Shown here one piece after another: positions 1 to 64,000 of a stretch of DNA of 64,000 nt (within the stretch, counting starts at the first letter, position 1; every line of letters starts with the position of its first letter). The stretch is from Filimonas sp. (lineage in GTDB: Bacteria > Bacteroidota > Bacteroidia > Chitinophagales > Chitinophagaceae). The DNA lies in NCBI GenBank assembly GCA_017306865.1, contig JAFKHH010000014.1, positions 372,001 through 436,000 on the forward strand, written 5' to 3'. The notes under the pieces are model-generated. The model ran no database searches and was not told the DNA's origin. It saw only the letters and a program-made list of their open reading frames with translations. The position numbers were made by a program, and so were the translations under genes.

Positions 1-1106
1 TGGGCATTCTTCCCTCAACTCTTTTTTCACTCTCGTTATTAATATTCATTATTTTCTCTTTTTCTTTTAGTAAAAAGATCCACACTGTATGGCAGTTGCT
101 TTCACGCATTGTACCGCAGGCAGATACTTTGTATAAACAACTGGAACAGGTGGAAGTAAATGATTTTAAAAGTGCGCTCATTTCAGAGATTAAACAAAGC
201 ATTCAAAGCGACAATGCAGTTAAGGCTTCAGCGGAGATCAGGGAATTAAAAAATATCCTCGGGCGTTTTGATGCGCGCCTGAATGTATTTGCTTTTTTCT
301 TTTTAAACACATTCCTGTTGTGGGACCTGCGCCAACTGGTATCTCTGAATAATTGGAAAAATAAGAATAAACACGCATTACCTAATTGGTTTGATGCTAT
401 TGCAAAAACAGAATTACTCTCAAGCCTTGCCACGCTATCTTTTAATAATCCGTCATGGATATTTCCTGAAATAGCAGACGAACATTTTACACTTGCAGGA
501 GAAGCAATTGGTCATCCGTTAATACCAGCAGATAAACGGGTTACTAATTCATTTTCTACAGAAGGCATTAGTAAGGTGAGCATTATTACCGGGTCTAATA
601 TGGGTGGCAAAAGTACTTTTCTGCGGAGTGTGGGTGTAAACATTGTATTTGCTTTAATGGGCGCTCCCGTTTGCGCCTCTTCATTTAAAGTATCTGTTGT
701 AAAGCTGATGAGCAGCATGCGTATAGCAGATAATCTTGCAGATAATACTTCTACGTTTTATGCTGAGCTAAAAAAGCTACGCACAATTATAGAATCGGTA
801 AATCAGCATGAGAAAGTGTATATTTTGTTGGATGAAATTCTGCGTGGTACGAACTCTCTCGACAGGCACACCGGCTCCAAAGCCTTGATCAAACAAATGA
901 TCTTACAACAAGCCGTTGCTACGATTGCTACACACGACGTAGAGTTAGCGCAACTGGAACAGGATTTCCCGCATGCAATCAGTAACTATCACTTTGATGT
1001 GCAGGTAACAAACGATGAATTGTACTTTGATTATAAGCTAAAGCCGGGAATTTGTAAGAGCCTGAATGCATCTATATTGATGAAGAAGATAGGGATAGAG
1101 TTATAA
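1..1106 (+). CDS. MutS-family (domain V) ATPase, 5' truncated by window edge
   Basis: The reading frame is open from the left edge, so the gene starts outside the window; a TTG at 96 is probably internal. About 367 residues are visible. They begin with a hydrophobic stretch (LLIFIIFSFSFS), which suggests the membrane-anchored MutS-like proteins common in Bacteroidota rather than canonical MutS. The C-terminal ABC-type ATPase domain has a Walker A (GSNMGGKSTFLRS), the TFYAELKKL segment, a Walker B (ILLDEILRGTNS) and the THD histidine loop. The mismatch-recognition domain is not visible. The family binds and hydrolyses ATP; the DNA substrate of this shorter type is not established. A strong hairpin follows the stop. 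Confidence 0.85.
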   Translation, partial: GILPSTLFSLSLLIFIIFSFSFSKKIHTVWQLLSRIVPQADTLYKQLEQVEVNDFKSALISEIKQSIQSDNAVKASAEIRELKNILGRFDARLNVFAFFFLNTFLLWDLRQLVSLNNWKNKNKHALPNWFDAIAKTELLSSLATLSFNNPSWIFPEIADEHFTLAGEAIGHPLIPADKRVTNSFSTEGISKVSIITGSNMGGKSTFLRSVGVNIVFALMGAPVCASSFKVSVVKLMSSMRIADNLADNTSTFYAELKKLRTIIESVNQHEKVYILLDEILRGTNSLDRHTGSKALIKQMILQQAVATIATHDVELAQLEQDFPHAISNYHFDVQVTNDELYFDYKLKPGICKSLNASILMKKIGIEL

Positions 1107-1129
1107 TTGTTTAATTGTTGGGGTTTATC

Positions 1130-1171
1130 AAAGAGAAAGAGGCTTACTTGTGGTAAGCCTCTTTCTCTTTT
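1130..1171. terminator. Bidirectional intrinsic terminator between mutS-like gene and rseP
   Basis: A perfect 18-bp stem (1130-1147 with 1153-1170) with a 5-nt loop, flanked by A-rich and T-rich sequence, lies between two convergent genes. It can stop transcription from either side. Confidence 0.85.
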
Positions 1172-1209
1172 AATAATATAACAATGTATCAATTGAACAA
1201 TACATCAAT

Positions 1210-2556
1210 TTATTTAAACATCCGCCACACATCTAATCCCAACGCATACACCATTAGGCCAAGTAGTAATACCATACCTATCATCTGTGCATACTCCATT
1301 ACTTTTTCACTTGGCTTGCGGCCTGTTACCATTTCTATAATGCAGAAGAGTGCATGTCCGCCATCGAGTGCCGGTATTGGCATAATGTTCATCAGTGCAA
1401 GTACCAGGGAGAAAAATGCTGTCAGGCTCCAGAAACTTTGCCAGTCCCATACAGAACCAAACATGTTACCTATACTGAAGATACCACCTACAGAATCTTT
1501 CGCTTTTACTTTACCGCTAAAGATTAACTTCAACTGCAACCAGTAAGAGCGCAATGTCTCTTTACATTTCTGGAAACCAGCAGGAAATGATTCAAAGAAA
1601 GAATAGGATGTCTTTTTTACTTCAAAATATTTTTCACTACCAGCATCTGTAGCAATACCAATCATGCTTGTTGGAGGTACTGTCAGCGTTGTAGAAAGTG
1701 TGTCTGTTTTACGCAGGTATTTGATCGTTACCGGTTTATTTTTATTGGAGATAATGGCATTGCGGAACTCATCAAAGAACTGGATAGGTTTTTCATTTAC
1801 CGAAACCACCTTATCACCTTTTTGCAAGCCGGCTTTTTGCGCTACAGAGGTATCGCCCACTTCTCTTATTTCAAATGGCGTACGTAGCTCTATAAAAGAA
1901 ACATCTTTTGCGGCCAGTATTTTTGAAACAAAATCGCCAGGTATAGCAATAGAAACTTTTTGTCCGCCACGTTCTACTTCTACTGTTTTCGCGTTATCCA
2001 AAATAACGGAAAGCTGTGCCATTTTAAATTTATCGTAATACTTGCCATCCACACTTAATAGTTTGTCTCCATCTCTGAAGCCAATGCTTTGTGCCAGCGA
2101 GTCAGCAGACACACCATACGTCATCTTATTGGTAGGGATGTATTCTTCACCCCAATGCCACAGCATCATGGCGTAGATCAGGAAGCCCAGTATCAGGTTT
2201 ACAACCACGCCTGCCGTCATAATAATGAAACGTTGCCAGGCCGGTTTGCTTCTAAACTCGTACGCCTCTGGTGGTTTCTTCATTTGCTCTTTGTCCATGC
2301 TCTCATCGATCATGCCGGCGATCTTTACATAACCACCGAAAGGCACCCACCCGATACCATATTCGGTATCGCCGATTTTTTTCTTCCAAAGGCTAAACCA
2401 GGGATTGAAAAAGAGATAGAATTTTTCTACGCGGCATTTGAACCAGCGTGCAGTAATGTAATGACCAAACTCATGCAGGGTTACGAGTATGGAAAACGAT
2501 AAAATGAACTGTAATGCTTTTATACCAACACTACCCCAATCAATTGCTAATAACAT
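1210..2556 (-). CDS. rseP: RseP-type site-2 zinc metalloprotease (M50)
   Basis: Inner-membrane intramembrane protease that cleaves membrane-anchored regulators such as anti-sigma factors and remnant signal peptides. The zinc-binding HExxH is HEFGH at residues 28-32 inside the first membrane segment. Two PDZ-like regions occupy the middle (one contains GDKLLSVDG, the second GDKVVSVNE). The third zinc ligand motif is MPIPALDGGH near residue 395, followed by C-terminal membrane helices. The 448-residue length matches the family. It lies downstream of dxr on the same strand; rseP and dxr are neighbours in many bacteria. A 255-bp spacer with a large inverted repeat separates the two genes here, so they may not be cotranscribed. 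Confidence 0.93.
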   Translation of the reverse strand: MLLAIDWGSVGIKALQFILSFSILVTLHEFGHYITARWFKCRVEKFYLFFNPWFSLWKKKIGDTEYGIGWVPFGGYVKIAGMIDESMDKEQMKKPPEAYEFRSKPAWQRFIIMTAGVVVNLILGFLIYAMMLWHWGEEYIPTNKMTYGVSADSLAQSIGFRDGDKLLSVDGKYYDKFKMAQLSVILDNAKTVEVERGGQKVSIAIPGDFVSKILAAKDVSFIELRTPFEIREVGDTSVAQKAGLQKGDKVVSVNEKPIQFFDEFRNAIISNKNKPVTIKYLRKTDTLSTTLTVPPTSMIGIATDAGSEKYFEVKKTSYSFFESFPAGFQKCKETLRSYWLQLKLIFSGKVKAKDSVGGIFSIGNMFGSVWDWQSFWSLTAFFSLVLALMNIMPIPALDGGHALFCIIEMVTGRKPSEKVMEYAQMIGMVLLLGLMVYALGLDVWRMFK

Positions 2557-2743
2557 CTATAAATTTTTATTTGTCGGCTTAAGGTTTTATTGTCAGTTGT
2601 GAGTGGTCAATTGTAAATGAAGTATTTTTTACTCACTACTGACTACTCACCATTCACTATAAAAGTTGCGCAATGATACAACTACCGGGCCTCATAAAAA
2701 ATACCGTTCAGCATTTTTAACAGCCCCAAAACCAGGTACAAAA

Positions 2744-2800
2744 TACGAAGTACTAAGTACTAATGGCGTAGACTCCGTACTTAGTACCTTGTACTTCGTA
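2744..2800. repeat. Inverted repeat of GTACTTAGTAC/GTACTTCGTA words, probable dxr terminator
   Basis: Outer arms 2744-2753 and 2791-2800 pair perfectly; inner arms 2750-2760 and 2777-2787 (GTACTAAGTAC with GTACTTAGTAC) offer a second pairing. A run of six T follows on the plus strand and TTTTG on the minus strand. The same vocabulary recurs at 23465-23497 (AAGTACTTAG, CTTTGTACC). The rest of the dxr-rseP spacer (2581-2660) holds TTGTCAGTTGTGAGTGG-like words and nothing else recognisable. Confidence 0.7.
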
Positions 2801-2811
2801 CTTTTTTGTCT

Positions 2812-3966
2812 TTACATCTGTATCAAAGACGCCGCATAATTACGCGCTTCCCCGTCTGTATCGAAGTATTCTTCGAGGGTCGGGTTGGCAATATACTGCA
2901 CTTTGTTGAGCGTACGTTCTATAACTTCTGTAATGTCCAGGAAACCAATGCGGTTGCGCAGGAAGGCAAATACTGCTATTTCGTTGGCCGCATTCAGTAC
3001 GCATGGCGTGTTGCCGCCTTTGTACAATGCGTCGATAGCGAGCGATAGGTTACGGAATGTTTTAGTGTCAGGCTCTTCAAATGTGAGCGTGGATATTTTT
3101 TTAAAATCAAATCGTGGAAACTGGTTAGGTATGCGCTGCGGAAAAGCCAGCGCGTATTGTATCGGCAGCTTCATATCCGGCAGCCCCATCTGGGCTTTAA
3201 TGCTACCATCTTCAAACTGCACCATACTATGAATAATGCTCTGCGGGTGTACCACCACCTGTATCTGCTCCGGCTGCAGGTTAAACAACCAGCGGGCTTC
3301 TATCATCTCCAGACCTTTGTTCATCAGGGTTGCAGAGTCAATAGATATTTTTGCGCCCATGCTCCAGTTAGGATGCTGTAGGGCGTGATCGCGTTTTACA
3401 TTCACCAAAAAATTTGGCTTTTTACCAAGGAAGGGGCCGCCACTTGCAGTAAGAATAATCTTTTCGATCTTATTTCTTCCTTCACCAATAAGGCATTGGA
3501 ATATGGCAGAATGCTCACTGTCCACTGGTATTACAGGCACTTTCTTTTCCAGCGCTTTCTGCATCACAATATCACCCGCTACTACCAACGTTTCCTTGTT
3601 AGCCAGTGCTATTGGCTTTCCATTGTCCAGCGCGCGTAAAGTTGGCTTTAAACCTGCATAGCCTACTATGCCAGCCAGCATGAGGTCATAGCAATCCATA
3701 CCTGCTACCTCGTCCAGCGACGTTTCACCGGCAAATACTTTTACGTGTGTATTAGCCAGGGCGTCTTTTACCTTCTGGTATTTTTTTTCATCTACAATTA
3801 CTACAATGTTGGGGTTGAATTTAAGGGCTTGCGCTATCAGCAAATCTTCATTTGTGTGCGCGGTAAGAATTTCTGCAGAGAACTTGTCAGGATTAGCAGC
3901 TATTACTTCCAATGCCTGCGTTCCTATAGATCCGGTAGAGCCAAATATCGCAATACGTTTGCTCAT
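2812..3966 (-). CDS. dxr: 1-deoxy-D-xylulose 5-phosphate reductoisomerase
   Basis: Cytosolic NADPH- and metal-dependent enzyme that converts DXP to 2-C-methyl-D-erythritol 4-phosphate, the second step of the MEP isoprenoid pathway. The NADPH-binding GSTGSIG is at residues 9-15, ANKETLVVAG follows near residue 120, the metal-binding DSEHSAIFQ (Asp and Glu ligands) near 150, then the HPNWSMGAKISIDSATLMNK substrate-loop region. At 384 residues it is full length. The start is the ATG at 3966, giving MSKRIAIFG. It sits between the GH3-like gene and rseP on the same strand. Confidence 0.96.
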   Translation of the reverse strand: MSKRIAIFGSTGSIGTQALEVIAANPDKFSAEILTAHTNEDLLIAQALKFNPNIVVIVDEKKYQKVKDALANTHVKVFAGETSLDEVAGMDCYDLMLAGIVGYAGLKPTLRALDNGKPIALANKETLVVAGDIVMQKALEKKVPVIPVDSEHSAIFQCLIGEGRNKIEKIILTASGGPFLGKKPNFLVNVKRDHALQHPNWSMGAKISIDSATLMNKGLEMIEARWLFNLQPEQIQVVVHPQSIIHSMVQFEDGSIKAQMGLPDMKLPIQYALAFPQRIPNQFPRFDFKKISTLTFEEPDTKTFRNLSLAIDALYKGGNTPCVLNAANEIAVFAFLRNRIGFLDITEVIERTLNKVQYIANPTLEEYFDTDGEARNYAASLIQM

Positions 3967-4042
3967 TGATATATTAATAATTTGAATTTGAATGTAATAA
4001 TAAAATGACAGTAATACTAGTGTGATCTATCACATCCGTTAC

Positions 4043-5539
4043 TTACTGTACATAGTTTTGAAGGGCATCGGCTATTTTTCTATCGTTGCTCAAACGAGGC
4101 AATTTATTCTGCCCGCCCAGCTTGCCGATAGATTTCATGTAATCAATAAAGCCATTTTTCCTGATCGGTGTAATCTTTAGCGTCTGTAAGATATTGCCAC
4201 TGATCAGGTCATCGTAGTAAACGTTTTTATCCCTGAGGTTAGTATCTACACTTTGTATAAATGCCGCCAGATCAGCGGGTTCATTTTCAAATTCTACAAA
4301 CCATTCGTGGTAGCTTTTACCTTCACCCTGTTGTACCTGTGGCGCTACGGTAAACTCAATGATCTTTATATTCCGCTCGTTTGCCGTCTTCATCAGCGCA
4401 TATTCTACCTCTTCTCCAATCACATGCTCCCCAAAGGCAGAAATAAAATGCTTGGTGCGCCCTGTAACCACCAGGCGGTATGGGTTGGTGCTTACAAACT
4501 TGACCGTATCGCCAATATTATAGCCCCAAAGTCCCGCATTATTATTGATTATCAACGCATAATTCTCTCCTACTTTCACATCACGTAAGCTGAGGCGCGT
4601 TGGCCGCTCATTAAAAATTTCCTGGGCGGGAACAAATTCAAAGAATATGCCTGAATTGGTATTCAGCAATAAACCTTCTGCATTTTGTGAATCCTGGAAG
4701 GCAATAAAGCCCTCTGATGCAGGGAAAGTTTCTATAGAATCTACTTTTCGGCCAATTGTTTCAAACAACTTGGCCCGGTATGGCTCAAAATTTACACCGC
4801 CATACACCATTAGCTGAAAGTTGGTAAACACTTCTTTTACGTATTTACCACCACTTACTTCCCTGATGCGGTCAAAATACATCTGCATCCAGGGTGGAAT
4901 GCCGCTGATAAGCGTCATATCCTGATTAATTGTTTCTTTTACTATACTATCCAGCTTGGTTTCCCAATCTTCAATACAGTTGGTTTCATAGCTAGGTAAC
5001 TGGTTGGTTCTAAGGTATTTTGGTACATGGTGGTTTACAATACCGCTCAGTCGGCCAGTCGGTACACCGCCCACCCTGTCCAGTACAGGGGAACCGCTCA
5101 GGAAGATCATTTTACCATCTGTGAACTGGCTGTTACCTGTCTCTGCTACATAGCAAAGGATCGCATTTCTTGCGCTATCTATATGATTATTAATGGAATC
5201 TTTAGAAATGGGGATGTATTTGACCCCGCTGGTCGTACCGCTGGTTTTGGCAAAATAGAGGGGCTTGCCTTTCCAGAGTATATTTTCCTTGCCTTCTTTC
5301 ACCTTTTCTATGTAAGGCTTCAGTTGCTCATAATCACGTACAGGAACCTGTTTTTTGAAGTCTTCGTAGCCATTTATGCCCTCAAATCCATGATTTTTAC
5401 CAAATTCCGTGTTTTTTGCCGTCTTTACCAGTGATCTCAGGATGCTTTCCTGGTCGTCAACAGCCGTTTCCATCCCCTTTTTCAGCTTACTATATATATA
5501 TCCGGCAAATGGTTTAGCCAGTATGGATTTTACGCTCAT
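4043..5539 (-). CDS. GH3-like acyl-adenylate-forming enzyme
   Basis: Member of the GH3 (auxin-responsive promoter) family within the adenylate-forming superfamily. Plant members conjugate amino acids to acyl groups through an acyl-AMP; the substrate of bacterial members is unknown. The ATP-binding loop is SGTTSGVKYIPIS near residue 105. The motif YGGVNFEPY lies near 265, and WGYNIGDTVKFV followed by VTGRTKHFISAFGEH near 350-375 forms the hinge between large and small domains. At 498 residues it is full length. There is no signal peptide, so it is cytosolic. A promoter box lies 35 bp upstream. The substrate cannot be inferred from the neighbours dxr and rplU. Confidence 0.85.
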   Translation of the reverse strand: MSVKSILAKPFAGYIYSKLKKGMETAVDDQESILRSLVKTAKNTEFGKNHGFEGINGYEDFKKQVPVRDYEQLKPYIEKVKEGKENILWKGKPLYFAKTSGTTSGVKYIPISKDSINNHIDSARNAILCYVAETGNSQFTDGKMIFLSGSPVLDRVGGVPTGRLSGIVNHHVPKYLRTNQLPSYETNCIEDWETKLDSIVKETINQDMTLISGIPPWMQMYFDRIREVSGGKYVKEVFTNFQLMVYGGVNFEPYRAKLFETIGRKVDSIETFPASEGFIAFQDSQNAEGLLLNTNSGIFFEFVPAQEIFNERPTRLSLRDVKVGENYALIINNNAGLWGYNIGDTVKFVSTNPYRLVVTGRTKHFISAFGEHVIGEEVEYALMKTANERNIKIIEFTVAPQVQQGEGKSYHEWFVEFENEPADLAAFIQSVDTNLRDKNVYYDDLISGNILQTLKITPIRKNGFIDYMKSIGKLGGQNKLPRLSNDRKIADALQNYVQ

Positions 5540-5573
5540 GATATACCCTTTATGCTATTTGTAAACAGGCAGA

Positions 5574-5581
5574 CAAAAATA
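5574..5581 (-). promoter_or_regulatory. Promoter -7 box for GH3-like gene
   Basis: Minus-strand TATTTTTG matches the Bacteroidota -7 consensus TAnnTTTG, 35 bp before the start codon at 5539. A TTTTG lies about 22 bp further upstream, slightly beyond ideal spacing for a -33 element. Confidence 0.5.
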
Positions 5582-5681
5582 GGGTTAGTTGTCGGGGATA
5601 GTTCAAAAGAAGTATTTTAATTTTGTTGTGCCCGCAGGAAAAAAAATTAGTAAATCATTTCCTTTTTGTATAGAAAAACCC

Positions 5682-5689
5682 TACCTTTG
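5682..5689 (+). promoter_or_regulatory. Promoter -7 box for rplU-rpmA
   Basis: TACCTTTG matches TAnnTTTG exactly and lies 22 bp upstream of the rplU ATG. The short leader excludes translation from the upstream in-frame codons at 5589-5711. Confidence 0.65.
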
Positions 5690-5711
5690 CCGTCCTAATT
5701 TTGGATTAGTT

Positions 5712-6017
5712 ATGTTAGCAGTTGTAAAAATAGCAGGTCAGCAATTCAAAGTTCAAGCCGGTCAAAGCTTGTACGTTCCTCACCTGCAAGGTAAAACCGG
5801 AGACAAAGTTGAGTTCAACGATGTTCTTTTCGTAGATAACGGCGGTAATATTTCTGCTGGTGCGGCTGTAAAGGCTGTAGTGAAAGCAGAAATTGTGAAT
5901 GACCTTGTAAAAGGTGACACTGTGATTGCCTTTAAAATGAAAAGAAGGAAAGGTTTCCGTAAGAAACACGGTCACAGAACTCATTACACTCAAATCAAAA
6001 TTGAAAGCATCGCTTAA
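5712..6017 (+). CDS. rplU: 50S ribosomal protein L21
   Basis: Structural protein of the large ribosomal subunit that contacts 23S rRNA. The protein reads MLAVVKIAGQQFKVQAGQ at the N terminus and ends with the basic signature FKMKRRKGFRKKHGHR and HYTQIKIESI. From the ATG at 5712 it is 101 residues, the normal L21 length. The frame stays open to 5589, but that extension crosses the promoter box at 5682 and is not needed. It is followed after 39 bp by rpmA, the conserved L21-L27 pair. Confidence 0.96.
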   Translation: MLAVVKIAGQQFKVQAGQSLYVPHLQGKTGDKVEFNDVLFVDNGGNISAGAAVKAVVKAEIVNDLVKGDTVIAFKMKRRKGFRKKHGHRTHYTQIKIESIA

Positions 6018-6056
6018 TTATTTAAGCAGAGTTTATAACATTCAAATCATTGAACC

Positions 6057-6329
6057 ATGGCTCACAAAAAAGGTGAAGGTAGCGTAAAAAACGGTCGCGA
6101 TTCCCAGAGCAAACGCTTAGGGGTTAAAATATACGGTGGTCAGCCAGCCATCTCTGGCAACATTATCGTTCGTCAGCGTGGTACTGAATACCATCCTGGT
6201 AAAAACGTAGGTGTAGGCAGAGACTTTACTTTGTTTGCTTTAACTGATGGCATCGTAGAATTCAGAAAAGGCAGAGACAACAAAACAAAAGTTTCTATAG
6301 TTCCTGCTCCTGCTGAAGCAACTGCATAA
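6057..6329 (+). CDS. rpmA: 50S ribosomal protein L27
   Basis: Large-subunit protein whose N-terminal tail reaches the peptidyl-transferase centre. The start [20 protein letters not shown] and the [18 protein letters not shown] core with HPGKNVG are diagnostic. No cleavable N-terminal extension of the Firmicutes type is present. At 90 residues it is full length. It shares the rplU promoter and ends at the terminator at 6357. Confidence 0.97.
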
Positions 6330-6356
6330 ACTCCGTTTATAGTATCTTTTATATAC

Positions 6357-6397
6357 AAAAGCTACAACTCAAGTATTACTTTTGAGTTGTAGCTTTT
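6357..6397 (+). terminator. Terminator of rplU-rpmA
   Basis: A perfect 16-bp stem (6357-6372 with 6382-6397) with a 9-nt loop, ending in TTTT, lies 27 bp after the rpmA stop. Confidence 0.85.
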
Positions 6398-6511
6398 GAT
6401 GTTTATACACATTTTTGGATGGGTTTTAAACACTCATAACAAAAAATTTTGGCATTTTATATAAAGTTTCTATTTTTATCCCATATTTACTAACCATTAA
6501 ATTTCAAAATC

Positions 6512-6652
6512 ATGGCAACAGCAAAAAAAGCTGCTAAAAAAGCTGCTCCTAAAAAAGCCGCTAAAAAAGCTGCTCCTAAGAAAGCTGCTAAAAAAGCTGC
6601 TCCTAAAAAAGCTGCTAAAAAAGCCGCTCCTAAGAAAGCTGCTAAGAAATAA
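6512..6652 (+). CDS. 46-residue Lys/Ala/Pro repeat protein, histone H1-tail-like
   Basis: A short ORF with ATG at 6512 and TAA at 6650 encodes MATAKKAAKK followed by four exact copies of the nonapeptide AAPKKAAKK. Composition is only Lys, Ala and Pro after residue 3, so the protein is extremely basic. It resembles the C-terminal tails of eukaryotic histone H1 and bacterial Hc1- or AlgP-like proteins that bind DNA without sequence specificity. A nucleoid-associated role is inferred from composition alone. It has its own spacer upstream (terminator at 6357-6397) and its own terminator at 6675, so it is a single-gene unit. The underlying 27-bp repeat varies at synonymous AAA/AAG and GCT/GCC positions, which argues that the protein is under selection. 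Confidence 0.8.
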   Translation: MATAKKAAKKAAPKKAAKKAAPKKAAKKAAPKKAAKKAAPKKAAKK

Positions 6653-6674
6653 TTCTTGCAGTATTCAAATAGCT

Positions 6675-6705
6675 AAAGTCCCGGTTCTGCCGGGACTTTT
6701 TTTAT
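6675..6705 (+). terminator. Terminator of the KA-rich gene
   Basis: A 10-bp GC-rich stem (AAAGTCCCGG at 6675-6684 with CCGGGACTTT at 6690-6699), a 5-nt loop and a run of T, 22 bp after the stop codon. Confidence 0.9.
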
Positions 6706-6706
6706 T

Positions 6707-6780
6707 GTTTCACGCAAAGCCGCAAAGATGAACCACAAAGGCGCAAAGACACCAGGGCTCACCAAGAAAATTCCACACTT
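6707..6780. repeat. Copy 1 of TTTCACGCAAAG / GGCGCAAAGACAC dispersed repeat
   Basis: Contains, in order, TGTTTCACGCAAAG, AAGGCGCAAAGACAC and TCACCAAGAA. The same three blocks recur in the same order at 49492-49550; a more degenerate relative is at 39299-39346. Confidence 0.7.
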
Positions 6781-6988
6781 CCCTCTATCTCATAAGAAAG
6801 ACGATTAAACAATGTATCAATAGAACAATTAGTTTTTTCTCTAACCCTTTCTAAAGCGAACGGCAATGAAAGGCTATTTCAATTTTGAAAGCGACCATTC
6901 CCTTCCATTGAAAATTTTCTTCTTCCTTCATTCGAAATTCCCGTTCCTTGTTCGATATTCTTACCTTGCTTCTTCAATCATAACCATT

Positions 6989-8662
6989 ATGACGAACGAA
7001 GCGATAGCAGATAATTTTTCGCTGCTGGCTAAACTGATGGATATCCACGGTGAAAATAGTTTCAAAACAAAATCTTACTCAAGCGCAGCATTTACTATAG
7101 AAAAGCTTCCGGTAGAACTATCAACCCTCCCGGAAGAAAAAATATTCGCGATCAAGGGTATAGGCGAGGCGATCGGGCAAAAGATAATGGTACAGCTTGG
7201 CACAGGCCAGCTACCTCAGTTGACAGAATACATTGCAAATACACCTGCAGGCATTTTACAAATGCTTTCGATCAAAGGCATCGGGCCAAAGAAAATTTCT
7301 ACGATCTGGAAGGAACTGGAAATTGAAACAATAGGCGAGCTATTATATGCCTGTGATGAAAACAGGCTGTTGCTTTACAAAGGCTTTGGTGCTAAGACCC
7401 AGCAGAATATTAAAGAGTCCATAGAATTCTTCCTGAGCAACCAGGGCAGTTACCTGTATGCACAGATTGTGCCTTATGCGCACAAAGCAACAGAAGAGTT
7501 TCAAAAACATTTGCCATCACATAAAATAGCGCTGACAGGTGATTTCCGCAGACACACAGAAACTATCAGCAAACTGGAATGGGTAACTACAGCGAAGGCG
7601 GCAGAGTTGGAAGCTTATACAAATGCGCTGGACCTGCAGGTTGTGGAATCAGGCAATACACAAACGTTGCTGAAAGATTCTCATAACATCAGCCTGCTAT
7701 TTTACCATACAGATGAGGCACATTTTGCATCTACCTTATTTGCAACAAGCAGCAACACTGAATTTTATGATGCCTTTGTGGCTGCTACTTCTTTCTCTAT
7801 GGACAAAGTGTATGCAACAGAGGAAGAAATATTTTCCAGTCATAACATGGCCTTCATACCGCCTTACCTGCGTGAGCGTGCATCGGTAATAACACTGGCG
7901 CAGCAAAACATGTTGCCGGTAGTTATTGTAAAAGAAGATATCAAAGGCATTATACATAGCCATAGTAAATGGAGCGATGGGGCCAACACGGTTGAAGAAA
8001 TGGCGAAAGCCGCACGGGACAAGGGTTTGGAGTATCTTGTACTGAGCGACCACTCTAAATCTGCTTTTTATGCAAATGGCTTATATGAAGAACGCATCAT
8101 CGCGCAGCATGAAGAGATTGATAGTCTAAATGCGAAACTTGCGCCGTTCAAAATATTCAAGAGCATAGAATCGGATATTCTGAATGATGGTAGTCTTGAT
8201 TATGCGCCTTCGGTATTGGCAAGCTTTGATCTTATCATTGCCTCTGTACACTCCAACCTGAAGATGAATGAGGAGAAGGCTATGGCACGCGTTTTAAGGG
8301 CTATAGAGAACCCTTATACCAATATCCTGGGTCATATGACCGGCAGGCTGTTACTGAGCCGTAATGGCTATCCTTTGGACCATAAGAAGATAATAGAAGC
8401 GTGTGCTGCCAATAATGTGGTGATAGAACTGAATGCGCACCCGCGCAGGTTGGATATAGACTGGCGATGGATAGATTATGCGCTGGAAAAAAACGTATTG
8501 ATCTCCATAGATCCTGATGCCCATGCCATCGAAGGCTTTGATGATGTGCAGTATGGCGTACTGGCTGCGCAAAAAGGCGGCCTTACAAAAGCACAGAACC
8601 TGAGTAGTTTCTCTTTAAGCGAATTTGAAGCGTTTGTAAAAGCACAACAAGCGAAAAGATAG
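6989..8662 (+). CDS. PolX-family protein with intact PHP domain and degenerate polymerase palm
   Basis: The 557-residue protein has the architecture of bacterial PolX: N-terminal helix-hairpin-helix DNA-binding region (IKGIGEAIGQKI near residue 50, IKGIGPKKI near 95), a family-X polymerase core, and a C-terminal PHP phosphoesterase. The PHP metal ligands are present: HSHSKWSDG, LSDHS, SIESDIL, SVHSN, NAHPRR and DPDAH. In the palm, the usual GSxRRxxETxxDxD signature is GDFRRHTETISKLEW: both catalytic aspartates are replaced, by Lys and Glu. DNA polymerase activity is therefore unlikely, while PHP 3'-5' exonuclease or AP-site activity may remain. The start is the ATG at 6989 (MTNEAIADN). A 26-bp inverted repeat follows. 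Confidence 0.88.
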   Translation: MTNEAIADNFSLLAKLMDIHGENSFKTKSYSSAAFTIEKLPVELSTLPEEKIFAIKGIGEAIGQKIMVQLGTGQLPQLTEYIANTPAGILQMLSIKGIGPKKISTIWKELEIETIGELLYACDENRLLLYKGFGAKTQQNIKESIEFFLSNQGSYLYAQIVPYAHKATEEFQKHLPSHKIALTGDFRRHTETISKLEWVTTAKAAELEAYTNALDLQVVESGNTQTLLKDSHNISLLFYHTDEAHFASTLFATSSNTEFYDAFVAATSFSMDKVYATEEEIFSSHNMAFIPPYLRERASVITLAQQNMLPVVIVKEDIKGIIHSHSKWSDGANTVEEMAKAARDKGLEYLVLSDHSKSAFYANGLYEERIIAQHEEIDSLNAKLAPFKIFKSIESDILNDGSLDYAPSVLASFDLIIASVHSNLKMNEEKAMARVLRAIENPYTNILGHMTGRLLLSRNGYPLDHKKIIEACAANNVVIELNAHPRRLDIDWRWIDYALEKNVLISIDPDAHAIEGFDDVQYGVLAAQKGGLTKAQNLSSFSLSEFEAFVKAQQAKR

Positions 8663-8666
8663 ATGT

Positions 8667-8743
8667 ATTTGAGATTTGAAATTTCAGATTTGAAATTGCA
8701 CAAAAAGCAATTCATCTCAAATCTGAAATTTCAAATCTCAAAT
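8667..8743. terminator. Inverted-repeat terminator between convergent polX-like and kinase genes
   Basis: A perfect 26-bp stem (8667-8692 with 8718-8743) made of TTTGAAATTTCAGATTTG-type words with a 25-nt loop. It begins 4 bp after the polX-like stop and ends 4 bp before the kinase stop, so it probably serves both genes. Confidence 0.75.
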
Positions 8744-8746
8744 TAG

Positions 8747-11700
8747 TTATTCAACCACCGGCAACAATACAAAGAACGTTGTTCCCTCTCCTTCTCTTGT
8801 TTCAAACCATATTTCACCTTTGGCTTTTTCTACAATGCCTTTGCAGATGGCAAGGCCAAGGCCGGTTCCAGATGATTTTGTCGTAAAATTCGGTGTAAAT
8901 ATTTTTGGCTGCATTTCATGAGATATGCCGGTCCCCTTATCTGTAACAGAGACGATAATATTACCGTCTTTATGATATTGCTCCAGTATTATTTCCGGCT
9001 GTTCGTTCTCTTCAGATGCTTCTATTCCATTTTTTATAAGATTGGTAAAAAGCCTGTTGATGTGTATCTTATCTGCATAGACGAAATCAGATGTTTCAGG
9101 TCTTTCCCATTTAATGCTCAGGTGTTCGTCACTACTGTACAAATTCACTAGTGAAGCGAGTAACTCATTCAGGTCAAAACGTTCAAGGCTTACATTACCA
9201 ATATTGGCAAACTGAGAGAAGTCGCTTGAGATCTGCGCCAGTTGGTCTATCTGCTCTACCAGCATACTGGCCACCTGCTGAGACAGCTCTTTCACATTTG
9301 GCGCATTGTTATTTATGGCCCGTTGCAAGTACTGTATGCTTAGCTTCATTGGCGTTAGCGGGTTCTTGATCTCATGCGCCACCTGCCTCGCCATTTCGCG
9401 CCACGCGCCTTCCCTTTCACTTCTGGCAAGTATGGTAGCACTTTCTTCCAGCTTGCGCACCATCTTATTATACTCTCCTACTAATACGCCTATCTCATCA
9501 CTTTTATTCCATATAATCACTTCATTCATCTTACCCAAACTCACTTCCCGCATTTTATCCCCAATGAGGGAGAAAGAAGCCGTTATCCTGTTAGATACGA
9601 CTAATGCGATGGCGCCCGCCAATACGAAGATGAATACATTCAGATTAATGAGCGTTAATAAGAAACTGGAGATCTCCTGGTTCAGTTCCGTCTCTGAGTT
9701 GAGGTAAGGAATATTCAGGTATGCATAGATAACCCCGGTATCGTCCTTCACCGGTACGTATATACTCAGGAAGGAGAACTCCCCTACATGTTCGTTCTGT
9801 ATATACTGTATAAGGCTGTTGTGTGTAAGATTGTAAAACGCTTTAGGCTCCATCCGGTCACTAAGCACATGCCTGTTATAAATATATGGTTGCGTAGATG
9901 CTGTAAGCGTTCCGTCTGCATCAAAGATGTTTACATCTACATTATGTATCTCCGATACCTCTATAATCTTTTTTTCCAGGTCGCCGCCAGGTACACCCAG
10001 ATCATTCCAGGTAGCCACATCATCATAAATTAGCTGGTTGCGCAGGCTGGCTATTTCAGAAGTCATTACCTGTATCGCTTTCGTTAGCCTCACTTCATTG
10101 GTCTGCCTGAAGCGGATGATGAAGAAAGAGATGGTAGCAATACCGATCACGATGAAAGAGAACACACTTACAAAAATGATTGTTGCATGTATCTGGGTTC
10201 GGATAGTAAAACGGAAAAGCTGCCTGATATTTTTCCACCTGAACCTTGCTTTGATCAGGAAACCTGCCAGGTGCATGAGCGCAACAGTAGCAAGGAAGAT
10301 GCAAAACATATAGGCAAATAGTGTTACAGACTCTACAAACCAATGATTCTTTCGCACTATCACTACTACTTTACTTCGGCCCGCGTTATATGTAAGCACG
10401 CTATTCTCATTATCCGCATGTACCTCATACTCACCTTTCGGCATCTGCTGTGGTCTTAATACGGAAGGGAACGCATAGTTATTGAAACTATTGATCAGTT
10501 TGTTTTTGCTATAGATGGCGTAAGAGTAGTTCTGCCCCATCTCAATAGCAGACTCTTTCACCTGCTTAAATAATTCAGGAAAAAGCGCCTCACTTTTATA
10601 CCGTTTGGGCTTTGCAATTACAAATAAATATCCCAGCACAGTATTATCGCTTGCTTTCACCGTACGCTCATACAGGTAGCTAAAAAGGTCTGCCGAATTC
10701 TCGTAATAATATACGTTGTCAATAGATGTCTTCTTGCCCTGGTTTTCTATAACCCGCTTAATGATATGGTAGGATACCGAATCATCATTAAATAACGGTT
10801 GAAAACTGCTATCAAACGTATAAATATGGGTATCGTATTTATTTAAATACCCGGAAAAATTCTGATTGGTCAGGCTGTCTTTAATAAACTTGTTGGAATA
10901 TTCTGACTTGAAGCGGTTGAAGTTGGAGACAAAAAATGAATCCTGGAAGTTCTCTACCGCAAGCCCTAGTAAGCTTTCGCCGGAAGGGTCCGTCTCACGT
11001 GCTAATGCTTCTGCAGATTTAAGCCGTTGTTGTATTTCTACATTCTTATTCTCTTTTTCAATCAGTATGGTAAAAGATATAAGAAAGAACATGACCCAAA
11101 ACAAGAAGAAAGAGGAATTCAACAATGCGCCTTTCCTGTCACGTTTCCTTATATGCAGCAGGATGAGATAAAGCAGCAACCACAACAGGATGCATACTTT
11201 CATTGCCATGCCACCCTCGCCTATTTTAAAGGTGAGCAATAAGAGGCCACATCCCGCCACTATTGCCAATATCCTGTAAAAGTCAACCCCGATCCTTTCG
11301 GCGGGCAATAATAGCAAATGCGATAGGTTAAAGTATGCCAATGCCAGGATACAGAGTAAAACAAAACAAATGAAGGTGTATAGGTTAAGACTGAAGAAAT
11401 TAGTAACGTCGAAGGGTATCTTAGAGTCACGGATCAAGCTGCAGACTATATCTGCCACTTCATAAGTAAACAATACCAGCGCCAGCAAGCTTACTATAGC
11501 ACCTACATCCCGTTTCCAGCTACGCACACGATACTTCTCTTCCGATATAGATGGATAACCAAATTTGAGAAAGCTGACAAGCCAGTAAAATAGTACAACG
11601 TTTATAAGCAGGTCTCCTAAAGACTTATGCAGATCGTTGGATGCATAAATAGATGCATCGAATAACTCCAGTCGCCTGAAGTCAAACGGTATAGGAAAAT

Positions 11701-12493
11701 AATAGGTAAGAATGCGGAATATAATGACAGCGGCAACAAGAAAAACATATCCTTTTATAAACCCGGACGCATGCGATATTTCACTCGCGATCGCATTGAT
11801 AAACGCCATCAAAAACAACAATGCCACCAACCGCAGAATAATAGAGAAACCATCCGGCTGGTTCTGAGATACGTCTGTCCGCTTCTCTATATGATAAATG
11901 GTTTTACCATACGAGTTAGTAACAGGCAACCCCTGGTTTTCTGTATTTATAGCATAGAGGTTGCCTATGTTCGGATAGCCGGCAAACTCTTTCTTCAGAT
12001 ATTTATTTTCTACGAAATAGTCCCAGTGAACAGGAATGAGCGCAGAGAGAATGTACTTTTTCCCTTTATAGGACTGGGTGTGCTTAATTAATTCAAAAAT
12101 GCCATTCTGGTAAGTAACCGTATATACACCATCAGCACGTTTTATATCAGCAGGATTAACGGAAACCAGGTTGGTGTTCCAATACACCTGTATGGGGTTG
12201 CCTACATCGTTTACCTCGTAGCCAAACAGCCCTATGTGCTGCTTATCGTACAAGTATTTTTCTTTATCGCCGGGCTCCGTAAAAAAGTTAGTAATAGCGG
12301 TTGTGTCCTTCAGTATGTTCTCCGCCTTTTGCTCCTGAGTGGCAAGATAGTTTTCCAGTGTACGCTGTACCTTTCCAGGAGAAGAGGTATAAGCAAAGTA
12401 GTTTGTAAAAATGAATGAGATGGTATATAGCCATGCGGCTATAATGATCAGGTAACCGTGTTTAAACGCAGCTTTTTTTAGCGTTTGTTTCAA
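8747..12493 (-). CDS. Very large NtrY-like membrane sensor histidine kinase
   Basis: A 1248-residue sensor kinase of a two-component system. The N terminus has one membrane helix (about 14-32), an extracytoplasmic region, then a block of several helices (about 215-470), a second extracytoplasmic region (about 480-730), more helices, a sensor loop and a final helix (LNVFIFVLAGAIALVV). HAMP follows, with KSDEIGVLVGEYNKM. The HisKA phosphoacceptor is His1040 in ARQVAHEIKNPLTPMK, and the HATPase has the N box LIKNGIEA, DKGTGIS and GTGLGLAI. HEIKNPLTPM is NtrY-like. The start is TTG at 12493, whose TTGA overlaps the mazG TGA; no other start codon exists between the upstream stop and the first helix. 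No response regulator is adjacent. Confidence 0.9.
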   Translation of the reverse strand: MKQTLKKAAFKHGYLIIIAAWLYTISFIFTNYFAYTSSPGKVQRTLENYLATQEQKAENILKDTTAITNFFTEPGDKEKYLYDKQHIGLFGYEVNDVGNPIQVYWNTNLVSVNPADIKRADGVYTVTYQNGIFELIKHTQSYKGKKYILSALIPVHWDYFVENKYLKKEFAGYPNIGNLYAINTENQGLPVTNSYGKTIYHIEKRTDVSQNQPDGFSIILRLVALLFLMAFINAIASEISHASGFIKGYVFLVAAVIIFRILTYYFPIPFDFRRLELFDASIYASNDLHKSLGDLLINVVLFYWLVSFLKFGYPSISEEKYRVRSWKRDVGAIVSLLALVLFTYEVADIVCSLIRDSKIPFDVTNFFSLNLYTFICFVLLCILALAYFNLSHLLLLPAERIGVDFYRILAIVAGCGLLLLTFKIGEGGMAMKVCILLWLLLYLILLHIRKRDRKGALLNSSFFLFWVMFFLISFTILIEKENKNVEIQQRLKSAEALARETDPSGESLLGLAVENFQDSFFVSNFNRFKSEYSNKFIKDSLTNQNFSGYLNKYDTHIYTFDSSFQPLFNDDSVSYHIIKRVIENQGKKTSIDNVYYYENSADLFSYLYERTVKASDNTVLGYLFVIAKPKRYKSEALFPELFKQVKESAIEMGQNYSYAIYSKNKLINSFNNYAFPSVLRPQQMPKGEYEVHADNENSVLTYNAGRSKVVVIVRKNHWFVESVTLFAYMFCIFLATVALMHLAGFLIKARFRWKNIRQLFRFTIRTQIHATIIFVSVFSFIVIGIATISFFIIRFRQTNEVRLTKAIQVMTSEIASLRNQLIYDDVATWNDLGVPGGDLEKKIIEVSEIHNVDVNIFDADGTLTASTQPYIYNRHVLSDRMEPKAFYNLTHNSLIQYIQNEHVGEFSFLSIYVPVKDDTGVIYAYLNIPYLNSETELNQEISSFLLTLINLNVFIFVLAGAIALVVSNRITASFSLIGDKMREVSLGKMNEVIIWNKSDEIGVLVGEYNKMVRKLEESATILARSEREGAWREMARQVAHEIKNPLTPMKLSIQYLQRAINNNAPNVKELSQQVASMLVEQIDQLAQISSDFSQFANIGNVSLERFDLNELLASLVNLYSSDEHLSIKWERPETSDFVYADKIHINRLFTNLIKNGIEASEENEQPEIILEQYHKDGNIIVSVTDKGTGISHEMQPKIFTPNFTTKSSGTGLGLAICKGIVEKAKGEIWFETREGEGTTFFVLLPVVE

Positions 12494-13263
12494 GTCTTTT
12501 GTTTTTTAATCTTATTCCAGATATCATCCATTTCTTCGAGAGACATATCTGCCAGGTTCTTTCCTTCTTGTTTTGCAGCCTCTTCCATTCTCAAAAACCT
12601 GCTTATAAATTTTTTATTCGTACGCTCCAGCGCACCTTCGGCGTCTAACTGCAAAAACCGTGCATAGTTTACCAGGCTGAAAAGTACATCACCAAATTCC
12701 TCCTCTATGTGCTGCTGGTTGCCGCTGGCAACAGCTTCGTGCAACTCTCCTACTTCTTCTTCCACCTTCTTCCAAACATCTTCTTTATTCTCCCATTCAA
12801 AACCAACTTGCTTGGCTTTTTCCTGTATGCGTGCAGCTTTTACCACAGCAGGTAAGGAAGTAGGCACACCGCTAAACACAGAGGCTTTCCCTTCTTTCAG
12901 CTTTATCTGTTCCCAGTTACGTTTTACATCATCCTCGTTTTCTACTTTGACATCTCCGTAAATATGGGGACGACGTACGATCAGTTTGTTACTAATGCCT
13001 TCTATTACTTCCTGCAAAGTAAACTGCTGCTGTTCTGTACCTATTTTGGTATAAAATAAAATATGCAGCAACATATCGCCCAACTCTTCTTTTATATCTT
13101 TCCAGCTTTCGTCTGTAATGGCATCTGCCAGCTCATACGTCTCTTCTATCGTCATCGGGCGCAAGGTCTGTATGGTTTGTTTTCTATCCCACGGACATTG
13201 TTCACGCAATTCATCCATTATTTTCACCAGCTTCAGGAAAGCGTCTGACACATTGTTGCTCAT
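12490..13263 (-). CDS. mazG: Nucleoside triphosphate pyrophosphohydrolase MazG
   Basis: All-alpha NTP pyrophosphatase that hydrolyses (d)NTPs to NMP and pyrophosphate; roles proposed elsewhere are pool sanitation and lowering ppGpp. Two tandem MazG domains are visible: the first with CPWDRKQT, EETYELADAI and EELGDMLLHI, the second with EVGELHEAV and EEEFGDVLFSL, providing the EExxE/ExxD metal ligands. At 257 residues it is standard for the two-domain form. Its TGA overlaps the TTG start of the large kinase (sequence TTGA), indicating translational coupling. It begins 10 bp after the DUF3667 gene. Confidence 0.95.
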   Translation of the reverse strand: MSNNVSDAFLKLVKIMDELREQCPWDRKQTIQTLRPMTIEETYELADAITDESWKDIKEELGDMLLHILFYTKIGTEQQQFTLQEVIEGISNKLIVRRPHIYGDVKVENEDDVKRNWEQIKLKEGKASVFSGVPTSLPAVVKAARIQEKAKQVGFEWENKEDVWKKVEEEVGELHEAVASGNQQHIEEEFGDVLFSLVNYARFLQLDAEGALERTNKKFISRFLRMEEAAKQEGKNLADMSLEEMDDIWNKIKKQKT

Positions 13264-13273
13264 AACTCAATTA

Positions 13274-14383
13274 TTAAAAAACGAAAACGGATAAGATACC
13301 AAATATAGCAAACACGAGTACGACTACTATAAAACTCATAAACGCAAAAAGCATATATTTTACTAAGGTTTTACCCCATCCGCCGCCGTACAACACTTTC
13401 ATACCCATATAGCCATAATAGAGTTGGTAAATGAATATTGGTATCCACAAATACCCGATCCAATTCATATAAGGCAGGTCAGCCAGCTTATTCACACAAA
13501 TGAGTAAAAACAGCGAAATAAATAAAAAGCATACCAGGTGTAATGTATATACTACGTGGTCGGAATAATAAAACGCTTTACGTTTTCTCAGGTATAATAG
13601 CTGCAGCATCAGCGCAAACAATGGCACGGAGATGAACACGATCTTTGGTATGGAATGCATAAAGATCTCTGCTATATGCGCACCATATTCATTACCGGTT
13701 TTAAACTTATGGTTTACCTCGATCTCTCTAGCAACCATTTTCCGCCGGATAAACCCGGCACGCTCCGCAGATGGAAGCTTTTTCTGTGCTGAGTCGTAAG
13801 ATTCAAATGTCTTATACGCCTTTACCTCATCATAGATCACATCTTCCGCCCTTTCCTGGTTCCAGGATGTAGTGTCCTTTTCTATATCGGCCAGTTGATT
13901 CTGCTTTCTGTTAATAGCCTTCTGCATCTTATTCTTTGCCTTCTGCGGCACGCCAGGCGCATTCATTCCTATCTGCAGACCTTTTATCTCCGCATCCAGC
14001 TTGTCCAGTTTTTCCTTGGCAGAAGTTACCTGGTCAGAACTGTCATTGACATTTACAATGTCGTCTGTCTTAACTATTGAAAAGAAAAGAATGAAAAACA
14101 CGGCAGATACAAACACGTACATCCTGATCGGGTGCAGGTAGGACATTCTTCTGCCTTTCATATGCTCTTGCGCAAGGAAGCCGGGTTTTAACAGTAATGC
14201 TTTGGCCGTACTGAAAAACTTACCATCAAAGTGAACGAGATCGTATGCAAAGTGGGTAACGAGGTGCCAGAACGATTCATGGGGCTCTATATTCTCCTGT
14301 CCGCAATGCTGACAATATCTTCCAAGAACTTCGGTATTACAGTTTAAGCAGTTTTTTTCGGTTCTCTCTTTGAAATGTGACAC
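13274..14383 (-). CDS. DUF3667 membrane protein with N-terminal zinc ribbon
   Basis: A 369-residue protein with an N-terminal four-cysteine zinc ribbon (CLNC near residue 12 and CQHCGQ near 25), then the DUF3667 core HESFWHLVTHFAYDLVHFDGKF with LLLKPGFLAQEHMKGRR. A membrane helix sits near 95-112, a coiled-coil-like charged region at 120-170 (KEKLDKLDAEIKGLQ), and four C-terminal helices follow. It probably has a cytoplasmic zinc ribbon and sits in the inner membrane; function is unknown. First gene of an apparent operon with mazG and the kinase. Confidence 0.85.
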   Translation of the reverse strand: MSHFKERTEKNCLNCNTEVLGRYCQHCGQENIEPHESFWHLVTHFAYDLVHFDGKFFSTAKALLLKPGFLAQEHMKGRRMSYLHPIRMYVFVSAVFFILFFSIVKTDDIVNVNDSSDQVTSAKEKLDKLDAEIKGLQIGMNAPGVPQKAKNKMQKAINRKQNQLADIEKDTTSWNQERAEDVIYDEVKAYKTFESYDSAQKKLPSAERAGFIRRKMVAREIEVNHKFKTGNEYGAHIAEIFMHSIPKIVFISVPLFALMLQLLYLRKRKAFYYSDHVVYTLHLVCFLFISLFLLICVNKLADLPYMNWIGYLWIPIFIYQLYYGYMGMKVLYGGGWGKTLVKYMLFAFMSFIVVVLVFAIFGILSVFVF

Positions 14384-14496
14384 TAAAATAAAAATTTGCT
14401 TAAAAGTAAGAAAGAAGGCACAATTGTTAACATTTCCGTTGCAATATCACCGTCTTTTTCGCGTATAAAAGCCGAAAACTTACGTATTAAATATTT

Positions 14497-14504
14497 TAGC
14501 TTTG
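14497..14504 (+). promoter_or_regulatory. Promoter -7 box for the YD-like secreted protein
   Basis: TAGCTTTG matches TAnnTTTG, 15 bp before the ATG at 14520, implying a very short leader. Confidence 0.5.
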
Positions 14505-14519
14505 CGGCAAAACCCACAA

Positions 14520-15356
14520 ATGAAGAATTTACTGCTATTATGTATCTGTATCCTTACTGCTGGCAAAAGTTTCTCGCAATATTACTATACCGATATATTG
14601 GCGGCTGAGCAAACAGACAGGCAATACAAATTGTTGCGCAGTAACCTCGTGCAGACGGTAACGGCTAAGAGCTATGAAAGCGATAACCAGCAAACACAGG
14701 GTTTTAGCATTGTGCAAACAATTAGCGAGGATTTTAAAAAGATCGTTACACAAACCACATACGCATCCGGTAACTCACTGACCACTTCTTTCTATACTGG
14801 TACCAAGATCAGTAAAACGCAGGATAGCAGTGCGCAGGTGGTAACAACTACGTTTTATACCTATGACAACACGGGCAAAATACAAAGTATCAAAACAGAA
14901 ACAAATGATGCCTTTATGAACAGCCACTCGGAAGAGCTGCATGTATGGGAGTACACAGCGGATAATAAGCCTGCCCGCATGCTTAAAATAAAGGACAACA
15001 ACGATACAACGTTTGTACAATTCAAACTGGATGAGCAGGGTAATGTGGGTGAAGAGAGCTGGAGAAGAAAAGGCCGTTTAATGGAAACGTATTATTACTA
15101 CTATAACGATAAGCATCAGTTAACGGATATTGTACGTTACAACTTTAAAGCAAAAAAATTACTCCCGGATAACCTTTTTGAATATGATGCCAAAAGCCGT
15201 GTTACACAAATGGTACAGGTTCCGCTTGGCACATCCAACTACATGACGTGGAAATATACTTATAACGATCAGGGATTAAAACAAAGCGAAGTGTGCTACA
15301 ACAAACAAAAACAATTGGTAGGAAGGATTGAGTATAGTTATAAGATGGCGAAGTAG
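14520..15356 (+). CDS. Secreted YD-like repeat protein
   Basis: From the ATG at 14520 the 278-residue product starts with a signal peptide (MKNLLLLCICILTAGKSFSQ). The mature part is rich in Tyr/Asp/Asn motifs typical of RHS/YD-like beta repeats: TFYTYDNTGKIQSI, FKLDEQGNVGEESW, YYNDKHQLTDIVRY, FEYDAKSRVTQMVQ, YTYNDQGLKQSE. It is probably periplasmic or surface-exposed. No toxin domain or protease motif is visible. A TTG at 14502 is in frame but overlaps the promoter box. A perfect seven-copy octamer array begins 2 bp after its stop. It resembles in style, but not clearly in sequence, the three paralogs at 54.4-60.4 kb. Confidence 0.75.
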   Translation: MKNLLLLCICILTAGKSFSQYYYTDILAAEQTDRQYKLLRSNLVQTVTAKSYESDNQQTQGFSIVQTISEDFKKIVTQTTYASGNSLTTSFYTGTKISKTQDSSAQVVTTTFYTYDNTGKIQSIKTETNDAFMNSHSEELHVWEYTADNKPARMLKIKDNNDTTFVQFKLDEQGNVGEESWRRKGRLMETYYYYYNDKHQLTDIVRYNFKAKKLLPDNLFEYDAKSRVTQMVQVPLGTSNYMTWKYTYNDQGLKQSEVCYNKQKQLVGRIEYSYKMAK

Positions 15357-15357
15357 A

Positions 15358-15413
15358 TTTTATTGTTTTATTGTTTTATTGTTTTATTGTTTTATTGTTT
15401 TATTGTTTTATTG
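15358..15413. repeat. Tandem array of seven perfect TTTTATTG octamers
   Basis: Seven uninterrupted copies of TTTTATTG begin 2 bp after the stop codon of the secreted YD-like gene. Copy number is likely to vary between strains because the units are identical. Confidence 0.95.
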
Positions 15414-15498
15414 TTTTTACAAAAAACTTTATCCAATGCAAAATGAACTTTGCGTCAACAGAGGCAACTACAATTTAACCATATAACCATGCAACACT

Positions 15499-17193
15499 CT
15501 AACTATACTTCCGCTTCATCTCCGTCTGTTTGCCTTTCACAGATGAGATAATGCCTTGCATAATGGTTTTCCATACCAGGCTAAAGAAAGACCTGTGTTT
15601 ATCATGCAACCACGCTGAATTATACGTTCTTAATGGTTCTCCCTTAGATGGATTATTCTTTTGCAATACAAAATTGTTCGCCATAAATGTTGCAAGCCCT
15701 TTTTTCTTCAATTCTCCCGGTTCATTTTTGTCCGGCTTCAGCGCTTTTACAGACAAGTCGGTGTAAGCCATCGCAACTGTTCCGTTTGCGCCTGTTGTAT
15801 TCCCATTCATATGCAGCCTGAAGGATTGTACATTTGCCTTTTCCACTTCTACCATACTCAGTGCAACTATCGCCCTGTTCATGCTTGCGCCATCCATAGG
15901 TCCCAATGCAGCATCGATGCTGAATGCGCCGCTTTGCATTTTTGTAAGGTCAAAGCTGAATTGTACATCCAGTTTACCATCATTCATCAGTCGTGTATGC
16001 GCATCTATCTCCATCTTCTTATTTTTTGCTATCTCCTCCTGTATGTTTGTTACGTTTGTTACGGTGCCGCTTGTCTTAGCAAACTCAACCGTTCCTGTTT
16101 GTTTTGATTCCGTATTGTATTCTTTATAAAAAATAGCAAAATTCGTTAGCTGTATCTTTTTTACCATTAGGGGAAGCGGACATTGTTGTAAGGTCTGGCT
16201 GGGAAAGGCGGCTATTTTATCCGTTGAGGGTTGAATAGCTTTATTGCAATACACTTCTACATTGGCATCTTCCAGCGCAATCTTACCGGCCTTTATACTT
16301 TGCCCGGTAATAATACTATACCAGTCCACATCCTCCAGCAGAATATTCCGAATAGTAATATCATAGCGATCTTTGCGGTACTTCAGTTTACGCCAAAATG
16401 CTTCTTTATCACCAGCAGGTTTCAACGTTAGCCCTACCAGTCGCATTTGTTTACTTGTTGCCAATACTGTGATAGAGTCTACATGAAAGCGATGTAAATT
16501 ATCTCCAGTCTTTGCTTCATAACCGTTTAGTTGTATATCTGCACGTTTGGCAAAAAAGAAACGGGTAGTATCAAATTGTGTTGAAGAATCTATTTTAATG
16601 TTCTCCAGTATTGCCCCAAGGTCCTTAAAAGAAGTGGTGCTTTTTTTCTCCAAATTGTGGTAAGTAAGTGAGATATGCCGCAATAGCAACCGCTGTAATT
16701 CGAAGCTTTGCACCATACCTGCCAGCTTCCGGTAAAGTGTGGCAGTATCCGGCGACTGGTAATTATAGGCTCTTTTTTGATGATAGATCTCAATATCCGG
16801 GTTGTCAAGAAAAAGGTCCGTCAGCGAGATATTTTTTTTATTCAGCATATCTGCCGGCCCTAGTCCCGTTATATCCAGTGTTTTCAGGCTTATTTTAAAC
16901 ACATCATCAGGTGCCTGCTGTAATGAGTCCAGTTGTAACAAGCGGGCGGAATCCGGCTGCAAAACAGCATTGGAAAGCGTAACCTTACTAGCCAGTACAT
17001 CTATGGTCAGGCTATCGTAGTGCAACTTGTAAAGACCGTTGGTTGCTTTTGTAACCACTTCTTGCAGTTTATCCTTAATCAGTGGCTCAAAATCTTTGCT
17101 TTTACGCGTTTTCAGGTATACCAATGCACCGGCTGCAAGAACCAGGATTGGCAGCAAAATGTATTTCACGGTTTTAGGTATGTGTTGTAACAT
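15499..17193 (-). CDS. AsmA-like envelope protein with single N-terminal anchor
   Basis: From the ATG at 17193 the protein has 564 residues: MLQHIPKTVKYILLPILVLA forms an N-terminal membrane anchor, and the rest is a periplasmic beta-rich region with AsmA-like features (DSLTIDVLASKVTLSNAVL, LKTLDITGLGPADML, LLLRHISLTYHN, ITIRNILLEDVDWYS). AsmA and TamB relatives bridge the envelope and move lipids or assist outer-membrane assembly; a role here is inferred. A GTG at 17235 is in frame, but it lies inside the terminator hairpin at 17225-17264, so the ATG is preferred. Confidence 0.7.
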   Translation of the reverse strand: MLQHIPKTVKYILLPILVLAAGALVYLKTRKSKDFEPLIKDKLQEVVTKATNGLYKLHYDSLTIDVLASKVTLSNAVLQPDSARLLQLDSLQQAPDDVFKISLKTLDITGLGPADMLNKKNISLTDLFLDNPDIEIYHQKRAYNYQSPDTATLYRKLAGMVQSFELQRLLLRHISLTYHNLEKKSTTSFKDLGAILENIKIDSSTQFDTTRFFFAKRADIQLNGYEAKTGDNLHRFHVDSITVLATSKQMRLVGLTLKPAGDKEAFWRKLKYRKDRYDITIRNILLEDVDWYSIITGQSIKAGKIALEDANVEVYCNKAIQPSTDKIAAFPSQTLQQCPLPLMVKKIQLTNFAIFYKEYNTESKQTGTVEFAKTSGTVTNVTNIQEEIAKNKKMEIDAHTRLMNDGKLDVQFSFDLTKMQSGAFSIDAALGPMDGASMNRAIVALSMVEVEKANVQSFRLHMNGNTTGANGTVAMAYTDLSVKALKPDKNEPGELKKKGLATFMANNFVLQKNNPSKGEPLRTYNSAWLHDKHRSFFSLVWKTIMQGIISSVKGKQTEMKRKYS

Positions 17194-17224
17194 ACCTATA
17201 CCTTTAAAAAACTGTACCAAATAA

Positions 17225-17264
17225 AAAAGCTGCACCTCTTATAAACACAAGAGATGCAGCTTTT
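17225..17264 (-). terminator. Terminator of the large lipoprotein gene
   Basis: A 16-bp stem with one mismatch (17225-17240 with 17249-17264). On the minus strand it ends in GCTTTTTT, so it stops transcription coming from the lipoprotein gene above. Confidence 0.8.
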
Positions 17265-17382
17265 ATGTATAATATTGAGGATGTAACTTGTTTTTCTCTT
17301 TACAAGTATTAAGGAACCCCTGTTACTGATCTAATAGCCAGAATACCGGTCTTCTTTTTCTGAATTTTAACCCTGTATTGCT

Positions 17383-19218
17383 TTAATTATGCGGAATTCT
17401 GGCAAGACTGAATTTTACAACTTTCACCGGCAAAGAACTACTATCCGTAAAATTGCCCCTTATGTAATAACTGCTACTGCCAGCAGCAGTAAAATTAATA
17501 TTTACCCTGCTAGTTTCACCTGTGTAATTATATTTAACAGGCACATTATATATTCCGGGAGAAGGAATTGCTAGCGCAGAATCTATCTTCAGCATCTCAC
17601 TATTCCCCCCGCAACACATAGGAGAATAAGGATATACTGAACAAACTATAGCATCATCTTGTATTATCCGGACATACTCTTCAATAGGCATGCAAGTACG
17701 GGCAGGCAATACATAATCTGTCTGCTCATTAGTAATAAGAACACTTACTGTATCATATGTCAATGTTTCAAAATCATATATATAAAACGATGCTCTGGAA
17801 GAGCTGTTAGCCGGATCTGAAAGAATAGTATTATTACTATGGATAGTAAACGTTCCATTGGTTATCATCATTCTATCTACTCCTATAATACTCTTTGGCC
17901 CCATATAAAGAACACCTTTCGTTATTGGCATCCCACTACAATTAACTGCGGTTCCCATAAGAGTCAGAATACGTGGTGGTGTTATGGGTAACATATCCAT
18001 TGGTACATTCACCCTAATATCTCCTACATACAGTGGGCCATTTCTTTTATACATAGTACTTATCAAAAAACCACCATCGAAAAAATTGGTAGGTTTTCCG
18101 GCATGTAATGCACGGCCATTTAAAGTCACACTCCCATATATATTTCCCTCTTTTGGAAGCATGGCAGAGAATGTACCATCATATCGGGTAGTTACATTCG
18201 CCCCTAACCAATATTGAGGTACAGTGGGGGGCAGTTTAAGTGTAAGCGCAAGATTAGCGCCGGGGATAGGATTGCCAAACTGATCTATCAATCTGCCAGT
18301 AACCCCACTAAGCGGTACTACAATAGTGTTTCCTGGGATTTTTATGCCAGAATATGGAAATAAATAATCTGAGAAGTGTTCTACTTTCGTAATGTAATAT
18401 TCTCCTTGCTTATAAGCCATATTTGCTTCAGCATAAATACTTGCCTTCTCATCCAGGAAAAAAGTTGGAACCGAATCTGGTGCATAATCCGTTAATTTTT
18501 TATTGATAGGCACAGATACTTGCGCACTTGTGTTATGCGCTAACTGCAATTTTTCATTTGCACTACTATATAATTCTACACAGAGCTCCGATGCAGCAAA
18601 TAACCCGGCTATACTTCCATTTTTATCTTTACAACGACGATCACCTTGCCTGAAAAGACTGCTGGTATCTGCTACATCTATGTAATAGGCATATACTTTT
18701 ACCAGACCGGTATAAGGCACCCCTGTTGCTTCATTAGTTATACTATTAGCTGAAAAATTTATTTTTGCCCCACCTTCTATATTCACCTCACCACTATTTG
18801 TTGCTGTAAACGTACCTGTGGGCAATGCAGGAAGAGCCTTTAATGGCATCATAACAATATTTGTATTCTTCGAAGGCATGAAGAATTTTACATTTTTAAA
18901 ATACCCTTTTTTCTCTACTACTACAGATGCGCCAACAGACGAAAGAGACTGCTTATCTGTAAAAAACCAACCGTCCGTGTTGGTTGTTACGGTAAAGCCA
19001 TTCACTTTTACTGTGGCACCTGATACAAGATCACCTTTTTCATCAACTACGTAACCATTTACAGCAGCTGTAATCAGCTCCTCCTTATCATTAGGGTTAT
19101 TCCCGGCATTATCGCTATCATTTGATGTTGATTTTCGGCAAGATGGAAGAATTAAAAGAAACACAGCAATCAGGGTGATTACAGTAAAAAGCTTAATAAG
19201 AGTGTACTTCTGTTTCAT
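17383..19218 (-). CDS. Large lipoprotein with carboxypeptidase-regulatory-like domains
   Basis: About 611 residues. A lipoprotein signal peptide ends in the lipobox LILPSC (Cys near residue 27), followed by a Ser/Asn/Asp-rich linker. Two regions look like carboxypeptidase-regulatory or peptidase-associated beta-sandwich domains: GYVVDEKGDLVSGATVKVNG...TTNTDGWF near residue 55, and GRLIDQFGNPIPGANLALTL...TRYDGTFSAML near 305. Such domains are common in surface lipoproteins of Bacteroidota; no catalytic domain is visible. ATGs at 19227, 19221 and 19218 are all possible starts; 19218 gives the tidiest signal peptide (MKQKYTLIKLF). It looks more AT-rich than neighbouring genes by eye. Confidence 0.75.
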   Translation of the reverse strand: MKQKYTLIKLFTVITLIAVFLLILPSCRKSTSNDSDNAGNNPNDKEELITAAVNGYVVDEKGDLVSGATVKVNGFTVTTNTDGWFFTDKQSLSSVGASVVVEKKGYFKNVKFFMPSKNTNIVMMPLKALPALPTGTFTATNSGEVNIEGGAKINFSANSITNEATGVPYTGLVKVYAYYIDVADTSSLFRQGDRRCKDKNGSIAGLFAASELCVELYSSANEKLQLAHNTSAQVSVPINKKLTDYAPDSVPTFFLDEKASIYAEANMAYKQGEYYITKVEHFSDYLFPYSGIKIPGNTIVVPLSGVTGRLIDQFGNPIPGANLALTLKLPPTVPQYWLGANVTTRYDGTFSAMLPKEGNIYGSVTLNGRALHAGKPTNFFDGGFLISTMYKRNGPLYVGDIRVNVPMDMLPITPPRILTLMGTAVNCSGMPITKGVLYMGPKSIIGVDRMMITNGTFTIHSNNTILSDPANSSSRASFYIYDFETLTYDTVSVLITNEQTDYVLPARTCMPIEEYVRIIQDDAIVCSVYPYSPMCCGGNSEMLKIDSALAIPSPGIYNVPVKYNYTGETSRVNINFTAAGSSSYYIRGNFTDSSSLPVKVVKFSLARIPHN

Positions 19219-19284
19219 CATATGCAAGTATTTAATAATCCGTAGAAACGTACACTTATTAGATTCTATTGTTATACTTCAAAT

Positions 19285-19310
19285 AAAAAAGCCCATTCTT
19301 TCGAATGGGC
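19285..19310 (-). terminator. Terminator after rplL
   Basis: An 8-bp stem GCCCATTC/GAATGGGC (19291-19298 with 19303-19310) followed on the minus strand by six T. It closes the rplKAJL unit 25 bp after the rplL stop. Confidence 0.85.
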
Positions 19311-19334
19311 CTTTCTATATTAGAAGTAGTTAAA

Positions 19335-19703
19335 TTATTTAACTTCAACGTCAGCACCAGCTTCTTTCAGTTTAGCTACTAATTCGTCAGCTTCAACTTT
19401 AGAGATGCCTTCTTTGATTGGTTTTGGAGCGCCGTCAACCAAATCTTTTGCTTCTTTCAGACCTAAACCTGTTAATTCTTTAACGATTTTAACAACGTTC
19501 AGTTTGCTTGCGCCACCTGAGATCAGGATAACGTCAAATGCTGTTTTTTCAGCAGCAGCAGGAGCAGCGTCAGCAGCAGCAACTACTACAGCAGCAGCAG
19601 CTGGCTCGATACCGTAATCAGCTTTCAATACGTCAGCTAATTCTTGAACTTCTTTTACTGTTAAGCCTACTAACTGTTCAGCTAAATTTTTAATGTCTGC
19701 CAT
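19335..19703 (-). CDS. rplL: 50S ribosomal protein L7/L12
   Basis: Stalk protein of the large subunit that recruits translational GTPases. The N-terminal dimerisation domain ([19 protein letters not shown]) is joined by an Ala-rich hinge to the C-terminal domain with [36 protein letters not shown] and [14 protein letters not shown]. At 122 residues it is full length. It follows rplJ by 147 bp and is followed by a terminator rather than rpoB. Confidence 0.97.
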
Positions 19704-19850
19704 TTTATTTGAGTTTTAAAAACCGCCTTCATAGTTTACACTCCGGCGGAATGAATAAAAAAGTTTCAAAGTTTACCTGTTTCATTCGCTTCAGTGTTTC
19801 TAATATCTCAAGCTTACGCCTGAAACATTGAAACGCTGGAACTGTTGAAA
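19704..19850. other. rplJ-rplL spacer with GAAACATTGAAACG words
   Basis: It holds CCGCC/GGCGG arms near 19725-19750 and a stretch of AAGTTTCAAAGTTT and GAAACATTGAAACGCTGG-like words (19763-19848) arranged loosely as inverted repeats. Similar words recur at 26580-26652. Confidence 0.5.
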
Positions 19851-20369
19851 CTATTCTGCAGCTGCAGTTGTGCCTTCAGCTTGCTTTTCGTGATGGTGTA
19901 ACAAACCAGCCAATACACGTTTTGCAGGAGACTGTAACAAACCGATAACTTCGCCGATAAGCTCGTTTTTCGTTTTGATCTGAGTCAATGCTTTCAGTGT
20001 GCTGTCGCCAGTGTAAACATCACCATTGATGAAAGCTGCTTTCAGTTCAGGTTTTTCTTTACCACCTTTACGGAAAGTGCTGATGATCAAAGCTGGTTCT
20101 TTAGGATTCTCAGAGAATAACAATGCAGTTACATTGTTCAGAGATTCGTAAACACCTGCATACTTTTCAGCATCCAGGGATTCCAGTGCTTTGCGGATTA
20201 AAGTGTTTTTAGCCACTTTCATTTCTACCTGCTTATCAAAGCATGCGCGACGCAGTTGACCAACCTGCTCTACTGTCAGAGATTCAGTGTTAGTAACGTA
20301 GAAATTGTTGTATTGAGAAAACTTCTCTTTCAGAAGTTCTATTACCTCGTTTTTTTGATCTTTTGTCAT
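19851..20369 (-). CDS. rplJ: 50S ribosomal protein L10
   Basis: Base of the L10-L12 stalk. It begins MTKDQKNEVIELLKEKFSQYNNFYV and contains LTVEQVGQLRRACFDKQVEMKVAKNTL, the conserved L10 core. At 172 residues it matches the family; the C-terminal helix that carries L12 dimers ends in an Ala-rich tail. It lies 30 bp after rplA. Confidence 0.96.
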   Translation of the reverse strand: MTKDQKNEVIELLKEKFSQYNNFYVTNTESLTVEQVGQLRRACFDKQVEMKVAKNTLIRKALESLDAEKYAGVYESLNNVTALLFSENPKEPALIISTFRKGGKEKPELKAAFINGDVYTGDSTLKALTQIKTKNELIGEVIGLLQSPAKRVLAGLLHHHEKQAEGTTAAAE

Positions 20370-20399
20370 AACGCTTCTGTTTTACAATTCCGGACGGAA

Positions 20400-21095
20400 T
20401 TAGTTCTGAACTGATTTTGTATCTACAGTAATACCAGGGCTCATAGAGCTGGCGATGCTTACACCTTTCAGGTAAGTACCTTTTGCTGCAGATGGTTTTA
20501 ATTTGATGAGAGCATTGATCAACTCCTGGCTGTTTTCAGCAATTTTCTCAGCAGCGAAAGATACGCGGCCGATAGATGCGTGAACGATACCAGCTTTGTC
20601 AACCTTAAAGGCGATTTTACCACCTTTTACTTCATTTACTGCTGCTGCTACATCATTAGTTACAGTACCTGTTTTAGGGTTTGGCATCAGGTTACGAGGA
20701 CCTAACACTTTACCTAATTTACCTATTTTAGGCATTACAGATGGAGTTGCAACGATTACGTCAACATCAGTCCAGCCACCTTCAATTTTAGCGATATATT
20801 CATCTAAACCAACATAGTCTGCACCTGCTGCTTTAGCATCATTTTCTTTATCCGGTGTACATAAAACCAACACGCGTTTAGTTTTACCTGTTCCGTGAGG
20901 AAGAGTTACAGTACCACGAACCTGCTGATCCGCTTTTTTAGGATCAACGCCCAGGCGTACGTGTACGTCTACTGAACTGTCAAACTTAGTGCAGTTCACT
21001 TCTTTTACCAGGGCAGAAGCTTCTTTAAGTGAGTATGATTTATTTTTATCAACTTTCGCTTCCGCTACTTTTCTTTTTTTAGTAAGACTTGCCAT
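20400..21095 (-). CDS. rplA: 50S ribosomal protein L1
   Basis: L1-stalk protein involved in E-site tRNA release, and in other bacteria a translational repressor of its own operon. Diagnostic segments are [70 protein letters not shown] and [19 protein letters not shown]. At 231 residues it is full length. It lies 44 bp after rplK; that gap carries a CCTG/CAGG hairpin. Confidence 0.97.
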
Positions 21096-21139
21096 TACAA
21101 ATAATTTTTAAGAGCCTGCCTGTGGGCAGACAGGTTTAA

Positions 21140-21583
21140 TTAATTTTCCCAAGGAGCGGCACCTTCTACAGTCAAGCCCATGCTACGTGCTGTACCGGCA
21201 ACCATTTTCATTGCGCTTTCAATAGTGAAACAGTTCAGGTCAGGCATTTTGTCTTTTGCAATTGCCTCGATCTGTGCCCAGTTTACTTTACCTACTTTAG
21301 CACGATTGCTCTCCTTAGAACCTTTTTGAATTTTGGCAGCTTCCATTAATTGGATAGAAGCGGGAGGAGTTTTGATAACGAAGTCGAAAGACTTGTCTGT
21401 GTAAACGGTGATCAAAACAGGAAGAACTTTTCCCATTTTGTCCTGAGTTCTGGCGTTAAATTGCTTACAGAACTCCATGATGTTAACACCCTTAGAACCA
21501 AGGGCAGGACCCACCGGAGGTGCAGGGTTGGCTTGACCGCCTTTTACCTGCAGCTTAACAAAGCCTGAAATTTCTTTTGCCAT
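21140..21583 (-). CDS. rplK: 50S ribosomal protein L11
   Basis: Component of the GTPase-associated centre, required for the RelA stringent response in other bacteria. It begins with the [20 protein letters not shown] region and contains [22 protein letters not shown] and the C-terminal rRNA-binding segment ([27 protein letters not shown]). At 147 residues it is full length. It has its own strong promoter at 21671-21701, leaving a leader of about 80 nt that could host L1 autoregulation. Confidence 0.97.
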
Positions 21584-21670
21584 GTTTCTTCTTTTTTTGG
21601 TTTTAACGTAATGCCTTAGGGCATCACTCCCAATTCCACTCTATCTTGATCGAAAGAACTTTTGGGGTCG

Positions 21671-21701
21671 CAAAGGTAGCACAATTATTCACAATTCGCA
21701 A
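21671..21701 (-). promoter_or_regulatory. Promoter of the rplKAJL unit (-33 TTG, -7 TACCTTTG)
   Basis: On the minus strand TTG (21701-21699), a 20-bp spacer and TACCTTTG (21678-21671) form an exact Bacteroidota promoter. It overlaps no gene and sits just after the inserted secreted-protein gene. Confidence 0.75.
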
Positions 21702-21705
21702 CCTT

Positions 21706-22239
21706 TTAATCCCCTATATTATAGGAAACTTCTATTTCGGTAACATTTCTATCCACTGTAGTAAAATAGATCATTGTTTCAGCTTCGTAATCAGCAAGTT
21801 GTATAAATTGTATCTTATCTTTTACGTTATTCTTCTCCTTATATTCCCAGTCGTTGGTTACAGTAAGATTGAATTTATCATAAGCCAGTAGTATCTGGGG
21901 CTTTGTGCTGCCTATCCCAATACCACTTTTGGTTTTTAAAGAAGTGTTTTTGGAACTAATGCTATACAGTTTCCAGGTCGTTTGATTTTTTTCGTCTGTT
22001 TCATTTGTAAATACCAGCCTGTAATCTGCGCCATTATACTTTGCATTAATGGTATCGGCCCAATTATCTCCCCTTTTCTTTACCTGCACCTTAGATTTAA
22101 GGATTCCTTCTACTTCTGCTATTTTGCTTCCCAGTTTAAACGGGCCAAAACGCATTGTAGATATCTGGTTTGCATCCTGGGCAAAGGAAACGGCAAAAAA
22201 AGACAGGAAAAGGATCGTAAGTGTTAGTTGCTTTTTCAT
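21706..22239 (-). CDS. Secreted protein of unknown function inserted between nusG and rplK
   Basis: A 177-residue protein with a clear signal peptide (MKKQLTLTILFLSFFAVSFA, cleavage before QDANQ). The mature part contains RFGPFKLGSKIAEVEGIL and a second similar element (KSGIGIGSTKPQILLAYDKF), suggesting two copies of a small fold in which a glycine loop precedes a helix. I do not recognise the family. It separates two parts of a normally contiguous translation operon and is isolated from both: nusG ends in a terminator upstream, and rplK has its own promoter downstream. Confidence 0.75.
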   Translation of the reverse strand: MKKQLTLTILFLSFFAVSFAQDANQISTMRFGPFKLGSKIAEVEGILKSKVQVKKRGDNWADTINAKYNGADYRLVFTNETDEKNQTTWKLYSISSKNTSLKTKSGIGIGSTKPQILLAYDKFNLTVTNDWEYKEKNNVKDKIQFIQLADYEAETMIYFTTVDRNVTEIEVSYNIGD

Positions 22240-22354
22240 GAGTTATAAATTAGGGCTGCAAGATAAGTGTAACGGCAAAATTTCGAGATGTGAAATCTAA
22301 CCATTCATCCTTTCTTAGATGGAACAGCAACAAACGTAGGCTTCAACCTGGTTA

Positions 22355-22386
22355 AAAACAAAAATCCCCACTTATACAGCAGGGAT
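22355..22386 (-). terminator. Terminator after nusG
   Basis: On the minus strand ATCCCTGCT pairs with AGTGGGGAT (9 bp including G-U pairs, 5-nt loop) and is followed by TTTTTGTTTTT. It ends the secE-nusG unit. Confidence 0.75.
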
Positions 22387-22408
22387 CTTTACATCTTTCA
22401 GATAATAA

Positions 22409-22987
22409 CTAGGCTAGTTTTTCAACTTGCATATAGTTCAGTTCCACAGGCGTAGAACGTCCGAATATTTTTACAGTTACTTTCAATTTTTTCTTCTCGT
22501 CGTTCACTTCTTCGATCACGCCATTGAAGTCGTTGAAAGGCCCTTCTATAATCTTGATAGTCTCACCAACAATGAACGGTTCGCTGAGTATAACACCCTG
22601 ATCGTTCATCTCATCTACTTTACCTAACATTTTATTTACTTCAGACTTACGCAGGGAAATAATATTTCCTTTACTGCCTTTGCCGTCTGTAAGAAAATGC
22701 ATTACGTTGCTTACGTTGCTGATGTGCTGTATAATGTCATCGCTTAGTTTGCCGTCTGCTACTTCCAGCATTACATAACCCGGGAAGTAGTTTTTCTCAC
22801 GCATTACCTTCTTTCCGTTCTGCACTTTATACACCTTTTCCATCGGAAGGAAAACCTGTTTCACTATTTCCGTCCAGCCGCTACGTGCAATATCTTTATC
22901 CAGGTACTCCTTTACTTTTCTTTCCTTACCACTCACCACACGCAGTACGTACCATTTCGATTCGATTTGTTGAACTTCTCCTTCCAT
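22409..22987 (-). CDS. nusG: Transcription termination/antitermination factor NusG
   Basis: Binds RNA polymerase and couples transcription to translation or Rho. The NGN domain begins WYVLRVVSGKERKVKEYL and contains FPGYVMLEV and the HFLTDGKGSKG region. The C-terminal KOW domain has ETIKIIEGPFNDFNGVIEEVN. At 192 residues it is full length. It follows secE by 15 bp. Confidence 0.97.
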   Translation of the reverse strand: MEGEVQQIESKWYVLRVVSGKERKVKEYLDKDIARSGWTEIVKQVFLPMEKVYKVQNGKKVMREKNYFPGYVMLEVADGKLSDDIIQHISNVSNVMHFLTDGKGSKGNIISLRKSEVNKMLGKVDEMNDQGVILSEPFIVGETIKIIEGPFNDFNGVIEEVNDEKKKLKVTVKIFGRSTPVELNYMQVEKLA

Positions 22988-23002
22988 AATTAATGCTTGT
23001 GC

Positions 23003-23197
23003 TTACTTAAAGAATGAATAAACGAGCTTTAACAACTGGCTGCTTGCTAAGTCCATCAACCAAACTAATACGGTTATTAAGATTGTAGCAACCAACACAA
23101 TTACAGTTGACTGCTGCAGTTGTGACCATGAAGGCCAGGTCACTTTCTCAAGCAACTCGCGGTAAGATTCCCTGAAATATGTAGAAACTTTGTTCAT
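23003..23197 (-). CDS. secE: Preprotein translocase subunit SecE
   Basis: Essential small subunit of the SecYEG channel. The 64-residue single-helix form has the amphipathic YFRESYRELLEKVTWPSWSQLQQST followed by the membrane helix VIVLVATILITVLVWLMDLA. It starts downstream of tRNA-Trp, the conserved order. Confidence 0.95.
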   Translation of the reverse strand: MNKVSTYFRESYRELLEKVTWPSWSQLQQSTVIVLVATILITVLVWLMDLASSQLLKLVYSFFK

Positions 23198-23213
23198 TTC
23201 CTAAAGTTGAAAA

Positions 23214-23258
23214 TTTGAAGATTTGAAAATTAAGTAAATTAATTTTCAAATCTTCAAA
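23214..23258. repeat. Hairpin of GAAGATTTGAAAATT words between tRNA-Trp and secE
   Basis: A perfect 20-bp stem (23214-23233 with 23239-23258) and 5-nt loop in the leader of secE. It could attenuate or process the tRNA-Trp/secE transcript. It uses the same vocabulary as 8667-8743 and 25320-25360. Confidence 0.8.
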
Positions 23259-23282
23259 CTATTTCATTTTTCATTTAAAAAG

Positions 23283-23353
23283 CACGGGCCACAGGATTCG
23301 AACCCGTATCAAAGGTTTTGGAGACCTCTATTCTACCATTGAACTAGGCCCGT
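23283..23353 (-). tRNA. tRNA-Trp (CCA)
   Basis: Complete cloverleaf: acceptor ACGGGCC/GGCCCGT, anticodon loop CTCCAAA with anticodon CCA, T loop TTCGAATC, discriminator G. It lies between tuf and secE, the conserved bacterial position. The 3' CCA is not encoded. Confidence 0.95.
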
Positions 23354-23370
23354 AGAATTTGTGTGAGCAG

Positions 23371-23399
23371 CAAAGTTAAGCCTTCTTAAACCCACACAA
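23371..23399 (-). promoter_or_regulatory. Promoter for tRNA-Trp-secE-nusG
   Basis: On the minus strand TTG (23399-23397), 18 bp, then TAACTTTG (23378-23371). The start site would be about 10 nt before the mature tRNA 5' end. Confidence 0.6.
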
Positions 23400-23420
23400 G
23401 ATATTTTTTCTATTTGCTAA

Positions 23421-23460
23421 AAAAGTGCCCGTAAGGACTATTTACAGGCACTTTTTTTAT
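23421..23460 (-). terminator. Terminator after tuf
   Basis: AAAAGTGCC pairs with GGCACTTTT (9 bp), extended by GTAA/TTAC after one mismatch. The minus strand continues in a T run. It separates tuf from the tRNA-Trp unit. Confidence 0.8.
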
Positions 23461-23497
23461 AGATAAGTACTTAGTCGGAGACTTTGTACCTAATGGA

Positions 23498-24685
23498 TTA
23501 CTTAATGATTTCAGTAACCTGACCAGCACCTACTGTACGGCCACCTTCACGGATCGCGAATTTCAAACCTTTTTCCATCGCGATTGGCTGAATCAATTTA
23601 ACAGTCAGACCGATGTTATCACCAGGCATAACCATTTCAGTTCCTTCAGGTAATACTACTTCACCAGTTACGTCCGTAGTACGGAAGTAGAACTGAGGGC
23701 GGTATTTGTTGAAGAATGGAGTGTGACGGCCACCTTCTTCTTTGCTCAGTACATAAACTTCGCATTTGAATTCAGTGTGCGGAGTGATAGTTTTTGGTTT
23801 ACAGATTACCATACCACGACGGATATCTTTTTTCTCAATACCGCGTAATAATAAACCTGCGTTATCACCTGCCTGACCTTCGTCCAATAATTTTTTGAAC
23901 ATCTCAACACCTGTTACAGTAGACTGCAAAGGAGCGTCGATCAAACCTACGATCTCAACAGCTTCACCAACTTTGATGATACCGCGTTCGATACGACCTG
24001 TAGCAACTGTACCACGACCTGTGATAGAGAATACGTCTTCTACAGACATCAGGAACGGAAGATCAACCGGACGTGGAGGAAGTGGGATATATGTATCAAC
24101 AGCATCCATCAATTCTTCAACTTGTTTAACCCATTGTGCTTCACCAGCCAATGCGCCTGTTGCAGAACCTTTAATGATTGGAGTGTTGTCACCGTCGAAA
24201 CCTTTTTCAGTCAACAGTTCGCGAATTTCCATTTCAACCAGGTCTAACAATTCAGGATCGTCAACAAGGTCTACTTTGTTCATAAATACTACCATACGAG
24301 GTACACCTACCTGACGAGCAAGCAGGATGTGCTCACGAGTCTGTGGCATAGGACCGTCTGTAGCAGCTACAACCAGGATAGCGCCGTCCATCTGTGCAGC
24401 ACCAGTGATCATGTTTTTAACATAGTCAGCGTGACCTGGACAGTCAACGTGTGCATAGTGACGGTTAGCTGTTTGATATTCTACGTGAGCTGTATTGATA
24501 GTGATACCACGCTCTTTTTCTTCTGGAGCACCATCAATATCATCATAATTTCTTTTCTGCGCTAAACCTTTTTTAGACAATACGTCTGTAATAGCGGCGG
24601 TCAATGTTGTCTTACCGTGGTCTACGTGACCAATAGTACCAACGTTTACGTGAGGTTTCTCCCTCTTGAAGGTCTCTTTAGACAT
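23498..24685 (-). CDS. tuf: Elongation factor Tu
   Basis: GTPase that delivers aminoacyl-tRNA to the ribosome. From the ATG at 24685 ([20 protein letters not shown]) it has 395 residues. G motifs: [35 protein letters not shown] and the SATGA region; domains 2 and 3 follow and it ends [10 protein letters not shown]. The frame is open to 24781, but that extension has no homology to EF-Tu. Four tRNA genes lie upstream on the same strand, the same order as thrU-tyrU-glyT-thrT-tufB in Escherichia coli. Confidence 0.98.
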
Positions 24686-24854
24686 CTTTATCGGTTTTAA
24701 GTTGTGTTTTAAAAAATTTGCTTTCAGCACCAGCTTCAAGCGTTTTATGATGTAATCAGCAACTTTGCCGCTATTCAGCACATGTTGCGTCGCACACTTA
24801 AACTTTTGTTTCCCTGCTCAACTACTGTTGTAGTTGTTTCATTTGCACAATCCT

Positions 24855-24871
24855 GAGTCGCTGATGAGAAT
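24855..24871 (-). pseudogene. Fragment resembling the 3' end of tRNA-Thr(GGT)
   Basis: This 17-nt stretch matches 24961-24977, the 3' end of the adjacent tRNA-Thr(GGT), at 15 of 17 positions; both differences are transitions. It is a possible remnant of a decayed duplicate. Confidence 0.35.
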
Positions 24872-24961
24872 ATCTGCTTTTAATAATCAAGCAGAGAACC
24901 CGAAACTATTCCGATACATCGGCGTTTGTCAGTTCTGCAAATATTCAAAAAACTGCTGCTG

Positions 24962-25033
<72 letters not shown>

Positions 25034-25042
25034 TTTTTTTAG

Positions 25043-25115
25043 AAGTCATTGAGTCAACGGCCAACGAGTCACTTAGAAAAAAGTCATTTCAAATGACCTA
25101 ATGACTTACTGACTA
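25043..25115. repeat. AAGTCATTGAGTCA-type words between tRNA-Thr and tRNA-Gly
   Basis: Short words AGTCATT, GAGTCA and TGACTTACTGACT repeat on both strands; a central GTCATTT-C-AAATGAC forms a perfect 7-bp hairpin. A further member of the intergenic word families. Confidence 0.6.
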
Positions 25116-25128
25116 AGACCCAGCTTTG

Positions 25129-25201
25129 AGCGGAAGACGAGGGTCGAACCCGCAACCTATAGCTTGGAAGGCTATCGCTCTACCAATTGAGCTACTTCCG
25201 C
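25129..25201 (-). tRNA. tRNA-Gly (TCC)
   Basis: Acceptor GCGGAAG/CTTCCGC, anticodon stem ATAGC/GCTAT around loop CTTCCAA (anticodon TCC), T loop TTCGACC. Confidence 0.95.
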
Positions 25202-25319
25202 GTTTATTTGCCTCGCTGAAAACAGGTGAAATAAGGTGGTGCCTTAAACCTGGTTTCCAGTTGTCAAATTACGTATGCAAAGAACTTTGAGAAACTATCA
25301 ACTGTTTTTTAAACAGCGA

Positions 25320-25360
25320 AGATTTAAAAATTTGAATGGTTACTTCAAATTTTTAAATCT
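25320..25360. repeat. Hairpin between tRNA-Gly and tRNA-Tyr
   Basis: A perfect 17-bp stem (25320-25336 with 25344-25360) with 7-nt loop, in the spacer of the tRNA cluster, 8 nt from the tRNA-Tyr 3' end. It may guide processing or terminate. Confidence 0.75.
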
Positions 25361-25367
25361 GGAACTG

Positions 25368-25450
<83 letters not shown>

Positions 25451-25507
25451 GGTTATTATATTTCATGAGTCGAATACCGAATCACAAATATAAAACTAAG
25501 TTAGAAG

Positions 25508-25580
25508 AGCCACTTGTCGGAATCGAACCAACGACCTACTGATTACAAATCAGTTGCTCTACCAGCTGAGCTAAAGTGGC
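25508..25580 (-). tRNA. tRNA-Thr (TGT)
   Basis: Acceptor GCCACTT/AAGTGGC, anticodon stem ACTGA/TCAGT around loop TTTGTAA (anticodon TGT), T loop TTCGATT. First tRNA of the cluster. Confidence 0.95.
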
Positions 25581-25589
25581 TTTTTGTAT

Positions 25590-25630
25590 CTCTCCGATGA
25601 ATATGCTTTATCGGTTGAGTTAAAGTGACT
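25590..25630 (-). pseudogene. Decayed 5' half of a tRNA-Thr
   Basis: Minus-strand AGTCACTTTAACTCAAC aligns with AGCCACTTTAGCTCAGC, the 5' end of the adjacent tRNA-Thr(TGT), at 14 of 17 positions, all differences transitions. Similarity continues weakly through the D arm (GATAAAGCA against GGTAGAGCA). The anticodon and 3' half are missing. Confidence 0.45.
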
Positions 25631-25756
25631 TATCAGAGAACTACCTTGTTTTTCGGGATGGCAAAGGTAAGAGAAAAGTTCATTCTGCAAAATTTTATGC
25701 AAGAAAATTTCAGAGTTTTTTTCAAGTCACTAAAAAGACGTTTTGGAATGGCGTTT

Positions 25757-26026
25757 TCAGGGAACCTGCAAACGGTGATCTGACGGGTTTTTCGGGGAAA
25801 AAAGGACTGTCAGGGAATCATGCGGAATTATTTTCTGAGTATCGACCTGCATGCTATCGCTGATCGCTTTTTGTCCGGTAGTGAAGGTATAATTGATCAT
25901 TAGCTTTCCTTCTGCCGTCAATTTCCTCTCCAGGATATGGGCACGGGCAGTAAGCATATTATGTCCTCCTTCTCCACAGGCAGCCATCAAGACTGCCACA
26001 CCTAAAATGGTTAACAACTTTTTCAT
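25757..26026 (-). CDS. Small lipoprotein of unknown function
   Basis: From the ATG at 26026 the 89-residue protein has a lipoprotein signal (MKKLLTILGVAVLMAAC, Cys at 17) and a short mature domain (ARAHILERKLTAEGKLMINYTF, SLTVLFSPKNPSDHRLQVP). I do not recognise the family. It lies between hpf and the tRNA cluster on the same strand, isolated by the hpf terminator. A GTG six bases upstream is less likely. Confidence 0.65.
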   Translation of the reverse strand: MKKLLTILGVAVLMAACGEGGHNMLTARAHILERKLTAEGKLMINYTFTTGQKAISDSMQVDTQKIIPHDSLTVLFSPKNPSDHRLQVP

Positions 26027-26068
26027 GAACACTAATTATTATTTTTTCATGAGCACCCTATTATCAAA

Positions 26069-26089
26069 AAAGGGGCCATTGGCCCCTTT
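26069..26089 (-). terminator. Terminator after hpf
   Basis: A compact GC hairpin (GGGGCC/GGCCCC with flanking AAA/TTT pairs) ends in six T on the minus strand, 4 bp after the hpf stop. Confidence 0.85.
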
Positions 26090-26092
26090 AGT

Positions 26093-26389
26093 TTAAATAG
26101 TTTTTTCTTTTTTACGTTTTATTTGGTTTACGAGTGAATCTAAAGCATTGTCAAAAGACTCCTCAAAAGATTTGGATGAAGCTTTTACAAACAAGTTTTG
26201 TTTAGGCACGTGGACTCTAATCTCTGCGATTTTGTCTTTAATCGTGTGTACTACATTATCCAATTTTAAGAAGACATCCACCTTGATGATTTTGTCGTGA
26301 AATGTGCCAATCTTTTGCAGCTTTGTGGTCACATAATTGATCAGTTTCACATCTGCATCAAAGTGTACAGTTTGGATGTTTACGTTCAT
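26093..26389 (-). CDS. hpf: Short-form ribosome hibernation promoting factor (HPF/RaiA family)
   Basis: The 98-residue protein MNVNIQTVHFDADVKLINYV has the beta-alpha-beta-beta-beta-alpha HPF/RaiA fold: DVFLKLDN, KIAEIRVHVPKQNLFVKAS and FEESFDNALDSLVNQIKRKKEK. It binds the 30S decoding centre in resting cells. The long C-terminal dimerisation domain of Firmicutes HPF is absent. The rpsU-xerC-hpf order is typical of Bacteroidota. Confidence 0.9.
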   Translation of the reverse strand: MNVNIQTVHFDADVKLINYVTTKLQKIGTFHDKIIKVDVFLKLDNVVHTIKDKIAEIRVHVPKQNLFVKASSKSFEESFDNALDSLVNQIKRKKEKTI

Positions 26390-26654
26390 ACAATCGCATT
26401 TAAACGGTTAACGAATATTTTAAAGAACTTGATAAAATCTGTTAGATTTTCCCTTTGTTTGGCAGGACTTTGAAGGTAGGTTAACTGAAACAAAAAATCA
26501 AGTTTTATCCTCATTTTTTAAGGGCGTTTAACAAAAATTTTGTCTACCCTTTTTTTCGTAAAACAAGCGTTTAAACCAAGCTTCAAGCTCCCTGGTTTCA
26601 ACGCTTCACAAGCCTGCCTGCTGAAACAATGAAACTATGAAACAACTGAAACAC
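26390..26654. other. xerC-hpf spacer
   Basis: Contains GAAACAATGAAACTATGAAAC-like words (26580-26652) similar to those in the rplJ-rplL spacer. No convincing promoter or gene was seen. Confidence 0.5.
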
Positions 26655-27551
26655 TTATGCTTTCGGATGCGCCTTCTGAAACACCTCTTTTAGCTTTTCT
26701 ATAGTATTGTGCGTGTAAACCTGGGTAGCGGCAAGGCTGGAGTGCCCCAGCAGCTCTTTAACGGCATTCAGATCCGCCCCATTATTCATCAGGTGAGTGG
26801 CAAATGTATGCCGGAGTACGTGTGGGCTCTTCTTTTCCAGGGTGGTTACATTACCGAGATATTGAGTCACGATATTGTAGATATATTTTGGATACAACGG
26901 CTTCCCCTTGTCGTTCACAAATACATTCAGTATTCCTTCCAATCTTTCAGGCTTGTCCGTCATATAAGCCTTTAATTCCTGCAGCAGAGATTGGGATAAT
27001 GGAATCAAGCGTTCTTTATTCCCCTTTCCCAGCACTTTTAGCTGGTTATACGCAGCGTCTACCTGGTTTTCCTTCAGGTTTATCAGCTCGCTTAAGCGCA
27101 TGCCTGTATTGTAAAAAAGGGCCAATACCAGCCGGTCCGTCCTCCCCTTCCACGTATCCAGAAATTCTACATAGTCAAACAAGGTTTGAATGTCCCGTTG
27201 ATCTACAAATGTTGGCAGGCGCTTGCTCACTTTTGGTGATACGATCGTAGTCATTGGCGACAAGCTAATCACCTCTTGTTTGATCATGAACTTAAAAAAC
27301 GATTTTAAGCTCGATATTTTACGATTGATGGTTTTGGAGGAATTCTCATCCCCTTTTAGCTCTGCAAGCCAGGAACGCACCAATCCGGCAGAAATGGCAG
27401 ATATTGCCGGCGCGTCGAACTGACTGGTGAGATAAGCAAAAAACTGCTCCAGGTCATGCTGGTAGGAAATAAGGGTGTGCTGAGAATACCGCTTCTCAAA
27501 CTGTAGATAATCCAAAAAGGACTGGACTTGTGGATAGTGTGTTATAGGCAT
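26655..27551 (-). CDS. xerC: Tyrosine recombinase XerC/XerD family
   Basis: Site-specific recombinase that resolves chromosome dimers at dif. The N-terminal SAM-like domain (FLDYLQFEKRYSQHTLISYQHDLEQF) is followed by the catalytic domain: Arg in NTGMRLSELINL, Lys in VLGKGNKERLIPL, HVLRHTFATHL (His and Arg), LLGHSSLAATQVYTH with the His and Tyr nucleophile. From the second ATG (27551, MPITHYPQV) it has 298 residues, the usual Xer length. The first ATG (27566) lies in the right arm of the rpsU terminator, so it is not preferred. Its place beside rpsU and hpf shows a housekeeping recombinase, not a mobile-element integrase. Confidence 0.9.
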   Translation of the reverse strand: MPITHYPQVQSFLDYLQFEKRYSQHTLISYQHDLEQFFAYLTSQFDAPAISAISAGLVRSWLAELKGDENSSKTINRKISSLKSFFKFMIKQEVISLSPMTTIVSPKVSKRLPTFVDQRDIQTLFDYVEFLDTWKGRTDRLVLALFYNTGMRLSELINLKENQVDAAYNQLKVLGKGNKERLIPLSQSLLQELKAYMTDKPERLEGILNVFVNDKGKPLYPKYIYNIVTQYLGNVTTLEKKSPHVLRHTFATHLMNNGADLNAVKELLGHSSLAATQVYTHNTIEKLKEVFQKAHPKA

Positions 27552-27591
27552 AAAAAAGGTAGCCATAAAGTTACGAAACCTTATGGCTACC
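27552..27591 (-). terminator. Terminator after rpsU, overlapping the first xerC ATG
   Basis: On the minus strand GGTAGCCATAA pairs with TTATGGCTACC (27591-27581 with 27568-27558) and is followed by TTTTTT. The nearest xerC ATG in frame is part of the stem. Confidence 0.85.
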
Positions 27592-27614
27592 AGAATTATA
27601 TTGATAAAAATGAA

Positions 27615-27812
27615 TTATCCTTCAATTTTACCGCTGGCCAGCTGTTGTTTGTAAACAGCTTTCAACACTTCAGTGCGACGTCTTACAGACGGCTTGGTAA
27701 AGCTTTGACGCTCCCTTAACTGTAAAAGTACTTTGCTCTTTTCGAACTTCTTTTTATACTTTTTCAGCGCTTTGTCTATGTTTTCGCAATCTTTTGAGTC
27801 GATTATCAGCAT
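27615..27812 (-). CDS. rpsU: 30S ribosomal protein S21
   Basis: Small-subunit protein near the anti-Shine-Dalgarno end of 16S rRNA. The 65-residue protein reads MLIIDSKDCENIDKALKKYKKKFEKSK with the S21 pattern LRERQSFTKPSVRRR. It has its own promoter at 27846-27876 and terminator. Confidence 0.96.
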   Translation of the reverse strand: MLIIDSKDCENIDKALKKYKKKFEKSKVLLQLRERQSFTKPSVRRRTEVLKAVYKQQLASGKIEG

Positions 27813-27845
27813 GGTAATATACCTCCTTTAGAAAAATTTAGGCTG

Positions 27846-27876
27846 CAAAGATAGCAAAATGCAGGTTGATTCCAAA
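27846..27876 (-). promoter_or_regulatory. Promoter of rpsU (TTTG, 19 bp, TATCTTTG)
   Basis: On the minus strand TTTG (27876-27873), a 19-bp spacer and TATCTTTG (27853-27846) are an exact match to the Bacteroidota promoter consensus, 34 bp before the rpsU ATG. Confidence 0.8.
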
Positions 27877-27988
27877 TTTAATTGAGAAATTGTTTAAGGG
27901 GTTAATTGTTAGATGGTTAGTGAAGTTAATTTGTCGAGCTAGCGATAAAGCAATTAAACCATTTGACAATTTTTCTCACCTTTGTCTC

Positions 27989-28579
27989 ATGTTTACAGGA
28001 ATAGTAGAATCAACAGGCACTATAAAAGATATAGCAACAAAAGGCACAAATAAAAGCTTCTGGATCAGTTCTCCCCTCTCTAATGAATTGAAGATTGACC
28101 AGAGTGTAAGCCACGATGGCGTTTGCCTGACAGTAGAGGAAATTAAAGACGGGGCGCATAAGGTTACAGCCATTGAGGAGACTTTGGAAAAAACAAATAT
28201 CGGGCAATGGCTTGCAGGGCATACAGTGAATATAGAACGCTGTATGATCATGAACGGGCGCCTGGACGGGCACATTGTACAGGGCCATGTAGATACAACT
28301 GCGGTTTGTATTGATAAAAAAGACCTGGATGGTAGCTGGGAGTTCATTTTCCGCTTCCCACAGCAATTTGCGCACCTCGTAATAGAGAAAGGATCAATTG
28401 CTGTAAATGGCACCAGCCTTACTTTATTTAATGTAACCGGCGATACTTTTACCGTTGCTATTATACCTTATACGTATGAGCATACCAGTATCGGGCAGGT
28501 GGAAAAGGATACAAAAGTGAATATTGAGTTTGATATTATCGGCAAGTATATTTCCAGGATGAAGGAAGTGGGGAAATAA
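27989..28579 (+). CDS. ribE: Riboflavin synthase alpha subunit
   Basis: Dismutates 6,7-dimethyl-8-ribityllumazine to riboflavin. The N-terminal signature MFTGIVESTG begins at the ATG 27989. Two lumazine-binding domains follow: SHDGVCLTVEE in the first and GSIAVNGTSLTLFNV in the second, with GHIVQGHVD between them. At 196 residues it is full length. The 41 in-frame codons upstream are not conserved. No FMN riboswitch is seen in front. It stands alone rather than in a rib operon. Confidence 0.95.
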   Translation: MFTGIVESTGTIKDIATKGTNKSFWISSPLSNELKIDQSVSHDGVCLTVEEIKDGAHKVTAIEETLEKTNIGQWLAGHTVNIERCMIMNGRLDGHIVQGHVDTTAVCIDKKDLDGSWEFIFRFPQQFAHLVIEKGSIAVNGTSLTLFNVTGDTFTVAIIPYTYEHTSIGQVEKDTKVNIEFDIIGKYISRMKEVGK

Positions 28580-28594
28580 TATTACTTAATGGAT

Positions 28595-28640
28595 ACATGG
28601 TTAAATTGTTTTATTCGCCGATCAAACAATTTAACCATGT
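28595..28640. terminator. Hairpin between convergent ribE and hscA
   Basis: A perfect 17-bp stem (28595-28611 with 28624-28640) built from CATGGTTAAATTGTTT words; a member of the recurrent intergenic family. Probably a bidirectional terminator. Confidence 0.7.
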
Positions 28641-28656
28641 AACAATATAACAATAC

Positions 28657-30513
28657 TTAAATCTTCTTCCCTTTCAATGCACCACTTACCGCCTCATCCA
28701 TTGCACGTTCTGCAAAGGGGCGGGAAATCTCGTTCAACTCCTCTACTTTTTTATGTATCAGATCTTTGTCTTCGGAAGCCAGTGCTTCACGGAGAGATTG
28801 TATCGCAGTATTTGTTTGTGCCAGCTCTTCGCTGCTAACAAGTGCAGCATTTTTAGAAAGGAATTTTTCTGTTACATCCAGTATTTGTTCCGCTTCTGTA
28901 CGCGCCTCTACCAAAGCACGCGTTTGCATATCGCTTTGTGCATGCGTAATACTTTCCAGCAGCATTTTTTCTACTTCGTTATCTGTAAGGCCGTATTGTG
29001 GCTTTACTTCTATCTCCTGCTCTACGCCACTGCGCAGCTCTTTTGCTTTCACCATAAGAATGCCATCCGCATTGATCAGGAAGCTCACTTCTACTTTTGG
29101 CAACCCTGCTGGCATGGCGGGAATACCGGTTAGATTGAACTCTGCTAGTTTCCTGTTATCGCCTACAAGATCACGCTCACCCTGGTACACAGCAATACGC
29201 ATGCTGCCCTGTCCATCTTTTTGCGTGGTATATTGCCGGCCTGCCTTTGTTGGGATCTTCGCATTACGTGGAATCAACACATCCATAAGGCCACCCATAG
29301 TTTCAATTCCCAGGCTTAGTGGAGTAATATCCAATAAGAGAAAATCTTTATTGTTGCCTGCAAGTATATCAGCCTGTATGCCTGCGCCCAGTGCCACCAC
29401 TTCATCGGGATTCACTTCATCATGCACCGGTTTTCCAAAGAAGGCGCTTACTGCATTTTTTACTGCGGGCACACGTGTACTACCACCTACCATTACTATA
29501 GTATCTATTTCATCAGCAGCCAGGCCTGCATCTTTCAATGCGTTTTTACAACTGGCAATTGTTTTGTCAACCAGTGGCCTGATCAACTCTTCAAATGTTG
29601 CGCGGGAAATCTTGAGTTGTTCGCCATTCCAATTTGCCTCGAAGGAATCGTGACTACTCAACTGCTTTTTAGCCTCTTCTGCACGCAAACGAAGCGCCTG
29701 TACCAGTTGTTTGTTATTCACCAGCTCTTCTGTTGTAATACCATATTGTGTCAGCCAATACTGAACGATCGCTTTATCAAAATCATCGCCACCTAAGTAC
29801 GTGTCACCATTTGTACTCAGCACCTCAAAGATGCCGCCTGCTATGCGTAGCACAGATATGTCAAACGTACCGCCGCCAAGGTCATAAACTGCAATCGTTT
29901 TTTCCTCCTCTTTATTCAATCCTATGCCGTACGCAAGACTAGCTGCCGTCGGTTCATTTACTATACGCAATACATCCAGCCCAGCCAATTTACCAGCGTC
30001 CCTGGTAGCTTGCCGCTGTGCATCATTGAAATATGCAGGCACTGTGATCACCGCTTTGTTCACCGGCGTTTTCAGAATATGCTCTGCTCTTTTCTTTAGT
30101 TCCTTTAAAATAAAGGAAGACAGCTCTATCGGTGAATAAAACTTATTATCAACCTGTACTTTTACCAGCCTGTCCGCATCGTCGTCTATAACCTTATAGG
30201 AAAAAAAGCTTTCATTTTCTTTTATATCATTATAGCTTTTCCCCATTAGCCTTTTGGCGCTGAATATAGTGCGCTGTGGATCTGACTCCAGGTATTGCCT
30301 GGCTTCTTCGCCTATTACAATATCTCCATGCTCACCAAAATGTACTATGCTTGGTACAAGGCTGCTGGTATTAAACTCTTTCAGCGCTACCGGCTTGCCG
30401 GTTTCAGGATGTATGATAGAAACAAGACTGTTCGTTGTGCCAAGGTCAATGCCTACGATCATCTCTGCCTTTTGCAGGCTTCCAGTCGATATATTAATGC
30501 CAATCTTCGCCAT
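28657..30513 (-). CDS. hscA: HscA-type Hsp70 chaperone for iron-sulfur cluster assembly
   Basis: From the ATG at 30513 ([11 protein letters not shown]) it has 618 residues. The Hsp70 ATPase domain is complete: [64 protein letters not shown] and [11 protein letters not shown]. The substrate-binding domain starts [17 protein letters not shown]. The extra N-terminal ISTG-type lead-in, the 618-residue length and the absence of the acidic DnaK tail fit HscA, which with HscB releases clusters from IscU. No isc genes or co-chaperone are adjacent, so a second DnaK is possible. Promoter box at 30532-30539. Confidence 0.8.
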
Positions 30514-30531
30514 AATCATGTGTATTGGGTG

Positions 30532-30539
30532 CAAAAATA
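30532..30539 (-). promoter_or_regulatory. Promoter -7 box for hscA
   Basis: Minus-strand TATTTTTG matches TAnnTTTG, 19 bp before the ATG at 30513; this supports that start over 30534. Confidence 0.5.
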
Positions 30540-30547
30540 GCCTATTA

Positions 30548-30655
30548 AAATTGTTGCATTGTTTTATGGTTGAATTGCACCCTTTTCAGCCAAAAAGACA
30601 ATGCGACTAATCGCTTAGTTATAACAATTAAGCCATGTATTCATTAAACAATAAA
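30548..30655. repeat. ATTGTTGCATTGTTTTATGG words between hscA and RDD gene
   Basis: Left words AATTGTTGCATTGTTTTATG and right words ACAATTAAGCCATGTATTC, CATTAAACAATAA are imperfect inverted copies. Same family as 28595-28640 and 63283-63383. Confidence 0.6.
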
Positions 30656-30657
30656 CA

Positions 30658-31035
30658 CTAGATCTCTACCACATCAGTTTTACTGAAATAATCGTGTAAA
30701 GTATTGTCCAGGAAAGGAAGAAAGAATGCATCTATTAAAGTCAGCCTTACTAAACTGCGGATAGCAATTTGTCCAACTGATGGGCGGCCGCCTTTACGAT
30801 CTACCACTTTGGTCATGGTCAACCATTTGCCGGGTGTTCTACGACTTATAGCTTCGAAAAGGAAATAGTACACAAACCACATCCCAAAAAAGAAATAGTA
30901 AAAAGGAATAAAGTACCTACGATAATAAAAAGCATAAAAAGTGCTGATCTTATAGCCAATATATGCCAGGATGGTTACTAATAGTATATCTACAATACAA
31001 TTCAATACCCTGGTACCGATACCTACTTTTTTCAT
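30658..31035 (-). CDS. RDD-family membrane protein
   Basis: The 125-residue protein begins GIGTRVLNCIVDILLV (Arg and Asp of the RDD signature), has two to three membrane helices (LLVTILAYIGYKI, FIPFYYFFFGMWFVYYFLFEAI) and the conserved RRTPGKWLTMTKVVD followed by IAIRSLVRL. RDD proteins are small inner-membrane proteins, some of them transporters; no substrate is indicated. It lies upstream of hscA on the same strand. Confidence 0.85.
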   Translation of the reverse strand: MKKVGIGTRVLNCIVDILLVTILAYIGYKISTFYAFYYRRYFIPFYYFFFGMWFVYYFLFEAISRRTPGKWLTMTKVVDRKGGRPSVGQIAIRSLVRLTLIDAFFLPFLDNTLHDYFSKTDVVEI

Positions 31036-31300
31036 GCTGCAAAGATGCCTACTATTATTTCAATAAATGAAAAGTTTTCCTATCCGGCTATTTAATATGC
31101 AATTGGTATAAAAAGAAGCGCTCAAAAAAGACGGCCTTACACATATTTTAAAATATATAAACTGTACCAAGCTAAAAAATAGCAGACAACAAGCAAATCT
31201 GCCGCCTAGGAGACTGGTAACCAAAATGAGCATTTTAGAAACTTCTACAGGTTAGACGGGGGAAAGCCCGAAACTAATTTTGCATTACCAAATTAAATGA
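31036..31300. other. Spacer between divergent RDD and small hypothetical gene
   Basis: AT-rich with a GC-richer patch at 31195-31275 (GCCGCCTAGGAGACTGG, GGGGGAAAGCCCG). I could not fold the patch into a known RNA family. A promoter box for the next gene lies at 31275-31282. Confidence 0.4.
31275..31282 (+). promoter_or_regulatory. Promoter -7 box for the 79-residue hypothetical
   Basis: TAATTTTG matches TAnnTTTG, 19 bp before the ATG at 31301. Confidence 0.45.
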
Positions 31301-31540
31301 ATGATTATGAAAATCATGAAATATATCATCACGGCGAATGGCCCGGTGATTTTCCCGCAAACGCTTATACATGCAGATGTTGCAAAAGATCTTGCTCCTG
31401 TAATAAGTGCAGGTTTCTTTTTATGGAAGAAAAGTGGTGAAAAGAAACTGATATGTTATGGTGAGAGTGTTTCGCTGAATATCAAAAGCAGGCTGACAGA
31501 AGATGAAGTAGTACTTGCTTCATTTCTGAATGTCCAGTAA
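31301..31540 (+). CDS. Small hypothetical protein (79 aa)
   Basis: Unrecognised short soluble protein. It reads MKYIITANGPVIFPQTLIHAD from the third in-frame ATG (31316), then DLAPVISAGFFLW, LICYGESVSLNIKSR and EDEVVLASFLNVQ. The pattern of alternating strands suggests one small beta-rich domain. No signal peptide or membrane helix. Codon use looks like that of its neighbours and a promoter box precedes it, which supports a real gene. It is followed by tyrS after 129 bp. Confidence 0.65.
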   Translation: MIMKIMKYIITANGPVIFPQTLIHADVAKDLAPVISAGFFLWKKSGEKKLICYGESVSLNIKSRLTEDEVVLASFLNVQ

Positions 31541-31632
31541 TACTTTTTTATCAAAAGTCCGTTTTTTAATCCGTCTCTAACCTTCAAAAACACCCAAACC
31601 CTTTTTTACCCTGTTTACGCCCTGTAATTACG

Positions 31633-31640
31633 TACCTTTG
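31633..31640 (+). promoter_or_regulatory. Promoter -7 box for tyrS
   Basis: TACCTTTG matches TAnnTTTG exactly, 29 bp before the tyrS ATG. No T-box or other leader is visible. Confidence 0.6.
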
Positions 31641-31669
31641 CCAACATTAATTTTTTAATCAATAGCAGA

Positions 31670-32944
31670 ATGAATTTGATTGAAGAACTTCGTTGGCGGG
31701 GTATGTTGCAGGATATAATGCCCGGAACAGAAGAGCAATTGCAGAAAGAAATGACATCAGCTTATATAGGTTTTGACCCAACGGCTGATAGTCTCCATAT
31801 TGGAAGCCTTGTCCCTATCCTTTTACTGGTACATCTTCAAAAAGCAGGACACAAGCCTTATGCGCTTGTAGGTGGCGCTACCGGCATGATCGGCGACCCA
31901 TCTATGAAAAGCGAAGAACGAAATCTGTTGAATGAGGAACAGCTTGCCCAAAACGTAGATGGCATCAAAAAACAGCTTTCCCGTTATCTTGACTTTGATT
32001 CGAACGAACCCAATGCGGCCGTAATGGTGAATAATTACGACTGGTTTAAAAATATTTCTTTCATCGATTTTTTACGCGACACCGGCAAACATATTACAGT
32101 GAACTATATGATGGCTAAGGATAGCGTGAAAAAGAGAATAGAAGGAGAATCCGGCATCAGTTATACAGAATTTGCATACCAGCTAATGCAGGGTTATGAT
32201 TTCTATTGGCTTCATGTGCATCACAACCTGAAACTACAGATGGGCGGCAGCGATCAGTGGGGTAATATTACTACCGGCACTGAACTGATCCGCCGCAAAG
32301 CAGGTGGTGAGGCTTTTGCATTTACTTGTCCGCTGATCAAAAAAACAGATGGCACTAAATTCGGCAAAACGGAGAAAGGTAATGTGTGGCTGGACTTGGG
32401 AAAGACAAATGCTTATGAATTCTATCAATTCTGGCTGAAAGCAACTGACGAAGACGCAAAGCAATGGATCAAAATATTTACGTTCATTGATAAAGATGAA
32501 ATCGAAGCATTAATTAATCAGCACAATACTGATGCGTCACAATGGGTCTTGCAAAAAAGACTTGCAAAAGAGGTTACTACTTTTGTACATGGCGAAGAGG
32601 CTTACAATATAGCAATAGAAGCAACTAAGGTTGCTTTTGAGAAAAAAGATGTTCCGGCTGAATCTTTGACAGAAGAGGATTTCCAAAAAATGGAAGGTCT
32701 TGTAACTCGTTCTTTTACTAAAGAAAAAAGAGAAACTGTTGATATCATTACATTCCTCACAGAATCAACTATTTTTCCTAGTAAGGGAGAAGCCAGAAAA
32801 ATGATTCAAGGCGGTGGTGTAAGTATTAACCGTAATAAAATAACAGAGGGAAATGCTCCATTAACAAGTGTCAATCTTCTATTGGATAAGTATCTTCTTA
32901 TTCAGAAAGGGAAAAATAATTTTTACCTCGTAACGTTTGAGTAG
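31670..32944 (+). CDS. tyrS: Tyrosyl-tRNA synthetase
   Basis: Class I aminoacyl-tRNA synthetase charging tRNA-Tyr. The HIGH motif is SLHIGSLVP near residue 45 after YIGFDPTADSL. Tyrosine-binding residues lie in YQLMQGYDFYWL and GGSDQWGNITTG, the KMSKS loop is TKFGKTEKGN near 230, and a C-terminal S4 RNA-binding domain is present (FPSKGEARKMIQGGGVSINRNK). At 424 residues it is a full-length TyrRS of the bacterial type. Confidence 0.97.
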   Translation: MNLIEELRWRGMLQDIMPGTEEQLQKEMTSAYIGFDPTADSLHIGSLVPILLLVHLQKAGHKPYALVGGATGMIGDPSMKSEERNLLNEEQLAQNVDGIKKQLSRYLDFDSNEPNAAVMVNNYDWFKNISFIDFLRDTGKHITVNYMMAKDSVKKRIEGESGISYTEFAYQLMQGYDFYWLHVHHNLKLQMGGSDQWGNITTGTELIRRKAGGEAFAFTCPLIKKTDGTKFGKTEKGNVWLDLGKTNAYEFYQFWLKATDEDAKQWIKIFTFIDKDEIEALINQHNTDASQWVLQKRLAKEVTTFVHGEEAYNIAIEATKVAFEKKDVPAESLTEEDFQKMEGLVTRSFTKEKRETVDIITFLTESTIFPSKGEARKMIQGGGVSINRNKITEGNAPLTSVNLLLDKYLLIQKGKNNFYLVTFE

Positions 32945-32968
32945 AAAATCAAATGTTGAATACAATAA

Positions 32969-33003
32969 AAAAGGATTGCCTGATTAAAGGCAATCCTTTT
33001 TGT
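32969..33003 (+). terminator. Terminator of tyrS
   Basis: AAAAGGATTGCC pairs with GGCAATCCTTTT (12 bp, 8-nt loop), followed by T residues, 25 bp after the stop. Confidence 0.9.
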
Positions 33004-33008
33004 TTTAC

Positions 33009-33112
33009 ATCATCCCAGTCTCCGACTGGGATGTCTTGGGTTTTCGACTCTGTCGAAAATGTAATCGACGAAGTCGATGATCCATCGCACCCCAATCGGA
33101 GACTGGGATGAT
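33009..33112. repeat. Nested palindromic element (CATCCCAGTC/GACTGGGATG)
   Basis: Outer arms of 17 bp (33009-33025 with 33096-33112) enclose a perfect 10-bp hairpin that reuses the left arm (33011-33020 with 33024-33033), a TTTTCGAC/GTCGAAAA hairpin and an ATCGACGAAGTCGAT palindrome. It looks like a mobile palindromic repeat of the REP/MITE sort rather than a simple terminator. Confidence 0.75.
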
Positions 33113-33120
33113 AAATTATG

Positions 33121-35616
33121 TTATTCTCCTACTAAAAATACTGCGTTGCTAAACATCAGCTTTCCACCTTCCCAAAACAAGCGGAACAAAGGATCGTCGG
33201 CTAAATACACTACTGTACCTCTGCCCATATCCTGTACACCAAAGACTAACCCATCTTGTAGTTTTGGTTTCAGCTTACTGCCAACAAAGCCAGCTATATA
33301 GTTTTCCTTTTTAATAACACCTACGTTCCAGCCGTCTTTTAAAAACTCATACGCTGTGCCATCTTGTTTCAGGGTATAATAATCGTTGTAGCCATACGCC
33401 AAAGGATGTGTTTCATCCAGGTCTATTTTGTAAATAGCACCTGGTATAGCGTTAGGCATTTCATCCCGCTCACGTTCGCTGTATTTTTTCAGGTCTACAT
33501 AAGTATTCTTATCATCCTTTGCGTCCTTATCTTTGTCTTTATCTTTCTTCTTTATGCCCCAATCAAGCTCTGACAAAACAGAAACTGCATTTTCCATTGC
33601 AATCAACTTTCCGCCACCTTCTACAAAGGACTTCAACGCATCATTGGATTTTTTAAGTGAACGGTAATAGCCGTCAGGTAAGATCACCACATCGTAATCT
33701 TTCAGATTCACTCTGCCTATATCGCCTGCATTGATCAGCGTAAGTGGGTAGTTCAGTGTCTGGTCAAAGAAACTCCACACTTCGCCTGCTGCGCTGGATG
33801 ATGTTTCCTCACCTGTGAGCAGCACAACGTTTGGCGCATGTACTAAATGAATGTCTGGCGAACCGAAGTCTGCACCTTTATCCATAAATCCGCTTTCTAC
33901 GATTTCTGCCTGTATGTTGAATTTTTGGCATGCTGTATTTACCTGTGTATTCCATTCATCTATATTACCCCCTTTCAATACAATCAGCGTACCTCGGCTA
34001 TACTCTTTGCCTTTATAAGTAAATGCTTTTTCAGCATAACGCACTTTTACTTTTTTTGTAAGTAAATAAGATAATAGCTGTACAGATTTTACAGAGGAGT
34101 AAGGAATAAGTACGCCATAGCTGGACGATACGACTGTTGGCACATTCGTTTTCGGAAATGCATCGATCGCCAGTTTCTCTTTCACCGCATACCCCTTTAT
34201 GTTGAATGAATATGGGATTGCCCATGCAGTAATATCATATGTGATAGAATCGCTCAGTAAACTTTTTGGCTCAAACAACACGCGCAATAAAGTTCCGCGT
34301 GGCTGTGCTGCGCTTACTGCCAGGCTGTAGCCCTCATCTTTATAATTTTCTTCTTTGCCGGTGAAATAATTCAGCGCTTTAAACGTCTTATTGCCCAACG
34401 TGCCGTATGTAATACCATTTTTATCCAGCAACTCTGCCACTGTCTGTAGCTGGTTAATATCTTTCGACGTTAATACATATGTTTTATAGGGCGCGTTTTT
34501 GGCGATAATGTTATCATCAAAGAATTGCTTATACTCTTTTAATAGTTTAGCAGCGTTCAGTGATGCCGTCTCTACCGTAGCAAGGCTGGTTGTATAATGA
34601 TGCTCCACCCTGTCAGTTAACGTAAGCGTATCTTCATCACTTTTCACAACAGCAAGCCCTCCCCTGCTATGCCCACCCTGTTCGTAGGTCATACCAATAG
34701 CGCCGTTGTATAATGGATAGGTATCTCCGTATGATGGATAAAACAGATCGAAGCGCTCGCGTGTAAAATACAGCCAGCCGTTCTTGTCAAAATATTTTGC
34801 ATTGTTACGGCCTACCTCTACCTGGAACTGTCTTTGCCATGGCGTGATCACCTCATGGTAAGGTTCTGCCGCCGGTGCAAAATAGTATGGCGCATTATAC
34901 CCCTGCTCATGAAAGTCTACATGGATCTGTGGCAACCACTCATTATACTTTTTCATACGTTGCACGGTTTCCTTTTGTGTTTGCCATGCCCAGTCCCTGT
35001 TCATGTCAAAGTTGTAGTGGTTTGTTCTGCCACCAGGCCAGGGCTCATTATGCTCACGCGATTGTGGATCTGCATTATATGTTTTGCCTACTACGCTGTT
35101 AAACCAGTTTACATAGCGGTCTCTTCCGTCCGGGTTAATACACGGATCTATAATAACTACGGTATTTTTTAGCCATTGCTTTGTTTGTGCGTTGGAAGGA
35201 TCAACCAGTGCGTATAATGTCTTCATAGCAGCCTCTGAAGAAGAAGGTTCGTTGCCATGTACGTTGTAACTGAGCCATACAATTACCGGCGCATCCGCCA
35301 ATGGTGCACCGCCGCTTTTAATACCAGCCTGTTGCAGGTTATTGTTCCTGATCGCCTCCAGGCGTTGCAGGTTTTCCGGCGTGGCAATATAGGCTACCAG
35401 CAGTTCACGCTTCTCGTATGTCTCACCATACGATTCCACTTTGACCATATTAGGAACAGCGTTTGCCACTGCTTTAAAATAGCCGGCTATTTTATAATGT
35501 GGTGTAAAGGCGGCTCCCGGTTCATAACCAAGAAATTGTTTTGGAGATGGTGCAGTTTGTGCAAATACAACCGTGTGTAATAATACCAGGCAGAGCAGTA
35601 GCAGGTTCCTCTTCAT
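33121..35616 (-). CDS. Secreted M14-family zinc carboxypeptidase
   Basis: An 831-residue exported metallopeptidase with signal peptide (MKRNLLLLCLVLLHTVVFAQ). The M14 domain (about 50-330) has the first zinc ligands in NVHGNEPSSSEA, the substrate-binding NPDGRDRYVNW, the third ligand in HVDFHEQGYN and the catalytic Glu in TYEQGGHSRGG. The long C-terminal half contains a glutamine-amidotransferase-like stretch (DYDVVILPDGYYRSL, FVEGGGKLIAMENAV) often fused to M14 in Bacteroidota. It probably trims peptides in the periplasm or outside the cell. Convergent with tyrS, divergent from ggt, which also handles peptides. Confidence 0.9.
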   Translation of the reverse strand: MKRNLLLLCLVLLHTVVFAQTAPSPKQFLGYEPGAAFTPHYKIAGYFKAVANAVPNMVKVESYGETYEKRELLVAYIATPENLQRLEAIRNNNLQQAGIKSGGAPLADAPVIVWLSYNVHGNEPSSSEAAMKTLYALVDPSNAQTKQWLKNTVVIIDPCINPDGRDRYVNWFNSVVGKTYNADPQSREHNEPWPGGRTNHYNFDMNRDWAWQTQKETVQRMKKYNEWLPQIHVDFHEQGYNAPYYFAPAAEPYHEVITPWQRQFQVEVGRNNAKYFDKNGWLYFTRERFDLFYPSYGDTYPLYNGAIGMTYEQGGHSRGGLAVVKSDEDTLTLTDRVEHHYTTSLATVETASLNAAKLLKEYKQFFDDNIIAKNAPYKTYVLTSKDINQLQTVAELLDKNGITYGTLGNKTFKALNYFTGKEENYKDEGYSLAVSAAQPRGTLLRVLFEPKSLLSDSITYDITAWAIPYSFNIKGYAVKEKLAIDAFPKTNVPTVVSSSYGVLIPYSSVKSVQLLSYLLTKKVKVRYAEKAFTYKGKEYSRGTLIVLKGGNIDEWNTQVNTACQKFNIQAEIVESGFMDKGADFGSPDIHLVHAPNVVLLTGEETSSSAAGEVWSFFDQTLNYPLTLINAGDIGRVNLKDYDVVILPDGYYRSLKKSNDALKSFVEGGGKLIAMENAVSVLSELDWGIKKKDKDKDKDAKDDKNTYVDLKKYSERERDEMPNAIPGAIYKIDLDETHPLAYGYNDYYTLKQDGTAYEFLKDGWNVGVIKKENYIAGFVGSKLKPKLQDGLVFGVQDMGRGTVVYLADDPLFRLFWEGGKLMFSNAVFLVGE

Positions 35617-35797
35617 ATATGGAAGTATGTTTCTATGAAAGTATTAAAATAAAGCCATACAGCCACAAATTTGAATATGCTTACATTTGGATAAAGTTTC
35701 AAAAACCTATTGGTTTCAGAGGGTATATGTTTCAAAAGTTTTATTGAAGCATTAGGTAATAAACCGCTGAATTTTATTAAACACAGAAATTATTCGC

Positions 35798-37504
35798 ATG
35801 AAAAAAGTTGTACTATCCTTCTTATTACTTGCATCTGTTGTTACATCTGTACATGCACAACCTATAATTGGCAAAACTGTTGACCCTTTCCATTACAATG
35901 AGCAGAAAACAGAAACGTTTGGCAAAGTGGCTGTCGTATCTGCGCACCCGCTGGCTAGCATGATCGGCGCTGCTATTATGAAAAAGGGCGGCAATGCGTT
36001 TGATGCAGCCATTGCCACGCAGTTAGCGCTGGCGGTTGTATATCCCGGTGCAGGTAACATTGGCGGCGGCGGCTTCCTGCTGGGCAGAAAACAAAATGGG
36101 GATCTGATCGCACTGGACTACCGGGAGAAAGCGCCTGCAAAATCCAGCCGCGATATGTACCTGGATAAGAATGGCAATGCGCAAACAAACCTGTCGCAAA
36201 ACGGGCATTTGGCAGCAGGTGTACCGGGTACAATATCTGGCTTGTTTGCTACACTACCTTATGCAAAACTTCCTTTTAAAGAATTGATACAACCAGCCAT
36301 CGATCTTGCCGAATATGGTTTTGTGATCACAGAGAGGGAAGCAATGAACTTAAATAATACCAAAGATGCTTTCCTGAAATACAATACACAGTCTATCGCT
36401 TTTATAAAAAATACTTCATGGAAAGCTGGCGACACGCTGGTACAAAAAGAATTGGCCGAAACGCTGAAACGGATTCGTGACAATGGCGCTAAAGGATTTT
36501 ATGAAGGCAAGACCGCAGAACTGATCGTAGCGGAAATGCAACGGGGCAACGGCGTGATCACTAAAGAGGACTTAAAGAATTATACAACAAGAAGCAGGAA
36601 GGTTTTGTCATTTAATTACAGAGGCTATACTATAATCAGCTTTCCACCACCAAGCAGTGGGGGTATTTTACTGGCGCAAATGCTAAAGATGGTTGAAAAA
36701 TATCCTTTGACTCAATACGGTTTTCAATCAGTAAAAGGTGTACAACTGATGATTGAGGCGGAGCGTCGTGCTTATGCAGACCGCGCGGAGCACATGGGCG
36801 ATCCTGACTACTGGAAGGTGCCTGTAAAAACACTGATGAGCGATGGCTATCTTGCTAAACGTATGAAGGATTATGATCCATCCAAAGCAACCCCAAGCTC
36901 AACGGTTAAGGCTGGCAATGCAAAAGAGAGTGAGGAAACTACGCATATTAGCATTATGGATGCACAGGGTAATATGGTTTCCATTACGACTACATTGAAT
37001 GGCAGCTATGGTTCACACACTGTAGTAGGTGGTGCGGGCTTTTTGCTGAACAATGAAATGGATGACTTTAGTATAAAGCCAGGTGTGCCGAATATGTATG
37101 GCGCTGTAGGAGGTGAAGCAAATGCTATTGCACCAGGCAAAAGAATGCTCAGCTCAATGACGCCATCGCTGGTGCTGAAAAACAATAAACCATTCCTGGT
37201 GGTAGGCACACCGGGTGGCACCACTATTCCTACTTCTGTATTCCAGACTATTGTCAATATCATTGATTATGGAATGACGCCAGAGGATGCGGTGAATAAA
37301 CCTAAGTTCCATCACCAGTGGCTGCCGGATGAGGTGTATGTAGAAAAAACATTTGATGCAGCTACTAAAGCCGGCTTGGAAAAAATGGGTTATACAATGA
37401 AAGAACGTGCCGCTATAGGCAGAGTGGAAGTAATAAAAGTGGGGAACAACCAGCTACAAGCTGCGGCGGATAAAAGAGGGGACGATTCTGCAGCAGGATG
37501 GTAG
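35798..37504 (+). CDS. ggt: Gamma-glutamyltransferase
   Basis: Exported N-terminal-nucleophile hydrolase acting on glutathione and other gamma-glutamyl compounds. Signal peptide MKKVVLSFLLLASVVTSVHA; then AVVSAHPLASMIGAAIMKKGGNAFDAA and GAGNIGGGGFLL typical of the large subunit. Autocleavage occurs before the catalytic Thr in EETTHISIMD; the small subunit carries TTTLNGSYGS, NNEMDDFS, LSSMTPSLVL and GTPGGTTIPTSVFQ. At 568 residues it is standard. It follows the divergent M14 peptidase gene, suggesting joint extracytoplasmic peptide use. Confidence 0.96.
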   Translation: MKKVVLSFLLLASVVTSVHAQPIIGKTVDPFHYNEQKTETFGKVAVVSAHPLASMIGAAIMKKGGNAFDAAIATQLALAVVYPGAGNIGGGGFLLGRKQNGDLIALDYREKAPAKSSRDMYLDKNGNAQTNLSQNGHLAAGVPGTISGLFATLPYAKLPFKELIQPAIDLAEYGFVITEREAMNLNNTKDAFLKYNTQSIAFIKNTSWKAGDTLVQKELAETLKRIRDNGAKGFYEGKTAELIVAEMQRGNGVITKEDLKNYTTRSRKVLSFNYRGYTIISFPPPSSGGILLAQMLKMVEKYPLTQYGFQSVKGVQLMIEAERRAYADRAEHMGDPDYWKVPVKTLMSDGYLAKRMKDYDPSKATPSSTVKAGNAKESEETTHISIMDAQGNMVSITTTLNGSYGSHTVVGGAGFLLNNEMDDFSIKPGVPNMYGAVGGEANAIAPGKRMLSSMTPSLVLKNNKPFLVVGTPGGTTIPTSVFQTIVNIIDYGMTPEDAVNKPKFHHQWLPDEVYVEKTFDAATKAGLEKMGYTMKERAAIGRVEVIKVGNNQLQAAADKRGDDSAAGW

Positions 37505-37580
37505 AGACGGGAATCGTGAATCGGCAGTCGTGAATCAATTTACTACCGGCAACAAACTTCATACTTTGTAATTAGGCCTT

Positions 37581-38426
37581 ATGCTTTCAAACATTTACAT
37601 ACCGGAAGCACTTGCACACTTACCTTCTATTTCGGATGGTGATGTTTCGTTTGTGTATTATGACCAGCATTCTAATGGCCTGCGTAACAGGGTTGTCTTT
37701 AATAAGAATGCAATTAGTTTTATTATTAATGGAGAAAAGCATCTTTGCACTTCCGGTGGCACAGCTATCATTGGTGTAAACGAAGCCGTGGTAATACCTG
37801 AGGGTAACTCTATTATTTCTGAGCGTTCGCTAAATGCAGGGCGTTACAATAGCCTTGTTATCGCATTTCCCACAACACGCTTATCCGCTTTTCTTCAAAC
37901 CATCCCGGCGTCGAAAGCAAGTGAGCATTTGGAGGAGCTGCCTTTTATCCGCGTAGATAAATACCTGGCGCAATACATTGCGCAGATCGTCGCCTTGATA
38001 GAATCGAAAACGCAGTTATCACCGGCACTGGTCGCACATAAGTTTCATGAATTGTTGCTTATACTGATGGAGGAGAATCCGGCTACTGCGGCTTTTCTGC
38101 GTAAGCTGGCTGCCAACAATAATGACACTTCACTGAAAAATATAGTAGAAAATCATTTACATCAAAACATATCTATTAGCGAGCTGGCATTTTTATCTAA
38201 CAGGAGCTTGTCTACTTTCAAACGGGATTTTGAAAAAAATTATGGCGTACCACCTGCAAAATATATACGGGAAAAAAGATTGGAAATAGCGGCAACTGAA
38301 TTATTAAAGGGCCGGCAGGCGTCAGAGTTGTATATGGATTATGGATATGAAAACTTATCGAGTTTTGTACAGGCTTATAAAAAGAAATATGGTGTAACGC
38401 CTGGCAGGGCTACAACATCTGTCTGA
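37581..38426 (+). CDS. AraC-family transcriptional regulator
   Basis: A 281-residue regulator. The N-terminal half is a cupin-like ligand-binding domain (VVFNKNAISFIINGEKHLC, TAIIGVNEAVVIPEG). The C-terminal two-helix-turn-helix domain has ISISELAFLSNRSLSTFKRDFEKNYGVPPAKYIREKR (split across two helices) and the signature YMDYGYENLSSFVQAYKKKYGVTPG. Target genes are unknown; the adjacent PEBP gene 82 bp downstream is a candidate. The spacer before it carries CGTGAATCGGCAGTCGTGAA words. Confidence 0.9.
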   Translation: MLSNIYIPEALAHLPSISDGDVSFVYYDQHSNGLRNRVVFNKNAISFIINGEKHLCTSGGTAIIGVNEAVVIPEGNSIISERSLNAGRYNSLVIAFPTTRLSAFLQTIPASKASEHLEELPFIRVDKYLAQYIAQIVALIESKTQLSPALVAHKFHELLLILMEENPATAAFLRKLAANNNDTSLKNIVENHLHQNISISELAFLSNRSLSTFKRDFEKNYGVPPAKYIREKRLEIAATELLKGRQASELYMDYGYENLSSFVQAYKKKYGVTPGRATTSV

Positions 38427-38482
38427 ACTTTTAGCAACAGTATTTGAACCGTTTGCTATATCTCTTTCCGTTTCTTACCCGA

Positions 38483-38490
38483 TAGCTTTG
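38483..38490 (+). promoter_or_regulatory. Promoter -7 box for the PEBP-family gene
   Basis: TAGCTTTG matches TAnnTTTG, 18 bp before the ATG at 38509; it supports that start over the ATG at 38488. Confidence 0.5.
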
Positions 38491-38508
38491 CTTCATAAAA
38501 TTTATCGT

Positions 38509-39057
38509 ATGAAGCGGATTATTTTTGTTTTAGCAGCAGTTATTTTTCAGCACACTTTATTTGCACAACAGTCTACTTTTACACTTGCGAGCAAGGACCT
38601 GGGTGGTCAGTTCAACAAGGAATACATTTTTAATAGTTTTGGTTGTACAGGTACTAATAAGTCTCCACAACTATCATGGAGCAATGCACCGGCAGATACG
38701 AAGAGCTTTGCAGTAACTATCTACGATCCTGCTGCTCCGACCGGGAGTGGTTGGTGGCATTGGGTAATATTTGATATACCTGCAAATATTGCAGAACTAA
38801 AACAAGGCGCCGGTAGCACAGATACTACGCTTGCACCACTAGGCTCCATTCAAGGCATTACAGACTTTGGCACTGCCGGCTATGGTGGGCCATGTCCTCC
38901 TGTTGGTGATGCACCGCACCCTTACATCATAACAGTATATGCGTTGAAAACAGCAAAGTTGGGACTGGATAAAAAGGCATCTCCTGCGCTGGTTGGCTAT
39001 ATGCTTTCTGCTAATGTAATTGCGAAGGCGTCTATTATAGCGTATTATAAAAGGTAA
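38509..39057 (+). CDS. Exported YbhB/YbcL-family (PEBP-like) protein
   Basis: A 182-residue protein with signal peptide (MKRIIFVLAAVIFQHTLFAQ). The PEBP core is present: GCTGTNKSPQLSWSNAPADTKSFAVTIYDPAAPTGSGWWHWV (read in parts) and GYGGPCPPVGDAPHPYIITVYAL, which forms the phosphate-binding pocket (DP, HxW, GPxPP, HxY). Bacterial members are of uncertain function and are not kinase inhibitors in a proven sense. It sits directly after the AraC regulator. Confidence 0.92.
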   Translation: MKRIIFVLAAVIFQHTLFAQQSTFTLASKDLGGQFNKEYIFNSFGCTGTNKSPQLSWSNAPADTKSFAVTIYDPAAPTGSGWWHWVIFDIPANIAELKQGAGSTDTTLAPLGSIQGITDFGTAGYGGPCPPVGDAPHPYIITVYALKTAKLGLDKKASPALVGYMLSANVIAKASIIAYYKR

Positions 39058-39453
39058 GAAATTTACTGTTGCATGGTTACATGGTTGAATTGTTAGTTAT
39101 AAAAAACCTGCCAGGTCTTAAAGACCTGGCAGGTTTAGCTCAATGCTGTTGTGGAGCTGAAGAGTGCGACGCAACAAAAGCTGAATATTAACCCTGTTGC
39201 CGGGCTCAAAAAAATTGCAGAAATTGATTTATTGTTAATGGCTACATTGTTTAATGGTTGAATTGCTATATAGATGCATGTTCGTTCTACAAAGAATATT
39301 TCACGTAAAGAAGCAAAGGAAACCCTCTGCGACTCTGCGGTGAATAAAAGTGCACAACACAGCCCAACAATACAACCATTTAACAATGTAACAATTCAAC
39401 CATTTAACAACATCCCCTACCTTTAGTCTCATTTTCACAATAAAACTATTCCT
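39058..39453. other. Repeat-rich spacer between PEBP and DUF1572 genes
   Basis: Apart from the hairpin it holds GTTGCATGGTTACATGG words, a segment GCTGAAGAGTGCGACGCAAC (39147-39170) that reads like a relict repeat, TTAATGGCTACATTGTTTAATGG words (39232-39264) with inverted partners at 39360-39413, and a degenerate CGCAAAG-family copy (39299-39346). TACCTTTA near 39417 could be the -7 box of the next gene. No coding region is supported. Confidence 0.55.
39104..39136. terminator. Palindromic hairpin CCTGCCAGGTCT/AGACCTGGCAGG
   Basis: A perfect 15-bp stem (39104-39118 with 39122-39136) with 3-nt loop, AAAAAA before and TTTA after. It acts as a terminator of the PEBP gene. It resembles in design the CCTGACAGGG hairpin at 49592-49618. 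Confidence 0.85.
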
Positions 39454-39984
39454 ATGAGTTTTGAAGCAGGGTTTTTAACTGATATAATCAAGCGTTTCAG
39501 GAGTTATAAAGAAATGGGTGACAGAACGCTTGCTCAATTAAGTGAAAAAGATCTTTTTTTCAGGCCTTCACCGGATAGCAACAGTATTGCTATCATCATT
39601 CAACACATGTATGGCAATATGCTGAGCCGCTGGACAAATTTCCTGACGGAAGATGGTGAAAAGCATTGGCGCAAGCGTGACGCAGAGTTTAATGAGACAG
39701 AAGTTTCCAGGCAAGATTTACTTTCTTTCTGGAAAGGAGGTTGGGAGTGTTTGTTGAATACACTGGAAAGCCTGCAACCGGAGGACTTAACAAAAACGAT
39801 CTATATACGCACAGAGCCATTAATTGCTTACGATGCTATACTGCGCCAGTTGGCACACTACTCCAGCCATGTAGGCCAGATCATTACCATTGGCCATATG
39901 ATAAAGGATAAAGACTGGCAACCTTTAAGCATACCTAAAGGCGGCAGTGATGCGTTTAATGAGTCGATGAAGAGGCCGCGGTAA
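39454..39984 (+). CDS. DUF1572 (DinB superfamily) protein
   Basis: A 176-residue cytosolic four-helix-bundle protein. Family features: KRFRSYKEMGDRTLAQLSE, an early His in IIQHMYGNMLSRWTNFLTEDGE, the helix LSFWKGGWECLLNTLESL and the C-terminal HYSSHVGQIITIGHMIK with two His residues that could complete a metal site. DinB-like relatives include thiol transferases; this branch has no defined activity. Confidence 0.85.
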   Translation: MSFEAGFLTDIIKRFRSYKEMGDRTLAQLSEKDLFFRPSPDSNSIAIIIQHMYGNMLSRWTNFLTEDGEKHWRKRDAEFNETEVSRQDLLSFWKGGWECLLNTLESLQPEDLTKTIYIRTEPLIAYDAILRQLAHYSSHVGQIITIGHMIKDKDWQPLSIPKGGSDAFNESMKRPR

Positions 39985-40525
39985 GGATACGGTATATAAG
40001 GTATATAAAGTAGATAGGTATGGAATTTAGTTTTCCTTACAGCACTATAAACTTTATATACCTTATATACTTTATCATTTTTGTCCGAATAAATTTAATG
40101 AGTCATTTAATCGCAGTCTTTCATTTGTCTACCGACGGTGTTACTTTTTGTCTTGATACAAAAAGTAACCAAAAAAATCAAGGCTCCAGAAAAGCAGGCT
40201 AAAAATTGTCCTGCCCGCCGAAATCCATTGAACTCGCCGCTGACAGCCAGAGTAAGTAAGTTCGCCCTGGCTCAAACAGCAATGGATTTTTCCGGCGTTC
40301 ATGTCAATTTTCTTAACGCAGCTTTTCTGAGGCCGTACGTTTCCCGGAAAGATTAAAAACAGGGATCCCCCCGATTTTAGTAATGTACTTTTTTAGTTGC
40401 AAAACATTACCACAAAGAGTTTCAAACTTTTTATGACACGTTTAGTCGGACAAGAATGAAACTTTATATACCCTTTTTACTTTATAAACTTTACCTACCT
40501 TACAAGCTTTATATACCCAGCATTT
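39985..40525. other. 541-bp non-coding region with palindromic element
   Basis: Begins with TATATAAGGTATATAAAG words and their inverted copies (39990-40077), then a structured element at 40130-40360, a poorly structured stretch, and again ACTTTATATACCCTTT words (40455-40525) leading into the next gene. Short frames here have no plausible product. Confidence 0.6.
40130..40360. repeat. Palindromic repeat element (GTTACTTTTTG...CAAAAAGTAAC)
   Basis: A perfect 12-bp hairpin (40140-40151 with 40158-40169) is followed by AAAAAATCAAGGCTC and then inverted arms CCGAAATCCATTG (40219-40231) against CAATGGATTTTTCCGG (40280-40296), enclosing AGCCAG/CTGGCT. I have the impression that similar GTTACTTTTTG...ATCAAGGC sequences recur in other Bacteroidota intergenic regions, but this needs a search. 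Confidence 0.65.
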
Positions 40526-41551
40526 ATGCAGATACACACAACCGACCAACAGATTGGCAGAACAATATTTACGGGTGGAAGGGAATGCCTTTTCTTTTCA
40601 GGATATGCTTACCTGGGCATGGGCCATGTGCCGGAATATATGGAACTGGTGAAGGAGGGGTTGAATAAATACGGGCTTTCATTCCCGTCTGCGCGTATCT
40701 CGAACACGCGCCTGGAGTTATTTGCCCGGTTTGAGCAATTGCTTTCTGTTATTACAGGTACGGAAGATTCTATTTGCTTTGCCTCCGGTTTTACATCGGG
40801 GCAGGTGGCAACAAAGCTATGGAGCGATCAAATATACAATGCACCGGCGTCACACCCGGCTATCAGCAGAACAGATAAACCTGCTATGAGCTTTAGCGAA
40901 TGGGCTGCATCCATTCAGCCAAATGATGAAAGATTGCGCGGGAAAATACTGGCTGCAGATACAGTAAACATTCTGAAGGCGGACTTGCATGATTTTTCTT
41001 TCCTGGAAAAAATGAGCGAACCACAAACCTGTATTATAGACGACTCTCATGGTTTTTGTGTAATTGGCAATAACGGGCAGGGTGTACATGATTATTTACC
41101 TCCGCATCATCACTACATTCTCGCCTACTCTCTATCTAAGGGTGCCAATCTTGTTGGTGGCGCTATTAGCGGACCAAAGGCTTTGGTTGACCAGTTCCGC
41201 ACTTCGCCTGACTATGCTGCCAGTACCTCTATTGCACCTGCATATATGCACGCTTTTATACACGGGCAACATTTATATGCACGCCAGCGGGAATTGCTGA
41301 AAGCAAACATTCAGTGGTTACAGGATCAACTACGGGATGTGCCTGGTGTGCGCTTTCACGCAGAGCTACCTATGTTTATTTTGCCTTCGACTATAAATGA
41401 GGAACAATTATTTGAAAAAAATATCGTTATTTCTTCGTTCGCCTATCCTGACCCGACGGGGCCAAAAATTCAACGTGCAGTAGTAAATGCTTTGCATACG
41501 AAGGATGACTTGCTGCTGCTGGCGCAGGCAATCAGGAAAATGGTGGCTTAA
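40526..41551 (+). CDS. PLP-dependent aminotransferase-fold enzyme (AONS/KBL-like)
   Basis: A 341-residue fold-type I PLP enzyme close to the alpha-oxoamine synthase group. Motifs: SGYAYLGMGHVPEYM, FPSARISNTRLELFARFEQ, ICFASGFTSGQVA (PLP phosphate loop), IIDDSHGFCVIG (Asp and His of the DxxH motif) and AYSLSKGANLVGGAISG with the Schiff-base Lys. The usual SFSK[AT]xG motif is altered (LSKGANLVGG). It is shorter than AONS (about 385), mostly at the N terminus. Substrate unknown; there is no biotin or threonine-degradation gene nearby. Confidence 0.8.
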   Translation: MQIHTTDQQIGRTIFTGGRECLFFSGYAYLGMGHVPEYMELVKEGLNKYGLSFPSARISNTRLELFARFEQLLSVITGTEDSICFASGFTSGQVATKLWSDQIYNAPASHPAISRTDKPAMSFSEWAASIQPNDERLRGKILAADTVNILKADLHDFSFLEKMSEPQTCIIDDSHGFCVIGNNGQGVHDYLPPHHHYILAYSLSKGANLVGGAISGPKALVDQFRTSPDYAASTSIAPAYMHAFIHGQHLYARQRELLKANIQWLQDQLRDVPGVRFHAELPMFILPSTINEEQLFEKNIVISSFAYPDPTGPKIQRAVVNALHTKDDLLLLAQAIRKMVA

Positions 41552-41601
41552 ATACCGAAAAAACATTATTTTCAAGTATCATAAACTCTAAACAAATAAC
41601 C

Positions 41602-42432
41602 ATGAATTTCTTCTCACGTCTCTCTAATGGCTGGACACTGGCGAAGACCAGCTTCCAGGTTTTGAACAACAACAAGCAACTGATCGCTTTTCCTATTTTA
41701 TCCGGCATCTCACTCATACTGGTGATTGGGTCTTTTGTAGCCGCAATGTTCGGCTTCGGATTTTTTGATTACTTTTTCGAAGAGGGTGAGAGCAAAATAG
41801 TGATCTATGGCGTCACGTTTTTATTCTACATCATCAACTATTTTATCATTGTATTTTTCAACACAGCGTTGATCCACTGCGCTAAATTATATTTTGATGG
41901 TGAGCAGGACATTACTGTAGGAAAGGGCCTGTCGTTTAGCTTAAGCCGCATTGGCACTATTTTTACCTGGGCAGTTGTTGCAGGCACAGTAGGTGCTATA
42001 CTAAAAATTATACAGGAAGAGTCAGGTTTGATAGGTAAGATCATTACGGGCCTGATTGGTGTAGTATGGAACGTGGCTACGTTTTTTGTAGTGCCGGTTA
42101 TGGCTTATGAAAACCTGTCTCCCTTTGCAGCGATCAAACGTTCTTCTTCCATCATGAAAGAAAAATGGGGTGAGAGCATCGGCGCAAACTTTAGCTTCGG
42201 CATCGTACAGTTTGTATTGATCCTGGGCGCTATGCTTGTGGGTTTTATCATCGGTGCGTTGATCCACCCTATCGCCGGCGTGATTGTGGGTGTTATGCTT
42301 GCATTTATTATTTACGCTGTTATAAGCGCTAGTCAAACCATTTTCATCTGCGCTGTTTACCGTAATATCAACGGTTCACTGGATGAGCATTTTTCTCAAC
42401 AGATGGTGGACGAGCTGTTTCAGCGGAAATAA
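41602..42432 (+). CDS. DUF6159-like polytopic membrane protein
   Basis: A 276-residue inner-membrane protein. It opens MNFFSRLSNGWTLAKTSFQVL before a helix ending near 50; five or six helices follow (LFYIINYFIIVFF, FTWAVVAGTVGAIL, IGVVWNVATFFVVPVMAYE, FVLILGAMLVGFIIGAL, IAGVIVGVMLAFIIYAVISA). The conserved VVPVMAYENLSPFAAIKRSSSIMKEKWGES is typical. Function unknown. It ends 47 bp before a 24-bp terminator palindrome. Confidence 0.8.
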   Translation: MNFFSRLSNGWTLAKTSFQVLNNNKQLIAFPILSGISLILVIGSFVAAMFGFGFFDYFFEEGESKIVIYGVTFLFYIINYFIIVFFNTALIHCAKLYFDGEQDITVGKGLSFSLSRIGTIFTWAVVAGTVGAILKIIQEESGLIGKIITGLIGVVWNVATFFVVPVMAYENLSPFAAIKRSSSIMKEKWGESIGANFSFGIVQFVLILGAMLVGFIIGALIHPIAGVIVGVMLAFIIYAVISASQTIFICAVYRNINGSLDEHFSQQMVDELFQRK

Positions 42433-42478
42433 TCTGGTGAATGGCGAGATCTACAAGCCTGGTTTCATTAAACATCAC

Positions 42479-42528
42479 AAACCAACAGAAAGGGTGGACT
42501 TTAAAAAGTCCACCCTTTCTGTTGGTTT
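42479..42528 (+). terminator. 24-bp palindromic terminator
   Basis: Arms 42479-42502 and 42505-42528 are perfect reverse complements around a 2-nt centre (AGGGTGGACTTT/AAAGTCCACCCT core). It ends the DUF6159 gene. Confidence 0.9.
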
Positions 42529-42670
42529 GGGCTCCCACCTTTGCTGCCACCCTCATCCCAAAAATGCCTCCTCTGAACTACCCCTGGCTACCATACATAA
42601 TAAAACTCCTAATATTCTATTGCCCATTGTGTTATATTAGTGGTTTGGTATTCAATTTGCCTGATAGAGT

Positions 42671-42678
42671 TATCTTTG
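42671..42678 (+). promoter_or_regulatory. Promoter -7 box for tamB
   Basis: TATCTTTG matches TAnnTTTG; a TTTG lies 23 bp upstream (42644-42647). Transcription would begin near 42685, just after the in-frame TAA at 42681. Confidence 0.6.
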
Positions 42679-42743
42679 CTTAAACACTCAAATTACAGCG
42701 CTTTCTGAAGAAGTTTCTAAAAATACTCAGCCGTGCTTTCCTG

Positions 42744-45700
42744 GTGCTTTTTGCACTGCTGCTGCTTTGCTGGCTCCTGATCCAGACAGAAACGGTTCAA
42801 AACTTCATCGTAAGAAAGGTGACCGCCAGGCTTTCTACTGCCCTTAATACAGAAGTAAAAATTAATCATGTAAGCCTGACCCTGTTCAACAAGATGAACC
42901 TGGAAGGTATGCTGATACGTGACCACCAGAAGGATACGTTCCTGTATGCGGGTAAAGTAAAGGTGCGTGTTACTGACTGGTTCTTTTTCAAAGACAAGAT
43001 AGACCTGAAATATGTGGGGCTGGAAGATGCTGTGGTAAAACAATATCGCAAGGATTCAGTATGGAACTACCAGTTCCTGGTTGACTATTTCCAGTCACCT
43101 CCTGATCCTAATAAAAAGAAGAAAAAAGGGATTGTGCTGAACCTGAAAAAGGTGGACCTGAAAAATATTGGTTACTACAAGCATGATGAATGGGTGGGTG
43201 AGGATATGACGGTGAAGGCTGCCAGTGTATTGGTGGATGCGGATAATATAGACTTTGCCAAAAACATTTTCCAGGTAGAGCAGGTGACGTTGGACAAACC
43301 TGTATTCATGATCCGTGATTATGAAGGTAAGCGCCCGCCTAAACCTAAGCAGAAAAAACCGGTGAAGGACACCAGTATGTATTTCAACAGCAGTGACATG
43401 CTGGTACAGGTGGGAACTATCAAGATAACGAACGGTACTTTCCAGATCGGTAAGCTGAAGACAAACTCTGATGCGGGAGTATTTGACGGTTCCAATATAG
43501 AAACGAATAAAGTGCAGGCCACTATTACGGGTTTCAATTTTACAAAAGATACGATCCGGGCCAACCTGGAACTGGCGGCAAAGGAACGTTCCGGTTTTGA
43601 AGTAAAGAAACTGAAAGCGCAGTTCAGGCTTACGCCACATATAATGGAGTTTGCGAAGCTGGATGTGCATACGAATAAGTCGCACCTGAAAAATTACTAT
43701 GCTATGAAGTATGGCGATTTTAATAAGGATATGAGCGACTATATAGACAAGATTGTGATGGATGCACACATAGCAGGCTCAGAAATATTTTCCGATGATG
43801 TTGCGTTCTTTGCACCCGAATTAAAAACATGGAAAAAACAAGTTTCCCTCAGTGGTAAATATCTGGGCACTGTAGCTGACTTTTCTGTAAAGGAACTGTT
43901 TGTAAAAAATATAGATGGCTCTTTCATTACAGGTGACCTTACCATGAAGGGTTTGACGGATATTGACAAAACATACATTACGCTTACCAATGGTAACCTG
44001 CAAACAACATATAACAACGCAGCAGACATTATACCTGCACTAAAGGGCATTAATCAGCCTAACCTTGCCGCACTGGGTACGCTGCGCTATAAAGGCACAT
44101 TCTCCGGCACCATCAATGACTTTACGACCAACGGTACGATGAGCACTGACCTGGGCGGCATGTACACCAACATTAGTATGAAGCTGCCAAAACGTGGTGA
44201 ACCTATCTATACCGGCAGCCTGATTACGCAACAGTTCAACCTGGGTAAGTTCATCAGTGTTCCTTCTATAGGTATTGTAAGCTTTAAAGGAAAAATAGAT
44301 GGTTCAGGATTTGAGCTGGAAAAGGTGAATACATCGCTGGATGGATCGTTTGAGCAGTTTGAATTCAATGATTACAAATACGCTAACCTGATCTTTAACG
44401 GAAGTATCCGTAAGAAAAACTTCCAGGGTGAGTTTAAGGCGAATGACCCTAATTTCAGTTTTACCAGTAATATACAGATCGACCTGAATGATTCTATTCC
44501 TAAGTTCAACATACTGGGTGACTTGTCTAAATCAGATTTGCAGGCGTTGAAGCTGACGCATGATAAATTTGAATTATCGGGTCTCTTTGACCTTGACTTC
44601 GCAGGCAAAAACATTGACCAGTTCCTCGGTTCGGCAAAATTGCTGAATGCTACATTGAAGCACGATAGCACGCGGCTTAGTTTTGATTCATTGACTTTAA
44701 GTGCATCTATAGACACTGCTAACAGGAAGGTGCTCTATGTACAGAGCAATGAACTGGATGTGAGGATAAGGGGTCAATATGACATCATGGACCTTCCCAA
44801 TAGCTTCCAGCTATTCCTCAATAAATATTTTCCATCGTATATACAGGCGCCCGCTGAGGCTCCAAAAAATCAACGCTTCTCTGTCAACATAAAGACAAGG
44901 GATGTGAGCAGGTATTTACAAATACTTGATACGAAACTTGGCGGACTGGATAGCGCAACTATTATAGGAGGTGTGAATACCAAAGACTCTGGCACTTTCT
45001 TCCTGCGTACAGATATTCCGTATATGCGGTATGATAAGTACAAACTGGTAAATGCCAAGATACAGGGACGTGGGGATTCTATTAAACTGAACCTTACCGG
45101 TGATGTGGAGAAGGTATATATAGGCGATAGTTTATTTTTCCCTAATACAAAGTTGAATATCGTATCGTCTGGCGACCACTCGAATGTACACTTATCTACA
45201 AGTGCTAACACAACACTGAACGATGCACAACTAAATGCAGATGTATTTACGCTGGAAGATGGTATCCGTATAGATCTGCAGCCTTCCTCATTTGTAGTGA
45301 ATGATAAGAAATGGAACCTGGACAAGCAGGGTGAGCTGGTAATACGGCGTAACTATGCGATGGCTAAAAACGTAAGATTTTCACAAGGTTTCCAGGAGAT
45401 AACTGTAGAAACGGAAGAGGTGGATGGTAGTAACAGGAATGACCTTGTGGTGCGTTTGAAGAATGTGAACATTGGTGATTTTACGCCGCTCTTTACCAAA
45501 AAGCCAAGGATGGAGGGTATTGCGAATGGCAATGTGTACATGAGTGATTTCTTTGGCAAGTTCAATATAGATGCACAGTTACGTGCTGAACAGTTCCGCC
45601 TGAATGATGACTCTGTGGGTGTAGTAACGATCGGAAGCCAATTCAACAGTTCTACCGGCATGGTAAAGTTTGATGTAAAATCTGAAAACGATAAATACAA

Positions 45701-47495
45701 TCTTGTTTCCAAAGGCAGCTTCAATACAAAGGATTCTATAGGCCAGCCGCTGATGATAGAAACAGATTTACGTAATGCCAAAGTTTCTATCCTGAACGAG
45801 CTGTTGGATAATTTGTTTACTGACATTAAAGGACAAGCGAGTGGTAAACTGATTGTGAAGGGAAACCCTTCCGCGCCAGACTTGCTTGGCAGGGTGACGT
45901 TACGGGATGGGGGCATTAAAGTAAAGTACACACAAGTGTATTACTCAATAGACTCTGCGGTGTTTGATTTTAAAGATGGACTGATCGACTTTGGAGAATT
46001 TAAGATACACGACAACCGTAACAACACTGGTACCATAAAAGGTAAACTGTATGAGAAGGGTTTCAAAAACATGCGTTATGATTTTGACCTTTCTACCAAT
46101 AAGTTGTTACTGCTGGATACGAAGGCAAAAGATAACCAGCAGTTCTATGGACGTGCCATAGGCCAGGCTACGTTGAGCCTGAAGGGCCCGCAGGATAATA
46201 TGCGTATGACTATTACGGGAGCAGTAAATGATACAACGCATATTTACATTCCTACTTCTGTAAGCAGGGAGACTGCCGATGCGGATTTTATTACTTTCAA
46301 AAAATATGGTAAGGATATAAAAGTAGAGGCGAAAGAGTCTGAGACAAAGCTGAATATTGATCTTGACCTTACCGCTAATAACCAGGCGCAGATAGACGTT
46401 ATACTAGATGAGCTGACAGGTGATGTAATCTCTGCACAAGGGGACGGCCGCCTGCAGATAAACGTGCCGGCAACAGGTAGTATGACGATGAAGGGCCGCT
46501 ACAACATTGGCCAGGGTAAATACAATTTCAACTTCCAGTCACTGATCAAGAAGCCGTTCTACTTACAGGAAGATGCGGGCAACTTCATTGAATGGAATGG
46601 TGACCCGTACAACGCGAACATACACATCGATGCACAATACATAGCGGAACGCATTAGCCTGAATGATCTGTTGGGTAACCAGCCGCTTGAGTTGAGCAGC
46701 TCCAGTGGTGTATTGCGTGGCTATAGAGGTGATGTATATGTAATAGCTATGCTGCGTGGCAAACTAAGCAGGCCGGACATTAAGTTCCGCATAGACTTCC
46801 CTCCTAACAGCGCGGTAAAAAATGACAATGATCTTGTACTGTTGCTGAACAGGATGCAGAATGATGATAATGAGATGCTGAAGCAGGTAACATACCTTGT
46901 TGTGTTTGGCTCATTTGCGCCTTATGGCGATAGTAAATCTGCTGTGAATAACGCTGCATCTATCGGCGTAGGTGTGATCAATACGATATCTCAAAAAATC
47001 ACTTCTGAGTTGAATAAACTTTTATCAAACGTGCTATATAAACTTACAGGCGATAAAAGTTTGCAGCTAGACGTAAACACGTCTACATACAGTAGTGCGA
47101 GCTTGTTTGGCGCGCAGGATGGTGCGAACAAACTAGACAGGCAGAATGTGAATCTTAAGTTGAGTCAAAGTCTTGCAGATGGCAAGGTGATCATTAAGTT
47201 TGGTGGCGACCTTGACTTTAACCTGAGTAATTCGCAGGCGGTACAAAACGGTAGCTTCCAGTGGCTGCCTGATATATCTGTAGAATTTGTACTGACCCGT
47301 AACCGTAAACTACGCGCTATCATTTTTAACAAAAGCAGCCTGGACGTAACCAGTGGCAACACATCGGGCATTGGTAAGCGTAACAGGCAGGGCGCAAGTA
47401 TTTCTTATACAAAGGATTTCGAAAAGCTGTTTGGCAACAAACCAAAAGAGCAAAAGCAGCCAACCCCGGAGAAGCCTAAAACTACATCTGATTAA
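42744..47495 (+). CDS. tamB: TamB/DUF490-domain translocation and assembly protein
   Basis: A giant envelope protein (1583 residues from the GTG at 42744) with one N-terminal membrane anchor, a long beta-helical periplasmic region of AsmA/TamB type and a C-terminal DUF490 domain (GQGKYNFNFQSLIKKPFYL, NANIHIDAQYIAERISLNDLL, LLLNRMQNDDNEMLKQVTYLVVFGSF). It bridges inner and outer membranes in outer-membrane protein assembly or lipid transport. No ATG exists: the frame is open from a TAA at 42681, and residues before the GTG (KKFLKILSRAFLVL) supply the positive charges expected before the anchor, so a CTG at 42705 may be the true start. Usually paired with a BamA-like TamA, not seen here. Confidence 0.9.
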   Translation: MLFALLLLCWLLIQTETVQNFIVRKVTARLSTALNTEVKINHVSLTLFNKMNLEGMLIRDHQKDTFLYAGKVKVRVTDWFFFKDKIDLKYVGLEDAVVKQYRKDSVWNYQFLVDYFQSPPDPNKKKKKGIVLNLKKVDLKNIGYYKHDEWVGEDMTVKAASVLVDADNIDFAKNIFQVEQVTLDKPVFMIRDYEGKRPPKPKQKKPVKDTSMYFNSSDMLVQVGTIKITNGTFQIGKLKTNSDAGVFDGSNIETNKVQATITGFNFTKDTIRANLELAAKERSGFEVKKLKAQFRLTPHIMEFAKLDVHTNKSHLKNYYAMKYGDFNKDMSDYIDKIVMDAHIAGSEIFSDDVAFFAPELKTWKKQVSLSGKYLGTVADFSVKELFVKNIDGSFITGDLTMKGLTDIDKTYITLTNGNLQTTYNNAADIIPALKGINQPNLAALGTLRYKGTFSGTINDFTTNGTMSTDLGGMYTNISMKLPKRGEPIYTGSLITQQFNLGKFISVPSIGIVSFKGKIDGSGFELEKVNTSLDGSFEQFEFNDYKYANLIFNGSIRKKNFQGEFKANDPNFSFTSNIQIDLNDSIPKFNILGDLSKSDLQALKLTHDKFELSGLFDLDFAGKNIDQFLGSAKLLNATLKHDSTRLSFDSLTLSASIDTANRKVLYVQSNELDVRIRGQYDIMDLPNSFQLFLNKYFPSYIQAPAEAPKNQRFSVNIKTRDVSRYLQILDTKLGGLDSATIIGGVNTKDSGTFFLRTDIPYMRYDKYKLVNAKIQGRGDSIKLNLTGDVEKVYIGDSLFFPNTKLNIVSSGDHSNVHLSTSANTTLNDAQLNADVFTLEDGIRIDLQPSSFVVNDKKWNLDKQGELVIRRNYAMAKNVRFSQGFQEITVETEEVDGSNRNDLVVRLKNVNIGDFTPLFTKKPRMEGIANGNVYMSDFFGKFNIDAQLRAEQFRLNDDSVGVVTIGSQFNSSTGMVKFDVKSENDKYNLVSKGSFNTKDSIGQPLMIETDLRNAKVSILNELLDNLFTDIKGQASGKLIVKGNPSAPDLLGRVTLRDGGIKVKYTQVYYSIDSAVFDFKDGLIDFGEFKIHDNRNNTGTIKGKLYEKGFKNMRYDFDLSTNKLLLLDTKAKDNQQFYGRAIGQATLSLKGPQDNMRMTITGAVNDTTHIYIPTSVSRETADADFITFKKYGKDIKVEAKESETKLNIDLDLTANNQAQIDVILDELTGDVISAQGDGRLQINVPATGSMTMKGRYNIGQGKYNFNFQSLIKKPFYLQEDAGNFIEWNGDPYNANIHIDAQYIAERISLNDLLGNQPLELSSSSGVLRGYRGDVYVIAMLRGKLSRPDIKFRIDFPPNSAVKNDNDLVLLLNRMQNDDNEMLKQVTYLVVFGSFAPYGDSKSAVNNAASIGVGVINTISQKITSELNKLLSNVLYKLTGDKSLQLDVNTSTYSSASLFGAQDGANKLDRQNVNLKLSQSLADGKVIIKFGGDLDFNLSNSQAVQNGSFQWLPDISVEFVLTRNRKLRAIIFNKSSLDVTSGNTSGIGKRNRQGASISYTKDFEKLFGNKPKEQKQPTPEKPKTTSD

Positions 47496-47754
47496 AACCA
47501 GCCATATAGCTTGCATTTCAATCGCTTATAGCTATCCTGTGCCATATAGCCAAAAGATGTACGGGCATTTAATTGTATTATTTTTTTAATTCCTACAATA
47601 ATTATTAGATAATCTTCTATTGCCAAACGTTTTACCTGCCCATATTTTCAGCTACGTTCAATAAAAACTGGCTTTCTTTAAACAAAATCTAAATTAGACT
47701 ACTAACACTTGTAAGCTTAAAGCCTATTTTTACAGACCTAAATATGTAGCCACT

Positions 47755-49362
47755 ATGTCTTTAACCAATGAAACATTGACTGTAAAGGGATTAGCGCAAT
47801 TAGGACTGGACGATGTAAGCCATTTGCACTACCAATTGTCACCAGCCGAATTAACAAGCCAAACCCTTCAGCGTAACGAGGGTGTATTAAATGATACCGG
47901 GGCCTTATGTATAAACACCGGAACATTCACTGGCCGTTGCCCCCAGGACAAATTCATAGTAAAGGATGCGCTGACGGAGAGCAGCGTAGACTGGAACAAC
48001 TTCAATATTGCTATTGAAGAAAAACATTTCATTCAACTGAAGAAAAAGGTACTTACTTACCTGAAAGCAAAAGATGAAGTGTGGGTTCGCGATGCAATAG
48101 CTTGCGCAGATCCTGTGTATAAATTGAATGTGCGTGTTATTAATGAGCACCCGTCCAGCAACCTGTTTTGCTACAATATGTTTATCCGCCCTACAGAAGA
48201 AGAGCTGGATGGCTTTACACCTGACTGGCATGTAATACAGGCACCGGGCTTTAAAGCAAACCCTGCCATAGACGGTGTGCCGCACGAAAACTTTGCAATC
48301 GTTTCATTTACTTATAAAACCATTCTTATAGGCGGTACCGGCTATACAGGTGAAATGAAGAAAGGTATATTCACTGTACTGAACTTTGTATTGCCGCACG
48401 AGCAAGGTGTATTAAGCATGCACTGCAGCGCGAACAAGGGTGAAGCTGGTGATGTAGCTATTTTCTTTGGCCTGAGTGGTACGGGCAAAACAACACTAAG
48501 TGCTGACCCGGCAAGGGAACTGATCGGGGATGATGAGCATGGCTGGACAAATGACAGCATTTTCAACTTTGAAGGTGGCTGTTATGCAAAATGCATAGAC
48601 TTAAGCGCAGAGAAGGAACCAGAAATATATCATGCGATCAGGCCAGGTGCGTTGGTCGAGAATGTCGGATTCGAACCGAACAGTAACAAGATCAATTTTG
48701 CAGATAAGACGATCACTGAAAACACGCGTGTAAGTTACCCGCTGGATTTTATTCCGAATGCGTCTAAGCCAAGCATTGGCGGCTTACCTAAAAATATATT
48801 TTTCCTTACTTGCGATGCGTTTGGTGTATTGCCTCCTATCAGCAAACTGTCTCCGGGACAGGCTATGTACCAGTTCATCAGCGGCTATACAGCTAAGGTG
48901 GCAGGTACTGAAACAGGCATTACAGAACCGAAAACAACATTCAGTGCATGTTTTGGTGCGCCATTCTTCCCGTTGCATCCTGGTAAGTACGCAGACATGC
49001 TGGGCAAGAAAATGAAAGAGCAGGATGTAAATGTGTGGCTGGTAAATACCGGCTGGAGTGGTGGTGCATACGGTGTAGGAAAACGCATAAAACTGGCATA
49101 TACCCGCGCTATGATCGCTGCGGCATTGAATGGAGCGTTGGAAAATGTCAATTATGAAACACACCCGGTGTTTGGTATCATGATACCGAAAAGTTGCCCG
49201 GATGTACCGACAGAAATTCTACATCCACGCAGCACGTGGGCGGACAAAGTTGCCTATGATGCACAATGTAACCGACTGGCAAAATTATTCACCGAGAATT
49301 TCAAAAAATACGCTGCCGGCGTAAGCGAAGAAATTTTAAGCTCCGCGCCCTTGGTGAATTAA
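47755..49362 (+). CDS. pckA: Phosphoenolpyruvate carboxykinase (ATP)
   Basis: Converts oxaloacetate and ATP to PEP, CO2 and ADP; the gluconeogenic entry step. Signatures: GALCINTGTFTGRCPQDKFIV (read in parts), the P-loop GLSGTGKTTLSADP, the metal-binding LIGDDEHGW, GGCYAKCIDL, ENTRVSYPLDFI and TGWSGGAYGVGKRI. At 535 residues it is full length for the ATP-dependent class. It stands alone between tamB and an unrelated gene, with its own terminator. Confidence 0.97.
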   Translation: MSLTNETLTVKGLAQLGLDDVSHLHYQLSPAELTSQTLQRNEGVLNDTGALCINTGTFTGRCPQDKFIVKDALTESSVDWNNFNIAIEEKHFIQLKKKVLTYLKAKDEVWVRDAIACADPVYKLNVRVINEHPSSNLFCYNMFIRPTEEELDGFTPDWHVIQAPGFKANPAIDGVPHENFAIVSFTYKTILIGGTGYTGEMKKGIFTVLNFVLPHEQGVLSMHCSANKGEAGDVAIFFGLSGTGKTTLSADPARELIGDDEHGWTNDSIFNFEGGCYAKCIDLSAEKEPEIYHAIRPGALVENVGFEPNSNKINFADKTITENTRVSYPLDFIPNASKPSIGGLPKNIFFLTCDAFGVLPPISKLSPGQAMYQFISGYTAKVAGTETGITEPKTTFSACFGAPFFPLHPGKYADMLGKKMKEQDVNVWLVNTGWSGGAYGVGKRIKLAYTRAMIAAALNGALENVNYETHPVFGIMIPKSCPDVPTEILHPRSTWADKVAYDAQCNRLAKLFTENFKKYAAGVSEEILSSAPLVN

Positions 49363-49444
49363 AAAGTTTACCTATATTTAACAAATGAAATTTTCAAAAA
49401 GTTCTGGAAGTTTCAAACTCCTCTTCGATTGCTATGACCATACT

Positions 49445-49477
49445 AAGCTCCACTGTCTTCAGTGGAGCTTATTTTTT
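49445..49477 (+). terminator. Terminator of pckA
   Basis: AAGCTCCACT pairs with AGTGGAGCTT (10 bp, 6-nt loop) and is followed by ATTTTTT. Confidence 0.9.
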
Positions 49478-49491
49478 GTATAGCTTTCATA

Positions 49492-49550
49492 TGTTTCACG
49501 CAAAGGCGCTAAGGGCCACGAAGGCGCAAAGACACGAAGGTTCACCAAGA
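49492..49550. repeat. Copy 2 of TTTCACGCAAAG / GGCGCAAAGACAC dispersed repeat
   Basis: Same three blocks in the same order as 6707-6780: TGTTTCACGCAAAG, AAGGCGCAAAGACAC, TCACCAAGAA. Confidence 0.7.
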
Positions 49551-49560
49551 ACGCGTTGTG

Positions 49561-49634
49561 CGCTGTTCGACACGACCAAAACGATTATAATCCTGACAGG
49601 GCTTTAAGCCCTGTCAGGGTTATATCGAACAGCG
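49561..49634. repeat. Nested palindrome: CGCTGTTCGA arms around CCTGACAGGGCTT hairpin
   Basis: Outer arms CGCTGTTCGA (49561-49570) and TCGAACAGCG (49625-49634) flank a perfect 13-bp inner palindrome (49592-49604 with 49606-49618). The symmetric two-level structure suggests a palindromic element inserted into, or copied with, its flanks. Confidence 0.75.
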
Positions 49635-49681
49635 ATTTATGCAAAATCCTCTTTCCTTGCATCTATTGCTAAAACAGACCT

Positions 49682-50176
49682 ATGGCAACTTATATTCACA
49701 TACCAGAACCATGTCATGCAGACTGGAACGAAATGCTACCGGAAGACCAGGGGAAGCACTGCTTACAATGTTGTAAAACCGTTGTTGACTTTACTGCCTG
49801 GGAAATGGCGGACATTGCGAGTTATTTAAAAGAAAATGCAGCTCGCAAAACCTGTGGCCGCTTTAAATCTGAACAACTCTCTACTCCTGTTGAATCTACA
49901 GAAGTGCTTGCACAAAAAATATGGCGCTCGTCTCTCCCTTTTTATAGAAAAATGGCGGCAGTCATCGTGGTGTTTTTTGCTCTTACATTTACCTCTTGCG
50001 ATAAGGCAACTTTAGACACCATGGAATATATAATAACGGGTCAAAACCCAGAGCAGCCGGAAGTAATGGGCCTGATAGCTCCGCCGCAGCCATCGCACCT
50101 CCAGGGTGATACGGTTCTGGTAGATAGTAGCGCCATGCAAAAAAAGCCAGTGCCTGGCCCTTCATCTCACCAATAG
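49682..50176 (+). CDS. Cys-rich N-terminal domain membrane protein, unknown function
   Basis: The 164-residue protein starts with a Cys motif: PCHADWNEMLPEDQGKHCLQCCKTVVDF followed by MADIASYLKEN and KTCGRF (given here in parts), with Cys residues spaced like a small metal-binding domain. A single membrane helix follows (MAAVIVVFFALTFTSC), then a Pro/Gln-rich tail. There is no signal peptide before the Cys motif, so the topology should be Cys domain in the cytoplasm and tail outside, as in anti-sigma-like proteins. I recall this N-terminal domain in other Bacteroidota proteins without an assigned function. Confidence 0.7.
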   Translation: MATYIHIPEPCHADWNEMLPEDQGKHCLQCCKTVVDFTAWEMADIASYLKENAARKTCGRFKSEQLSTPVESTEVLAQKIWRSSLPFYRKMAAVIVVFFALTFTSCDKATLDTMEYIITGQNPEQPEVMGLIAPPQPSHLQGDTVLVDSSAMQKKPVPGPSSHQ

Positions 50177-50212
50177 CAAAACACAACCACCATACATTAC
50201 CAGCTAAAAACG

Positions 50213-50250
50213 CAAAAAGCGCAGAACTTTCATTCCGCGCTTTTTGTTTT
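50213..50250. terminator. Bidirectional terminator between convergent genes
   Basis: CAAAAAGCGC (50213-50222) pairs with GCGCTTTTTG (50237-50246), with T run on one side and A run on the other. Confidence 0.8.
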
Positions 50251-50266
50251 TTTTGCGAGCCATGCA

Positions 50267-51295
50267 CTAAGGCATATATGACTTCATAAAATTGTTTTCT
50301 GCATTTCCCCATCCGGTCAATGCATTGTTCATATCAGTCAGCATCTTTACGGATGCTTTGTTATAGACATTCCCCGCCGTATTTAATTGATCTATCGCGT
50401 TATTGTATGTATCTGTATCCTCTTTTGTTTTTACTGCCTTTGCATCGTAGTTTTTCTTCGTCTTGGCAAATTCTTCATTTTTTAGCAGGTAGTCCGACAG
50501 TTTGTTTACTTCATCATTCCCTACACTTTTATACATTACCAAAACTTTTCTACAAGCAGCGAGCAATGCGGTATCGCCTTCAAATCCTTTAGTCGTATCT
50601 AATACTGCAAAACCTTCCGCAGCATATTTGAGCAAACCGCTCTTTGATTGTTCTACATCATTGATCTTTTTCTTGCCCAGCGCATCCATCAACTTTGCTG
50701 TTTGCCAGTTGCATTTAAAGATGGTCAGGTACAATTGGTTGTGATAGTGATTCACCTTGTTTGCCTTATCCATCTTTTGAGAAAGGTCGTCTTTGGTATC
50801 GACCATTTTCACATTGTACTTCGCCGCAAATGCTTTTTGTGCATCAGACATTTTCGTGTATGCAGCTTTCAGCGTTTCATTTGTTTTCTCCTGTAACAGC
50901 AGGTAAGCCTGCATGGCGTCTACAGATTGCTCGGCAATGTCTTCCATGTTTACAATGTGCGCATAATCTTCATTGAACACTTTGTATGTCATCCCAATAT
51001 AGTCAATTGAGCTCTTGCGCAGATCATTGTCTCCTTTATAGATCGGCAGGTCTATAACTGCATACTTACTATTCGTGATGGCATCCACAGTCTGCTGTCT
51101 TAGCTTTTCTATCTTCTTTGCCCGCTTGTTATGCGCCACAGCACTGATGTACGACATGTACACTTTGTTCATCTGTGCCATAGCTGCACCTATTGCATTC
51201 ATGTAGTTGCCCGGGTTGTCCAGCTTATCCTGCGCCGTAGCAGATTTAACGATTGTCACGCAGGCGATCAATAAAATTGCCAGTTTCTGTTTCAT
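50267..51295 (-). CDS. Secreted helical protein of unknown function
   Basis: A 342-residue protein with signal peptide (MKQKLAILLIACVTIVKSATA). The mature part is almost entirely helical and rich in Lys, Asn, Asp and Ala (AQMNKVYMSYISAVAHNKRAKKIEKL, SVDAMQAYLLLQEKTNETLKAAYTKM read in parts). It may relate to the LIC11966-type surface proteins, but I cannot confirm this. The gene begins 17 bp after the tail-specific protease gene and is probably cotranscribed with it, so it could be a substrate, adaptor or modulator of that protease. Confidence 0.7.
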   Translation of the reverse strand: MKQKLAILLIACVTIVKSATAQDKLDNPGNYMNAIGAAMAQMNKVYMSYISAVAHNKRAKKIEKLRQQTVDAITNSKYAVIDLPIYKGDNDLRKSSIDYIGMTYKVFNEDYAHIVNMEDIAEQSVDAMQAYLLLQEKTNETLKAAYTKMSDAQKAFAAKYNVKMVDTKDDLSQKMDKANKVNHYHNQLYLTIFKCNWQTAKLMDALGKKKINDVEQSKSGLLKYAAEGFAVLDTTKGFEGDTALLAACRKVLVMYKSVGNDEVNKLSDYLLKNEEFAKTKKNYDAKAVKTKEDTDTYNNAIDQLNTAGNVYNKASVKMLTDMNNALTGWGNAENNFMKSYMP

Positions 51296-51312
51296 ATTAG
51301 GGTTGTTTTTGT

Positions 51313-53376
51313 TTATTTAAGTTGTGCAGCTACTTTATACGCCGCCTCTACTGCAGCATCATTTTGCAGCATTTTTATAAATGCATCATTTAATTGTTTA
51401 GAATAATCATCAGCTACCAGCCGGCCAGCCTCTATTGTGTTGTTCTGAACGGTATAAGAGGTGCTTTTAATTTCTTTTTTTATTACCGGGTTTCCGTCTA
51501 CCTGCGCTGCGCGCTGCATAGCTTCTTTCAAGCTTAGCGTAACAGGCTGAGGGGCGGACGCAGCAGTTGCTTTAGCCACTAGTTGTTGCACTGCTGTAAA
51601 GTATTCATTTGACTTTACCCAATTAGCTATATCACTGCTGATCTGCAATGCAGGATAGGGCTTATAGTATTTATTCGCCTCAATGTCTTTTGAATGTAAT
51701 GCCATAGGCTCATCTGCTTCCGAAGTGCCGTAAGCATCCAGCAGGTCAGGTAAAAGCACATTTGGCTGTACGCCTTTTGCCTGTGCAGAAGTACCATTTA
51801 CGCGATACAACTGGCTTATGGTTATCTTAATATATGAAGAAGCCTGTTTCTTACTAAAGTTCTCAAACGTAACGGTTGTATCCAATGGAAACACTACTTG
51901 CGCAGTTGCTTTTCCAAAAGTAGGCGAGCCTACAATAGCTGCACGGTTATAGTCTTGCAACGTTCCTGCTATCAGCTCAGAAGCAGAGGCGCTATAGCGG
52001 TTAACCATTAGCACCAGCGGACCATCATACATAGTACCTACGTTACCATCTTTCAATGTAAACGGTTTGGGTTCCCTGCTTTTAATCTGTGCCACAGGGC
52101 CTGCATCAATAAAAATGCCTGCCAGTTCCACCGCCTCTCCTACAGAACCTCCCCCGTTGTATCGCACGTCGAGGATCAGGCCGTCAATATTTTCTTTCTT
52201 CAATTTCAATATCTCACGCGCCACGTCATTGGCACAACCATTCACCCCATTGCTATTTGCTTCCCAGTCTTCGTAAAAAGCCGGGAGATAGATATAGCCG
52301 ATATTCTTTTGCCCTTTTAGCAGGAAGCTTTTTACCCGGTCGTCCGTATCTGTGCTCAGCCGTTCTTTGATCAATGGCACTTGTACAGTAGAGCCATCTA
52401 CCTTTTTAACGGTCAGGAATAACTTATCATGGTTACTCGCATCCAGCAGTTCGCTTATCTCTTCCCTTGAGCTAGAAGACACATCCACAGGTTGCTTTCC
52501 TTCCCATTGCAATTGAATGATCTTATCGCCACTATTTAATTTACCACTTTTATAGGCAGGGCTGCCGGGCTGCAGGTTGTCTATAATCGTTCCACCTGCG
52601 GGAGATGCTTTAAGGCGAAACCCAAACCGGAAAGGTTGCTGACCAAGGGCGCTTTCAAAATTCTCTTTTTCAGTCAAAGGGAAGAACTCCGTATGCGGGT
52701 CGTAACACATTGCAATGGCTTTGCAATAAATGTCCCCTACATATTGAACAAACCCACCGGGATAGTTCAGCGCTGCAATAATGCTGTTATGCTGCTTGGT
52801 TTTAACCTTTGCGCGAACAGCTATTTCCAGGGAGTCAAGATATTTTTTTTCCTGCGGGGATACGCCTTTAAATGTTGATGGCAATATATCTGCCATCTGG
52901 TCCAGCATATCGCTTTTGAATGTTTTATAGTATTTAGTCCTCAGCGCAGACAAGTCTGCCGGGTAGGATGTGTCTTCCGCAACGGTTAATACATCAGGCG
53001 TAACAACATCCACTTTTTTGGCACTTATAGCCATTATAAGCGAATCTGCTTGTTGCAGCCTTTGCTGATACCGGCGAATAAAGAGGTTAATAAAATCAGG
53101 CTTCTTTTGCCTTATTTCATCATCCAGCCGGGTTGCATACGTATTGAACTCTGCTATATCCGATGCAAGGAAATAAGTACGGTCTCCGTCTGTCTTGGCT
53201 AAAAAAGAGCTGAGTAAGTCTTTGGAAAAACTATCGTCCAATGCGCGGGGGGAAACGTGAAATTTCTCTATCATACGGGTCACCGTAAATGCACGCGCGG
53301 CCTGTTGGTTTGCAGGTTGTGAAAAAGCAACGGTCGCACTACATAGGGATAGAATAAGGGCTGAAGTAAACTTCAT
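51313..53376 (-). CDS. prc: Tail-specific (C-terminal processing) protease Prc, S41
   Basis: A 687-residue periplasmic serine protease with signal peptide (MKFTSALILSLCSATVAFS). Order: helical N-terminal domain (TRMIEKFHVSPRALDDSFS), PDZ (GTIIDNLQPGSPAYKSGKLNSGDKI, in parts), and the S41 catalytic core with GLILDVRYNGGGSVGEAVEL, the Ser nucleophile in SASASELIAG and the Lys base in GSPTFGKATAQ, followed by the Prc-type C-terminal domain. Length matches E. coli Prc (682). It degrades or trims periplasmic proteins at their C termini. Confidence 0.93.
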   Translation of the reverse strand: MKFTSALILSLCSATVAFSQPANQQAARAFTVTRMIEKFHVSPRALDDSFSKDLLSSFLAKTDGDRTYFLASDIAEFNTYATRLDDEIRQKKPDFINLFIRRYQQRLQQADSLIMAISAKKVDVVTPDVLTVAEDTSYPADLSALRTKYYKTFKSDMLDQMADILPSTFKGVSPQEKKYLDSLEIAVRAKVKTKQHNSIIAALNYPGGFVQYVGDIYCKAIAMCYDPHTEFFPLTEKENFESALGQQPFRFGFRLKASPAGGTIIDNLQPGSPAYKSGKLNSGDKIIQLQWEGKQPVDVSSSSREEISELLDASNHDKLFLTVKKVDGSTVQVPLIKERLSTDTDDRVKSFLLKGQKNIGYIYLPAFYEDWEANSNGVNGCANDVAREILKLKKENIDGLILDVRYNGGGSVGEAVELAGIFIDAGPVAQIKSREPKPFTLKDGNVGTMYDGPLVLMVNRYSASASELIAGTLQDYNRAAIVGSPTFGKATAQVVFPLDTTVTFENFSKKQASSYIKITISQLYRVNGTSAQAKGVQPNVLLPDLLDAYGTSEADEPMALHSKDIEANKYYKPYPALQISSDIANWVKSNEYFTAVQQLVAKATAASAPQPVTLSLKEAMQRAAQVDGNPVIKKEIKSTSYTVQNNTIEAGRLVADDYSKQLNDAFIKMLQNDAAVEAAYKVAAQLK

Positions 53377-53497
53377 ATAAATAGGTTCTAAGGTCTTTGA
53401 ACCTGCAATTTATATGGATTTAGGATTTCCTGGTAAAATATTGTACGGGTTTATGGAATTCAGGTACGGCTGCATCTCTACCCATAAATCAGCCTGA

Positions 53498-54316
53498 ATG
53501 AAACATCTCCTAACCTTGCTTTGCCTGTTTTTGCTAACTGCCTGTACAGACAAATCCAATAAGCAGCAGCCGTTACAGCAACAGGTGCAACAGAAAGTGT
53601 TCCTCATTGACTCTACTTCCCCTACCGTACATGTGTTTGTAGCACTATGCGACAATACTTACCAGGGCATTGTACCCGTGCCCAAAGCAATAGGTAACGG
53701 GCAAAACCCGGCGACTAACCTGTATTGGGGTTGCGATTATGGCATTAAAACATATTTCTCCAAAAGCAAACAATGGAAGCTGCTGAAGAAGCAAAAGATA
53801 GATTCCCTGCTACTGGAGCGTTTGGTATTTAAACATGCTACGAAAGACTATTACCTGGTGGCAGATGCTTATAACGGAAAATACATTAAACAGTGTACAA
53901 CGGACTTCCTGTCTAGCTGTGCCGGTAGTATGAAAGATACCATGCAGGTGGGTAAGGCTATACTTGGCATTGGTGGATATGCAAAACTGATTTCTTACAT
54001 AGGCCATGACGGGCTGATGGATTTTCGCCTGTCAGACTCGTATAACAATATAGACAACCAACCGCGTGACTGCATCATTCTGGCTTGTGCGAGTAAACAA
54101 TATTTTACGCCTTATATAAAAAACGCAAAGGCTAATCCGCTAGTGTGGACTACTAACCTGATGTGCCCGGAAGCATACACATTGCATGATGCACTGACCG
54201 GGTATGTAAATAAAGAATCTACAGAAGCCATTCGCAACCGCTCCGCCGAGGCTTATGCGAAATATCAGAAGTGCAGCATTAAAGCTGCAAAAGGGTTATT
54301 GGTGAGCGGGTTGTAG
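53498..54316 (+). CDS. Lipoprotein with possible caspase-like His/Cys dyad
   Basis: A 272-residue lipoprotein: lipobox LLTAC with Cys16. Segments TVHVFVALCDNTYQGIVPV and NLYWGCDYGIKTYF open the mature domain. Later LISYIGHDGLMDF (His170-Asp-Gly172) and DCIILACASKQYF (Cys197) have the pattern of clan CD peptidases, in which a hydrophobic strand ends in His-Gly and the next in Ala-Cys. The fold and any protease activity are inference from these motifs only; I do not recognise a named family. Divergent from prc, standing alone; a repeat-rich spacer follows. Confidence 0.7.
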   Translation: MKHLLTLLCLFLLTACTDKSNKQQPLQQQVQQKVFLIDSTSPTVHVFVALCDNTYQGIVPVPKAIGNGQNPATNLYWGCDYGIKTYFSKSKQWKLLKKQKIDSLLLERLVFKHATKDYYLVADAYNGKYIKQCTTDFLSSCAGSMKDTMQVGKAILGIGGYAKLISYIGHDGLMDFRLSDSYNNIDNQPRDCIILACASKQYFTPYIKNAKANPLVWTTNLMCPEAYTLHDALTGYVNKESTEAIRNRSAEAYAKYQKCSIKAAKGLLVSGL

Positions 54317-54416
54317 GTGTTGCATTGTTTAATGGCGGCATTGTTTCACCGTTTGGAAACATTTATTCCAAAAGAGCCATAACAATTCAAGCATCTAACC
54401 ATTCAACAATTTTCTT
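54317..54416. repeat. TTGCATTGTTTAATGG words between convergent genes
   Basis: GTTGCATTGTTTAATGGCGG on the left and AACAATTCAAGCATCTAACC, ATTCAACAATTTT on the right form imperfect inverted copies with GTTTGGAAAC in the centre. Confidence 0.6.
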
Positions 54417-55274
54417 CTATTCGTACACGAATTTTAGGGTGTACGTTTTCATTTCTCCATTCTTATCATAGGTCTTCTTTATGCCTGTAGCCGGATGCCC
54501 ATCTTTATTAAAAGTAGACACAAACCACTCTTGTTCTGTATTTACCATTGGTATCAATTGATAAAGCTTGTTAAATAACTGATCATCCGGTAAGCCTGAA
54601 TTATTACTTTTTTCATACGGCGTCATTTCTGCATGCGACACTTTAAATCCTACAGGCTCAAACTTATCATTGTACTTGCTCTCGACTATAGTTACGTTTT
54701 TCTGTTGTAAATTAATCGTCAAGGCATTTACTACACGATGCTTTTGTATCACTGTCAGGCTATCATACAGAAAAAAACGGTTGTCGCTGGTGCGGTTATA
54801 TAGCCGGTGTATAATTGTACGCTCATTGGGATAGCTTATTGCCATATAAGAATATGGCTTTTCGTTAATTACTTTTACAATACGTCCTGCTGTATCCCTT
54901 TCTAATGCAGGAGTTTCCTCCGTTTTTTTCACCAGGTTATAGCTTTTGACGCAAGCCATAGACGATACATCAACAAGCTGTTTCTCCTTACTCACCAATC
55001 TACCGTCCTTAGACACTGTAGTAATATTTTCAGCTTCGTTACCTAAGCCGTTTAGTACACTTGCAGTCGTTATTAAAAAGTCTTCCATAGTACTGTTAAT
55101 ACAGCTTTTCACTATTTCTCCATTCTTATATTGATGAATGAAAAGTGTATCTGGTTGTACTTTACCCTTTTTTTGCTGATCATCGTATTGCAAGCAAATT
55201 ACTTTAGTAAAAGGCTTCTGTCCATTACATGATAGTGAAGTAATAAACAAAGAAATAATAAAAAATATTTTCAT
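54417..55274 (-). CDS. Secreted YD-like paralog C
   Basis: From the ATG at 55274 it has 285 residues with a lipoprotein-like signal (MKIFFIISLFITSLSC). It shares a layout with 55320-56186 and 59509-60372: KVICLQYDDQ near the mature N terminus, DTLFIHQYKNGEIVK, DTAGRIVKVI, YMAISYPNERTIIHRLYN and the C-terminal ending GEMKTYTLKFVYE. Likely beta-rich and exported. Function unknown; last gene of the five-gene cluster. Confidence 0.75.
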   Translation of the reverse strand: MKIFFIISLFITSLSCNGQKPFTKVICLQYDDQQKKGKVQPDTLFIHQYKNGEIVKSCINSTMEDFLITTASVLNGLGNEAENITTVSKDGRLVSKEKQLVDVSSMACVKSYNLVKKTEETPALERDTAGRIVKVINEKPYSYMAISYPNERTIIHRLYNRTSDNRFFLYDSLTVIQKHRVVNALTINLQQKNVTIVESKYNDKFEPVGFKVSHAEMTPYEKSNNSGLPDDQLFNKLYQLIPMVNTEQEWFVSTFNKDGHPATGIKKTYDKNGEMKTYTLKFVYE

Positions 55275-55319
55275 ATACTGAGATAACATATTTGACTATT
55301 TTTTTAAATCACTCGTGCT

Positions 55320-56186
55320 TTACTGATAGAAATATTTCAAAATATAGTTTTTATATACCCCTCGCTCGTAGATCTTTTTTGTTCCGCCTGTTGTCAATTT
55401 ATCCTTATTTACATTCAAATGAATCTCTTCAGTAAGATCGGTTGTTCGTAATCGCTCCTTTATTACAATTAATTTTTCCTCGTCAGGCATATCTTTCAAT
55501 TTATCCTTCTCTGCTTGTGTTAAGGGACTGGACATCCAGGCTTTGCTACCAGTCATAATTCCGTCATTGTTATATTCCAAACGTTCCAGTTCCACTCCTG
55601 CTGGTTTAGTTGATATTTGCGTACTACTCAATACCCTTTTCTTTGTTGAATCCATAACAATAGTTGCCTGTAGGAGCAAGTTGCCATCATCATTGTATTT
55701 ATTATGAATCACTACTGAACCATTTGCTGAATAAGATATAACGGTATAATCAGACTGGCTATGTGCCCACACGATCCGGCCTATACTATCACGTTTAATC
55801 GTAGTTACAACAGGCGTTTGATCTTCCTTAAGCAGGTCTATTTCTTTAATGCTGATAAAAGCGCCGGGATCGTAGAAAAAATGTTTTTTAAACTCAACTT
55901 TCTTATCAATGTAAATAGTCTTTACACTCTCTTTCATCTCATTATTATCATCAAAGAATTGCTCATCTTCCCTTGTAACGCCATACCTTGTTCTTTTGCT
56001 CCATATTTTAAAACACTTTCCATTTCTATATTCTGCGATCGATATAGTGTCGGGCTTTCCTTCAGCACTACCCTTATCATTCGCTGGATATTGCACAACT
56101 ATTTTCCGGGAAAACAATTGTTTATCCTGTGCATGCCCACTATAGACAAGAGCAAGAATAAATAAGTGTGTCATAAATATTTTCAT
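55320..56186 (-). CDS. Secreted YD-like paralog B
   Basis: A 288-residue protein with signal peptide (MKIFMTHLFILALVYSGHAQ). Features shared with its paralogs: KIVVQYPAND, GKPDTISIAEYRNGKCFK, DSIGRIVWAHS, YTVISYSANGSVVIHNKYND and the ending GVYKNYILKYFYQ. A Lys/Glu-rich insertion (TQAEKDKLKDMPDEEKL) lies near residue 230. It begins 20 bp after the WG-repeat gene stop and ends 45 bp before paralog C. Confidence 0.75.
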   Translation of the reverse strand: MKIFMTHLFILALVYSGHAQDKQLFSRKIVVQYPANDKGSAEGKPDTISIAEYRNGKCFKIWSKRTRYGVTREDEQFFDDNNEMKESVKTIYIDKKVEFKKHFFYDPGAFISIKEIDLLKEDQTPVVTTIKRDSIGRIVWAHSQSDYTVISYSANGSVVIHNKYNDDGNLLLQATIVMDSTKKRVLSSTQISTKPAGVELERLEYNNDGIMTGSKAWMSSPLTQAEKDKLKDMPDEEKLIVIKERLRTTDLTEEIHLNVNKDKLTTGGTKKIYERGVYKNYILKYFYQ

Positions 56187-56206
56187 ACACGCGATTTTAT
56201 CTATTC

Positions 56207-58900
56207 TTAATAATACCGTCGATTTGATTCTACAGGAGGCGCTACTATTTCAATATCTTTTTTGCCAAGTAATTTTTTAGGAATTGTTTTTTTGTTTTTA
56301 GGCTGATAAACTGGCGGAGCAACTATTTCATTTACACTAGGATAATACGTAATAATCTCTTTTACTTCTATGGAAAGCTCTTTCCCGCCATCTTGCACAT
56401 ACCGAAACTTATCCCCCTTCTTTACCATGGCAGGCATGCGCAACGGCAAATTCTCCCTGTAATACCCATTAACTACATATGCAATATCGTCATACTTACA
56501 TGGCACTATTACTTTTCCCTGTTTGTTTACAATACCCCATTTATCATCCTGCTGCACAATAAAGCCATCTCCTTCTTCATCTATAACAATGTTGTCATAC
56601 GTAGGTTCAAACAAGATGTTACCTGCTGTATCTGCTATTCCCCACTTCTCATTTAAAGGATAATAATTACCTGCCTGGTCAGGCACCCGTTTTACAAGAG
56701 TGAAATATCCGCGCGTAAACAGGTCACGTGACATTTTACCAGCAGGCATATCATACTGAACAGGTATGATAACACGACCAGTAATATCACCAAAACCATA
56801 TTGCATTTTCGTAAATGGAATATCGTTGCTTATGTACGTTTGTTTTTTTTGAAGCAAAATAAAACGATCAGTCAATAGCTCTACGTTGTCATACACACTT
56901 GGTATTACTATATTCCCCAGGCTATCGATGATTCCCTGCTTACCTTTTTGTGTTACAATAGAACAGCTATGCACAAAACCCGATACGCCCGGTATTATCT
57001 TATCACCATAATAGCCGTGCTCTGTAGTAAGATCGTATTCACCAACCAATAACTGGCCGGTAACTACATTCAATAGTTTTACCGTAACGGAATCTATTTC
57101 TACAATAAGCAGTGATGGGTTAAAGCAAGTCCACACATTTTTGTATGGCAATGGAGTTACGCTTCTTGTTTTATAATTAATGAGGTTAAAACCATCAACC
57201 AGGTTTTCACTGCATTGGATAGCGAAGTCATTCCCCATACTTACAATCTCTCCTTTTGCCGGCACAATCGTTTCGCCGGTTACAGAAACAATTCTATCCC
57301 GGGTACGGTTACCATCGTTCGTTATTTCCTGTACCAACAGCAAACTGCTGTCTGCCTCCAATTGGGAGATAGAACCATTTACAGATAATGCTTCTTTACC
57401 TGCTTTTATATTAAACAATATCTCTTTATCTCCTTTAATACCCCGAACCCAATCATTATACCCTTTCAAGGACGAACGCAGGTATGTGTACTCAACTGGC
57501 ATTTTAGCTACGCCATTTTCATCTATCAGACCATATACAGTATCCTTGCGTACTTCAATCAGCCTTTTACCATTGTTAGAATACCTGTCAAACGAAGTAT
57601 AGTCATACTGCGGATCAATGAAGGCGCCTGAGACTGCATTATAAAAGCCGATTTTGTCATTCCGCTCAATAGAAAACAGGGAAGCGAATTCCGAAGTGGT
57701 ACTATCAGGCTGCACTTTAGTTATACTTTGAAAAGCATCCGCAAAAAGAGGTGTTCCATCCATCCTGTAAAGCATGGTATTTTCATTTTCACTATCGCTG
57801 CCTAACACAAGGCTATCACCATAAATACCGCCAATATATTTAAATTTAAATGGCATTATCATTTTTCCTGATTCGTCTGCAATACCAAGCATACTATCTT
57901 TCTCCAGTGCAAAAAGGTGATTGTTATATATTTTAGGCCAGTTACTGTAAACTGGTGTTGCGATGATCTTGCCTGTAGAATCTGCAATTCCATAAAGATC
58001 GTCTTTGCGAATAATAATGTAGGGGTTTGCAGTATCTTCATGGTAACCTGCAAAACGGTTAATATAACTATATACTGTATCCAGAATTAGCTTTCCTTGC
58101 GTATTTACGAGTCCATAATTATCCCCGCTTTTTATACGTTTAAATCCCCAGTCAAAATCATCTTCACAGTCGCACTCATCCGGACATATTGTTTCTGCCT
58201 TTGTATAAATATTTACGACCATATGCTTGCCATTGCGTACAAAGGATGTCACCCATTCGTCGCTTCTTTTTTCAATTTGTGTGTATTCATATTTAAAAGG
58301 TAACAGCTCTTCATTTTTAAAGCTGACTACCCCCCAATTATCACCTTTGCGTGCATATACATAATTCCCAAGGCTATCGCAACCAAAGCAATAATCAAAC
58401 TCATTGTATAACGCAGGTACAACAAACTTCTTATCAGGCTTTAAGTACACACCCCATTTACCATTTTGTTTTACTGCATAGTAATCTTCCTTCAATTTCT
58501 TTATATCCTGAAACTGGAAGCCAAATAAAAAATGCTGATCTATGTACAGATCAGCTTTACCGTTTTGGTAGACCAGGTAAGAAATGCTATCACATTTTTC
58601 TATCTTATCATATATAGCAGGCAATATCCACCGTCCGCTATCTGCTATTATTCCATATTTGTTTCCTTTTATTACTTTGCGCCCTTTAAAGGGTAACGTT
58701 TCGTTGTAGTATGTAACGCTTTCATAATACCAGTCAAACGCATACTTTCCTGTAGTGTCTATATAAAAGGAGCGCTCTTTATTAAGAACCCGCGCAAAGC
58801 CATTGCCAAATAGCGAGCCACCGCTATAAACCTGGGTTTGCGCATTTGTAACTGACGATACCAGAAAATATAACATGCAGCATAACGCGATCTTTTTCAT
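56207..58900 (-). CDS. Secreted WG-repeat protein
   Basis: An 897-residue exported protein (signal peptide MKKIALCCMLYFLVSSVTNA) consisting mostly of about twelve WG (WG/YG beta-hairpin) repeats. Examples: KYGIIADSGRWILPAIYDKI, KWGVYLKPDKKFVVPALYNEF in part, NYGLVNTQGKLILDTVYSYI, KQGIIDSLGNIVIPSVYDNV and KWGIVNKQGKVIVPCKYDDI. It ends with KTIPKKLLGKKDIEIVAPPV. WG repeats are thought to be binding or scaffold modules. It is the largest gene of the cluster and directly precedes paralog B, so it may act with those secreted proteins. Confidence 0.88.
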   Translation of the reverse strand: MKKIALCCMLYFLVSSVTNAQTQVYSGGSLFGNGFARVLNKERSFYIDTTGKYAFDWYYESVTYYNETLPFKGRKVIKGNKYGIIADSGRWILPAIYDKIEKCDSISYLVYQNGKADLYIDQHFLFGFQFQDIKKLKEDYYAVKQNGKWGVYLKPDKKFVVPALYNEFDYCFGCDSLGNYVYARKGDNWGVVSFKNEELLPFKYEYTQIEKRSDEWVTSFVRNGKHMVVNIYTKAETICPDECDCEDDFDWGFKRIKSGDNYGLVNTQGKLILDTVYSYINRFAGYHEDTANPYIIIRKDDLYGIADSTGKIIATPVYSNWPKIYNNHLFALEKDSMLGIADESGKMIMPFKFKYIGGIYGDSLVLGSDSENENTMLYRMDGTPLFADAFQSITKVQPDSTTSEFASLFSIERNDKIGFYNAVSGAFIDPQYDYTSFDRYSNNGKRLIEVRKDTVYGLIDENGVAKMPVEYTYLRSSLKGYNDWVRGIKGDKEILFNIKAGKEALSVNGSISQLEADSSLLLVQEITNDGNRTRDRIVSVTGETIVPAKGEIVSMGNDFAIQCSENLVDGFNLINYKTRSVTPLPYKNVWTCFNPSLLIVEIDSVTVKLLNVVTGQLLVGEYDLTTEHGYYGDKIIPGVSGFVHSCSIVTQKGKQGIIDSLGNIVIPSVYDNVELLTDRFILLQKKQTYISNDIPFTKMQYGFGDITGRVIIPVQYDMPAGKMSRDLFTRGYFTLVKRVPDQAGNYYPLNEKWGIADTAGNILFEPTYDNIVIDEEGDGFIVQQDDKWGIVNKQGKVIVPCKYDDIAYVVNGYYRENLPLRMPAMVKKGDKFRYVQDGGKELSIEVKEIITYYPSVNEIVAPPVYQPKNKKTIPKKLLGKKDIEIVAPPVESNRRYY

Positions 58901-58961
58901 AAGTTAACTTTTGAATACAGCTTATCACCCCATGAAATCTCAAGGGTTAACAGAAATTATT

Positions 58962-59429
58962 TTATAATAAAAACAATGCTTTTTTGTCTTCGTAATAATT
59001 GCTTGAAAAACATTCCTGGTGAACATAGCGCTCAAGTAATTTTATTATTTCCTTTGATTGCTCAAGTCCATAATAATTGACTTTTATCCACATACTGTCA
59101 TCCAGGGTACGGATGACAATTGTTTTCTCCTGCGATTTGCCAAGGGTAGCGAAATAGACAGAAAATATATCATCCCATTTATAATCCTTATCATCTATTT
59201 TTCCTTGGCATCTTATGCTTTTATCATTGATAATAACGGATGTGCCAGTATAGACCCATAACCCCAACATTGTAACGGATGAGATAATAATAATCATAAA
59301 AGGAAACACTGCGTCTCCAACAGGCTTGACAAGAAAAACAAAAGAAAACACAACCAGGCACAGAAATACAGCAATAATAACCCGTATAAAAATTCGGCCG
59401 CCTTTCGTCATAGTAAATCTATATTCCAT
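58962..59429 (-). CDS. Small membrane protein with PH-like C-terminal domain
   Basis: A 155-residue protein with two N-terminal membrane helices (VIIAVFLCLVVFSFVFLV, FPFMIIIISSVTMLGLWVY) and a cytoplasmic C-terminal domain. That domain has a strand-rich pattern (SVIINDKSIRCQGK, YKWDDIFSVYFATLG, KTIVIRTLDDSMWIKV) and a final helix (SKEIIKLLERYV), like bacterial PH or YcxB-type domains. Function unknown. Between paralog A and the WG-repeat gene on the same strand. Confidence 0.65.
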   Translation of the reverse strand: MEYRFTMTKGGRIFIRVIIAVFLCLVVFSFVFLVKPVGDAVFPFMIIIISSVTMLGLWVYTGTSVIINDKSIRCQGKIDDKDYKWDDIFSVYFATLGKSQEKTIVIRTLDDSMWIKVNYYGLEQSKEIIKLLERYVHQECFSSNYYEDKKALFLL

Positions 59430-59508
59430 CTCTTACGTGTTTTCTACCTTACTGGGCAGAATAACGATTTCTTTTCAGAAGCTATTGTCACATTGAGGTT
59501 GTTAAATT

Positions 59509-60372
59509 TTACTCATATACAAACTTCAAGATGTAATTATCCTCTTCACCATCCTCCTTATACACCCGGTTTATCCCTCTTTCCCGCAATCCTTTTTTAT
59601 CAAAAGTGTTATAGGTTTCCTGTTGTACTTTGGCTTGCGGATAATATTTCATTACCTCTTGCAACATATTTTCTTTCCCTGCTTTTAGGATAAAGCTTGT
59701 TTGAAGAGAGTCCAGGTGGATTGACATTTCTTTAGTACTGATCTGTTCATTCTTTTCCGTCCATTCCGATTCCTGCCAGAAAATATCTGTATTGTTGCCA
59801 AGGAAAGTTGCAGAGACTGAATAGATCACACGATTGCCTGCAGGATTCATTACAAGGCTATCGATCCCGGTTATTTTATTACCAGCCAGATCATACCGTG
59901 TATATACAATGCTTCTTTCACCATTTGAATAGGAGATCATTTCTTTCTTATTCGCAACCACAGATACTACAATCCTTCCGCTATTGTCATAAGTCAATTT
60001 TGGAACGATGGCCTCGCCTTTGCCCAAAAGATCGATCTCCTTTGTTACAATCCGGGCATATTTGTCGTAAAACGAGCGGACATGAAGAGAGGGTGCTTCA
60101 TTTTCTTTTGATACAATAACATCTCCTTCTTTCACCTTTCCGTCAGTATCAAAAACATAATTTTTTTGATAGATTATCCTGGCTGCTCTCTTTTCTCTAT
60201 AGTAGCCTTTTACACACCTTCCATTTTCGTATTCTTCAATGGAAAGTGTGTCGGACAATTTCGTATCCGGCTTTTCCTGTATGGGATAAGCTATACATAT
60301 AACACGTGAAGGGGATTGTCCATAAGAGAGCGTTACTATACATGATAGGATCACCACGCCGCACCATTTCAT
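59509..60372 (-). CDS. Secreted YD-like paralog A
   Basis: From the ATG at 60372 it has 287 residues with signal peptide (MKWCGVVILSCIVTLSYGQ). Shared features: RVICIAYPIQEKPDTKLSDTLS in part, EEYENGRCVKGY, DNSGRIVVSVV, EMISYSNGERSIVYTRYD and the ending EDNYILKFVYE. First gene of the five-gene minus-strand cluster; an alternative ATG is at 60381. Similarity to paralogs B and C is clear at the two ends and in the DxxGRIV block, weaker between. Confidence 0.75.
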   Translation of the reverse strand: MKWCGVVILSCIVTLSYGQSPSRVICIAYPIQEKPDTKLSDTLSIEEYENGRCVKGYYREKRAARIIYQKNYVFDTDGKVKEGDVIVSKENEAPSLHVRSFYDKYARIVTKEIDLLGKGEAIVPKLTYDNSGRIVVSVVANKKEMISYSNGERSIVYTRYDLAGNKITGIDSLVMNPAGNRVIYSVSATFLGNNTDIFWQESEWTEKNEQISTKEMSIHLDSLQTSFILKAGKENMLQEVMKYYPQAKVQQETYNTFDKKGLRERGINRVYKEDGEEDNYILKFVYE

Positions 60373-60571
60373 CAGGCACATAAGATTCTTTACTAATTAG
60401 TCCGACTGTAAACGTAGAATAAGAAAATACTATTGCCATTTACGCATTTGACAAATACAAATCCTTTTTTAACATTTATGCTCACCCGAGAATGGCAAAG
60501 CTTAAAAACAATACAAAATCTACATAAAAGACTATTTCTTTAGAATTTATTCAAATATTTCAAACTAACGA

Positions 60572-60601
60572 TTGTTGTTATCAAATAGCTGACTATATTC
60601 G
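60572..60601 (+). promoter_or_regulatory. Candidate promoter of the thr operon
   Basis: TTG (60572-60574), a 19-bp spacer and TATATTCG (60594-60601), one mismatch from TAnnTTTG, would start transcription about 10 nt before the leader-peptide ATG. Confidence 0.5.
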
Positions 60602-60616
60602 TCCTGCTTAAAAATA

Positions 60617-60706
60617 ATGGTAAAGCATATTAACGATATCACATCTCCTTTCACTTCCGTAGCCGGGAACGGGACTACGATTATTACCATTATTACAACC
60701 CTGTAA
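60617..60706 (+). CDS. thrL: Threonine operon leader peptide (29 aa, Thr/Ile run)
   Basis: The ORF ATG 60617 to TAA 60704 encodes 29 residues beginning MVKHINDITSPF and containing TTIITIITT at positions 20-28 immediately before the C-terminal Leu. Seven Thr and six Ile codons in 29, clustered just before the stop, are the hallmark of transcription-attenuation leaders; E. coli ThrL has the same Thr/Ile mix because both amino acids derive from the pathway. It precedes thrA by 125 bp. RNA pairings that could switch: CTACGA (60675-60680) with TCGTAG (60741-60746), against ATTACC (60683-60688) with GGTAAT (60709-60714) and ACCC (60698-60701) with GGGT (60708-60711). I do not see a classical GC hairpin with T run, so the mechanism could be translational. 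Confidence 0.75.
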   Translation: MVKHINDITSPFTSVAGNGTTIITIITTL

Positions 60707-60831
60707 AGGGTAATACATTAATATATCGCCACCTGGGCTCTCGTAGCTGTACTTCAACCAAAGGTTGATCAAACTCACAACAATTTTATTCAAGCATCAA
60801 AATCAAATCTCCCTAGCGGGAACGGAATTAT
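60707..60831 (+). promoter_or_regulatory. thr leader RNA downstream of the leader ORF
   Basis: Contains TCAACC-AAA-GGTTGA (60754-60768), a TCCC-TAGC-GGGA hairpin (60810-60821) ending 10 nt before the thrA ATG, and GGGAACGG (60818-60825), which duplicates 60665-60672 inside the leader ORF. The hairpin over the ribosome-binding region could control thrA translation; this is inference. Confidence 0.4.
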
Positions 60832-63276
60832 ATGAAAGTTCTAAAATTCGGCGGCTCCTCCGTTGCAAATGCCGAGAATATCCAAAAGGTCGTAAACATC
60901 GTAAAGACAAACAGTGAATCACAGGTAGTTGTAGTATCTGCATTAGGTGGGGTAACGGATCAATTGATTCTCGCGGGGACATTGGCTGAAAAAACAGACG
61001 AAGCATATAAAGATGTTTTGCAGCAACTGGAGAAAAAACACCTGGATGCAGTGCGTGCATTGTTACCTGTGGCTCACCAGAGCAGTAGCCTGAGTATGAT
61101 CAAACAGCACTTCAATGAACTGGAAGAAGTATGTAATAGTGTTTTCTACCTGAAAGAGTTATCACTTCGTACCAAAGATCGCATTATCAGCTTTGGCGAA
61201 CTGTTGTCTTCTAAGATCATTTCTGCTTTTATGCAATCTCAAAACCTGGTACATGAGTGGGTTGATTCACGTAGTGTGATCAAAACAAACAGCAACTTTG
61301 GCTTTGCAGCAGTAGATTTTCCAGCTACGAACAAATTAATTGAAGCAGCAGTTAAAAATGCTGACAAACAATTATTCTTAGCCCCGGGTTTTATATCCAG
61401 CGATAGTAATAATAATACGACCACATTAGGCCGCGGTGGTTCTGACTATACGGCTGCCATCTTCGCTGCTGCTGTGAATGCAAGTTCCCTGGAAATATGG
61501 ACAGATGTAACCGGCATGATGACGGCAGACCCACGCTGGGTGCTTAATGCTAAAACGATAAACCGTACATCTTACCAGGAAGCAATGGAGCTTTCACACT
61601 TTGGTGCAAAGGTGATCTATCCACCTACCATACAGCCGGTAATGCAACGCAACATACCTACATGGGTAAAAAATACGTTTGCGCCGGCAGAAGCAGGCAC
61701 TGTAATAGAGAACGCAGAGCAGCATGATGGCGAGATCATCACAGGTATATCCAGCATCAACAGTGTGGCTTTGTTAAGCCTTGAAGGCGCAGGAATGGTG
61801 GGCATACCAGGATTTTCAAAGCGATTGTTTGAGGCACTGGCAAGTGAGAAGATCAATGTTATACTGATCACACAAAGTTCATCAGAACACTCTATCTGCG
61901 TAGCGGTAAATACGGCAGATGCGGCTAAAGCAAAGGAAGCGATAGACCGTGCTTTTGAAACAGAGATCAGCCAGCGTAAGGTAGAGCCTTTACGTGTGGA
62001 AACAGATCTTGCAATCATAGCACTGGTTGGCGATAAGATGAAAAGTCACCCTGGCATAAGCGGTAGAATGTTTGGTGCACTAGGACGTAACGGCATCAAT
62101 GTACGTGCTATAGCACAAGGTTCTTCTGAAAGAAATATCTCTACTGTAATAGCGGCAGCGGATGTAAAAAAAGGCGTGAATGTATTGCATGAGGCGTTTT
62201 TTGAAGCGTCTTATAAGCAATTGAACGTTTTCATAGTTGGTGTAGGAAATGTTGGCGGAAAGCTAATGGACCAGATCAAACAACAGAAACAGTTCCTGCT
62301 GGAGCATTTGAACCTGCAACTGCGTGTTACAGGCATCAGTAACAGTAAGAACATGCTGTTTGTAGAAAATGGTAATGAGATAGACCTGGATAACTGGAAG
62401 GAAGCATTGGCTGCTGCACCTGCCACTAACCTGGATGAGCTGGTACAAACAGTAATAGATAAGAACCTGCGTAACTCTGTGTTTGTAGATGTAACCGCGA
62501 ATGCTGAAGTGGCTGCGGTATATGGCAAGCTGCTTGCAAAAACGGTTTCTGTAGTTGCATGTAACAAGATAGCGGCTTCCTCTTCATACGAAAGCTATAG
62601 CAGGCTGAAATCTCTTGCGAAAGAATATAATGCGCAATTCCGTTTTGAAACAAACGTGGGTGCAGGACTACCGGTAATAGGCACATTAAATGACCTGAGA
62701 AGAAGTGGCGATAAGGTAAATAAAATAGAAGCAGTACTATCCGGTACATTAAACTTCGTGTTTAATAACTATGACGGTAAACGCTCTTTTGCAGAAGTGG
62801 TAAAACAGGCACAGGACGAGGGTTATACAGAACCAGATCCACGCCTGGACCTGGGTGGTACGGATGTAATGCGTAAAATTATGATACTCGCACGCGAAGC
62901 TGGTGAGCGTATAGAAATGGATGACATTACTAACAATGGTTTCTTACCGGCTACATGTTTTGATGGCAGTGTGGATGATTTTTATAAAGAAATGGCAAAA
63001 CAGGAAGCGCACTTCAAAGCTATCTATGAAGAAGCGGCAGCGAAGAACTGTAAGCTGAAATTTGTAGCGAGCTTCGAAAATGGCAAAGCGTCTGTTGGCT
63101 TAAGACATATACCGGACAACTCAGACTTCTATCACTTATACGGCAAGGACAACATTGTATTGTTTTCTACCCAACGTTACCCTGAACAGCCATTGGTTGT
63201 AAAAGGCGCTGGCGCTGGCGCAGACGTAACAGCAAGCGGTGTATTTGCGGATATATTGAGGGTGGTGGCGCCGTAA
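60832..63276 (+). CDS. thrA: Bifunctional aspartokinase / homoserine dehydrogenase
   Basis: An 814-residue fusion that catalyses the first and third steps from aspartate toward threonine, methionine and isoleucine. Aspartokinase half (1-290): KFGGSSVANAENI, RGGSDYTAAI, WTDVTGMMTADPR. Two ACT-type regulatory regions follow (AGMVGIPGFSKRLFEALA near 325, GDKMKSHPGISGRMFGALGRNGINV in part near 405) and would bind Thr. Homoserine dehydrogenase half (from about 465): NAD-binding VFIVGVGNVGGKL, CNKIAASS, ETNVGAGLPVIGTLNDL and GYTEPDPRLDLGGTDVMRKI in part. Same length and order as E. coli ThrA. First structural gene of the thr operon. Confidence 0.96.
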   Translation: MKVLKFGGSSVANAENIQKVVNIVKTNSESQVVVVSALGGVTDQLILAGTLAEKTDEAYKDVLQQLEKKHLDAVRALLPVAHQSSSLSMIKQHFNELEEVCNSVFYLKELSLRTKDRIISFGELLSSKIISAFMQSQNLVHEWVDSRSVIKTNSNFGFAAVDFPATNKLIEAAVKNADKQLFLAPGFISSDSNNNTTTLGRGGSDYTAAIFAAAVNASSLEIWTDVTGMMTADPRWVLNAKTINRTSYQEAMELSHFGAKVIYPPTIQPVMQRNIPTWVKNTFAPAEAGTVIENAEQHDGEIITGISSINSVALLSLEGAGMVGIPGFSKRLFEALASEKINVILITQSSSEHSICVAVNTADAAKAKEAIDRAFETEISQRKVEPLRVETDLAIIALVGDKMKSHPGISGRMFGALGRNGINVRAIAQGSSERNISTVIAAADVKKGVNVLHEAFFEASYKQLNVFIVGVGNVGGKLMDQIKQQKQFLLEHLNLQLRVTGISNSKNMLFVENGNEIDLDNWKEALAAAPATNLDELVQTVIDKNLRNSVFVDVTANAEVAAVYGKLLAKTVSVVACNKIAASSSYESYSRLKSLAKEYNAQFRFETNVGAGLPVIGTLNDLRRSGDKVNKIEAVLSGTLNFVFNNYDGKRSFAEVVKQAQDEGYTEPDPRLDLGGTDVMRKIMILAREAGERIEMDDITNNGFLPATCFDGSVDDFYKEMAKQEAHFKAIYEEAAAKNCKLKFVASFENGKASVGLRHIPDNSDFYHLYGKDNIVLFSTQRYPEQPLVVKGAGAGADVTASGVFADILRVVAP

Positions 63277-63282
63277 ATTAAT

Positions 63283-63383
63283 TTGAAATTGTTGCATTGT
63301 TTAATGGTTGCATTGTTGTTATCGATTCTATTGTAGAGAACAATTAAACAATTGAACCATGCAGCAATTAAGCAATAAACTAA
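63283..63383. repeat. ATTGTTGCATTGTTTAATGG inverted words between thrA and thrB
   Basis: Left arm words (63285-63318) and right arm words (63339-63372) are imperfect reverse complements (about 22 of 29). They lie inside the operon, so the hairpin would be transcribed between thrA and thrB. Confidence 0.65.
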
Positions 63384-63387
63384 TACT

Positions 63388-64000
63388 ATGAGTCATAAAA
63401 AAGTAATTGTCAACCCACCTGCAACAGTTGCAAATGTTGTTTGTGGTTTTGATATACTGGGTTTTGCGCTGAATGAGCCCTGTGATGAATTACAATTGGA
63501 ACTTAGCGATGAAGCAGGTGTACAGATTGTAAACAATGATGAATACAATCTTCCACTAGACCCAGAAAAAAATGTAAGTGGCGCAGCGCTGCTGGCTTTA
63601 CTTGATGCAGCACCTGATGTAAAGGGCATTAAGCTTACCAGCAAAAAGATCATTAAACCGGGCAGTGGCATCGGATCCAGCGCAGCAAGCGCAGCCGGGG
63701 CTGTTGTTGGGGTAAATCATTTGCTAGATAACCGCTTTACCAAAGAAGAACTGGTACAGTTCGCTATGTTTGGTGAGAAGGTAGCAAGTGGTGTAAAACA
63801 CGCGGACAACATAGCTCCCTGCATCTATGGTGGGGTTACACTTATCCGTTCCATATTACCATTAGACATTATCAGCCTTGATGCACCTACACTTCATGTA
63901 ACGGTAGTGCATCCGCAAATAGAGGTGAAAACTGCCGATGCGAGACAAATACTGAAACAACAGGTATTACTAAAAGATGCGATCAAACAGTGGGGAAATA
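63388..64000 (+). CDS. thrB: Homoserine kinase, 3' truncated by window edge
   Basis: GHMP-family kinase phosphorylating homoserine. From the ATG at 63388 the frame stays open to the right edge (204 codons visible of about 305). It begins MSHKKVIVNPPATVANVVCGFDILGFAL, the ThrB N terminus (given in parts elsewhere), and has the GHMP ATP-binding motif PGSGIGSSAASAAGAV near residue 92 and GVKHADNIAPCIYGGVTL near 135. It follows thrA by 111 bp in the order thrL-thrA-thrB; thrC would be expected beyond the edge. Confidence 0.93.
   Translation, partial: MSHKKVIVNPPATVANVVCGFDILGFALNEPCDELQLELSDEAGVQIVNNDEYNLPLDPEKNVSGAALLALLDAAPDVKGIKLTSKKIIKPGSGIGSSAASAAGAVVGVNHLLDNRFTKEELVQFAMFGEKVASGVKHADNIAPCIYGGVTLIRSILPLDIISLDAPTLHVTVVHPQIEVKTADARQILKQQVLLKDAIKQWGN

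Follow-up and report, generated by a model that had tools for sequence, protein, structure and literature searches.

A short open reading frame (ORF) with a run of threonine and isoleucine codons close to its end stands in front of thrA in the genome of a Filimonas species, and its leader carries no canonical intrinsic terminator. What kind of element is this leader, and how could it control the genes behind it? We analyzed the 64,000-nucleotide stretch of DNA that contains the locus (the window), together with the rest of the genome, other genomes of the family and the phylum Bacteroidota. A first-pass annotation of the window had read the ORF as an attenuation peptide, with mutually exclusive RNA pairings in its leader and possibly a translational variant of the ThrL mechanism.

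The thr operon and its promoter

We take the regulated gene, at 60832..63276 (+ strand), to be thrA, encoding a bifunctional aspartokinase/homoserine dehydrogenase. The next gene starts at 63388 and runs off the window (63388..63999, + strand); its sequence is presumably that of a thrB-like homoserine kinase. Because the thrB-like gene comes after thrA, we assign the locus to a thr operon. Upstream of the leader, a -7 promoter box of the Bacteroidota type TAnnTTTG, TATATTCG, is located at 60594..60601 (+ strand). In 22 of the leaders examined, a box of this kind precedes the leader ATG by 8-18 nt; in the window and in these relatives alike, the ORF is placed downstream of a promoter-like box. 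Transcription is expected to start a few nucleotides past the box, which would leave a very short 5' UTR.

A dyad, ACTAAC-GAT-TGTT(G), at 60564..60577 (+ strand) overlaps the presumed -33 region. In the window and at least 12 relatives, the sequence ACTAACRMTTGTT precedes the start of the leader by 46-54 nt, and the dyad pattern ACTAACGNTTGTT has just two exact occurrences in the genome. Written as ACTAAC-GNT-TGTTA, the dyad marks the -33 region of the promoter in the window and in about a dozen relatives. It presumably has a role at the promoter and could be an operator.

The window contains other features of note. A tRNA cluster, Thr(TGT)-Tyr-Gly-Thr(GGT), lies at 24961-25580 on the - strand. 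Upstream of the thr operon, at 55320-60381 on the - strand, two secreted proteins of 288 and 290 residues, possibly paralogous, flank an 897-residue repeat protein whose repeats look WG-type by eye.

The leader peptide and its codon run

The leader ORF occupies 60617-60706 (+ strand), with 29 sense codons encoding MVKHINDITSPFTSVAGNGTTIITIITTL and a TAA stop codon at 60704-60706; the spacer between the stop codon and the thrA ATG (60832) is 125 nt. The short ORF in front of thrA was thus annotated correctly. Its run of nine Thr/Ile codons, ACT ACG ATT ATT ACC ATT ATT ACA ACC (60674..60700, + strand), is also present as claimed. It does not lie directly before the stop codon, since one Leu codon (CTG) intervenes. 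Among ATG-initiated ORFs of 15-61 residues, the leader ORF alone in the window has at least eight Thr/Ile codons in nine, and none was found in 20 Markov-simulated windows.

To place the run in a wider context, we gathered relatives by their thrA protein, which gave 80 loci, 78 of them with enough upstream DNA. In 59 of the 78, thrA is preceded by a short ORF whose product ends in a Thr/Ile run, and the leader ORF is thus conserved in many relatives. In eight loci (L042, L043, L044, L049, L050, L052, L074 and L077) thrA stands directly behind another gene and there is no leader at that place; the C-terminus of the preceding gene resembles threonine dehydratase in these loci. We also assembled 105 leaders (86 from the family and 19 distant) by a search that required a stop-codon hairpin and Thr/Ile codons. 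In this set, codons -10 to -2 are 65% Thr and 20% Ile (85% together), compared with 13% and 12% (25% together) in the remaining peptide. All four Thr codons (ACA, ACC, ACT and ACG) are in use with third positions free, and the final codon is invariably Arg, Leu or Pro. Since Thr and Ile are enriched while all four Thr codons occur, the run is under selection at the amino acid level, as expected of a Thr/Ile leader peptide. Threonine is the precursor of isoleucine, which explains why the two are grouped in one run. Judged by these sequence patterns, the element is almost certainly a Thr/Ile-sensing leader peptide in which the ribosome senses threonine.

A covariance model of the end part of the leader (R1) gave exactly one strong match in the genome. 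Within the family, 86 of 149 genomes have a match at E <= 2.1e-8. In the phylum, 37 of 395 genomes have one at E < 1e-4, including families f4 and f5 and, in another class, f24. All strong matches fetched from the phylum search (L081, L083-L111) stand before thrA. The weakest matches in the lists include chance matches, and the other matches in the window look like chance as well (34196 and weaker ones; inspection covered 34196). No Rfam family matches at the gathering score, and none matches the leader region even at E <= 10; the Thr_leader model (RF00506) has no match to the thr leader and the Bacteroid-trp model (RF01692) none in the genome.

A hairpin around the stop codon

The end of the Thr/Ile run and the stop codon together form a hairpin, P2, which reads ACCCU-GUAA-AGGGU in the window (60698..60711, + strand) and ACAACCC-GUUAA-GGGUUGU in typical leaders. 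P2 changes on both sides of its pairs, for instance to AAUCCGC-UAA-GCGGAUU or UACCC-GGGUA. The pairing energy of its arms is far better within than between leaders (z -10.7 overall and -7.9 within the family), and the region folds far more strongly than shuffled sequences (z -3.7, t -31). In three relatives of family f8 (L218, L219 and L250) the CCC/GGG arms are inverted, with GGG on the 5' side and CCC 3' of the stop codon. P2 is kept in these relatives and its U-rich tail is absent, and two of the three (L219 and L250) have lost the box described below. The frequency of P2 in the 105 leaders is no estimate of its occurrence, since selection of the set required a stop-codon hairpin, and the underlying alignment (A1) was built from loci found by the same approach. 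The permutation and shuffle figures here and below overstate independence, as the sequences are related. The more independent evidence comes from the 78-locus ORF survey, in which the hairpin was not required, and from the inversion in f8.

P2 is not a canonical terminator. The annotation had found no obvious intrinsic terminator, and we likewise found none on the + strand of the leader in the window. Where relatives have a terminator-like site at all, P2 itself nearly always provides it, followed by a U-rich tail that is imperfect; in most family members the tail is not a proper U-tract. Such P2-type sites are found in 16 of the 19 distant and 20 of the 86 family leaders, against 0.2 and 1.5 after full shuffling, which destroys P2 too. 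The upstream regions of hisG in the family have a terminator-like site in 28 of 30 cases, and the mean minimum free energy (MFE) of P2 is about -10 kcal/mol, compared with -14 kcal/mol for the his terminators.

A sequence box at two fixed positions

A second conserved element is an unpaired box with the consensus CATATYAYC, which occurs twice. The 3' box in the window, TATATCGCC (60722..60730, + strand), lies at stop+18, and the 5' box, GATATCACA (60635..60643, + strand), at ATG+18. The window copies, at 60722 and 60635, are weaker ones, and an additional near-copy, CATATTAAC, is found at 60626..60634 (+ strand). The 3' box starts 16-20 nt past the stop codon in 103 of the 105 leaders. Its distance is 11.2 nt from the P2 G-core with a standard deviation (sd) of 0.61, compared with an sd of 0.89 when measured from the stop codon. 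The region of the 3' box is less structured than shuffled sequences, and words complementary to the box occur within the leader in just 0-7 of the 105. In 59 of 78 leaders, the site that fits the 5' box best lies at ATG+16 to +19. Strong matches within +15 to +20 occur in 46 leaders, compared with 2.5 in shuffles. These 46 occupy all three reading frames (29, 11 and 6), so the 5' box is conserved as nucleotides, and a peptide-level HII motif as its sole cause is rejected. The distance of the 5' box has an sd of 0.64 to the ATG and 2.1 to the -7 box, although the preselection at +15 to +20 favors the first figure. A promoter-proximal pause set by the transcription start was rejected because the box tracks the ATG rather than the promoter.

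Several other roles for the box were considered. The two tRNA-Thr genes of the window begin GCCGTTGTAG and GCCACTTTAG, so that pairing of tRNA-Thr with the box was rejected, as was pairing between the box and the thrA start (z +0.3). The box does not appear to be a general attenuator element, since none was seen when the family's ilv and his leaders were inspected, and CATATC in the his leaders is explained by His codons.

By sequence comparison, the conserved core of the leader consists of the unpaired box and the strongly covarying P2, in which the stop codon lies together with the last Thr codons. The mechanism drawn in the first-pass annotation included neither the stop-codon hairpin nor the duplicated box.

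Proposed mechanism

We propose, with about even confidence, that this is a ribosome-controlled leader through which the thrA operon senses how far tRNA-Thr (and tRNA-Ile) is charged, by means of P2 and a pause or weak terminator at the box. Transcription would begin a few nucleotides before the leader ORF. The run comes right at the end of the ORF, and its last codons therefore make up P2 together with the stop codon. When threonine is sufficient, the ribosome would get to the stop codon and depart, and P2 would close; together with the AU-rich box, closed P2 would act as a factor-dependent pause or a weak terminator that halts transcription. When threonine is short, a ribosome paused on most of the run codons would cover the 5' arm of P2 and keep it open. 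We infer the direction of regulation, the masking by the ribosome and the halting of polymerase at the box from the arrangement of these elements. P2 stands at a fixed 11-12 nt before the box, which would suit a hairpin acting on a polymerase halted there; this is the spacing of pause or terminator hairpins. At the 5' box, 18 nt past the start codon, polymerase would be held just when that codon emerges, allowing the first ribosome to load.

A more specific reading, in which we place somewhat less than even confidence, is that the box acts as a sequence-specific signal for pausing or recognition, about 18 nt from both start and stop, that synchronizes polymerase and ribosome twice. Together with the stop-codon hairpin it would define a terminator-less class of amino acid attenuators present across classes of Bacteroidota.

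Some observations argue against the proposed mechanism. If the ribosome halted at the first or second codon of the run, P2 would remain free. The conserved element GGGC...GCUG, which contains the hairpin P3 and lies downstream of the supposed stop site, is unaccounted for. The like offsets of the box from start and stop could also mean recognition at the edge of the ribosome rather than by polymerase. Finally, P2 is weaker than the his terminators, and the f8 relatives lack the U-rich tail and, in two of three, the box, as described above.

Alternative explanations

With no intrinsic terminator in the leader, termination could depend on Rho: the ribosome would leave at the stop codon, and Rho would load on the G-poor spacer and terminate transcription before thrA, with P2 and the box timing the event. 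The spacer is indeed G-poor, with C 16.3% and G 10.6%; the control, DNA in front of other ORFs, has C 17.3% and G 15.4%. C is not enriched over this control, and the spacer can be very short. The anatomy is like that of the mycobacterial cys leaders, in which the codon run also lies near the stop codon with no terminator and for which Rho-dependent attenuation has been proposed (PMC1262725); in those leaders no conserved terminator-type hairpin is found and no such box is described. Rho would leave the fixed positions of the box unexplained, and the genome itself uses intrinsic terminators for ilv and his. We consider this mechanism unlikely.

A classical three-part attenuator is also improbable. 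It would use P1 and P3 as alternative partners, and a weak downstream hairpin would terminate transcription. P1 is predicted within the ORF, where it lies mostly ahead of the Thr/Ile run and reaches into it (60658..60679, + strand), by the MFE fold and by the folding profile of the family (z -1.4, t -8); its arms coevolve overall (z -3.5) and weakly in the family alone (z -1.1). P3 is a small hairpin, GGCU-CUCGU-AGCU (60736..60748, + strand), seen in the sequence logo and in the coevolution of its arms (z -3.0 to -3.5). The 6-bp pair between them that the annotation had proposed as mutually exclusive (60675-60680/60741-60746) can form in the window, and relatives show P1 x P3 complementarity (z -2.9 overall, -2.4 in the family; -3.3/-2.8 for the P1 5' arm with the P3 3' arm). 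Relatedness inflates these z values, however, and the register differs between species with none in common; the claimed pair is present in the window, and P1-P3 pairing is weakly supported in relatives. In addition, the very short leader peptides (L028, L031, L037 and L045) leave P1 little room in the ORF. P3 was rejected as a terminator, as no U-tract follows it (T 0.35, compared with 0.37 in the background). A further hairpin in the MFE fold, P4 (UCAACC-AAA-GGUUGA, 60754..60768, + strand), has counterparts of different sequence in relatives by eye, with a clear folding signal in the distant group only.

The box could instead be the site of a trans-acting factor (an RNA-binding protein, a small RNA or the ribosome) that acts when a ribosome stands at the start or stop codon, with control exerted post-transcriptionally or on ribosome progress. 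A box that is conserved in sequence, unpaired and without a complement in cis would suit such a factor. Its position about 17-18 nt past both start and stop points the same way, as it is near the expected edge of a ribosome at either codon. No candidate factor emerged, the two tRNA-Thr genes of the window fail to match the box, and the distance of the 3' box is more constant from P2 than from the stop codon. The chance that this explanation is right is in our view small.

Leader regulation of translation is known in other systems, and translational attenuation would have the leader govern access to the thrA start or re-initiation there. The annotation had pointed to a hairpin over the thrA ribosome-binding region; its TCCC/GGGA arms (60810-60821) are present in the window, but no such hairpin was seen in common among relatives. 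Shuffled leaders have a less open thrA start than the real ones (unpaired 0.45 compared with 0.57), and for no leader segment does coevolution with the start exceed z -1.8. An ORF runs into thrA in 13 of 105 leaders, fewer than the 23.6 obtained with shuffled spacers, and neither a sequestered thrA start nor a coupled second ORF was found in the thr leaders. Because the thrA start is open, with no clear coevolving partner and no coupled ORF, translational control by the leader is unlikely, and the suggested translational variant of ThrL finds little to support it; we hold this reading to be very improbable. That the box copies are DNA operator sites of a transcription factor and the peptide incidental, as two copies of one box and the separate dyad at the promoter might suggest, can be practically dismissed, as the copies are fixed relative to the start codon and P2, and are always on the same strand, and the Thr/Ile run and P2 would remain unexplained.

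Comparison with other leaders

The ribosome-controlled leader that we favor shares with E. coli ThrL (RF00506) a short peptide with a Thr/Ile run before thrA of a thr operon. Unlike ThrL, it has no Rfam match and no U-tract terminator, its run ends one codon before the stop, the stop codon lies in a hairpin loop and the CATATYAYC box is duplicated. Within the same class of Bacteroidota, the thr leaders of another family, f3 (L209-L212), also place a Thr/Ile leader before thrA. Their run is early or central, a GGAAGGC-type or similar terminator with a U-tract is located further down, and no box was seen. One class thus contains two thr leader designs, a canonical-looking one in f3 and the type with P2 and box.

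In the same genome and family, the ilv and his operons are likewise preceded by leader peptides, and their leaders have the look of canonical attenuators, in which the terminators are strong and have U-tracts. Ile/Val-rich leader peptides with a strong terminator precede ilvD in L169 (C1 of the Filimonas genome), L150, L152, L163 and L173; the first is ordinary-looking, with the leader MLRSKLNNVITNNAIIIVVVVIIIPALLGGG and the terminator GCCCGCCTCGTAAGAGCGGGCTTTTTT. His-rich leader peptides with a terminator precede hisG in L247 (C1:522500-523100 of the Filimonas genome) and L178-L206. Both groups are apparently canonical. Since these leaders and the f3 thr leaders look ordinary, the unusual design is specific to this thr leader type. 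Among leader RNAs of Bacteroidota, Bacteroid-trp RNA (RF01692) also precedes an amino acid operon; it has early Trp codons and a normal terminator, and is absent from this genome.

In the E. coli pyrBI leader, a ribosome translating the leader ORF directly blocks a hairpin in that ORF, as we propose here for P2; pyrBI differs in sensing UTP by polymerase pausing and in having a normal terminator. In actinobacterial ilvB leaders the regulatory codon run overlaps the terminator hairpin, much as the run overlaps the candidate hairpin here, but those leaders belong to another phylum and have poly-U runs, and no such box is described in them (Seliverstov et al., 2005; PMC1262725). In the transcriptome of Flavobacterium psychrophilum, strong clues pointed to attenuation by leader peptides in front of operons for amino acid biosynthesis, with thr unnamed in the main text (PMC9723704). 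An earlier description of part of the thr leader is possible. A comparative study by Vitreschak and colleagues from 2004 reportedly mentions attenuators in Bacteroidetes. We found no description of the stop-codon hairpin or the duplicated box in the literature, and the leader would appear to represent a new, terminator-less variant of ThrL-type attenuation that combines the two.

The control of amino acid operons in Bacteroidota has been little studied, and this leader provides a conserved and easily tested case. The same genome has canonical attenuators for ilv and his and a different design for thr, and leader searches based on terminators will overlook elements of such a design. The box at matching distances from the start and stop codons connects the position of the ribosome with transcription in a specific way that can be tested, and it may reveal a pause signal or a factor of the Bacteroidota RNA polymerase.
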